Source: an uncultured Selenomonadaceae bacterium
GTDB taxonomy: Bacteria; Bacillota; Negativicutes; Selenomonadales; Selenomonadaceae
DNA length: 34,147 nt
Direction of reading: 5' to 3'
Assembly: GCA_945873565.1 (NCBI GenBank)
Contig: CAMCDL010000006.1
Coordinates: 1-34,147 of the forward strand
A program made the position numbers and the translations under genes. Numbering within the stretch: position 1 is the stretch's first letter; the number at the start of each line of letters is the position of its first letter. Of this stretch, positions 1-34,147 are shown piece by piece. Below the pieces are notes generated by a model. The model made no database searches and had not been told where the DNA came from. It saw nothing but the letters and a program-made list of their open reading frames with translations.

Positions 1-14
1 GACAACAAGAAAAA

Positions 15-55
15 TCCTGCAAATGCCTTAACCACGGGCACTTGCAGGACTTTTT
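15..55. terminator. Strong stem-loop terminator, T-tract on both sides
   Basis: A stem formed by TCCTGCAA and TTGCAGGA (15-22 with 42-49) continues as TGCC/GGCA inside. It is followed by five T on the plus strand and preceded by five A, which are U on the minus strand. It probably ends a gene lying left of the window and could work in both directions. Confidence 0.7.
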
Positions 56-253
56 AGTTTGAACAACTGTCAAAGATGAGATTATATCATGCGGAAAAAC
101 ACTATTCAAGAAGAGAAGTGGTGAAAATGAAAAATTTTGACCAATACGACCCGCTGAATTTGGCGGGTCATTCAACGGTGTTATTGTTGTGTTCAAAAAA
201 TAAATCGACTAACTTTTATAGTTGCAAATAAAGGAATAATCTGCACAAAAATA
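56..253. other. Intergenic stretch with one small inverted repeat and no convincing gene
   Basis: Together with its flanking terminators, the first 321 bases hold no convincing gene. A perfect 7-bp inverted repeat, GACCCGC/GCGGGTC (148-154 with 163-169), could form a hairpin but has no U-tract beside it. A 34-codon plus-strand frame (127-231) contains this repeat. It has only a weak ribosome site and no recognisable motif, so I do not call it a gene. Confidence 0.4.
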
Positions 254-291
254 GGCTGCCGCTTTGATAAAAAACATCAAATGCGACAGCC
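247..291 (-). terminator. Intrinsic terminator of the AGCS symporter gene
   Basis: Read on the minus strand, a 15-bp stem with one mismatch and one bulged base (254-268 with 276-291) is followed by five U (247-251). It lies about 30 bases past the stop codon of the symporter gene. Confidence 0.75.
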
Positions 292-321
292 CCTCCGCTG
301 AACATATCTAATATATTAAGC

Positions 322-1731
322 TTACTCGCTTAAGTTTACCTCTATACCCTGCTTCTCCTTGGAAATAACTCTTTCCTCGTAATCATTACATTCCTCAGCA
401 ACCTGCTTGCTAAGCCAGATAAGGCAGATCAGGTTCGGAATAGCCATCAGACCATTTGCAGTATCGGAGAAATCCCATACCAGATCAAGAGTCTGAGTAG
501 CACCGATGTAGGTCATGAAGGAGAAGATTACACGATATGCAACCAGAATATCATGATCCTTTACAAGATACTCCAGGGACTTCTCACCATAATATTCCCA
601 GCCAAGAATAGTTGAGAACGCGAACATTGCCAGGGAAGTAGAAACGATAACACGTGCATGTTCACCAAATACGGAGCTGAAAGCCATGATAGTGAGCTGT
701 GCACCAGATACAGCCTTGCCAGTAGCAGGATCAATGGTACCAAGAGCACCGGAGGAAGCGATTACCAGACCAGTAAGTACGCAGATAATCATGGTATCGA
801 AGAAGGTACCAGTCATATTTACATAACCCTGACGGGACGCATGGTCAGTCTTTGCAGCAGCTGCTGCGATAGGAGCAGAACCAAGACCTGCTTCGTTAGA
901 GAATACACCGCGGGCAACACCCCAACGCATTGCAGTCAGCATGGAAGCGATGATAGAACCGCCAACACCACCAGCAACAGCATCAGGTGCAAAAGCCATA
1001 CGGAAGATTTCAGAAATACCAGCAGGCAGTGCAGATGCATTAACTACGATAACAATAACCGCCATTACAAAGTAGAAGGCTGCCATTGCAGGAACAATAA
1101 CACTGGATACAGCACCGATGGACTGAATACCCTTGAAAAGAATTACGATAGAAAGCAGAACCAGGATAACACCGATAAGAGCAGGATCAATACCGAAGGA
1201 GGAATTGAAGGCTGCCGCAATGGAGTTTGCCTGAGTCATATTACCAATACCGAAGGACGCACAAACGGCAAATACCGCAAACAGGGTTGCCAGGAGCTTA
1301 CCGATTGGACCGCCGATACCATTCTTCATAGCATACATCGGACCGCCAGCCATCTCACCAGCATCATTGGTTTCGCGGTACTTAACTGCCAGAACAGACT
1401 CTGCATACTTGGTAGAAAGACCAAAAGCTGCGGAAATCCACATCCACACGAGGGCACCAGGACCACCAAGAACCATAGCGGTAGCAACACCAACAATGTT
1501 ACCAGTACCTACAGTAGCAGAAAGTGCTATCATCAGTGACTGGAAAGGTGTAACGTCACCCTCAGTCTTGTCTTTCTTCTTCAGAATCATCTTAACCGCA
1601 TAAGGAAGGTTACGCCAAGGCCTGAACTTCAGCCTTACAGTAAGAAATACACCTGTGCCGACCAGAAAAGCCAGCATAATTGGACCCCACACGAAGTCGT
1701 TGACATCGTGCATAATTGCTGCAAAATCCAT
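322..1731 (-). CDS. AGCS-family sodium:alanine/glycine symporter
   Basis: A 469-residue polytopic inner-membrane protein of the alanine or glycine:cation symporter family (AGCS), which takes up small neutral amino acids with Na+. The family signature is visible near residues 75-110, with GTGNIVGVATA and GGPGALVWMW. Many hydrophobic helices follow, and the length is typical. The ATG start has GGAGGAA seven to eight bases upstream. The gene has its own promoter (-35 TTTACA, -10 TATACT), an attenuator-like leader and its own terminator, so it is probably a separate transcript from the D-glutamate/5-oxoproline operon upstream of it. Substrate, including D- versus L-alanine, cannot be told from sequence. 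The family call is firm. Confidence 0.93.
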   Translation of the reverse strand: MDFAAIMHDVNDFVWGPIMLAFLVGTGVFLTVRLKFRPWRNLPYAVKMILKKKDKTEGDVTPFQSLMIALSATVGTGNIVGVATAMVLGGPGALVWMWISAAFGLSTKYAESVLAVKYRETNDAGEMAGGPMYAMKNGIGGPIGKLLATLFAVFAVCASFGIGNMTQANSIAAAFNSSFGIDPALIGVILVLLSIVILFKGIQSIGAVSSVIVPAMAAFYFVMAVIVIVVNASALPAGISEIFRMAFAPDAVAGGVGGSIIASMLTAMRWGVARGVFSNEAGLGSAPIAAAAAKTDHASRQGYVNMTGTFFDTMIICVLTGLVIASSGALGTIDPATGKAVSGAQLTIMAFSSVFGEHARVIVSTSLAMFAFSTILGWEYYGEKSLEYLVKDHDILVAYRVIFSFMTYIGATQTLDLVWDFSDTANGLMAIPNLICLIWLSKQVAEECNDYEERVISKEKQGIEVNLSE

Positions 1732-1880
1732 GAATTATTCCTCCTAAAAATACATTTGTACACTAACTGATAATTGCGAAAAAAAGTAGTCTCGTACCTG
1801 TGAAGAATACGAGACTCCTTTGTCTGCGAATACCCTCAGTCACCGTCTCACTGTAGTGTACAACAGTCAAGTGACTATGG
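1732..1880 (-). promoter_or_regulatory. Structured 5' leader with intrinsic terminator; candidate riboswitch or attenuator
   Basis: The transcript from the promoter at 1885-1913 has a leader of about 145 nt before the AGCS start. It carries an AGTCAC/GTGACT helix, then a perfect 9-bp terminator stem AGTCTCGTA/TACGAGACT (1788-1796 with 1808-1816) followed within two bases by seven U (1779-1785). A GAGAC segment just upstream could pair with GTCTC of the terminator arm and act as an antiterminator. The glycine riboswitch is the usual class for AGCS genes, but I cannot find its conserved core, nor a T-box motif. The ligand class is therefore unassigned. Confidence 0.55.
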
Positions 1881-1884
1881 AGAT

Positions 1885-1913
1885 AGTATATGGCAAAACC
1901 CTATTTTTGTAAA
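1885..1913 (-). promoter_or_regulatory. Sigma-A-type promoter for the AGCS gene
   Basis: On the minus strand, -35 TTTACA (1908-1913) and -10 TATACT (1885-1890) are separated by exactly 17 bp. Predicted transcription start is near 1878, immediately ahead of the structured leader. Confidence 0.6.
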
Positions 1914-1981
1914 TAGCAAATACTAAAAAAGAACATTTAAATACATTAAAACATTAAAGTATATTTACGCATGCAGAAGAC

Positions 1982-2401
1982 TCAATGTATATGAGTTCTC
2001 TTCCATTCCGACAGGAACCATGCTACCTCATGGATAGCCTCATTCTTTATATATGACTGTGGCACCATCGGCATTTCATGCTTACTGATAAGAGACTTGC
2101 TATCGTAGTAATAGAGATATGACCGCAGATACTGATATGTTCCCTGGGCCGTATTAAACCTGGTGACATATACATAATAAAGGTTATCCTTTGGCTGAAC
2201 TATAGCCATTTCAGCTACATACTCATCAACGCCAGTTACGTCTGCGCCTGCTACCTCAATATAATAGCCGCGATCATTTACGGCATCCACAAATTGCCAG
2301 TTAGCCTCTGATCCTGTTCCTGCCAAGCAGCTGGAAATTCCCATAAGCATCATGCTGAGGGTAATAATAATAACACTAAAAAGCCTGGTCTTATTTTTCA
2401 A
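1982..2401 (-). CDS. Small exported protein of unknown function
   Basis: A 139-residue protein that I do not recognise at family level. It has an N-terminal signal sequence: KNKTR, then a hydrophobic stretch to about residue 23. An ISSC sequence could be a lipoprotein box, or signal peptidase I could cut after CLA. The mature part is rich in Tyr and aromatic beta-strand-like segments and ends in a helix, a pattern seen in small surface-protein-E-like domains; this resemblance is weak. The start is TTG with GAGG five bases upstream, and the next in-frame Met would remove the basic end of the signal peptide. It lies 28 bp after the DUF4392 gene and is probably the last gene of that operon. No terminator is obvious after it. 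Confidence 0.6.
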   Translation of the reverse strand: MKNKTRLFSVIIITLSMMLMGISSCLAGTGSEANWQFVDAVNDRGYYIEVAGADVTGVDEYVAEMAIVQPKDNLYYVYVTRFNTAQGTYQYLRSYLYYYDSKSLISKHEMPMVPQSYIKNEAIHEVAWFLSEWKRTHIH

Positions 2402-2429
2402 AATACCTCATCCGTCCCTTGCAATATTA

Positions 2430-3296
2430 TCAGGTAATATCTATAACGCGATGCATGACACCCAGATGAACCTCTGGGGCAAGACTATCAATTGACTCTG
2501 TAGCCTGCTTTGTACTGCCATCAACACTGCCAGCGCAAACTATTTCATGAAGCATCTTTAGCTCATTCTCATCATTATTCATCAGATTCTTATTATGAAT
2601 TCTGGACAGCACGCTGCTGATTCCCCATCCCCACCAGTTTGATACACCACTCATGAGAATAATGTCTGCACACTCCTGAGCACAGATTACATCCCCATGA
2701 GGCACGTGAGACTCAATAACCTCGCGAAGGCCGCCCATACCGATTTCATTACCGCCATCACCAATAGAGATTGTGGTAATGCCACGCTCCTTGGCAGAAG
2801 CAATGTAGCTGGAGGTATCTACCAGCATCTCATCAATAATTCCTCCACGCATATTGTGATAATGTCCATCAGCAGCCTTGCCTGGGCGCTCGATAGTCAG
2901 GCAATGACTAGGCTTCAGAGCATCCATCTGCCTTGCCATGAATTTATCAGTTTCCTTTTCTGGCAGCAGCACAGCCCGGGCCTTGCAGCCTCTGGAAAGC
3001 AGTGCTTCATTCAAAACCCAGTATGCCTCAAGGTCAGTAAAAAGCCATACAGGAACTCCTGCAGCCTCAAAGGCATAGGCGATATTAGCAGCACCTAAAG
3101 GTCCGTCAGTTTCTCCAGTATATACACCTTCACCCATATTTACTGGAAATCCGGTAAGGACAAAAACACCAGTAGCCTTAGCAATGCTGTCAGTAAGCTC
3201 CTGAACAGGATTAGCTGGTGCGTTGCCAAGAAGGCCTCTGTTGCCTGGATCGAATCTCATGATTTCGTCAAGATTTGCATTATAATCCTTTGACAC
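2430..3296 (-). CDS. DUF4392 protein, D-glutamate cyclase C-terminal-domain homologue
   Basis: A 288-residue DUF4392 protein. This domain is the C-terminal half of mammalian mitochondrial D-glutamate cyclase (DGLUCY), which interconverts D-glutamate and 5-oxo-D-proline. Recognisable family segments are TGFPV with a following ETDGPLGA near the N-terminus and ISIGDGGNEIGMGG mid-protein, which may form a nucleotide- or substrate-binding loop. An upstream TTG at 3302 is in frame, but GGAGGG sits only two bases before it. The GTG at 3296 has ideal spacing of about seven and is preferred. The gene lies about 30 bp after the DUF1445 gene, which supplies the other DGLUCY half. The reaction in bacteria is inferred, not shown here. 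Confidence 0.85.
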   Translation of the reverse strand: MSKDYNANLDEIMRFDPGNRGLLGNAPANPVQELTDSIAKATGVFVLTGFPVNMGEGVYTGETDGPLGAANIAYAFEAAGVPVWLFTDLEAYWVLNEALLSRGCKARAVLLPEKETDKFMARQMDALKPSHCLTIERPGKAADGHYHNMRGGIIDEMLVDTSSYIASAKERGITTISIGDGGNEIGMGGLREVIESHVPHGDVICAQECADIILMSGVSNWWGWGISSVLSRIHNKNLMNNDENELKMLHEIVCAGSVDGSTKQATESIDSLAPEVHLGVMHRVIDIT

Positions 3297-3326
3297 AATC
3301 AATCCCTCCCTAAACCTTTATTTTGA

Positions 3327-4139
3327 TTAAGCCTTAGCCTTTTTAGACTCAAGGAAGTCGTTTACTTCATCATTTTTTACATCAGTGATAAACATGCATC
3401 CTGGTGCATGGGTAATAACTAGCGGCAGCTTCGCGTGCTCAATAACAGCCTGCGGTGTAACACCGCAGCCCCAGAATACAGGAATTTCGCCCTCATAAAC
3501 ATCTACAGCATCGCCATAATCCGGCTTTAAAATATCCTTTATTCCCAGCTCCTCGGGATGACCGATATTTACTGGAGCACCATGAACATTAGGGAATCTG
3601 CCAGTTATCTCATCAGCCAGCTTCGCCTTATCAGGAGTCATAGGACGCATGGATACTACCAGCTCACCCTCAAAAATACCGGCTGGCTCGCACATTGTAG
3701 TGGTCTTAAACATAGGAACATTCCTTCCTTGTGTAATGTGACGAACCTCTACACCAGCCTTCAGCAGAGCCTCCTCAAATGAGAAGCTGCAGCCAATAAG
3801 AAATACGCAGAAATCATCCTGCCAGTATTCAGTAGCATCATGAACCTCTTTAACTTTTATTCCATTCTCATAAATGCAATACTTAGGAATATCTGTAAGA
3901 ATATTTGCGCCCTTGCCCATATCCTGAACCATTGGTGAACCATGGATAACCTCCAGAATTGGACATGGCTTTGGGTTTTTCTTGGCAAATTCCTCAAAAT
4001 CCCTAGCATATTTTTCTGGTAATATTACAAGGTTTGCCTGAGCATAACCATTGCACATACCAGAGGTCTGCCCTTTAATCTCGCCGCTGCGGATTTTCTG
4101 CCAAACCTCCTGTGGTGCCATACTGCTATAATCTGACAT
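3327..4139 (-). CDS. ycsI: DUF1445 putative hydro-lyase (YcsI family), D-glutamate cyclase N-terminal-domain homologue
   Basis: A 270-residue protein of the DUF1445/YcsI family, close to the usual length of about 260. Family-typical segments include GYAQANLVILP (residues 31-41), FLIGCSFSFEEAL, GCGVTPQAV and ITHAPGCMFITD near the C-terminus. In animals this domain is fused in front of DUF4392 in D-glutamate cyclase. In Bacillus subtilis ycsI sits with the kipI/kipA/ycsF 5-oxoprolinase genes. Here it lies 12 bp after pxpC and about 30 bp before the DUF4392 gene, so both associations meet in one operon. The start is ATG with GGGGGA upstream. 'Hydro-lyase' is a database label; cyclase or lactam hydration on the 5-oxoproline/D-glutamate pair is the best inference. 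Confidence 0.88.
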   Translation of the reverse strand: MSDYSSMAPQEVWQKIRSGEIKGQTSGMCNGYAQANLVILPEKYARDFEEFAKKNPKPCPILEVIHGSPMVQDMGKGANILTDIPKYCIYENGIKVKEVHDATEYWQDDFCVFLIGCSFSFEEALLKAGVEVRHITQGRNVPMFKTTTMCEPAGIFEGELVVSMRPMTPDKAKLADEITGRFPNVHGAPVNIGHPEELGIKDILKPDYGDAVDVYEGEIPVFWGCGVTPQAVIEHAKLPLVITHAPGCMFITDVKNDEVNDFLESKKAKA

Positions 4140-4151
4140 CGCTCAATCCCC

Positions 4152-5231
4152 CTATTTTCTTGTTATAACAGGCTGAAGGGACACCTCAAACTGCTGTCCA
4201 GCCACCTTAACATTATAATGCTTTATACCATAGCCGCTCAGTGCTGCTCCAGCAGCTGCAGAAGCTGGCCTGGAGTTTTCAAATACCTCTCTGGCAGCTT
4301 CAAGCTGACCAAGCTTTTCCTGGTATGCTGCCTGAGCCTCCTCCACAGACACCGCCCTGAAGGAAACCTTGGTTCCTGGACCGGATTGAGCCAGCTCTGG
4401 CAGATCAGCCGTGATAACCGTAGCCACCTTAGGATAGCCGCCAGTAGTCTGGTGATCAGACATCATTATGATAGGCTCTCCTCCTGGAGGTACCTGAACC
4501 GAGCCAAAAACAATACCATCACTTACCATATCGCCATCTATCTGACGTTCCAGCTTCTCACCTGCAAGGCGATACCCCATACGGTCTGAATCAGCAGTAA
4601 TTTCGTATGCTCTGCTTAAAAATATCTCTATTGCTCCTGAAGTAAAATAATCATCCTGGGGTCCCAGCACTACTCTGATTATCCTCATATCCTCATGAGC
4701 ATGAGTTCTCTGCAGCCTGCGGCAAGGCTTCAAGCCAGAGAGCATTTCTTTTGCATCAGTCCCTGGCTCACCTGTGCTCAGCACATCACCAGCCCCTAGT
4801 CTTCGTCCATCAAGGCCTCCGGCCCCCAGCTTCAGATTGGTAGAACAGCTTCCCATTACCTCTGGTACATCAATACCGCCAGCCACAGCAATATACCCCC
4901 GCATTCCTTGTGACATACTGGAAAGCTTAAGCACCTGACCAGCTTTTACACGAATAGCTGAATAAGCCTCTGCCGGCTTCCCATCAAGGGTAAGCTTTGG
5001 TTCCCCTCCTGCAGCAGCCACAAGGCAGTCCTCATGAAATTCCAGCTCTGGTCCCATACAGGTACACTCCAGAACTGCACTGCCATAATCATTTCCCACC
5101 AGCAGATTGGCAGCATAGGCTGCCTGCCAATCCATAACGCCTGAAACCTGGACACCACTGGCCTGAAAGCCATACCGGCCCTTATCCTGTACAGTAGTCA
5201 GCATTCCGCCATTAATTACTTTTATCTTCAT
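4152..5231 (-). CDS. pxpC: 5-oxoprolinase subunit PxpC (KipA, biotin-dependent carboxyltransferase-like)
   Basis: A 359-residue KipA/AHS2-type subunit of the bacterial ATP-dependent 5-oxoprolinase PxpABC, which opens 5-oxoproline to glutamate. Family marks are GGMLTTVQDKGRYGFQ at the N-terminus, the GGIDVPEVMGSCSTNLK loop, and SDHQTTGGYPKVATV near residues 258-272. The protein runs slightly beyond a 330-residue KipA. Its last 20 residues (YNVKVAGQQFEVSL) look like the first strands of a biotinyl carrier domain, without a biotinylation Lys. The ATG overlaps the pxpB stop as ATGA, so the two are translationally coupled. Confidence 0.93.
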   Translation of the reverse strand: MKIKVINGGMLTTVQDKGRYGFQASGVQVSGVMDWQAAYAANLLVGNDYGSAVLECTCMGPELEFHEDCLVAAAGGEPKLTLDGKPAEAYSAIRVKAGQVLKLSSMSQGMRGYIAVAGGIDVPEVMGSCSTNLKLGAGGLDGRRLGAGDVLSTGEPGTDAKEMLSGLKPCRRLQRTHAHEDMRIIRVVLGPQDDYFTSGAIEIFLSRAYEITADSDRMGYRLAGEKLERQIDGDMVSDGIVFGSVQVPPGGEPIIMMSDHQTTGGYPKVATVITADLPELAQSGPGTKVSFRAVSVEEAQAAYQEKLGQLEAAREVFENSRPASAAAGAALSGYGIKHYNVKVAGQQFEVSLQPVITRK

Positions 5232-5917
5232 TCTGTCATCGCCTCATACTCAGCCTCTGTAATCGGCTTAAACCTGATACTCTGGCCGGCCCTCAGGAGA
5301 ATAGGCTTCTCCCGATCAGCATCATACAGCTTAAGAGGGGTACGTCCTATTATCTGCCAGCCACCTGGAGACTCTACTGAGTATATGCCTGTCTGCTGTC
5401 CAGCAATACCTACGCTGCCAGCAGGAATCTTGAGCCTTGGAGTCTGTTTTCTAGGTGCTGCAATAGACTTATCCATGCCGCCAAGGTAAGGAAAACCCGC
5501 CACAAAGCCAAGCATATAAATCGGATATTCAGCTTCAGAATGGCGCTTTATTACCTCATCCTCAGAAAGACTATTAAGCTGGGCCACAATGCCCAAATCT
5601 GGTCCATATTCACCGCCATATACCACTGGTATCTCAACCACCTCGCGGTCAGATATTTCAACGCCCTCCAGCCCTTCAGCCAAAATTTTCAGCTGCTCTA
5701 TGAGCCCAGCATAGCCTACAGCCAGTTGATCATACACCACCAGCAGTGAACCGTAAGTTGGCACAAGCTCTACTATACCCTTTAATTTTCCTTCATCGAT
5801 AGCAGCTTCTATAACAGTCCGCATGGCTGCTACCTGGTTATTTATATTAAGATCAATTTCCCGCCCAAATTCAACAGCGATGGCGCTATCGCCTGCAGGA
5901 AGAAAACGTGCACTCAT
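5228..5917 (-). CDS. pxpB: 5-oxoprolinase subunit PxpB (KipI, allophanate-hydrolase-subunit-1-like)
   Basis: A 229-residue PxpB/KipI protein of normal length. Segments typical of the family are LPAGDSAIAVEFG at the start, VYGGEYGPDL, YMLGFVAGFPYLGGMD near the middle, and PRLKIPAGSVGIAGQQTGIY with SPGGWQIIGRTP toward the C-terminus. It forms the catalytic complex with PxpC and PxpA in the cytoplasm. It lies 12 bp after pxpA and overlaps pxpC by four bases. In B. subtilis KipI also inhibits the sporulation kinase KinA, but that role is not implied here. Confidence 0.94.
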   Translation of the reverse strand: MSARFLPAGDSAIAVEFGREIDLNINNQVAAMRTVIEAAIDEGKLKGIVELVPTYGSLLVVYDQLAVGYAGLIEQLKILAEGLEGVEISDREVVEIPVVYGGEYGPDLGIVAQLNSLSEDEVIKRHSEAEYPIYMLGFVAGFPYLGGMDKSIAAPRKQTPRLKIPAGSVGIAGQQTGIYSVESPGGWQIIGRTPLKLYDADREKPILLRAGQSIRFKPITEAEYEAMTE

Positions 5918-5929
5918 AGACTATTCCCC

Positions 5930-6688
5930 TTATCTTAGGCTCTTGACCTCAACACCCTGTTCAATAAGAGCATTTCGCAGCTTTATAACTGTCTCTATTG
6001 CCTTAGGATTATCGCCATGAACACAAATACTATCTGCCCTTATATCGATTTCCTTGCCATTAATGCTGATGACCTTGCCCTCCTTAGCCATCTTTACAGC
6101 TCTGGCAACAGCTGCTTCAGGGTCATGAATTACAGCACCTGGCTTAGAGCGAGCTACCAGGCTGCCGTCATCATTATATGCACGATCAGCAAACACCTCA
6201 CTGGCAGTCTTCAGGCCAATTCTTTCTGCAGCCTCCAGCATTACAGAACCAGCCAATCCCATGAAAATAAGCTCAGGATCTATTGAATATATTGCCTTAC
6301 AGATTCCCTCAGCCAGCTTTTCATCCTTAGCTGCCATATTATAAAGAGCCCCATGAGGCTTCACATGCTGAAGCCTCAGGCCATGGCCCTTAGCAAAAGC
6401 CATAAGGGCACCAACCTGATATTTCACATAGGCACCGGCCTCCTCAGGAGTAACCACCATCTGACGTCTGCCAAAGCCCATAAGGTCTGGGAAGCCTGGA
6501 TGTGCTCCTATGGCCGCGCCATGCTGCTTAGCCAGTGCTACAGTCTTTTCCATAATCAGCGGATCACCTGCATGATAGCCGCAGGCAACATTAACTGATG
6601 TAACGTTCGGGATTACCTCAGCATCCATGCCCATAGTATAGGCACCAAAGCTCTCACCAAGATCACAATTCAAATCCACACAGCTCAT
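5930..6688 (-). CDS. pxpA: 5-oxoprolinase subunit PxpA (LamB/YcsF family)
   Basis: A 252-residue LamB/YcsF protein, the third 5-oxoprolinase subunit. Hallmarks in order are [11 protein letters not shown] (residues 4-14), [26 protein letters not shown] and [10 protein letters not shown], with ICVHGDNP near the end. The conserved His and Asp residues in these segments are the expected active-site or metal ligands. The frame extends to an ATG at 6718, but GGAGG lies six bases before the ATG at 6688. That start gives the canonical short N-terminus, so I chose it. The gene sits 113 bp after the aminotransferase gene, with hairpins between them. Confidence 0.94.
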
Positions 6689-6704
6689 AATAACCTCCGA
6701 AAAC

Positions 6705-6783
6705 TCTAAAAGGGCCAAGCTTCCTCAGCATAATACTGTCAGAAGCACTGGCCCTTTGCAGCATTTGAGCCTTTTATGCTCAA
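6705..6783. other. Two hairpins between the aminotransferase gene and pxpA
   Basis: An inverted repeat AAAGGGCCA/TGGCCCTTT (6709-6717 with 6749-6757) is followed on the minus strand by a short run of four U. A second repeat, TTGAGC/GCTCAA (6765-6770 with 6778-6783), lies nearer the aminotransferase stop. They may attenuate read-through or set mRNA stability. Neither is a strong terminator. Confidence 0.4.
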
Positions 6784-6801
6784 GTTATGTCTATAATTCT
6801 A

Positions 6802-7662
6802 TCAGTCAAGCAGGGTAGCCTTACCAGTATAATCCAGATATTCCTGAATTACAGCATCCTCGATGCGCTTCAGGGTTTCAGGATCCTTGCCGCCAACCTT
6901 CTTGCCCTCGATCTCTACAGCATGCTGGCACATCCTGGAGGAAGCAGTAACAATAACCTCATCTGCATCATACATCTCCTCAAGAGTAAATGCACGCTCC
7001 ATAACAGTAATACCAAGGCGGCGGCAAGCCTCAGTCATATGAGTCTTTGCAATACCGCGCAGGATAAACTGATCATCTGGATGAGTAATGAGCATGCCAT
7101 CCTTCAGAATCTGGATATTGCTGTGACAGCACTCGGTTACAAAGCCATCTCTGTGCAGAACACACTCATCTGCGCCAGCACGGGTAGCCAGCTCAGTACC
7201 GATTACTGCAGGCAGAAGGTTCAGAGTCTTTGCATTGCCATGCTGGAAGCGGGTATCAGGACGAACTATCAGCTTGAGCTCCTGCTTAGGATCGCCAGCC
7301 TTGGAAGGCTTAATCCAAACCCAGATCTTGCCAGGCATATCCTTGCCATAAGCATGATTACGGGATGCTACACCTCTGGTAACCTGCCAGTAAACAAAAT
7401 GGGTCTCACCCTCAACCTGCTTAAGCAGATCAGTCAGCAGCTTGCCCAGCTCTTCCTTCTCCATAGGAATCTTAATGTCGAAATAGTTAGCGCTGGTATA
7501 AAAACGATCAAGATGATCCTCCAGAAGATAAACCACATGATTGCCACCGATAGTTGCATCATAAACACCATCACCAAAAAAATGAGAGCGATCATTGAAA
7601 GGAATCATTACCTCTTCAGGAGTACCAACCTTACCATCATAATAAGCGAGTTCCTTATACAT
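6802..7662 (-). CDS. dat: D-amino-acid aminotransferase (class IV, D-alanine transaminase type)
   Basis: A 286-residue PLP fold-type IV transaminase. D-alanine transaminase moves the amino group between D-amino acids and 2-oxo acids, typically D-Ala + 2-oxoglutarate to D-Glu + pyruvate. Visible marks are FFGDGVYDA (28-36), VTRGVASRNHAYG (94-106), the PLP lysine K145 in AKTLNLLP, and E177 in VTECCHSN. Both numbers match the well-studied Bacillus enzyme. ILRGIAKT (210-217) is the cofactor-phosphate region. Branched-chain transaminases are the alternative, but the RxH segment favours the D-specific group. The gene is first in the operon, directly behind a good promoter, and the ATG has AAAGG upstream. 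Confidence 0.87.
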   Translation of the reverse strand: MYKELAYYDGKVGTPEEVMIPFNDRSHFFGDGVYDATIGGNHVVYLLEDHLDRFYTSANYFDIKIPMEKEELGKLLTDLLKQVEGETHFVYWQVTRGVASRNHAYGKDMPGKIWVWIKPSKAGDPKQELKLIVRPDTRFQHGNAKTLNLLPAVIGTELATRAGADECVLHRDGFVTECCHSNIQILKDGMLITHPDDQFILRGIAKTHMTEACRRLGITVMERAFTLEEMYDADEVIVTASSRMCQHAVEIEGKKVGGKDPETLKRIEDAVIQEYLDYTGKATLLD

Positions 7663-7691
7663 AAATACACGACCTTTCCAGAAAGTGATGT

Positions 7692-7733
7692 CATCTGATA
7701 TGTATATAATACCACCTCAGATGGATATGTCAA
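7692..7733 (-). promoter_or_regulatory. Promoter and candidate operator of the D-glutamate/5-oxoproline operon
   Basis: On the minus strand, a perfect -35 TTGACA (7728-7733) lies 16 bp from TATTAT (7706-7711), or 17 bp from ATTATA. An inverted repeat CATCTGA-N18-TCAGATG (7692-7698 with 7717-7723) brackets the -10 box. It could be an operator for a dimeric repressor. No regulator gene is adjacent. Confidence 0.6.
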
Positions 7734-7793
7734 ACATCGCTTAGGCTATATACAAAAAAATACATTGTATATTAATATCCATAGTCCTTTAAT

Positions 7794-7825
7794 AGCTATT
7801 CTAGCAATTGTATGCTATAATAGCT
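7794..7825. other. Inverted repeat between the DUF951 gene and the dat promoter
   Basis: AGCTATT-C-TAGCA pairs with TGCTA-T-AATAGCT around a six-base loop. Its position after the DUF951 stop suggests a weak terminator, but the minus-strand U-tract is poor. Confidence 0.35.
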
Positions 7826-7838
7826 TTTACTGATGGTA

Positions 7839-8042
7839 TCATTTATCAGCATTATTATTTGTCACTATTGTCTTAACCATTTTTTCAAATTTTGGCCTTG
7901 GTACCATAACATAATGGCCACACCCCTGGCATTTGATACCTATATCCATGCCTACGCGGGTGATTTCCCATTGAAAGCTGCCACAAGGATGTTTTTTCTT
8001 AAGGCTGGCAATGTCACCAGCAGCAAAGGTCAACTTGTTCAT
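7839..8042 (-). CDS. DUF951 family small protein
   Basis: A 67-residue DUF951 protein (YyzM type), a short conserved Firmicute protein without an established function. The family pattern is clear: GDIASLKKKHPCGSFQW, an RVGMDIGIKC segment, CQGCGHYVMVPRPKFEK and a basic C-terminus. The Cys of PCG and the CxGC pair could bind a metal. The start is ATG with AAGGAAGG upstream. In many Firmicutes this gene lies just before ychF. Here ychF is about 1.4 kb away, with the nitrilase and a pseudogene between, which hints that the intervening genes were inserted. It is divergent from the nitrilase gene. Confidence 0.9.
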   Translation of the reverse strand: MNKLTFAAGDIASLKKKHPCGSFQWEITRVGMDIGIKCQGCGHYVMVPRPKFEKMVKTIVTNNNADK

Positions 8043-8099
8043 ATCCGAAACCTTCCTTAAATAAAATAAATTAAATTATATAAATAATACGAGGTATTC
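8043..8099. promoter_or_regulatory. Short AT-rich divergent promoter region
   Basis: Fifty-seven very AT-rich bases separate the divergent DUF951 and nitrilase genes. A minus-strand TATAAT is visible at 8075-8080, but I cannot assign a good -35 on either strand. Confidence 0.35.
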
Positions 8100-8891
8100 A
8101 TGAAAATTTCAATTCTTCAGATGCCAGCCGTGCTTGGCCGCCCGGCTGATAATATCGATACCCTTCGCCGGATGGCTTATACTGCCATGGATAAGCGCCC
8201 AGACGTACTGCTCATGCCAGAGCTATGGGATTTAGGCTTTTATCCAACCCCCATAGCAGACTTCGCTGACAAGAACGGTGAGCGGATACGGAAGGAGCTG
8301 TCTGACCTGGCTGCAAAATATCAGGTCAATATCGTAGGTGGCTCCTGCGCCATAAGCATCGGCAAAAACATTTACAACACCAGCTTTGTTTTCGACCGTA
8401 ATGGAAGCCTGATTTCATCATACAGGAAAACCCATCTCTTTTCTCCTGCCGGGGAGGACAAGGATTTTACCGCAGGCACTAACTTCCCTACCTTTGTGCT
8501 GGATGGTGTAAAATGCGCCACTGTAATATGCTATGACATAAGGTTTCCAGAGCTGGTCCGCCAGCTGGCCCTTAAGGATATTTCCGTACTCTTTGTCCCA
8601 GCTGCCTGGCCAGCAGGCCGGCTGATGCATTGGGATACCCTGCTGAGAGCTCGAGCCATCGAAAATCAGATTTTTGTCTGTGCAGCTAACGGTATTGGAA
8701 AGTCCACTGATGACTTTCTGATGGGCGGACATTCCTCCATCATAGATCCATGGGGTGAAATTCTCGCCCAGGCCAGCAGCGACCATAAGGATGGCGAAAT
8801 TATCCATGCCAATCTGAAGCTGGCCATCAGAGATCAGATCAGGGAAAGCCTGCCAATTTATGATGACAGACGGCCCGAGCTTTACAAATGA
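8100..8891 (+). CDS. Carbon-nitrogen hydrolase, omega-amidase (YafV/Nit2)-like
   Basis: A 263-residue nitrilase-superfamily amidase. The Glu-Lys-Cys triad is intact: E41 in LMPELW, K110 in YRKTHLF and C144 in VICYDIRFPEL. The CYDIRFPE signature and length fit the omega-amidase/YafV/Nit2 group, which hydrolyses 2-oxoglutaramate or related omega-amides formed by glutamine transamination. Related Nit1-type enzymes act on deaminated glutathione, so the exact substrate is uncertain. GAGG lies six to seven bases before the ATG. The gene stands alone on the plus strand, followed by a strong terminator. The nearby transaminase and 5-oxoprolinase operon suggests, but does not prove, a shared glutamate-related metabolism. 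Confidence 0.88.
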   Translation: MKISILQMPAVLGRPADNIDTLRRMAYTAMDKRPDVLLMPELWDLGFYPTPIADFADKNGERIRKELSDLAAKYQVNIVGGSCAISIGKNIYNTSFVFDRNGSLISSYRKTHLFSPAGEDKDFTAGTNFPTFVLDGVKCATVICYDIRFPELVRQLALKDISVLFVPAAWPAGRLMHWDTLLRARAIENQIFVCAANGIGKSTDDFLMGGHSSIIDPWGEILAQASSDHKDGEIIHANLKLAIRDQIRESLPIYDDRRPELYK

Positions 8892-8912
8892 TTATACCTT
8901 AACCAGAAGAAA

Positions 8913-8966
8913 AGGGACAGTCCCATATGACACTATTGCGGTCATAGGGGAATGTCCCTATTTTTT
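8913..8966. terminator. Terminator hairpin with a GGGACAGTCCC-like repeat
   Basis: An outer stem AGGGACA/TGTCCCT (8913-8919 with 8953-8959) and an imperfect inner stem (8921-8931 with 8941-8951) are followed by six T (8961-8966). It ends the nitrilase transcript and overlaps the stop codon of the minus-strand pseudogene. The GGGACAGTCCC core resembles REP-type palindromes, but only one copy is seen here. Confidence 0.65.
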
Positions 8967-9313
8967 ATCCAACCTGCCAGCTGACTGCTGGCGCTATTTC
9001 CTTTTCATAGATTATTACATCAGCAGGAGCAAAACCATTGAAGCCAGTTGCAGCTACTGAGGAGTATGCTCCAATTTCTGGCACTAGAACAAGATCCCCC
9101 ACCACCAGCTTTGGAGCAGGATAATCCCGCGATATTATATCAATGGAATCACAACTTGGGCCAGCAAAAACATTACAGACAGCTCCATGCCCTCAGCCCT
9201 TGCCCTGTCAACAAGGTTACGGCAAAGACACAGCGAATATCTATAGGCAGCAGCATCAAGCGACTGGCTACCAATAAACTCATTTCATCCTCTGGTGAAC
9301 GAAAGCTCTTCAT
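8965..9313 (-). pseudogene. Decayed PLP-dependent lysine/ornithine decarboxylase (Orn/DAP/Arg decarboxylase family 2)
   Basis: The minus strand holds three homologous pieces in two or more frames, in correct order. First, from an ATG at 9313 with GGGGAG upstream, comes MKSFRSPEDEM, resembling the N-terminus of Selenomonas lysine decarboxylase. Second, in another frame, IGSQSLDAAAYRYS and NLVDRARAEGMELS match the middle of the enzyme around its GSQS segment. Third, in a further frame, GPSCDSIDIISRDYPAPKL, VGDLVLVPEIGAYS and AATGFNGF match the C-terminal catalytic region, including the GPSCD cysteine, up to TAA at 8965-8967. About 350 bp remain of a gene that should be near 1.2 kb. The PLP lysine region is lost, so the product cannot be active. 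Confidence 0.8.
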
Positions 9314-9407
9314 AACACTCCCCTATCTTTAAGAAAAAATTATTTTTTAATTAAACGCATTATACGCTCCTAGTATTATGTTTGCAATACCTGCAGCTAA
9401 TGTATAC

Positions 9408-9436
9408 AAAAAAAACTGCTGCCCATAGGGCAGCAG
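9408..9436 (-). terminator. Intrinsic terminator of ychF
   Basis: A perfect 9-bp stem CTGCTGCCC/GGGCAGCAG with a three-base loop (9416-9436) is followed on the minus strand by eight U. It lies about 17 bp after the ychF stop. Confidence 0.85.
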
Positions 9437-9452
9437 CCTGCTTTAACCTTAT

Positions 9453-10559
9453 TTAAACATTGAAGCGGAAGTATGTAACATCACCATCCTGCATAACATA
9501 CTCCTTACCCTCGAGACGTACCTGTCCTTTTTCACGAGCAGCAGCAGTTGAACCAGCAGCAATAAGATCATCGTAGCTGACAATCTCAGCCCTGATAAAG
9601 CCACGCTCTATATCGGAATGAATCTTGCCTGCAGCCTTAGGTGCTACTGTACCCTTCACAATAGTCCACGCACGGCACTCGTCAGGACCTGCAGTCAGGA
9701 ACGTCATGAGACCGAGAAGATCAAAAGCAGCCTTTATAAGCTTCTCAAGACCAGATTCCTCCAGTCCCAGCTCTGCCAAGAAGTCCTTGGCATCATCAGC
9801 ATCAAGCTCAGCAATCTCAGATTCTACCCGGGCAGATATAGTAACTACACCAGCTCCCTCAGCAGCGGCATACTCCTTTACCTTCTGCACATACTTGTTT
9901 TCAGTGTCTGCAGATGCTACCTCATCCTCACCGACATTAGCAACAAAAAGGGTAGGCTTCATGGTCAGGAAATTCATTTCCTTTATCATGTCACGCTCAT
10001 CTTCAGTAAGCTCCACACTGCGAACGGTTTTGCCCTCATCCAGTGCAGCCTTTATTTTCTGTAGAACTGCATCCTCTGCCTTTGCCTCCTTAGCTCCGGA
10101 CTTAGCCAGCTTCACCAGCTTCTGCAAACGGCGCTCCAGCACCTCCATATCAGCAAGGCAGAGCTCGGTATTGATAATCTCAATGTCACGTATAGGATCT
10201 ATAGACCCCTCCACATGGGTGATGTCTCCATCCTCAAAACAGCGTACAACATGAGCCACAGCATCAACCTGACGAATGTGCTCCAGAAACTTATTGCCAA
10301 GTCCCTCGCCTTGTGCAGCACCCTTAACCAGGCCAGCTATATCCACAAAACGGAAAGCTGCTGGAGTTGTCTTTTTGGAATTATACATCTCATGGAGAAC
10401 CTCAAGGCGCTTATCTGGCACATCCACGATACCAACATTTGGCTCTATTGTGCAGAAAGGATAATTTGCTGCTTCAGCACCAGCCTTAGTTATAGCATTG
10501 AAAAGTGTACTCTTGCCTACGTTAGGCAGTCCCACTATTCCTACTTCTAAATTACTCAA
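9453..10559 (-). CDS. ychF: Redox-regulated ATPase/GTPase YchF (OLA1 family)
   Basis: A 368-residue Obg-family P-loop protein that associates with ribosomes and prefers ATP. Visible marks are the G1 loop GLPNVGKS near residues 9-16, [16 protein letters not shown] (G3) near 70, a coiled-coil stretch around 130-180, and a C-terminal TGS domain ending in [14 protein letters not shown]. The frame can be extended to a GTG at 10568. The TTG at 10559 gives the canonical [15 protein letters not shown] start and has GAGG eight bases upstream. It is followed by a strong terminator. Confidence 0.95.
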
Positions 10560-10657
10560 AGCCTTCACCTCATAGAAAAATTGTCACAAATAATTTTATA
10601 TAAAAAATGACAATTAAGCAAGGGTAAATATTGGCTCAGACTTATCAGCTATACCTG

Positions 10658-10771
10658 TCAATCTTCCTTTTTCTCAAATTTATCTTTATCTACGCCGCAT
10701 ATAGGACAGTGCTCTGGCGCTGCCTCGCCCTCATGCTCATAACCACATACTGTGCACACCCACTTAGCCAT
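10658..10771 (-). CDS. Rubredoxin-like mini-protein (rubrerythrin-type rubredoxin domain)
   Basis: A 37-residue product with two knuckles, [12 protein letters not shown] and [12 protein letters not shown]. The four cysteines form the CxxC...CxxC site expected to bind one iron (or zinc). This is the short rubredoxin fold found at the end of rubrerythrins and as stand-alone mini-proteins in anaerobes. The usual role is electron transfer to peroxide- or superoxide-reducing enzymes, but no partner gene is nearby. The start is ATG with GGGAG nine bases upstream. The gene lies 51 bp after the RelA/SpoT-like gene, with no terminator visible between, so co-transcription is possible. Confidence 0.88.
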
Positions 10772-10822
10772 AATAAATTTCTCCCTTCAAATAAGATAAC
10801 AATTAAATACCATCTAAACTTC

Positions 10823-11755
10823 TTAAGCTGTTAAATTATGTACCAGCTGGATATCTTTTGGTACAGGCAGGGCATCATATATAGACTTAATCTGATTGAA
10901 GAGCTGATCCTTTCTGGCCTGCTCTGTCTCAGGCATTCTCCACTCCTCGTACAGCTTGTGAGTTGCCTGATTTGCTTCAAGAGTAAGCTCCGAATGCATC
11001 TGAAGCTCGAAGGCCTGTCCACTTGGTGCCTTAGCATTTATATGAATTGCCTTATATCGTCCATCTGGATCAAGATATTTATTATCCACCTCGGTAACGC
11101 TGTAGCCAGCCTGCTTCATGGCACTGATTACATCCATCGTTGCTTTTGCCATGGTATCATGCTCCACAATCATGGTATATCTTATCAGGTCACCAGCAGC
11201 TTCCACATATTCGTAATCACTTTTGGGCATCAGACCATTTCGGATATCCTTATCAGTCTTTCGCTGAATCTTGCTTTCTATGCTGGATGCTGTCTTAAGG
11301 GAATACTCCAAGCCCTCAAGGGTTCCGTCCACTTTATCTGCCAGCTCCATCATCGCATAGGTAATAGCGGGTTCATTTGCTCTCGCTATATCATAAATAT
11401 CCTGAGTGCGGGCCTGACATCCATTTAATTTTGAATCAAGCTCGGCAACACTTCCTGATACAACAATCCTGCCCTTACGATTCATATATGGTACACCGCC
11501 AATGCGCTGCTGAAGCCTTACACCTGCCGTAGAAAATGCGGCCATAACCTCCTGAGAATCAGGTGAAGCCGCTGCACCACATATACTGCCAGCCATAGTA
11601 GACCAGATTATTGCCGCTGCTGCCATCAGCATTTTGGGGTTACTTAAATTGGAAAGTCTGGTCAGTCTAGCTATTTTATTCATATCAGGCATGCTGCAGC
11701 CGGATACCAGCTTTCTTATCTTGCTTGCCAGCTTAATTTTGTTTAAATAATTCAC
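10823..11755 (-). CDS. Exported protein with a RelA/SpoT-like nucleotidyltransferase-type domain
   Basis: A 310-residue protein. After a basic N-terminal region comes a hydrophobic signal or anchor segment (about residues 41-62, MLMAAAAIIWSTMAGSICGA), then an uncharacterised part with helices. The C-terminal domain (about 160-275) reads DLIRYTMIVEHD (189-200), YKAIHINAKAPSGQAFELQM (234-253) and ATHKLYEEWR (264-273). This is the pattern of RelA/SpoT-like domains, especially those of polymorphic toxins, with FELQ-H in place of EVQIRT. The ORF extends upstream to 11881, but GGAGG sits eight bases before the GTG at 11755. The promoter at 11795-11800 also excludes the longest form. Activity, target and exact localisation are unknown. 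Confidence 0.7.
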   Translation of the reverse strand: MNYLNKIKLASKIRKLVSGCSMPDMNKIARLTRLSNLSNPKMLMAAAAIIWSTMAGSICGAAASPDSQEVMAAFSTAGVRLQQRIGGVPYMNRKGRIVVSGSVAELDSKLNGCQARTQDIYDIARANEPAITYAMMELADKVDGTLEGLEYSLKTASSIESKIQRKTDKDIRNGLMPKSDYEYVEAAGDLIRYTMIVEHDTMAKATMDVISAMKQAGYSVTEVDNKYLDPDGRYKAIHINAKAPSGQAFELQMHSELTLEANQATHKLYEEWRMPETEQARKDQLFNQIKSIYDALPVPKDIQLVHNLTA

Positions 11756-11794
11756 GCCCTCTGCCTCCTCGACCATTATCAATCTTATGAGGCT

Positions 11795-11829
11795 ATTATA
11801 TTTCACAAAGATGAAAGTAGCATGAAAGT
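11795..11829 (-). promoter_or_regulatory. Activator-type promoter with 11-bp direct repeats (Pho-box-like)
   Basis: On the minus strand two tandem 11-bp repeats, ACTTTCATGCT and ACTTTCATCTT (11819-11829 and 11808-11818), occupy the -35 region. A perfect TATAAT (11795-11800) lies seven bases downstream, and no consensus -35 is present. This layout is typical of promoters activated by OmpR/PhoB-family response regulators, and the repeat resembles the PhoB CTGTCAT box. Confidence 0.5.
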
Positions 11830-11847
11830 ATTTTTCATTTAATTTGT

Positions 11848-11877
11848 AAAAAAGGCATCCCTTTATGAGGGGATGCC
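11848..11877 (-). terminator. Terminator after the GGGtGRT gene
   Basis: A GGCATCCC/GGGATGCC stem (11854-11861 with 11870-11877) is followed on the minus strand by six U (11848-11853). It separates the GGGtGRT gene from the promoter of the RelA/SpoT-like gene. Confidence 0.8.
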
Positions 11878-11899
11878 TCAAAAAGCTCTATAGCTTAAA

Positions 11900-12901
11900 T
11901 TACTTGTTCATAGCCTCTGCAACTGCAACTGCTACTGCTACAGACATACCAACCATTGGGTTGTTGCCTGCGCCGATGAGACCCATCATATCTACGTGAG
12001 CAGGTACAGAAGAAGAACCAGCGAACTGAGCATCACCATGCATACGGCCCATAGTATCAGTCATACCATAGGATGCAGGACCTGCAGCCATGTTATCTGG
12101 ATGCAGGGTACGGCCAGTACCGCCACCGGAAGCTACGGAGAAGTACTTCTTGCCCATCTCCAGACGCTCCTTCTTATAGGTACCAGCTACTGGATGCTGG
12201 AAGCGGGTAGGATTAGTGGAGTTACCAGTAATGGAAATACCAACATCCTCCTTGTGCATGATTGCAACACCCTCTGGAACGGAATCTGCACCATAGCAGT
12301 TAACCTTAGAACGAGGGCCATCGGAGTAAGCGATACGCTTAACCTCTTCAACCTCGCCAGTTACATAGTTATACTGAGTCTGTACATAGGTGAAGCCGTT
12401 GATACGGGAAATAATCTGAGCAGCATCCTTGCCGAGACCATTCAGTATTACGCGGAGAGGTTCCTTACGAACCTTGTTTGCGGTCTGAGCGATACCGATT
12501 GCGCCCTCAGCAGCAGCAAAGGACTCGTGACCAGCCAGGAATGCGAAGCAGGTATTCTCCTCGGAGAGAAGCATTGCTGCCAGATTACCATGACCAAGAC
12601 CTACCTTACGATGTGCAGCAACGGAACCAGGTACGCAGAATGCCTGAATACCTTCGCCGATAGCCTTAGCAGCATCAGCAGCAGTCTTTACACCCTTCTT
12701 GATTGCGATTGCAGCACCCAGGGTATATGCCCACTTAGCGTTCTCGAAGCAGATTGGCTGCAGATCAGTTACGATAGCAGCTGGATCAATTCCCTTTTCC
12801 TTACAAACATCAGCAGCAGCCTCAATGGATGCAATGCCATATTTCTTGCAAACTTCGTTAATACCGTCAATACGGCGCTCATAGCCTTCAAATAATGCCA
12901 T
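11900..12901 (-). CDS. GGGtGRT protein (conserved, function unknown)
   Basis: A 333-residue protein of the family named for its GGGtGRT motif, present here as ASGGGTGRTLHPDNM, with the motif at residues 259-265. Other conserved-looking features are an EENTCFAFLAGHESFAAAEG segment (114-133) and several Cys residues (18, 33, 51, 89, 118, 202). There is no signal peptide, so it is cytoplasmic. The biochemical role is not established. It lies 34 bp after a NifU-like scaffold gene in an apparent two-gene operon. As far as I know the two families commonly occur together, which suggests a metal-cofactor role; that is inference. A terminator follows at 11848-11877. Confidence 0.85.
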   Translation of the reverse strand: MALFEGYERRIDGINEVCKKYGIASIEAAADVCKEKGIDPAAIVTDLQPICFENAKWAYTLGAAIAIKKGVKTAADAAKAIGEGIQAFCVPGSVAAHRKVGLGHGNLAAMLLSEENTCFAFLAGHESFAAAEGAIGIAQTANKVRKEPLRVILNGLGKDAAQIISRINGFTYVQTQYNYVTGEVEEVKRIAYSDGPRSKVNCYGADSVPEGVAIMHKEDVGISITGNSTNPTRFQHPVAGTYKKERLEMGKKYFSVASGGGTGRTLHPDNMAAGPASYGMTDTMGRMHGDAQFAGSSSVPAHVDMMGLIGAGNNPMVGMSVAVAVAVAEAMNK

Positions 12902-12935
12902 TTCTATTTCAGTCCTTCCTGTTCGTTATCTCAAA

Positions 12936-13631
12936 TTATTCCTTACGAGGGTTGATGTAACGGGCAGCATCAGCAAAACGGCCCTTAGTAGAGGTATTCT
13001 TCTTGATAGCCTCGTTTGCGTCAACACCAGCAACGATAGCTTCCATAGCCTTGCCAAGATGAACAACCTCATAGCCGATTACGCGATCTTCGCTGTCAAT
13101 AGCCATCTTAGTAACATAGCCTTCTGCTAATTCGAGGTAACGAGGTCCCTTCAGCTTAGTAGAGTACAGAGTACCTACCTGGCTGCGCAGGCCCTTGCCC
13201 AGGTCATCCAGACCAGCACCTACTGGCAGACCATCATCGGAGAATGCAGTCTGAGTACGGCCATATACAATCTGCAGGAACAGCTCACGCATAGCAGTGT
13301 TGATAGCATCGCAAACCAGGTCAGTATTCAGAGCCTCGAGAATAGTCTTGCCTGGAAGAATCTCGGAAGCCATAGCTGCGGAATGAGTCATACCAGAGCA
13401 GCCAATGGTCTCTACCAGAGCTTCCTCAATGATACCCTCTTTTACATTCAGGGTAAGCTTGCATCCACCCTGCTGAGGAGCGCACCAGCCGATACCATGA
13501 GTCAGGCCGCTTATGTCCTTGATTTCCTTAGACTGTACCCACTTGCCCTCCTCTGGGATAGGAGCTGGACCATGGTTTACTTCTTTTGCTACGCAAGTCA
13601 TGTCTTCAACATGCTTATCATAATAAATCAT
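12936..13631 (-). CDS. NifU-like iron-sulfur scaffold-type protein, partner of the GGGtGRT protein
   Basis: A 231-residue protein with an IscU/NifU_N-like core. The VETIGCSGMTHSAAMASEIL segment followed by GKTILEAL mirrors the second Cys motif of IscU. CAPQQGGCKL lies before it in place of the usual CGD motif, and a further Cys is in DLVCDAINTAM. The C-terminal part (about 150-231) is an extension not found in IscU. The start is ATG with GAGG about nine bases upstream, and a possible -10 TATACT is at 13654-13659. It is probably specialised rather than the general Fe-S scaffold, since no iscS/sufS gene is nearby. Family assignment is fair; function is inferred. Confidence 0.8.
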   Translation of the reverse strand: MIYYDKHVEDMTCVAKEVNHGPAPIPEEGKWVQSKEIKDISGLTHGIGWCAPQQGGCKLTLNVKEGIIEEALVETIGCSGMTHSAAMASEILPGKTILEALNTDLVCDAINTAMRELFLQIVYGRTQTAFSDDGLPVGAGLDDLGKGLRSQVGTLYSTKLKGPRYLELAEGYVTKMAIDSEDRVIGYEVVHLGKAMEAIVAGVDANEAIKKNTSTKGRFADAARYINPRKE

Positions 13632-13713
13632 TTCGTATTCCTCTCTTCATCTTAGTATAGTACACAAGCAGCATGGCGGCCACTGGCGGGCAGCAGCCGC
13701 CTTACTGCAATTT

Positions 13714-15246
13714 TTACTTCAGGGTTATCAATGGCTTACCGCTCATCTCAGCAGGAATTTCCATACCAGCCAGAGTCAGCATGGTTGGAGCAATGTCGCA
13801 AAGAGCACCATCGCTGGCAATCTCGCTTACACGATCAGAAACCACGATAAATGGAACTGGATTGGTGGTGTGTGCAGTAAATGGTGCACCAGTATCTGGA
13901 TCTACCATCTGATCTGCATTGCCATGATCGGCAGTGATACAAACCTCGCCACCAACCTCGCGAATAGCCTCAACAAAGCGGCCTACGCAAGTATCAACAG
14001 TTTCAACAGCCTTTACAGCTGCCTCAAGAACTCCAGTATGACCTACCATATCTCCGTTTGCATAATTGAGAATAATAAAATCATACTTCCTGGACTTGAT
14101 TGCCTCAACAACCTTGTCAGTTACCTCAATAGCACTCATCTCAGGCTGAAGGTCATAGGTAGCAACCTTAGGAGAAGGAACCAGGATACGGTCCTCACCT
14201 TCGTAAGGCTCCTCAACACCGCCGTTGAAGAAGAAGGTAACATGAGCATATTTCTCAGTCTCGGCAATTCTCAGCTGAGTCATGCCAGCCTTAGAAACAA
14301 TCTCACCCAATGTATTAGTAATAGCCTCAGGAGGGAATGCAACCTTAACATTCAGACCTTCCTCAAACTGAGTCATAGTAGCGAATGCCTTCACTGCACC
14401 CTTACGCTCAAAACCCGCAAACTCAGTATCAGTGAATGCATGAGTCAGCTCGCGGGCACGGTCTGGACGGAAGTTAAAGAAGATAACACCATCAACATCT
14501 TCCATGCCAGCATAACCGCCAACAGCAAATGGAACAACAAATTCGTCAGTCACTTCAGCCTCATAGGAAGCCTTAATGCCTGCCACAGCATCATCTGCTG
14601 CACCACCCTTGCCGTATGCTATAACATCATATGCCTTCTGCACGCGCTCCCAGCGATTATCGCGGTCCATTGCATAATAACGGCCGGATACAGATGCAAC
14701 CTTGCCTACGCCGATTTCCTTGATCTTCTCCTCAAGCTCAGCAACATACTCAGCTGCGGAGGATGGGTCAACATCACGACCATCGAGGAATGCATGAACA
14801 AAAACCTTCTCAATACCCTGCTGCTTTGCAAACTCCAAAAGGCCATAGAGATGCTGGCTGTGGCTATGTACGCCGCCAGGTGAAACAAGGCCCATGAGAT
14901 GGAGAGCACCGCCCTGAGCCTTAACCTCAGAAGCTACGCTAACCAGCGCCTCATTAGTGAAGAAATCGCCATCCTTTATAGACTTTGTTACGCGGGTCAG
15001 AGACTGGTAAATGATGCGGCCAGCACCGATGTTAGTATGACCAACCTCAGAGTTGCCCATCTGCCCATCAGGGAGACCAACATGCTCACCAGAAGCGAAA
15101 ATCTGAGTATTTTTAAAATTCGCCTTCAGCCCGTCAATGACAGGAGTCTTGGCAATCTGGACAGCATTGTTAGGATCATTTACGTCACCACAACCATAGC
15201 CATCCATAATAATCAATGCTACCGGAGCATTAGCTAACTTTGCCAT
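13714..15246 (-). CDS. gpmI: 2,3-bisphosphoglycerate-independent phosphoglycerate mutase
   Basis: A 510-residue Mn2+-dependent enzyme that interconverts 3- and 2-phosphoglycerate. It shows the alkaline-phosphatase-fold metal site MDGYG (residues 14-18), the phospho-serine S66 in MGNSEVGHTNIGAGR, HLMGLVSPGGVHSH, FLDGRDVDP, and the C-terminal metal ligands in CITADHGNADQM with FTAHTTNPVPF. The length is normal for GpmI. The start is ATG with GAGG eight bases upstream, 15 bp after tpiA, as the last gene of pgk-tpiA-gpmI. I see no clear terminator in the 82 bp before the NifU-like gene. Confidence 0.97.
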   Translation of the reverse strand: MAKLANAPVALIIMDGYGCGDVNDPNNAVQIAKTPVIDGLKANFKNTQIFASGEHVGLPDGQMGNSEVGHTNIGAGRIIYQSLTRVTKSIKDGDFFTNEALVSVASEVKAQGGALHLMGLVSPGGVHSHSQHLYGLLEFAKQQGIEKVFVHAFLDGRDVDPSSAAEYVAELEEKIKEIGVGKVASVSGRYYAMDRDNRWERVQKAYDVIAYGKGGAADDAVAGIKASYEAEVTDEFVVPFAVGGYAGMEDVDGVIFFNFRPDRARELTHAFTDTEFAGFERKGAVKAFATMTQFEEGLNVKVAFPPEAITNTLGEIVSKAGMTQLRIAETEKYAHVTFFFNGGVEEPYEGEDRILVPSPKVATYDLQPEMSAIEVTDKVVEAIKSRKYDFIILNYANGDMVGHTGVLEAAVKAVETVDTCVGRFVEAIREVGGEVCITADHGNADQMVDPDTGAPFTAHTTNPVPFIVVSDRVSEIASDGALCDIAPTMLTLAGMEIPAEMSGKPLITLK

Positions 15247-15261
15247 TTGTCTACCTCAAAA

Positions 15262-16014
15262 TCAGAACTTTACGATTGCGCTGAAATCAGCAGCCTTCAG
15301 GGAAGCACCACCAACCAGAGCACCATCAACGTTAGGCTGAGCCATCAGATCCTTAATGGTAGCTGGCTTTACGGAGCCGCCATACTGAATGCGGATTGCA
15401 TCAGCTGCAGTCTGATCAAACTTAGCAGCTACTGCCTCACGGATAGCCTTGCAAACTTCTTCAGCCTGCTCGAAGGTAGCAGTCTTGCCAGTGCCAATAG
15501 CCCAGATTGGCTCATAAGCGATAACCAGCTCAGCAACCTCAGCAGCAGTGAAGCCCTCGAGAGCTGCATTGATCTGTGCTACTACATGATCGATATAGGT
15601 ACCAGCCTCACGAATCTCCAGGGACTCGCCGCAGCAGATAATAGGAGTAATGCCTGCAGCCTTAGCAGCCTTAGCACGCTTGTTAACACCCTCATCGGTC
15701 TCACCAAAATAGTCACGACGCTCGGAATGACCAAGAACTACATACTCTACACCAATCTCTTTGAGCATACCAGTGGAGATCTCGCCAGTGTAAGCTCCCT
15801 TTGGCTCCCAATGAACATTCTGTGCTCCAACATGAATCTTGGTACCCTTTGCAGCGTCTGCTACAGCAGCCAGAGCAGTTGCGGTAGGACAAGCTACAAC
15901 ATCAACCTCAGTTACATCCTCTACCAGTGGAGCCAGAGCCTTAATCAGCTCAACGCCCTCAGCGATAGTGTTGTTCATCTTCCAGTTACCAGCAATAATA
16001 GGTCTACGTGCCAT
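15262..16014 (-). CDS. tpiA: Triosephosphate isomerase
   Basis: A 250-residue TIM barrel interconverting dihydroxyacetone phosphate and glyceraldehyde 3-phosphate. The catalytic residues are in place: N10 and K12 in AGNWKMN, H96 in VVLGHSERR, and E168 in AYEPIWAIGTGKTAT. The phosphate loop IQYGGSV is near the C-terminus. The start is ATG behind AAGGAGG. It follows pgk by 75 bp with a hairpin between, and is followed by gpmI after 15 bp. Confidence 0.98.
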   Translation of the reverse strand: MARRPIIAGNWKMNNTIAEGVELIKALAPLVEDVTEVDVVACPTATALAAVADAAKGTKIHVGAQNVHWEPKGAYTGEISTGMLKEIGVEYVVLGHSERRDYFGETDEGVNKRAKAAKAAGITPIICCGESLEIREAGTYIDHVVAQINAALEGFTAAEVAELVIAYEPIWAIGTGKTATFEQAEEVCKAIREAVAAKFDQTAADAIRIQYGGSVKPATIKDLMAQPNVDGALVGGASLKAADFSAIVKF

Positions 16015-16038
16015 TTTTTATATCCTCCTTAATTATAG

Positions 16039-16069
16039 GGGAAGCTCCATATTTTCAGCGGAGCCTCCC
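16039..16069 (-). other. Hairpin between pgk and tpiA
   Basis: A 10-bp stem with one G-U pair (16039-16048 with 16060-16069) lies between the two genes and has no U-tract. It is more likely an mRNA stability or processing element than a terminator. Confidence 0.5.
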
Positions 16070-16089
16070 AGTTAACATAATAAACTAAA

Positions 16090-17289
16090 TTACTTATCAG
16101 CAATTGCCTCGATACCTGGCATTGGCTTACCTTCGAGGAACTCCAGAGTAGCACCGCCACCAGTGGAGATGTGAGAAATCTTATCGGACAGGCCGGTCTT
16201 GGTCAGAGCTGCAATAGAATCACCGCCACCAACGATGGAGATTGCACCCTGCTCAGTTGCACCAGCAACAGCCTTAGCTACAGCCAGAGTACCCTTGGCA
16301 AACGCATCGAACTCGAATACGCCCATAGGACCATTCCAAACAACAGTCTTTGCGCCAGCCAGAGCCTCGACATACTTCTCAGAGGTCTTAGGGCCACTAT
16401 CAAGAGCCTCCCAGTTCTCTGGAACCTTATCTACATCTACAACCTGAGTGTTTGCATCTGCAGCAAACCTGTCAGCGATAGTCAGGTCAACAGGGAGAAT
16501 AACCTCTACGCCCTTCTCCTTTGCCTTTGCCAGCTGAGCAAGAGCCTCATCGAACTTATCCTTCTCGCAGAGGGAATTGCCGATTGGCAGCCCCTGTGCA
16601 GCATCAAAGGTATGAGCCATGCCGCCGCCGATGATAATCTTATCTACCTTGTCAATCATGTTGGAGATAACGCCAATCTTGTCGGAAACCTTAGCGCCGC
16701 CGATGATAGCAACGAATGGGCGCTGTGGAGCCTCCAGAGTCTGACCGATGAACTTAATCTCCTTCTCCATCAGGAAGCCTGCAACAACCTCCTTGTAAGC
16801 AGCGATACCAGCATTAGCTGCGTGTGCACGATGGGAAACACCAAACGCATCATCAACAGCCAGATCAGCCAAATCAGCCAGCTGCTTAGCAAACTCAGGA
16901 TTATTCTTCTTCTCTTCCTTATGATAACGGAGATTTTCCAGGAGCAGAATCTCACCTGGCTTCAGGTCAGCTGCAGCCTTCTCAGCCTCAGGACCAACGC
17001 AATCAGGAACCCACTTAACATCTACACCCATAACTTCGGATACGCGCTTTACCAGATGCTTAGTTGAGAACTTCTCCTCACGAGCCTCAGTAGGACGGCC
17101 GATGTGGCAAGCCAGGATAACAGCTGCACCCTGCTCTAACAGATAGGATACGGTCTCCTTGGTGCGAACGATACGGGTATCGTTAGTGATGTTCATATTC
17201 TCATCGAATGGAACATTGTAATCCACACGGACGAAAACCTTCTTACCCTTCAGCTCAACGTCCTTGATAGTTTTCTTATTCATACCCAT
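16090..17289 (-). CDS. pgk: Phosphoglycerate kinase
   Basis: A 399-residue monomeric kinase that makes ATP from 1,3-bisphosphoglycerate. The substrate site FVRVDYNVPFDE is near residue 19-30, followed by HIGRPTEAREEKFS and FGVSHRAHA. The nucleotide half has IIGGAKVSDKIGVI, WNGPMGVFE and GGGDSIAAL near the C-terminus. The first ATG has GGAGG eleven bases upstream; a second ATG two codons on is less well placed. It heads the pgk-tpiA-gpmI group, separated from gap by a terminator. Confidence 0.98.
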   Translation of the reverse strand: MGMNKKTIKDVELKGKKVFVRVDYNVPFDENMNITNDTRIVRTKETVSYLLEQGAAVILACHIGRPTEAREEKFSTKHLVKRVSEVMGVDVKWVPDCVGPEAEKAAADLKPGEILLLENLRYHKEEKKNNPEFAKQLADLADLAVDDAFGVSHRAHAANAGIAAYKEVVAGFLMEKEIKFIGQTLEAPQRPFVAIIGGAKVSDKIGVISNMIDKVDKIIIGGGMAHTFDAAQGLPIGNSLCEKDKFDEALAQLAKAKEKGVEVILPVDLTIADRFAADANTQVVDVDKVPENWEALDSGPKTSEKYVEALAGAKTVVWNGPMGVFEFDAFAKGTLAVAKAVAGATEQGAISIVGGGDSIAALTKTGLSDKISHISTGGGATLEFLEGKPMPGIEAIADK

Positions 17290-17345
17290 TTAACAAAATA
17301 CCTCCAGTTCAGTTTTTGAAATAATCGGGGTCTATTTTTATCGTT

Positions 17346-17381
17346 TTAAAAAAGGTCCAGCCCAAACAAAAGGCCGGACCT
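17346..17381 (-). terminator. Terminator between gap and pgk
   Basis: A 10-bp stem with one mismatch (17353-17362 with 17372-17381) is followed on the minus strand by a U-tract. It should let gap be expressed apart from, or more strongly than, pgk-tpiA-gpmI. Confidence 0.8.
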
Positions 17382-17419
17382 CTATGGATCTTAAATATTA
17401 AGTTACTGCCAGGCAGATA

Positions 17420-18433
17420 TTACTTCAGCTCAGCGAAGTACTTAATGGTGCGAACCATCTGGCTGGTGTAGGAGTTCTCGTTGTCATACCAGGAAACAAC
17501 CTGAACCTGAGTCAGACCGTCACCAACAGGGCTAACCATGGTCTGGGTAGCATCGAACAGGGAACCGTACTTCATGCCGATGATATCGCTGGAAACGATC
17601 TCGTCCTCGTTGTAGCCGAAGGACTCAGTAGCCTGTGCCTTCATAGCTGCATTAACCTGATCAACAGTTACCTCACCCTTAACTACAGCGTAGAGCAGAG
17701 TGGTGGAACCGGTAGGGGTAGGAACGCGCTGAGCAGCACCGATCAGCTTGCCATCCAGCTCTGGGATTACCAGGCCGATAGCCTTTGCAGCACCAGTGGA
17801 GTTAGGAACGATGTTTACAGCAGCTGCACGGGAACGACGGAGGTCACCCTTGCGCTGTGGGCCATCCAGAGTCATCTGGTCGCCAGTGTAAGCATGGATA
17901 GTAGCCATGATACCGGACTGGATAGGAGCCAGATCATTCAGAGCCTTAGCCATTGGAGCCAGGCAGTTGGTGGTGCAGGAAGCAGCGGAGATAACCTTGT
18001 CTTCCTTAGTCAGTACAGTGTGGTTTACGTTGTAAACAACAGTAGGGAGGTCCTTACCTGCTGGAGCAGAGATAACAACCTTCTTTGCGCCTGCCTCGAG
18101 ATGAGCAGAAGCCTTCTCCTTGGAGGTGTAGAAGCCGGTGCACTCCAGAACAACATCTACATCATGCTTAGCCCAAGGAATCTCCTGAGCCTTAGCGCAA
18201 GCGTAAATCTTGATCTCCTTGCCGTTTACAGTAATGGAATCCTCACCAGCGGATACAGTATCAGCATACTTGTACTTGCCCTGGGAAGAGTCATACTTCA
18301 GCAGATGAGCGAGCATCTTAGGGGAAGTGAGGTCGTTGATTGCAACAACTTCATAACCCTCAGCATCGAACATCTGACGGAATGCCAGACGACCAATACG
18401 ACCGAAACCATTAATAGCTACTTTTACTGCCAT
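17420..18433 (-). CDS. gap: Glyceraldehyde-3-phosphate dehydrogenase, type I
   Basis: A 337-residue phosphorylating GAPDH. It has the Rossmann motif INGFGRIGR (7-15) and D34 in AINDLT, which fits NAD+ preference. The active-site C153 is in SAASCTTNC, with H180 in [18 protein letters not shown] is near the C-terminus. The start is ATG. A purine- and G-rich stretch lies upstream, read GGGGGTA on the minus strand. It is transcribed from its own promoter with a 120-nt structured leader and ends at a terminator before pgk. No cggR-type regulator is in the window. Confidence 0.98.
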
Positions 18434-18591
18434 GTGAAAAATACCCCCTATAAAATTTAAAAACTATTCTGGAAACCCAGAACCTTATATGTGTGATTCA
18501 GGCGGAAACCGCTTAAATCGATTACGGAATCACCGGACAAGAACCAGCCTTTCCACTAATAATAGTACAATATCAGCGGGTTCATTGTCAA
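18434..18591 (-). promoter_or_regulatory. gap promoter and structured leader
   Basis: On the minus strand, -35 TTGACA (18586-18591) and -10 TACTAT (18562-18567) are 18 bp apart. The leader of about 120 nt contains a GTGATTC/GAATCAC long-range repeat (18493-18499 with 18527-18533), an inner GCGG/CCGC stem, and a TTCTGG/CCAGAA hairpin (18467-18472 with 18477-18482) trailed by U-rich sequence. It may act as a stabiliser or weak attenuator. I recognise no riboswitch class. Confidence 0.55.
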
Positions 18592-18751
18592 TGATTTTCC
18601 ATAAATTTGAGTAATTGTAGCATACAAAAAATTCATAAATACTCTATATTATTTTAATTATACATAGACACATTTTTTCCTTCAACCAATTCATATTTAT
18701 TTTTATTGATTGCATTTCTGTGCCATCTATTTCTTTCTTGATTCTTATTAA
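18592..18751. other. AT-rich intergenic sequence after scfB
   Basis: With the gap leader this makes a gene-free stretch of 318 bases. I see no ORF, no clear terminator for scfB and no repeat here; the sequence is strongly AT-rich. Confidence 0.5.
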
Positions 18752-20158
18752 TTATTCCAGGCAGCTGATGAAATCAGGTGCCTTGTGTTCCGCCTGCTCA
18801 AGATTAAGAGCAGCCTGTACTGCCAATGCACACTCCAGGCGTTTTTTCTGAATCTCGCATCCCACATCGTATGGAATACGAATATCATTATTAAATAAAT
18901 CTGCATTAGCATGACAGCCGCCACTGCAGAAGAACTTTGCCCAGCAGTCCCGGCATTTTTCTTTATTGAGAACATGTGACTCTCTGAAGTACTGTGGTAG
19001 CTCTTCGTTTTCAACACCCTTAAACACGTCACCCAGCTTATATCTGTCACGGCCCACAAACTGATGGCATGGATAAAGATCACCATTAGCAGCTACTGCA
19101 TAGTACTCATGTCCAGCTCCGCAGCCAGCCAGACGCTTTGCCACGCATGGTCCATTGGACAGATCCATGTTGAAATGGAAGAAAAAGAAGCCCTTTCCTT
19201 CCCTGTGACGCTTCATATAGAAATCAGTCAGGCGGTCATACTCAGCAAAAATTTCTGGCAGCTTATCCTCGGTGAGCGCATATGGCGAATCCTTCAGTAC
19301 AACCGGCTCCATGGATAAAATATCAAAGCCCGCATCGGCCATTGCCTCAACATCCTTTGTAAAATCGAGATTATCGGCAGTGTAAGTACCGCGCATATAG
19401 TAATTTTCACCGTTTCTTGAATCAACGCACTTGCGGAAATTAGCCATAATCCTGTCATAGGTCGGATTTCCGCCAGCATCAGGACGCATATTGTCATGGG
19501 TCTCCTTGCGTCCATCAGTACTGAGCACGAGGCTGATATTATTATCATTCAGCCATTTTATATTGGCATCATTAAGTGCCAGGCCATTGGTGGTAAGGGT
19601 CAGCTTGAAAATCTTGCCGGTCTCCTTCTCACGCTTTCTGACATATTCTGTAACATCCTTGACCAGCGGCATATTAATTAATGGCTCGCCACCAAAGAAA
19701 TCAATTTCGCAGTGCTTCCTTTGACCGCTGTTATTGATAATAAACTCTACCGCTGCCCGACCTACTTCCTTGCTCATAAGCTGGCGCTCACCGCCATACT
19801 CTCCAGTATCACCAAAACAGTACTTGCAACGCATATTGCAATCATGAGCAGTCATAAAGCATAAGGATTTCACCAGGCCCTTGGATTTAAAGGTAGGCGG
19901 CACGCTGATATCCGGTGCAAACAGCTGATTTATCTCCATCAGCTCGTGAAGCTCGCCTATTGCCTCAGACAGTTCCTGTTCTATATAGCTGTCCTTAAGT
20001 GCAGCTATTACCTCGCTATCATTGGAGCCATCGAAGTACTCCATGATATCGTATATCATCTTATCCACTACATGGACAGCACCGCTGTTTATATCAAGAA
20101 GTATATACATACCGCTCTGTACAAACCTATGGGTTCTCTTTTTCATCTCTATATTCAT
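18752..20158 (-). CDS. scfB: SCIFF peptide maturase (radical SAM, thioether-forming)
   Basis: A 468-residue radical SAM/SPASM-type enzyme that installs a Cys-Thr thioether in the SCIFF peptide. Residues 1-90 look like a PqqD-type peptide-recognition domain. The SAM-cluster motif is C107-x3-C111-x2-C114 in DCNMRCKYCF, with FFGGEPL following and LTTNG further on. The C-terminal third has many cysteines for auxiliary clusters, including GCGAGHEYYAVAANGDLYPC and CRDCWAKFFCSGGCHANAD. The frame opens at 20182, but GGAG lies seven bases before the ATG at 20158, so that start is preferred. It follows scfA directly, with a hairpin between. Confidence 0.93.
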   Translation of the reverse strand: MNIEMKKRTHRFVQSGMYILLDINSGAVHVVDKMIYDIMEYFDGSNDSEVIAALKDSYIEQELSEAIGELHELMEINQLFAPDISVPPTFKSKGLVKSLCFMTAHDCNMRCKYCFGDTGEYGGERQLMSKEVGRAAVEFIINNSGQRKHCEIDFFGGEPLINMPLVKDVTEYVRKREKETGKIFKLTLTTNGLALNDANIKWLNDNNISLVLSTDGRKETHDNMRPDAGGNPTYDRIMANFRKCVDSRNGENYYMRGTYTADNLDFTKDVEAMADAGFDILSMEPVVLKDSPYALTEDKLPEIFAEYDRLTDFYMKRHREGKGFFFFHFNMDLSNGPCVAKRLAGCGAGHEYYAVAANGDLYPCHQFVGRDRYKLGDVFKGVENEELPQYFRESHVLNKEKCRDCWAKFFCSGGCHANADLFNNDIRIPYDVGCEIQKKRLECALAVQAALNLEQAEHKAPDFISCLE

Positions 20159-20181
20159 TTCTTCACTCCATACACCAGCCA

Positions 20182-20214
20182 TAAAAATAGACTGCCGCTA
20201 TTTACACGACAGCC
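20182..20214 (-). terminator. Partial terminator/attenuator between scfA and scfB
   Basis: On the minus strand an 8-bp stem with two G-U pairs (20190-20197 with 20207-20214) is followed by U-rich sequence TATTTTT. It lies 18 bp after the scfA stop. It would give more precursor mRNA than maturase mRNA, as is common in RiPP operons. Confidence 0.6.
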
Positions 20215-20232
20215 TATTCTTATTAACCAAAA

Positions 20233-20376
20233 TTATTTCTTGCTCTCGCAAACCTGATTTCCAACAGTGCAAGAAGTCTTGCAAGCGGACTGGCAGGATG
20301 CCTGGCACTCGCCGCAGCCACCAGCATTCTTGGTAGCCTGCAGAGAAGGCTTATTAACAGTCTGAATGTGCTTCAT
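20233..20376 (-). CDS. scfA: SCIFF ranthipeptide precursor (six cysteines in forty-five)
   Basis: A 47-residue precursor peptide. The leader half starts MKHIQTVNKPSLQ. The core half holds six cysteines at 21, 24, 28, 32, 36 and 43, in CGECQASCQSACKTSCTVGN and QVC. C32 and T37 sit where the characterised clostridial homologue forms its thioether. The ATG has GGAGGG seven bases upstream. The adjoining scfB gene makes the identification firm. SCIFF peptides are widespread in Clostridia and their biological role is still debated; in Negativicutes they are less discussed. Confidence 0.95.
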   Translation of the reverse strand: MKHIQTVNKPSLQATKNAGGCGECQASCQSACKTSCTVGNQVCESKK

Positions 20377-20446
20377 TAATGTACCCTCCTAGCTAATTTA
20401 AACTATACGTGTTATTTTACCCTTTTTTAAGCTCTTATGCAATACC

Positions 20447-21247
20447 TTACTGTGCAATATGCTGGTCTATGTCCAGCCAGGACATCACCCTGCCCTTGAG
20501 CAGCCTGAGCCTGAACTCTGTTATTCCCAGCACAGGATGAGGAATATTTATCCTCGTAAGCTTAAATGGATCGGTATCAATTGTATTAAGACCAGCATCA
20601 CCAGTTACTGCTGCCTGATATTCTGCTGACTTCATCATATCTATGATTTCATCATTATATTTGCCATTAGGATAGGACAGACAGTATATCAGCCTGAGGT
20701 CAGCCCATTCCATCAGCAGCTTAGAGTTTATTATCTCCGTATTGAGCATATCCTGGCTCATGCCAGTCATAGGCAGATGATTGCAGGTATGGCTGCCCAC
20801 CTCTATATTCCAGATGCGCATATCCTTAAGCTGGTCAAGGGTCATATATTTATCCTGACCAATATAATTTACAACCATAAAGACAGTTGCCTTCATATGC
20901 CTTTCCTTGAGAATTGGCAAAAGCTCAGTATAATTGGTCCGATACCCATCATCGAAGGTCAATATAACCGGCTTCCTAGGTAATACAAGAATCCCCTTTC
21001 TGGCCCTCAGATAATCCTTAAGAGATATTGCCGTATAGCCATGCTCTGTCAAATAATCCAGCTGCTCCTGAAAATCCTCAGGAGGTACATTGTACTCCCA
21101 GGCCTTTTCCGGGTCTTCAGCCTGAACCATATGATATTCAAGTATTGGAAAGCCTGGCTGATCGGCCAGAATGTCATCAGCAAACACTACAATAAGCACT
21201 GCAGCTGCTATTAAAGCTCCAAGCACAAGAAGCAGTATTTTTTTCAT
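20447..21247 (-). CDS. Membrane-anchored polysaccharide deacetylase (NodB-type)
   Basis: A 266-residue carbohydrate esterase family 4 protein. A signal anchor spans residues 4-23. The NodB domain has TFDDGY (97-102, with catalytic/metal Asp 99 and 100) and SHTCNH (152-157), giving metal ligands H153 and H157. LSYPNGKYND follows later, close to the family's usual PxG motif. It should remove N- or O-acetyl groups from peptidoglycan or a surface glycan; the substrate cannot be told. Its ATG overlaps the whiA stop by four bases, so it belongs to the rapZ-yvcK-whiA operon. Confidence 0.9.
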   Translation of the reverse strand: MKKILLLVLGALIAAAVLIVVFADDILADQPGFPILEYHMVQAEDPEKAWEYNVPPEDFQEQLDYLTEHGYTAISLKDYLRARKGILVLPRKPVILTFDDGYRTNYTELLPILKERHMKATVFMVVNYIGQDKYMTLDQLKDMRIWNIEVGSHTCNHLPMTGMSQDMLNTEIINSKLLMEWADLRLIYCLSYPNGKYNDEIIDMMKSAEYQAAVTGDAGLNTIDTDPFKLTRINIPHPVLGITEFRLRLLKGRVMSWLDIDQHIAQ

Positions 21248-22191
21248 GCTTCATGATCCCCCTTACATTCCTTAGCCAGCTGCTCAAGCCTGCGCAGCCG
21301 GTGATTTATACCAGAACGCCCCACACCTAGGAGCTCTGACAGCTCCTTCAGTGATGACTCAGGATTCTCTATGCGGGCATTGCCTGCCTCCTTAAGTCCC
21401 TCTGGCAGTCCATCAAAGATTCCCTGTTCCTTTAGCAGCTGAACTGCCGCCACCTGCTTATAGGCGGCCTTAACGGTTTTCTGCAGGTTAGCCGTCTCAC
21501 AATTAACTATGCGGTTCACCTGATTCCGAAGCTCCTTCAGGTTTTTAGCCCCCTCAAATTCCTCCAGGGATGCTTCTGCCTCCATAATCCCCATAAGGTC
21601 CATTATGGATTCACTTTCCTTTACGTAAATAACATAGCCGCTTTTACGCTCCATAATACCAGCAGGCATTCCCATCTTTTTTAGTATGCTCACCAATGTT
21701 GCTGCAAAAGCATAGCTGCCTGTTACAAATTCAAAATGGCTGCCAGCCTCCGGCCTGTTTATACTTCCCCCGCCAAGGAACGCACCTCTAAGATAAGCAG
21801 CCCGGCAGCAGCCTTTTCTCAATAAGTCGCCATCACTGCCCACATTAAAGCTGTCACCCTTCATCAGCCCAAGCTCTGTCAGCAGCTGCTTGACCTGAGC
21901 ACTTGGAGCTGCCCTCAGGTGATAGCTGTTGCTTTTATTGAGGCGTCTATGCCGTCTTACTGACACCTCCATGCCCACATTACCTTCACTTACAAGCTTC
22001 ACCAGATTCAGTATTTTTCTGGCCACAGCTGCATTTTCTGTAACAAAGCTTATGCCAATGGTCCGCCCAAACCCTAAGGTCATGGAAGCTCCCATACGCA
22101 AAAGAGCTGCCAGCTCAGCCCGCTGGCAGCAATTATTATCATACATGAGCCTTGCCAGCTCATTTTTTACCTCTGTTGCAAAGGATGGCAT
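21244..22191 (-). CDS. whiA: DNA-binding protein WhiA
   Basis: A 315-residue WhiA, a chromosome-binding protein linked to cell division and, in actinomycetes, sporulation. The N-terminal LAGLIDADG-type fold is seen in SFATEVKNELAR and in AAYLRGAFLGGGSINRP followed by HFEF. The C-terminal helix-turn-helix is visible in SLKELSELLGVGRSGINHRL (about 277-297). The start is ATG with GAAGGGAA upstream, one base after the yvcK stop. The gene order rapZ-yvcK-whiA is conserved across Firmicutes and Actinobacteria. Confidence 0.96.
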   Translation of the reverse strand: MPSFATEVKNELARLMYDNNCCQRAELAALLRMGASMTLGFGRTIGISFVTENAAVARKILNLVKLVSEGNVGMEVSVRRHRRLNKSNSYHLRAAPSAQVKQLLTELGLMKGDSFNVGSDGDLLRKGCCRAAYLRGAFLGGGSINRPEAGSHFEFVTGSYAFAATLVSILKKMGMPAGIMERKSGYVIYVKESESIMDLMGIMEAEASLEEFEGAKNLKELRNQVNRIVNCETANLQKTVKAAYKQVAAVQLLKEQGIFDGLPEGLKEAGNARIENPESSLKELSELLGVGRSGINHRLRRLEQLAKECKGDHEA

Positions 22192-22192
22192 A

Positions 22193-23485
22193 TTATCTTC
22201 CCTTCATGCCATAAACTATTCGCATAACACTGTCACAAAGCTTCTGAGGCTCATGATGAAGTGCATCAGCCTTAGTTATGAGATCAGCCTTTATAACACC
22301 CACCCCAAGACGATTTAATTCCTTTTCATCTACTACTACCGGGTAGGCACCATTTTCGGCATACTTTTCTCTGAGAACCTCAGGCACTGGAGTAGAATTA
22401 ACCAGAATAAAGTCTATTGCATTCCTGCCAGCATGATCCTGTATGGCCTTTACATGCATAGATGCAGTATAGCCATCAGTTTCGCCAGGCTGGGTCATTA
22501 CATTGCATATATAAATTTTTATTGCCTTGCTGCGGCAGACAGCATCTGCAATTCCATCTACCAGCAGATTTGGTATTACACTGGTATAAAGGCTGCCAGG
22601 CCCAAGGATTATAGCTTCTGCGTCTCTTATTGCATCCATTGAGGACTGCACTGCCTCTGCATCATCAGGGAAAAGCTTTACCCTATGGATACGCTTACGT
22701 GCCTCTGGAATCTGCGATTCACCGCATATTACACTCCCATCATCCATAATGGCATCCAGCCTGACATGCTCCTTGCTTGCTGGCAGGACACGCCCCTTTA
22801 CCGCCAATACTTTGGAAGACTGCTTAAGAGCAGTCTCCATATCGCCTGTCACTTCAGCCATAGCTGCTATAAACAGATTGCCGAAGCTATGGCCGGCAAG
22901 CCCGCTATTACCACCAAAACGATGCTGAAACAGCTTCTCCATAAGAGGCTCAGTATCAGCTAGCGCAACAAGACAGTTTCTAAGGTCTCCAGGAGGGATA
23001 ATCCCTAATTCCTCTCTGAGACGTCCAGAGGAGCCGCCATCATCAGCAACCGTAACTACGGCAGTAACGTTAGAGGTTGCTTCCTTGATACCGCGCAGCA
23101 GAACCGAAAGACCGTGGCCTCCGCCCACTACCACAACTGCTGGCCCCTTGCCCAGCTTGCGCTTTTCATAGATAAGATCTACCAGACGCTCAGAATTATC
23201 CGGCAGCAGTACTGCAATAACCGAACGCACTATAAACCTTACTGCTATCAGAATTATTATTACACCTATGATAACCATAGCGCCACCCACCAGGGAAGCA
23301 AACACATAATTGTAGGAGCCTGTCCACAGGTATATTGTACGGAAAATAGCTTCCTCGAGATGGTCAATAAATTTATAGTTGAAAACAACAGCCATACCAA
23401 GGCTTATAAGCATAACACCAGCAGCAAATAACAGCAGCCAGCGCTTGAATTTCATGCCTGGATAGAGCCATTTTAAAAAATGCAT
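22193..23485 (-). CDS. yvcK: Gluconeogenesis factor YvcK/GlmR with N-terminal membrane anchor
   Basis: A 430-residue YvcK-family (CofD-like) protein that binds UDP-GlcNAc in B. subtilis and directs carbon to cell-wall precursors. The soluble core begins near residue 111 with VVVVGGGHGLSVLLRGIKE, followed by VADDGGSSGRLREELG, PPGDLRNCL and ILGPGSLYTSVIPNL. Ahead of it lie two hydrophobic helices (about 14-36 and 61-83), absent from the roughly 320-residue Bacillus form. Upstream in-frame TTG (23506) and ATG codons exist. The ATG at 23485 has a GGGGG stretch eight bases before it and is chosen with moderate certainty. Confidence 0.93.
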   Translation of the reverse strand: MHFLKWLYPGMKFKRWLLLFAAGVMLISLGMAVVFNYKFIDHLEEAIFRTIYLWTGSYNYVFASLVGGAMVIIGVIIILIAVRFIVRSVIAVLLPDNSERLVDLIYEKRKLGKGPAVVVVGGGHGLSVLLRGIKEATSNVTAVVTVADDGGSSGRLREELGIIPPGDLRNCLVALADTEPLMEKLFQHRFGGNSGLAGHSFGNLFIAAMAEVTGDMETALKQSSKVLAVKGRVLPASKEHVRLDAIMDDGSVICGESQIPEARKRIHRVKLFPDDAEAVQSSMDAIRDAEAIILGPGSLYTSVIPNLLVDGIADAVCRSKAIKIYICNVMTQPGETDGYTASMHVKAIQDHAGRNAIDFILVNSTPVPEVLREKYAENGAYPVVVDEKELNRLGVGVIKADLITKADALHHEPQKLCDSVMRIVYGMKGR

Positions 23486-23524
23486 AGTCATCGCCCCCAT
23501 CAGCAAGATGAACTGCCGGACAGC

Positions 23525-24430
23525 TTATCTTTCCTCTCTTACATGCTCATGAACCTCATTCTTCATAAGGTCACGATGCTCAAGGTTAACAGGATAGCCC
23601 TGGTCCTTCAGACGGTCGAAGATATGTTTAGCAATAAACACCGAACGATGCATACCACCAGTGCAGCCTATAGCTATTACCAGCTGAGCCTTGCCCTCTT
23701 TAACATACTGAGGAATAAGAAAATCAATCATGTTATCCAGATGCTGCTTGAAATCCTTGGTAACCTGCCACTGATTTATATACTCCGCCACCATAGGAAC
23801 AGCTCCGCTCTTATGCCGCATTGCCTCTACATAAAAGGGATTAGGCAGGAACCTCACATCGAAAACCAGATCTGCATCCAGGGGCATACCAAACTTAAAG
23901 CCAAAGGACATGACATCAATAGTCATCTGCTTATCAGACTTTACTGCAAAAATATTATGCAGCTTATTCTTAAGATCAACCTTCTTAAGATCTGAGGTGT
24001 CAATTATGTAAGTAGCCTTATTGCGTATATCCGCCAGACGGGAGCGCTCTTTAGCAATACCATCACTGATTCTGGTGCTAGGTGCCATAGGATGACGCCG
24101 ACGGGTTTCCTTATACCTGCGGATAATCGTTGCATCTGAGGCATCCATGAACAGCAGCTCATACTGCTGATTATGCTTATCCATCTCCTCAAGCACGTGA
24201 TTAAAGGTATCAAAAAATTCCCGGCTTCTGGTATCAACTACCAGCACAACCTTACCTACATGACCATCTGCATGCTGGCACAGCTCAGCAAACTTCGGGA
24301 TAAATACTGGTGGCAGATTATCAACCACAAAATATTCCATATCCTCGAGGAATCGGCAGGCCTGTGTCTTGCCTGCACCAGACATACCTGTAATTATGAT
24401 AAAATTATATTCCTTTTCCCGGTTATTCAT
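23525..24430 (-). CDS. rapZ: RNase adapter / nucleotide-binding protein RapZ
   Basis: A 301-residue P-loop protein. In E. coli RapZ senses glucosamine-6-phosphate and guides RNase E to the GlmZ sRNA; in Gram-positives (YvcJ) its role is less defined. Walker A is GMSGAGKT (residues 15-22), FVVDNLPP follows near 34-41, SFGFKFGMPLDADLVFDVRF lies in the middle, and the C-terminal GCTGGMHRSV is conserved. The start is ATG behind GGAGGG. It lies 18 bp after the HAD phosphatase gene and leads yvcK-whiA. Confidence 0.96.
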   Translation of the reverse strand: MNNREKEYNFIIITGMSGAGKTQACRFLEDMEYFVVDNLPPVFIPKFAELCQHADGHVGKVVLVVDTRSREFFDTFNHVLEEMDKHNQQYELLFMDASDATIIRRYKETRRRHPMAPSTRISDGIAKERSRLADIRNKATYIIDTSDLKKVDLKNKLHNIFAVKSDKQMTIDVMSFGFKFGMPLDADLVFDVRFLPNPFYVEAMRHKSGAVPMVAEYINQWQVTKDFKQHLDNMIDFLIPQYVKEGKAQLVIAIGCTGGMHRSVFIAKHIFDRLKDQGYPVNLEHRDLMKNEVHEHVREER

Positions 24431-24453
24431 GAGACCCTCCTTTCACAGGTATT

Positions 24454-25260
24454 TTACCTGTCTAAATCGTAGAAAAATCTATCTATTGCCTCTGCCAGGC
24501 CATCATGCTCATTATCCCCAACATGATAGCTGGCTGCTGCCGCAGCTGCAGGGGTTGCATTTCCCATAGCTACACCATACTTTACTGCCTTCAGCATCGG
24601 CACATCATTACCTGCATCGCCTATGGTCAGAACCTTATCTTCTGGCACCCCCATAAGCTCAGCCAGCTTCAGAACTGCATCCGCCTTGGTCACCCCTGGA
24701 TTAACCATCTCAATATACGTCGGAGCCGACTGAGTAATCATCAGTCTATCACCGAAATGCTTCTGCAGCTTATCAAGAGTCTCCGGCATATCCTCCGGCG
24801 AATCAGTCACAACTAAAAGCTTCGGCACATTTTCCACCATATCATAAATGGCTTCACCTACAGCCCTGCCCTTGACCCCAGCAGCCACCTCATACTCAGC
24901 AGCCTGAGGAGACATTTCCCGGTAAATCAGCTCATCATTGCTGTAGGACTGTACATACATGCCATTCTCGGTACAGAAATCCAGTATTTCCTTTATCATG
25001 TCAGCAGACAGATATGATGTATAAAAAATCTTGCCTGATACAGACTTTATCAAAGCACCATTATAGGTAATAATAGGCACATCTACGCCAAGCTCCTTGG
25101 CATATGGCAATGCTGAGCAATACATACGCCCGGTGGCAATAGTAAAAATCATACCATCAGCTACAGCCTGCCGAATCCTAGCCTTATTGCCTTCGCTGAT
25201 TTTCCGGCTATTGTTTAATAGAGTACCATCCATATCTGTAACAAACAGCTTAATTGCCAT
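24454..25260 (-). CDS. Cof-type HAD-IIB sugar-phosphate phosphatase
   Basis: A 268-residue haloacid-dehalogenase hydrolase of the Cof/YbiV type. Motif I is FVTDMDGTLLNN with D9 (nucleophile) and D11, followed by TIATGRMY, and the C-terminal TIGDAGNDVPMLKAV carries the Mg2+ Asp residues. Substrates of this group are sugar phosphates or flavin/pyridoxal phosphates; which one is unknown. An in-frame TTG at 25275 precedes it, but GAGGAG lies about nine bases before the ATG at 25260. It is spaced 27 bp from the PBP gene and probably co-transcribed. Confidence 0.92.
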   Translation of the reverse strand: MAIKLFVTDMDGTLLNNSRKISEGNKARIRQAVADGMIFTIATGRMYCSALPYAKELGVDVPIITYNGALIKSVSGKIFYTSYLSADMIKEILDFCTENGMYVQSYSNDELIYREMSPQAAEYEVAAGVKGRAVGEAIYDMVENVPKLLVVTDSPEDMPETLDKLQKHFGDRLMITQSAPTYIEMVNPGVTKADAVLKLAELMGVPEDKVLTIGDAGNDVPMLKAVKYGVAMGNATPAAAAAASYHVGDNEHDGLAEAIDRFFYDLDR

Positions 25261-25287
25261 ACAAACTCTCCTCAAGCATCAAATATA

Positions 25288-27282
25288 TCACGGACTGAAA
25301 AATACGGTTACAGTTATATTCGGATCAACTACAGCATAGGCCGGCACATCCTGGGCTACAGCAATACCTGAACCCTCAGCATTTATAGCTACACCGATTT
25401 CTGCCAGCTTCTGTGAGGCCTCTCTTATACTGCATCCCTTAAGATCAGGTATCATTACCTTTCCCTCTGGAATACTTCGTGGCTCTGCAGGCTGCTGCTT
25501 TGGCACAGCTGGTGCCGGAAGCTTATTATCCTCTCCAGCAAAAGGATCGCTGCTTGGCTCAACATGATAGTAGCGGAACAGCTGCGAGAAAATCTCACCA
25601 GCTACTGGTGCAGCTATCTGTCCGCCATAAAACAGTCCAGAAGGATCATCTATCATAACCAGAACAGTAAACCTTGGATTTTCAACTGGGGCAAAGCCAC
25701 AGAAGGAGGCAATATACCTGCCCTCCATATAGCCGGCGCCATCCTCACGTATTTTCTGGGCAGTACCAGTCTTGCCAGCTATTCTATAGCCCTTTACTCC
25801 AGCCAGCTGTCCACCGCCTGTAGCTACTACCTGCTCCAAAAGACCAGTAAGAGTCTTTACAGTCGCTGACTCCAGGGTACGATGAACTTCCTCCCTGCCA
25901 TACTCCTTAAATACTGAGCCATCAGCATTATTTATTTTTTTTATAACATGAGGCTTCAGAAGAATTCCATCATTGGCTATAGCCGACATTGCTGTAATAA
26001 GCTGCAGCGGAGTTACAGCAATACTCTGGCCTATAGCCATTGTAGCTATATCTGAATCCCTCATATCGGCAGGCTCAAACAAAAGCCCGCACTCCTCACC
26101 AGGAATCTCTATACCGGTGTAAGCTCCAAAACCGAAGCTCTTTGCATAGCTGGTAAGCTTTTCGCCGCCCAGCTGCAGCCCCACCTGAGCAAAGCCGGTA
26201 TTAACAGAATTCTTTACAACATCAGTGAAGCTTATAGTACCAAAGCTTTCACCGTTCCAGTTCTGGATACGGCGATCAGATACCATTACAAAGCCTGGAT
26301 CAACAAAGGTCTGGTTAGGCGTAACTGCCTTTTCCTGTAAAGCTGCTCCAGCCACCATTGCCTTAAAGGTTGAGCCTGGCTCGTATATGAAGGATACGGC
26401 CCGGTTTCCCATATCCTCCTGCCTTGACTCCCAGTACTTATTTGGATTAAAGCTTGGCCTTGAGGCCATTGCCAGGATCTCGCCTGTACTAGGATCCATT
26501 ACAATGGCAGTAACCGCCTTAGGCTGGTTCTTTTCCATCACCTTATCCAGGGCCTGCTCAACAATAAACTGAACATTAGCTTCTAATGTAAGAGTAATAT
26601 CCTTACATCGATCACCAGCATAGCGATGACTCCTAAAAATATCGCCAAGTATTGGCCGATTTCTCTGGTCAGTTGTAAGAGTCTCTTCCTCAGCTGCTCC
26701 CTTTATCAGGGCATCAAAGGAATGCTCTATTCCAGCCAGACCATTATCAGCACCACCCACAAAGCCTATAACATTAGCTGCCAGCATATCGTTCGGATAG
26801 TAGCGCTTAACCTCCTCCTGGAAGCCAAGGCAGTTATAATAATTATTATCACTGATAAACTTTCTTACAGCTTTTTCCTCTTCGCCTTCCATCTGACGCT
26901 TAACCCATACGAATCGACCGCCTACAGCAATATCATCGAGTATTTCCTTTTCAGGAACATGTATAACCTCTGACAGCTCACTGGCCAGCTTCTCTGGGTC
27001 CTTAACCTCATAAGGATCAACAAACAGCGAGCTTGTCATGCGGCTGATAGCCAGCTCTCGTCCATTTCTGTCCGTTATCTTTCCTCTAGGTGTCTGGCGC
27101 ACCATATCAGCAGTCGCATTGCTCTTGGCCAGCTCAGCATAGACATCGCCCTTTACAATCTGCAACCAGGCAAAGCGCCCCACCAGCACCAGCATACATA
27201 TCCAGATGAATACCACAAAAATAGCTATATTCTTTTGCAGCTTTTTCCGGCTGAACGGTTTAACTGCATGTAAACGCTTCAT
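25288..27282 (-). CDS. Class B penicillin-binding protein (FtsI/SpoVD-like) with one PASTA domain
   Basis: A 664-residue peptidoglycan transpeptidase. One transmembrane helix (about 18-40) is followed by a PBP dimerisation domain with RGKITDRNGRELA. The transpeptidase domain carries S304-x-x-K307 in YEPGSTFKA, S359-V-N361 in VKNSVNTGF, and K504-T-G in AGKTGTAQK. A single PASTA domain (about 605-662) closes the protein, as in SpoVD and some FtsI proteins. The start is ATG with GAGGGG upstream. It lies outside any visible division (dcw) cluster, at the head of the HAD-rapZ-yvcK-whiA group, so it may be an extra or specialised PBP. A -10 TATAAT at 27315-27320 may be its promoter; I see no clear -35. 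Confidence 0.93.
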   Translation of the reverse strand: MKRLHAVKPFSRKKLQKNIAIFVVFIWICMLVLVGRFAWLQIVKGDVYAELAKSNATADMVRQTPRGKITDRNGRELAISRMTSSLFVDPYEVKDPEKLASELSEVIHVPEKEILDDIAVGGRFVWVKRQMEGEEEKAVRKFISDNNYYNCLGFQEEVKRYYPNDMLAANVIGFVGGADNGLAGIEHSFDALIKGAAEEETLTTDQRNRPILGDIFRSHRYAGDRCKDITLTLEANVQFIVEQALDKVMEKNQPKAVTAIVMDPSTGEILAMASRPSFNPNKYWESRQEDMGNRAVSFIYEPGSTFKAMVAGAALQEKAVTPNQTFVDPGFVMVSDRRIQNWNGESFGTISFTDVVKNSVNTGFAQVGLQLGGEKLTSYAKSFGFGAYTGIEIPGEECGLLFEPADMRDSDIATMAIGQSIAVTPLQLITAMSAIANDGILLKPHVIKKINNADGSVFKEYGREEVHRTLESATVKTLTGLLEQVVATGGGQLAGVKGYRIAGKTGTAQKIREDGAGYMEGRYIASFCGFAPVENPRFTVLVMIDDPSGLFYGGQIAAPVAGEIFSQLFRYYHVEPSSDPFAGEDNKLPAPAVPKQQPAEPRSIPEGKVMIPDLKGCSIREASQKLAEIGVAINAEGSGIAVAQDVPAYAVVDPNITVTVFFSP

Positions 27283-27345
27283 GAAATCCCCTCAAAAGAA
27301 AAAAGTTTACCATTATTATACCCCACTTTTTCCCTAAGCACCACA

Positions 27346-27825
27346 TTACCAATGATATTTCTCGCCCCTGTTTATCTTGAAGGACCTGTAAATCTGCTCA
27401 ACCAGCAGAAGACGCACCATCTGATGAGTAAAGGTCATCTGGGAAAAGCTCAGCCTGAGGTCAGCCTGGCTGCGCAACTCCTCGGATAAACCAAAAGCCC
27501 CTCCTATCAGAAAGGTTATATTGCTCTGCCCGTTGATACCCAGCTTATTTATATGCTCTGCCAAGGCCTCTGATGACAGCTCCTTGCCATATACATCAAG
27601 AACTATAAGATAGCTTCCCTCTGGAACCTGCTTTAACAGGCGCTCTCCCTCAGCAGTCAATGTCTGCAGCTTTTCTGCCTCTGAAGGATTATCCTTCATT
27701 TTTTCCTCAGAAATCTCAATTATTTTAACCTGAGCAAAGGGTGTCAGCCGTTTCAGAAATTCATTTATGCCAGCAGTAAGATACTTTTCTTTTATTTTTC
27801 CTGCGGCCACAATATTTATCTTCAT
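27346..27825 (-). CDS. rlmH: 23S rRNA (pseudouridine1915-N3)-methyltransferase RlmH
   Basis: A 159-residue SPOUT methyltransferase modifying pseudouridine 1915 in helix 69 of 23S rRNA. The knotted SAM site is seen in LIGGAFGLSEELRSQAD, with SFSQMTFTHQMVRLLLVEQI and the invariant C-terminal HW after INRGEKY. Length and sequence are typical. The start is ATG with GGAGG about nine bases upstream. It follows htrA by 17 bp, the same order as in B. subtilis. Confidence 0.97.
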   Translation of the reverse strand: MKINIVAAGKIKEKYLTAGINEFLKRLTPFAQVKIIEISEEKMKDNPSEAEKLQTLTAEGERLLKQVPEGSYLIVLDVYGKELSSEALAEHINKLGINGQSNITFLIGGAFGLSEELRSQADLRLSFSQMTFTHQMVRLLLVEQIYRSFKINRGEKYHW

Positions 27826-27842
27826 TAATCCTCCAATTGAGC

Positions 27843-28967
27843 TTAATCCATAGCCTGCAAGGTCACATCAACAGTAATAATATCATCGTCCCGCTGAAGC
27901 TTAACCTGAATAACAGTACCTACCTTCTGCTCTGCTACAGCAGACCTTAATTCACCCACTGTATTTACTGGCTTGCCAGCAATTTCCAGAATAATATCAC
28001 CTCGTCGGATACCAGCTGCTCCAGCAGAACCATCTTTATCTACATGCTCCACGTAAACACCTGCATCAGCATTGAGACGATATCCTTGACGAGCCGCAGT
28101 CTCCTTGTCAAAGACTCCGACTCCGAGCCAGGGTCTTATTACACGGCCCTTTTCCATCAGCTCGGCCACAATATCCCTTACTGTATTTATAGGAATAGCA
28201 AAGCCCATTCCCTCAACGCCATTGGCTGCCAGCTTCGCTGAATTGATGCCGATAACCAAGCCATCAGCATTTACCAGTGCTCCGCCAGAATTGCCAGGAT
28301 TAATTGCAGCATCTGTCTGAATAAGCTTAAACTGCCGATCATTTAGATTAAGAGTGCGATTAAGTGCACTTATTACGCCAGCTGTTACACTGCCCTGAAA
28401 TTCCAGCCCCAGAGGATTGCCTATTGCAATAGCTGGTTCACCCACCATAATATCGTCGGAATCGCCAAACTCAGCAGCAGTAAGATTATCAGCATCAATC
28501 TTTACCACAGCCAGATCAGTTATCTCATCGGTACCAATCAGCTCACCGCTGACACTCCGGCCATCAGCCAGAGAAACAATAATCTCCTTTGCACCGGCAA
28601 TAACATGATTATTGGTAACAATATAACCATCAGCACGAAAGATTACTCCAGAGCCTACCCCCTGTTCAATCTCAAACTGGTTATTAAACCAGTCCCTGGC
28701 AACAGCCTTATTGGTGATACCGACCACTGCTGGTCCTACAGCTCTAGCCGCCCGAACCACTGGAGTATTTCTGGCATCAGAGGCCTTCTCCCAGCCCTTA
28801 GAATCAATCCTGCTGCTGGCAGCAGGAATCCCCTCTCCCAGATTTTCCAGGTTCTCATCCTCATCTGCTCCCAGGCTGAAGCAGCCTGCAAAAACTATGG
28901 CAGCCGCCGCTACCACCAGCATCGCGATAATCACAGTTCCCTTTAATCTCTTATCAAATCTATTCAT
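27843..28967 (-). CDS. htrA: HtrA/DegP-type envelope serine protease with PDZ domain
   Basis: A 374-residue trypsin-like protease. A signal anchor (about 8-27) ends in FAGC, which could be a weak lipoprotein box. The triad is H121 (VTNNHVIAG), D151 (TDLAVVKI) and S227 (NPGNSGGAL). A C-terminal PDZ domain (about 270-370) includes RRGDIILEIAGKPV. It degrades or refolds damaged envelope proteins. An ATG three codons earlier (28976) touches the GGAG ribosome site, so the ATG at 28967 with nine-base spacing is preferred. It lies between walJ and rlmH. Confidence 0.95.
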   Translation of the reverse strand: MNRFDKRLKGTVIIAMLVVAAAAIVFAGCFSLGADEDENLENLGEGIPAASSRIDSKGWEKASDARNTPVVRAARAVGPAVVGITNKAVARDWFNNQFEIEQGVGSGVIFRADGYIVTNNHVIAGAKEIIVSLADGRSVSGELIGTDEITDLAVVKIDADNLTAAEFGDSDDIMVGEPAIAIGNPLGLEFQGSVTAGVISALNRTLNLNDRQFKLIQTDAAINPGNSGGALVNADGLVIGINSAKLAANGVEGMGFAIPINTVRDIVAELMEKGRVIRPWLGVGVFDKETAARQGYRLNADAGVYVEHVDKDGSAGAAGIRRGDIILEIAGKPVNTVGELRSAVAEQKVGTVIQVKLQRDDDIITVDVTLQAMD

Positions 28968-28990
28968 ATCAATCATCTCCTGAACAACAA

Positions 28991-29752
28991 CTACAGCTCT
29001 ATTGACACAGCTTCCTTAGGGGCAGTCATCACAAGACGTATATTGCCTGAACCCTGCTGCTCCAGAATATTTCTCACCGCTTCCATAGCCAGCTCCGGCC
29101 GGTTATTAGTATCACTAAGATGAGCCAGGAAAACATATTCCGGCCTCTGCTTCATCCTAGTCAGGGCCCATCCTGCCGTATCGTTAGCCAGATGGCCACG
29201 ATTTCCAAGTATTCTCTGCTTAAGGGGCCAAGGATATGGTCCATTTCTGACCATGCCAACATCATGATTCGCCTCCAATACCAGCACATGGGAACCCTCT
29301 ATAGCCTGTCCCACTGACTCCGTAACAAAGCCAAGATCCGTAGCTACAGTACACTTACGGCTGCCACACACGCTATATCCCACAGGATCAGCCGCATCAT
29401 GAGGAATAGAAAAAGCCTTTACTGATACTTTTCCCAGCCTTATGCTATCGGATATTGCATGGATAGCTTCAAAAGGAAGCTCCCTGTAGCAGCTCATCAT
29501 CCTGAAAGTATCCGGCCTGCTGAATACAGGTATTTTATAACGCTTGGACAGGTTTGCCAGTCCACTGATATGATCAGAGTGCTCATGGGTTATAAAAATG
29601 CCATCAAGCTCTGCTATATCCTGACCGCAGGCCGCCAGCTCCTGTTTAATCCGCCGTACGCTGATACCTGCATCAATCAGTATCCGCGTCCCATCCATCT
29701 CTATAAATATACTATTCCCCTTGCTGCCACTTGCCAGCACTGAAACCTGCAT
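28991..29752 (-). CDS. walJ: Metallo-beta-lactamase-fold protein WalJ (YycJ)
   Basis: A 253-residue MBL-fold phosphodiesterase-like protein. The metal site is TH56-E-H58-S-D60-H61, with ILIDAGIS before it, SIPHDAADPVGY, and LEANHD later. In Bacillus and Staphylococcus yycJ/walJ closes the walRKHI cell-wall regulon operon and precedes htrA. Here walRKHI are absent, and the gene is divergent from tex with its own upstream region. The start is ATG with GAGG ten bases upstream. Confidence 0.93.
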   Translation of the reverse strand: MQVSVLASGSKGNSIFIEMDGTRILIDAGISVRRIKQELAACGQDIAELDGIFITHEHSDHISGLANLSKRYKIPVFSRPDTFRMMSCYRELPFEAIHAISDSIRLGKVSVKAFSIPHDAADPVGYSVCGSRKCTVATDLGFVTESVGQAIEGSHVLVLEANHDVGMVRNGPYPWPLKQRILGNRGHLANDTAGWALTRMKQRPEYVFLAHLSDTNNRPELAMEAVRNILEQQGSGNIRLVMTAPKEAVSIEL

Positions 29753-29934
29753 TAATTCTGCACCTCATTACTATTTCGTCCTGCTTCAATTTTATTAGCA
29801 AAGACCTATTATGTCAAACCTCATGGAATTTTAGCCGCCACATCCTTATGCTATAGCATTTGCTTTTGATGGGCAGGTAAGGTTATAATATATATGTTTG
29901 AAAACGCCAATACTGGCAGGAAAGGAAAAACACT
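29753..29934. promoter_or_regulatory. Divergent walJ/tex intergenic region with the tex promoter
   Basis: On the plus strand, -35 TTGCTT (29860-29865) and a perfect -10 TATAAT (29884-29889) are 18 bp apart, with start near 29896. A 12-bp perfect palindrome ATGCTATAGCAT (29848-29859) touches the -35 and could be a binding site. I could not place the walJ promoter. Confidence 0.5.
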
Positions 29935-32127
29935 ATGCTTGCTGAAAATATTAGCAGCTCCATTGCTAAGGAGCTGAAGATTAACCCCCATCAGAGTGAT
30001 GCTGTTATAAAGCTTCTGGATGAGGGCAATACCATCCCATTTATTTCACGTTACCGCAAGGAGGCAACTGGAGAGCTTGACGAGGAGAAAATACGCCTTA
30101 TCAGCGAACGGCTTACCTATCTGAGGAATTTTGTCAAGCGCCAGGAGGAAATACTTGGCCGCATCGAGGAGCAGGGAAAGCTTACCGATGAACTCAGGGC
30201 TGCCATTGAAGCCACTGCCAAGCTCCAGGAGCTGGAGGATATATATCTTCCCTATAAGCAGAAAAAACGTACCAGAGCCTCTATCGCAAAAGAAAAAGGT
30301 CTTGAACCTCTATCAGCTGCTATGCTGCTGCAGAGTGAAAGAAAAGGAGATGCCAAGGAATACGCCAGCCGCTTCATCAATGAAGAAAAGGGAGTAGCCA
30401 GTGCTGACGATGCCCTTGCAGGAGCCATGGATATCATTGCTGAGGCAATCTCCGAGGATGCAGCCTTGAGGCAGCAGCTCCGCCGCTTCTTATGGAACAA
30501 TGCCTTTTTAATTACTTCCCTTGACAGTGAAAAGGAAGAAACTGAGCTAGGACAGACCTACCTCATGTATAAGGAATACCGTGAGCTGGTCCGGACCCTT
30601 CCTTCCCACAGGGTTCTTGCTATCAACCGAGGAGAGAAGCAGGAATGCCTGAAGGTCAAGCTGGAGGCTGATACTGACTCCATAATCAATAAAATAGAAT
30701 CAAGCTGGCTGAAGGATGAATCCATATTTACAGCATACATAAAAGATGCTATTACCGACAGCTGGAAGCGCCTTATTGCTCCGTCCTTAGAAAGAGAAAT
30801 CCGCAGCCAGCTTACCGAGGATGCCGAAAAACAGGCTATTCATATTTTCGGCACTAATCTCAAGCAGCTTCTGCTGCAGGCGCCTCTTGCAGGCCATACT
30901 GTAATGGGTCTTGACCCAGGCTACCGTACAGGCTGCAAAATGGCCATAGTCAACCCTACCGGCCACGTTATTGATCATGGCGTATTATATATCACCCATG
31001 GAGAAAAGGGAGCTTCCGAGTCAGCAAAAAAGGCCCTGGCTCTTATTAAGAAGCACAACGTTACCCTCATTTCCATAGGAAATGGTACCGCCTCCCTGGA
31101 AACTGAGGAATTTGCAGCCAAGCTGATCAAGGATAACAGCCTGAATGTCCACTACATTATTACTAATGAGGCTGGTGCATCAGTATATTCCGCATCACCG
31201 CTGGCCAAGGAAGAGCTTCCAGACTATGATGTTACCATCCGTGGTGCCGTATCCATTGCCAGACGAGTTCAGGATCCCCTGGCTGAGCTAGTAAAAATTG
31301 AACCTAAGGCCATTGGAGTCGGCCAGTATCAGCATGATGTAAATCAGAAGGAGCTGTCTGGTTCTCTGGATCAGACCATAGAATCAGCAGTTAACCATGT
31401 AGGTGTAGAGCTTAACACAGCCTCTCCAGCTCTTTTAAAGCATATTGCTGGTATTAACGCCACCATCGCCAAAAATATTGTAGCCTACCGCAATGAAAAC
31501 GGTGCCTTCAAATCCCGCAGGGAGCTGCTGAAGGTTGCCCGTTTAGGCAATGCAGCCTTTACCCAGTGTGCTGGTTTCCTTCGCATTGCCGGAGCAGAAT
31601 TTCCACTGGATAACACCCCTGTACATCCCGAGTCATATCCCCTAGCTGAAGCCGTATTAAAAAAGCTTAACGCCAGCCTGGATATGCTGACTGACAAAAA
31701 GCAGCTCGAGCTTCTGCAAGCAAAGATTAAGCTGGCTGACCCAGAAAAACTGGCCCATGACCTATCTGCAGGTGTCCCTACCGTAAAGGATATACTTGAT
31801 GCACTGGCTAAACCTGGGCGGGATCCACGTGAGGATCTGCCAGCACCCCTTACCAGAAAGGCAATTGTAAAGCTATCTGACATAAAACCGGGGACTATTA
31901 TGAAAGGCACTGTCCGTAATATCACCGATTTCGGTGTGTTTGTTGATATAGGTATAAAAACAGCTGGCCTCATACATATTTCCGAACTCAGTACTCGCCG
32001 AGTAAAGCATCCTCTTGATGTAGTATCAGTTGGCGACATCCTTGATGTACTTGTCATCACAGTTGACGAAAAAAGAGGCCGCATCGGCCTTAGCCTAAAG
32101 CAGCTTCCTAAGGAGGCCATATCATGA
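29935..32127 (+). CDS. tex: Tex-family RNA-binding transcription accessory protein
   Basis: A 730-residue Tex protein. In order it has the N-terminal helical region with IPFISRYRKEATGELDEEKI, the YqgF/RNase H-like domain around GLDPGYRTGCKMAI (near residues 325-340), helix-hairpin-helix repeats around LLKHIAGINATIAKNIVAYR, and a C-terminal S1 domain (about 652-722) with GTVRNITDFGVFVDIG and LIHISEL. The length is typical. Tex binds nucleic acid and affects transcription; its precise job is not settled. The start is ATG with AAAGGA upstream. Its stop overlaps the CobT start by four bases (ATGA), so the two are translationally coupled. Confidence 0.97.
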   Translation: MLAENISSSIAKELKINPHQSDAVIKLLDEGNTIPFISRYRKEATGELDEEKIRLISERLTYLRNFVKRQEEILGRIEEQGKLTDELRAAIEATAKLQELEDIYLPYKQKKRTRASIAKEKGLEPLSAAMLLQSERKGDAKEYASRFINEEKGVASADDALAGAMDIIAEAISEDAALRQQLRRFLWNNAFLITSLDSEKEETELGQTYLMYKEYRELVRTLPSHRVLAINRGEKQECLKVKLEADTDSIINKIESSWLKDESIFTAYIKDAITDSWKRLIAPSLEREIRSQLTEDAEKQAIHIFGTNLKQLLLQAPLAGHTVMGLDPGYRTGCKMAIVNPTGHVIDHGVLYITHGEKGASESAKKALALIKKHNVTLISIGNGTASLETEEFAAKLIKDNSLNVHYIITNEAGASVYSASPLAKEELPDYDVTIRGAVSIARRVQDPLAELVKIEPKAIGVGQYQHDVNQKELSGSLDQTIESAVNHVGVELNTASPALLKHIAGINATIAKNIVAYRNENGAFKSRRELLKVARLGNAAFTQCAGFLRIAGAEFPLDNTPVHPESYPLAEAVLKKLNASLDMLTDKKQLELLQAKIKLADPEKLAHDLSAGVPTVKDILDALAKPGRDPREDLPAPLTRKAIVKLSDIKPGTIMKGTVRNITDFGVFVDIGIKTAGLIHISELSTRRVKHPLDVVSVGDILDVLVITVDEKRGRIGLSLKQLPKEAIS

Positions 32128-34049
32128 GCCTTCTCACTGAAACTCTTAACAGAATAACTCCGTCTGATAAAGAAGCCGCCAATGCCATGTCATCAAAGCT
32201 CAATTATTTTGCAGGAAATGGCCTTGGTGCAATTCAAGATATAATGGCAACCTATGCCGGCATAACCGGAACAAGCCTTCCAGAAATTCCTGATAAGGCC
32301 ACCATTATCTGCTGCGCTGACCATGGAGTAGCAACCCAGCAGGTAAGCGCCTACCCACCAGAAACCACTCTGATGATGACCACCAATTACCTTATTTCCA
32401 AGGGCGCAGCGGCCAATGCCTTTGCAAATTTTGCTGATTCAGAGCTTATTGTTGCGGACTTAGGAATAAATGCAGAAACCAGTGAGCTGCCAGGACTTCT
32501 TAATATGCGTCTTGGCAGAGGAACTGCTGATTCATCCCAGGGACCTGCCATGACAAGAGAACAAGCAATAACATCCATCGAGCACGGTATTACCCTGGCC
32601 AGAGAGTGCTGTGCTAAAGGCATCCGTATTTTTCTTCCTGGAGAAATGGGTATATCCAATACCACTGCAAGTGCAGCTATAACAGCAGCTATATGCCAGC
32701 TGCCAGCAGAGAGCTGTACTGGACGAGGCACTAATATATCTGATCAGAGACTTATTAGAAAAATTGCTATTGTAAATAAAATTATTGAAATAAACCGTCC
32801 TGACCCAGCTGATGCTATTGACGTATTAGCCAAGGTTGGCGGTTTTGAGCTAGGTGCCATAGCAGGTATAATTCTAGGTGCTGCAGCTGAAAAAGCTCTA
32901 ACAATCCTGGACGGCTTCAATAGCAGTGCAGCTGCTCTCATAGCCTGCACACTATGTCCCACTGCATCTGATTACCTTGCAGCCTCTCACATGGCCGGAG
33001 AAAGCGGTCATCCACATATTATGAAAAAACTTGGACTTCGCCCCGTAATGCATCTTGATCTGAAGCTGGGGGAGGCTATAGGATCATCCCTTATGGCTGA
33101 TATTCTCTGCATGGGATTAGCAGCAAATCTGAAGCTTAATGCCCTTGAAGCCGGGAGGCTGCAAGCCTCTGACATAGCAAAAAGCCTGGAGCACGTAGAA
33201 ATAGATAGGAAACATATAACCCTTACAGACAAAACCTTTAACTATTACACTAACACCATGGGTGAACTCAGCTTATCAGATATGGAGGAATGCCAGAATC
33301 GTATCAATAGCCTGGCCAAGCCTATAATGAGTCTGGGAAAAATTGAACAAATCGCAACTACAATAGCAGGTGTCAGCTGCAATCCCCTGCCAGACAACAA
33401 TCTTCGGCGCAAATTATTTATCTTTAAGCAGGACGGGCTAGAAAGCGACCGTTTTCTTATGCTAATCCAGGCTGTATTTATGGATGCTTTCCGCAGCCAC
33501 AGCGATACAGAAATCAAAATTGCTCATCTGTCTGCAGAATCCTCTGGTATGGACTCATTTGAGTTTGGACGCAGTCTTGCTGAGGATGCATCACTTAATA
33601 CAGAGCTTATCGGCTTGTGCATATTAGATGAAAATCAATCTGCTACAGCTGCTATCACAAATTCACTGATAGATGAAACTGGCAAGCTGCGCTGGGACGA
33701 AAACGATTTTCTCCGCCATATCCCTGAGGAATATCAGAACCAGGCTTCGGCTGTGCTTGGTGCCATGCTGGCTGCAGCCCATAACAGATGCCTAGTAGTA
33801 ATAGATGACGCAGCCACAGCTGCAATTGCCCGTTACGCAATAATTATCTGTCCAGAACTTAGATACTTCCTGATGCAGGCTGCACCAGATATTTACCAGC
33901 TGGACTGCAAGATAAGCAGCGGCCTCAATGCTATGCTCAGCTTCCGTCTTATAGATGCATCCATGCATATGCTAAATGATATGCGAACCTTCACTGATAC
34001 CCAGGTACCAGTTGCAAATGACGGTCCTGGTCTTGGCAAACAGGATTAA
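32124..34049 (+). CDS. cobT: Tandem CobT-CobT-like fusion, lower-ligand-activating phosphoribosyltransferase
   Basis: A 641-residue protein, nearly twice the normal CobT length of about 350. CobT transfers phosphoribose from nicotinate mononucleotide to the lower-ligand base of cobamides. The first half is a full CobT: CADHGVATQQVSAYP (64-78), GEMGISNTTASAA (173-185), KVGGFELGAIAGI (237-249), ILDGFNSSAA (261-270) and E317 in LDLKLGEAIG, the catalytic-Glu position. The second half starts over with LAKPIMSLGKIEQIATTIAG (398-417, the CobT N-terminal motif). It ends with LDCKISSG...RLIDASMHMLNDMRTF, the CobT C-terminus, but has Ser in place of the catalytic Glu and no GEMG loop. The closest known design is the heterodimer ArsAB. 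The frame is continuous, so it is not a simple frameshift. Confidence 0.88.
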   Translation: MSLLTETLNRITPSDKEAANAMSSKLNYFAGNGLGAIQDIMATYAGITGTSLPEIPDKATIICCADHGVATQQVSAYPPETTLMMTTNYLISKGAAANAFANFADSELIVADLGINAETSELPGLLNMRLGRGTADSSQGPAMTREQAITSIEHGITLARECCAKGIRIFLPGEMGISNTTASAAITAAICQLPAESCTGRGTNISDQRLIRKIAIVNKIIEINRPDPADAIDVLAKVGGFELGAIAGIILGAAAEKALTILDGFNSSAAALIACTLCPTASDYLAASHMAGESGHPHIMKKLGLRPVMHLDLKLGEAIGSSLMADILCMGLAANLKLNALEAGRLQASDIAKSLEHVEIDRKHITLTDKTFNYYTNTMGELSLSDMEECQNRINSLAKPIMSLGKIEQIATTIAGVSCNPLPDNNLRRKLFIFKQDGLESDRFLMLIQAVFMDAFRSHSDTEIKIAHLSAESSGMDSFEFGRSLAEDASLNTELIGLCILDENQSATAAITNSLIDETGKLRWDENDFLRHIPEEYQNQASAVLGAMLAAAHNRCLVVIDDAATAAIARYAIIICPELRYFLMQAAPDIYQLDCKISSGLNAMLSFRLIDASMHMLNDMRTFTDTQVPVANDGPGLGKQD

Positions 34050-34061
34050 AAACAACACAAA

Positions 34062-34090
34062 AAAGACACCCAATCGGGTGTCTTTCTTCT
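34062..34090. terminator. Bidirectional terminator shared by cobT and the rRNA operon
   Basis: A perfect 10-bp stem AAAGACACCC/GGGTGTCTTT with loop AATC (34062-34085) is followed by a T-rich run on the plus strand. On the minus strand it is followed by six U ending the 5S rRNA transcript. Confidence 0.85.
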
Positions 34091-34091
34091 T

Positions 34092-34147
34092 CTAACCGGC
34101 AACTTCCTATCCTCCCAGGCCGTCTCCAGCCAAGTACTTTCGGCGTT
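34092..34147 (-). rRNA. rrf: 5S ribosomal RNA, 3' part (runs off the window)
   Basis: On the minus strand the last bases match the 3' third of a Firmicute 5S rRNA: CGCCGAAAGTACTTGG, then GGCCTGGGAGGATAGGAAGT and TGCCGG before the terminator. The 5' part lies beyond the window edge. An rRNA operon therefore converges on cobT. The exact mature 3' end is uncertain by a few bases. Confidence 0.88.

Follow-up and report, generated by a model that had tools for sequence, protein, structure and literature searches.

The locus raises the question of whether a single polypeptide carrying two copies of a CobT-family domain is an unusual CobT, a fused form of the ArsAB enzyme of two polypeptides, or an artefact. 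The protein of 641 aa is encoded on the forward strand, as are all features of the locus described here, at 32124-34049 of the window (the whole stretch of 34,147 nucleotides that was analysed). Its frame runs without interruption from the ATG at 32124 to the TAA at 34047-34049, as a first, sequence-only reading of this DNA had described it, and is fused in relatives too. A ribosome-binding site, AAGGAGG (32110-32116), lies within the 3′ end of the upstream gene, and a terminator-like hairpin, which is a consensus match only, is found 3′ of the ORF at 34062-34085.

First, we examined the two halves of the protein. Half A is a complete CobT-family protein with Glu at position 317, as had been proposed: the whole protein scores 356 bits against the TIGR03160 CobT equivalog, for which the cut-off is 319.3, and the best stretch is in half A. 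Half B alone matches DBI_PRT (Pfam E 3.6e-15) and has ArsB as its best PDB match (E 1.2e-20). The claim of a second CobT-like copy is thus upheld, but its bounds are approximately aa 386 to 640 and not 390-620. In the alignment, half A starts with a degenerate N-arm devoid of the KPxxSLG motif (aa 1-49; 32124-32270), followed by the catalytic core (aa 65-322; 32316-33089) with ADHGV, SAYP...M, GEMGISNTT, GRGT and the LGE that holds the catalytic Glu317. A linker (aa 344-385; 33153-33278) leads to the N-arm of half B (aa 386-418; 33279-33377), SLAKPIMSLGKIEQIA, which harbours AKPIMSLGKIE at aa 398-408 and whose KP motif and Glu are kept in almost every ArsB and fused protein. In the eroded core of half B (aa 419-594; 33378-33905), the GEMG and GRGT loops are gone, GEMG being replaced by CILD, and about 80 ArsB core positions are missing. 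Ser599 (33918-33920) is the counterpart of the catalytic Glu, and the C-arm (aa 604-640; 33933-34043) carries LNDMRTF near aa 617-623 and terminates in the ArsB-type VANDGPG tail. The LNDMRTF motif, the serine and the degraded GEMG loop are therefore those seen in the earlier reading. Within the linker, a TDKTFxxYxxTM motif (33189-33276, aa 356-384) is conserved across Selenomonadaceae, which is unusual in a linker.

A complete catalytic site can thus be recognised by sequence in the A part only. The layout of CobT, with a core and both terminal arms on each chain and two sites, is not that of this protein, as half A has neither KPxxSLG nor the MATF arm and half B has no core motifs; nor are there two separate polypeptides as in ArsAB, since both halves reside in one frame. 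The protein is a fused variant of ArsAB and not a standard tandem ArsAB. Indeed, a joint tree unites all A halves in one clade, Sporomusa ArsA included, and all B halves in another that includes ArsB (both 100*). The C-terminal half of the 641-aa protein aligns best to ArsB, and the possibility that it would align to no CobT or ArsB sequence is thereby refuted. In a tree of the A cores, all ArsA-type halves are separate from CobT (98*). The AlphaFold model of the whole chain is confident (pLDDT 90, pTM 0.92) and its top fold matches are ArsAB crystal chains (TMt 0.95), while for half B modelled alone the ArsB crystal chains match first. The pTM suggests that the relative pose of A and B is fixed in the predicted structure. 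Altogether, the trees and the fold matches bear out the suggestion of a fused ArsAB-type enzyme; this variant is real, family-wide and structurally coherent.

Both halves are orthologous to ArsAB of Sporomusa ovata (PDB 4hdk, 4hdm, 4hdn, 4hdr, 4hds), in the order A then B. As in the fusion, A carries the catalytic Glu and B the KP and LNDM arms, and the fold of the A half is near identical (TMt 0.95). The fusion differs in being one chain instead of two, in a tex-linked operon, and while Sporomusa ArsB partly keeps its GEMG/GRGT loops, the fused half B has lost them together with the core positions mentioned above. Half A also resembles the CobT homodimer (Salmonella enterica; TIGR03160) in its fold, its Glu317 and its GEMG/GRGT motifs, but the fusion joins two different halves in one chain, shows a single active site by sequence and lacks the terminal arm motifs in half A. 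The BluB/CobT2 fusion of Propionibacterium freudenreichii (PMC4657239) likewise places a CobT-family domain in a fusion protein; its partner is the DMB synthase BluB, whereas the partner here is a second CobT-family copy.

Next to the single protein, an alignment of 65 fused proteins and 33 concatenated split pairs (98 in total) informs on how the two halves have changed. The catalytic Glu is present in A in 98/98, while B holds the N-arm KP in 97/98 and the C-arm TF in 97/98, the remaining one having SF. Among the 65 fused proteins, none has KP in A, the MATF arm in A or GEMG in B. Only six split pairs retain the A C-arm motif, and in each of them the B site looks intact; the A KP motif is retained in 7/7 pairs with an intact B site against 3/91 without, for traits that were defined after the alignment was seen. 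A phylogenetic pair test for a tie between loss of the A arms and loss of the B site was not significant (three pairs, none opposite; few independent events). Among 25 family-type fused members, identity reaches 58% in the A core, 52% in the B N-arm and 51% in the B C-arm, but only 30% in the B core, 30% in the A N-arm and 18% in the A C-end. Judged from these aligned sequences, half A has kept its core and lost its N- and C-terminal arm motifs, while half B has kept its arms and its core is eroding; the conservation of the motifs points to purifying selection. This complementary decay fits a single composite active site, because the base pocket of CobT uses both chains.

In nine relatives half B is reduced to approximately its two arms. 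Five genomes are in genus g5 (L141, L161, L184-L186; frames of 484-512 aa), three in g18 (L142, L182, L183; 398-439 aa) and one in g12 (L187). Neither the g18 proteins nor g12 proteins such as L136 have the N-arm of half A. No further DBI_PRT protein is encoded in G005, a g5 genome. The best tree needs three changes to account for the arms-only B, but a single clade is not rejected (AU p 0.35), so that a multiple origin is not statistically proven.

Taken together, these data make it highly probable that the protein is a single-chain ArsAB with one active site, in which A would be catalytic and B a dead copy whose arms complete the base pocket of A. As a nicotinate mononucleotide:base phosphoribosyltransferase, the enzyme would activate the base that becomes the lower ligand of cobamides. 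Half A (ArsA) would bind the phosphoribosyl donor and carry out catalysis via Glu317, and half B (ArsB) would provide its N- and C-terminal arms to the pocket, like the partner chain in CobT; the chain would thus have one active site, where a CobT homodimer has two. The small domain of the neighbouring CobT subunit, composed of N- and C-terminal segments, covers the pocket, and in Sporomusa ArsAB, ArsA alone is catalytic. After the death of one site, the live core would still need the arms of its partner while the dead core would need nothing, and the observed pattern of motif loss is what the arm-over-pocket arrangement of CobT predicts. In SeCobT the base pocket is indeed built from both chains, E317 being the general base and E174 contacting the ribose (PMC9561151). 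By analogy, the B arms probably contact the A pocket. The protein is presumably active, and its natural bases would include phenols such as p-cresol. The sequence-only reading had proposed one active site and a second half reshaped for structure or base choice. The complementary motif loss agrees with the first part, but the data favour a half B pared down to what completes the site over one reshaped for base choice. SeCobT positions 80/88/175, engineered for phenol use, were considered as a phenol signature and discarded, the residues Y, M and M being also found in the aligned Thermus thermophilus CobT.

A less likely explanation, which nonetheless deserves consideration, is that of an ordinary benzimidazole- or purine-activating CobT, with half B a mere structural remnant and phenols not being natural substrates. 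The score of the 641-aa protein above the CobT equivalog cut-off is consistent with it. Moreover, the genome of the window encodes no other DBI_PRT (CobT-family) protein, so that the fused protein has to activate any base at hand, and DMB is also bound by Sporomusa ArsAB (PDB title 4hdr). Against this, the two halves belong to the clades of ArsA and ArsB and not with CobT, and preservation of both arms, at about 52% identity and even in the arms-only relatives, is not expected of a remnant. Nor was an anaerobic benzimidazole (Bza) route detected in the host: the single ThiC-family protein of the genome scores as ThiC and below the BzaB cut-off, and no Bza-type ThiC paralogue was found in this genome. 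One contig carries the corrin-ring genes cbiA, C, D, G, H and J and another cobQ, cbiB and cobS, and de novo cobamide synthesis is therefore likely. HydG is encoded (931 bits), and this enzyme releases p-cresol from tyrosine, as does ThiH (PMC9046217). The genome also has three methylmalonyl-CoA mutase-type matches. A phenolyl cobamide in the host is thus a reasonable prediction for the single-chain ArsAB, with p-cresol as the putative natural lower ligand.

Half B could also be a regulatory or docking domain, for instance for CobS or for base selection, located outside of the active site. The unusual conservation of the TDKTFxxYxxTM linker and the retention of part of the B core in most family members would be in line with such a role. 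We consider it improbable, as what B conserves are the two terminal arms missing from half A, and little else remains in the arms-only relatives.

The distribution of the gene bears on a last explanation. A match is present in 145/151 Selenomonadaceae genomes, almost always as one open frame spanning both halves, and in all 98 genomes of the family that are ≥90% complete and ≤5% contaminated; an order-level sample was also checked. Among named species, Schwartzia succinivorans (DSM 10502) and Anaerovibrio lipolyticus (DSM 3074) carry the fusion. An error of assembly or annotation, or a pseudogene in decay, is hardly credible as an explanation of the fusion despite in-frame stops or a frame break in a few relatives, as the same fused frame is found in most of the 145 matching genomes, on long and single-contig assemblies, the fused form recurs in other families and its motif conservation points to purifying selection. 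The artefact, which the earlier reading had named as a way for its claim to fail, is refuted by this recurrence in independent assemblies, the search having retrieved the fusion from well over a hundred genomes. The fusion is the normal form across Selenomonadaceae. The fused protein is the only DBI_PRT protein in 24/25 genomes of the family checked; the sole case among the sampled members of a separate CobT-family gene beside the fused one is G024:C19:111111-112100. The interrupted genes, in G001, G065, G070 and G081, are either errors or pseudogenes.

In other Negativicutes families, either the fused or the split form occurs. Sporomusa, Veillonella and Pelosinus have two separate genes that are adjacent and often overlapping. 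The fused proteins do not form one clade: six changes are needed by parsimony, at least four of them forced by starred branches, and a single clade is rejected (AU p=0.0016). The fusion therefore arose repeatedly in Negativicutes, although tree error with divergent rows is possible. In L012, arsA and arsB are in the same frame with one TAG between them, located within the next ribosome-binding site, and thus one base change would join the two genes. L012:7021-7060 belongs to a MAG labelled Acholeplasmataceae with Negativicutes-type arsA and arsB, and the contig may be misbinned.

From these observations, we can propose a wider scenario, whose chances we judge to be about even. The Negativicutes would have frozen successive stages on the path from a two-site homodimer to a one-site chain: duplication, division of labour, repeated fusion, reduction of the dead half until little but its arms was left and, in the g18 frames of approximately 390-440 aa, loss of the N-arm of half A. 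The g18 chain, with the size of a CobT monomer and the order core/N-arm/C-arm, would be in effect a rearranged CobT made from two paralogues, and the Selenomonadaceae a large unrecognised group of phenolyl-cobamide makers. Such a sequence set is a rare graded series from a shared-active-site enzyme to a chain with a single site, and allows a prediction of the parts of a dead partner that are needed.

A survey of ArsAB defined arsAB as adjacent cobT genes and assigned phenolyl cobamides to 27 species (PMC6461909), a definition that is blind to a fused gene. No Selenomonadaceae appear in the species table of PMC8123684, and we found no published description of a fused ArsAB in the mostly open-access literature searched. 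Should the fused form act as an ArsAB, a common gut and rumen family would join the list of phenolyl-cobamide organisms, which bears on the B12 forms circulating there.

Finally, the ORF is preceded directly by tex (29935-32127), whose stop overlaps the arsAB ATG by four bases (ATGA, 32124-32127). Coupling to tex, in the absence of another cobamide gene in the window, had been pointed out as unusual. The overlap is real and conserved: tex is often directly 5′ of the fused gene in Selenomonadaceae, mostly with the 4-base overlap, and was found upstream of arsAB in none of the other Negativicutes families sampled. This adjacency is not universal in the family, Schwartzia (L005), for example, being without it. 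A scan of 30 window ORFs gave no further cobamide gene, but the corrin-ring genes are elsewhere in the genome, and Rfam, queried for a cobalamin riboswitch, gave no match at the gathering threshold in the window or in the two cobamide contigs. Co-transcription of tex and arsAB is likely and need not imply a functional link between them. Elsewhere in the window, on the reverse strand, what is probably an operon for the recycling of 5-oxoproline/D-glutamate (2430-6718) encodes in consecutive genes a PxpA-like LamB/YcsF protein, two PxpB/C-like proteins with carboxyltransferase domains and two proteins of the D-glutamate cyclase type. A glycolytic cluster (gpmI, tpi, pgk, gap) is found at 13714-18433, also on the reverse strand, with a GGGtGRT protein encoded near it at 11900-12901.
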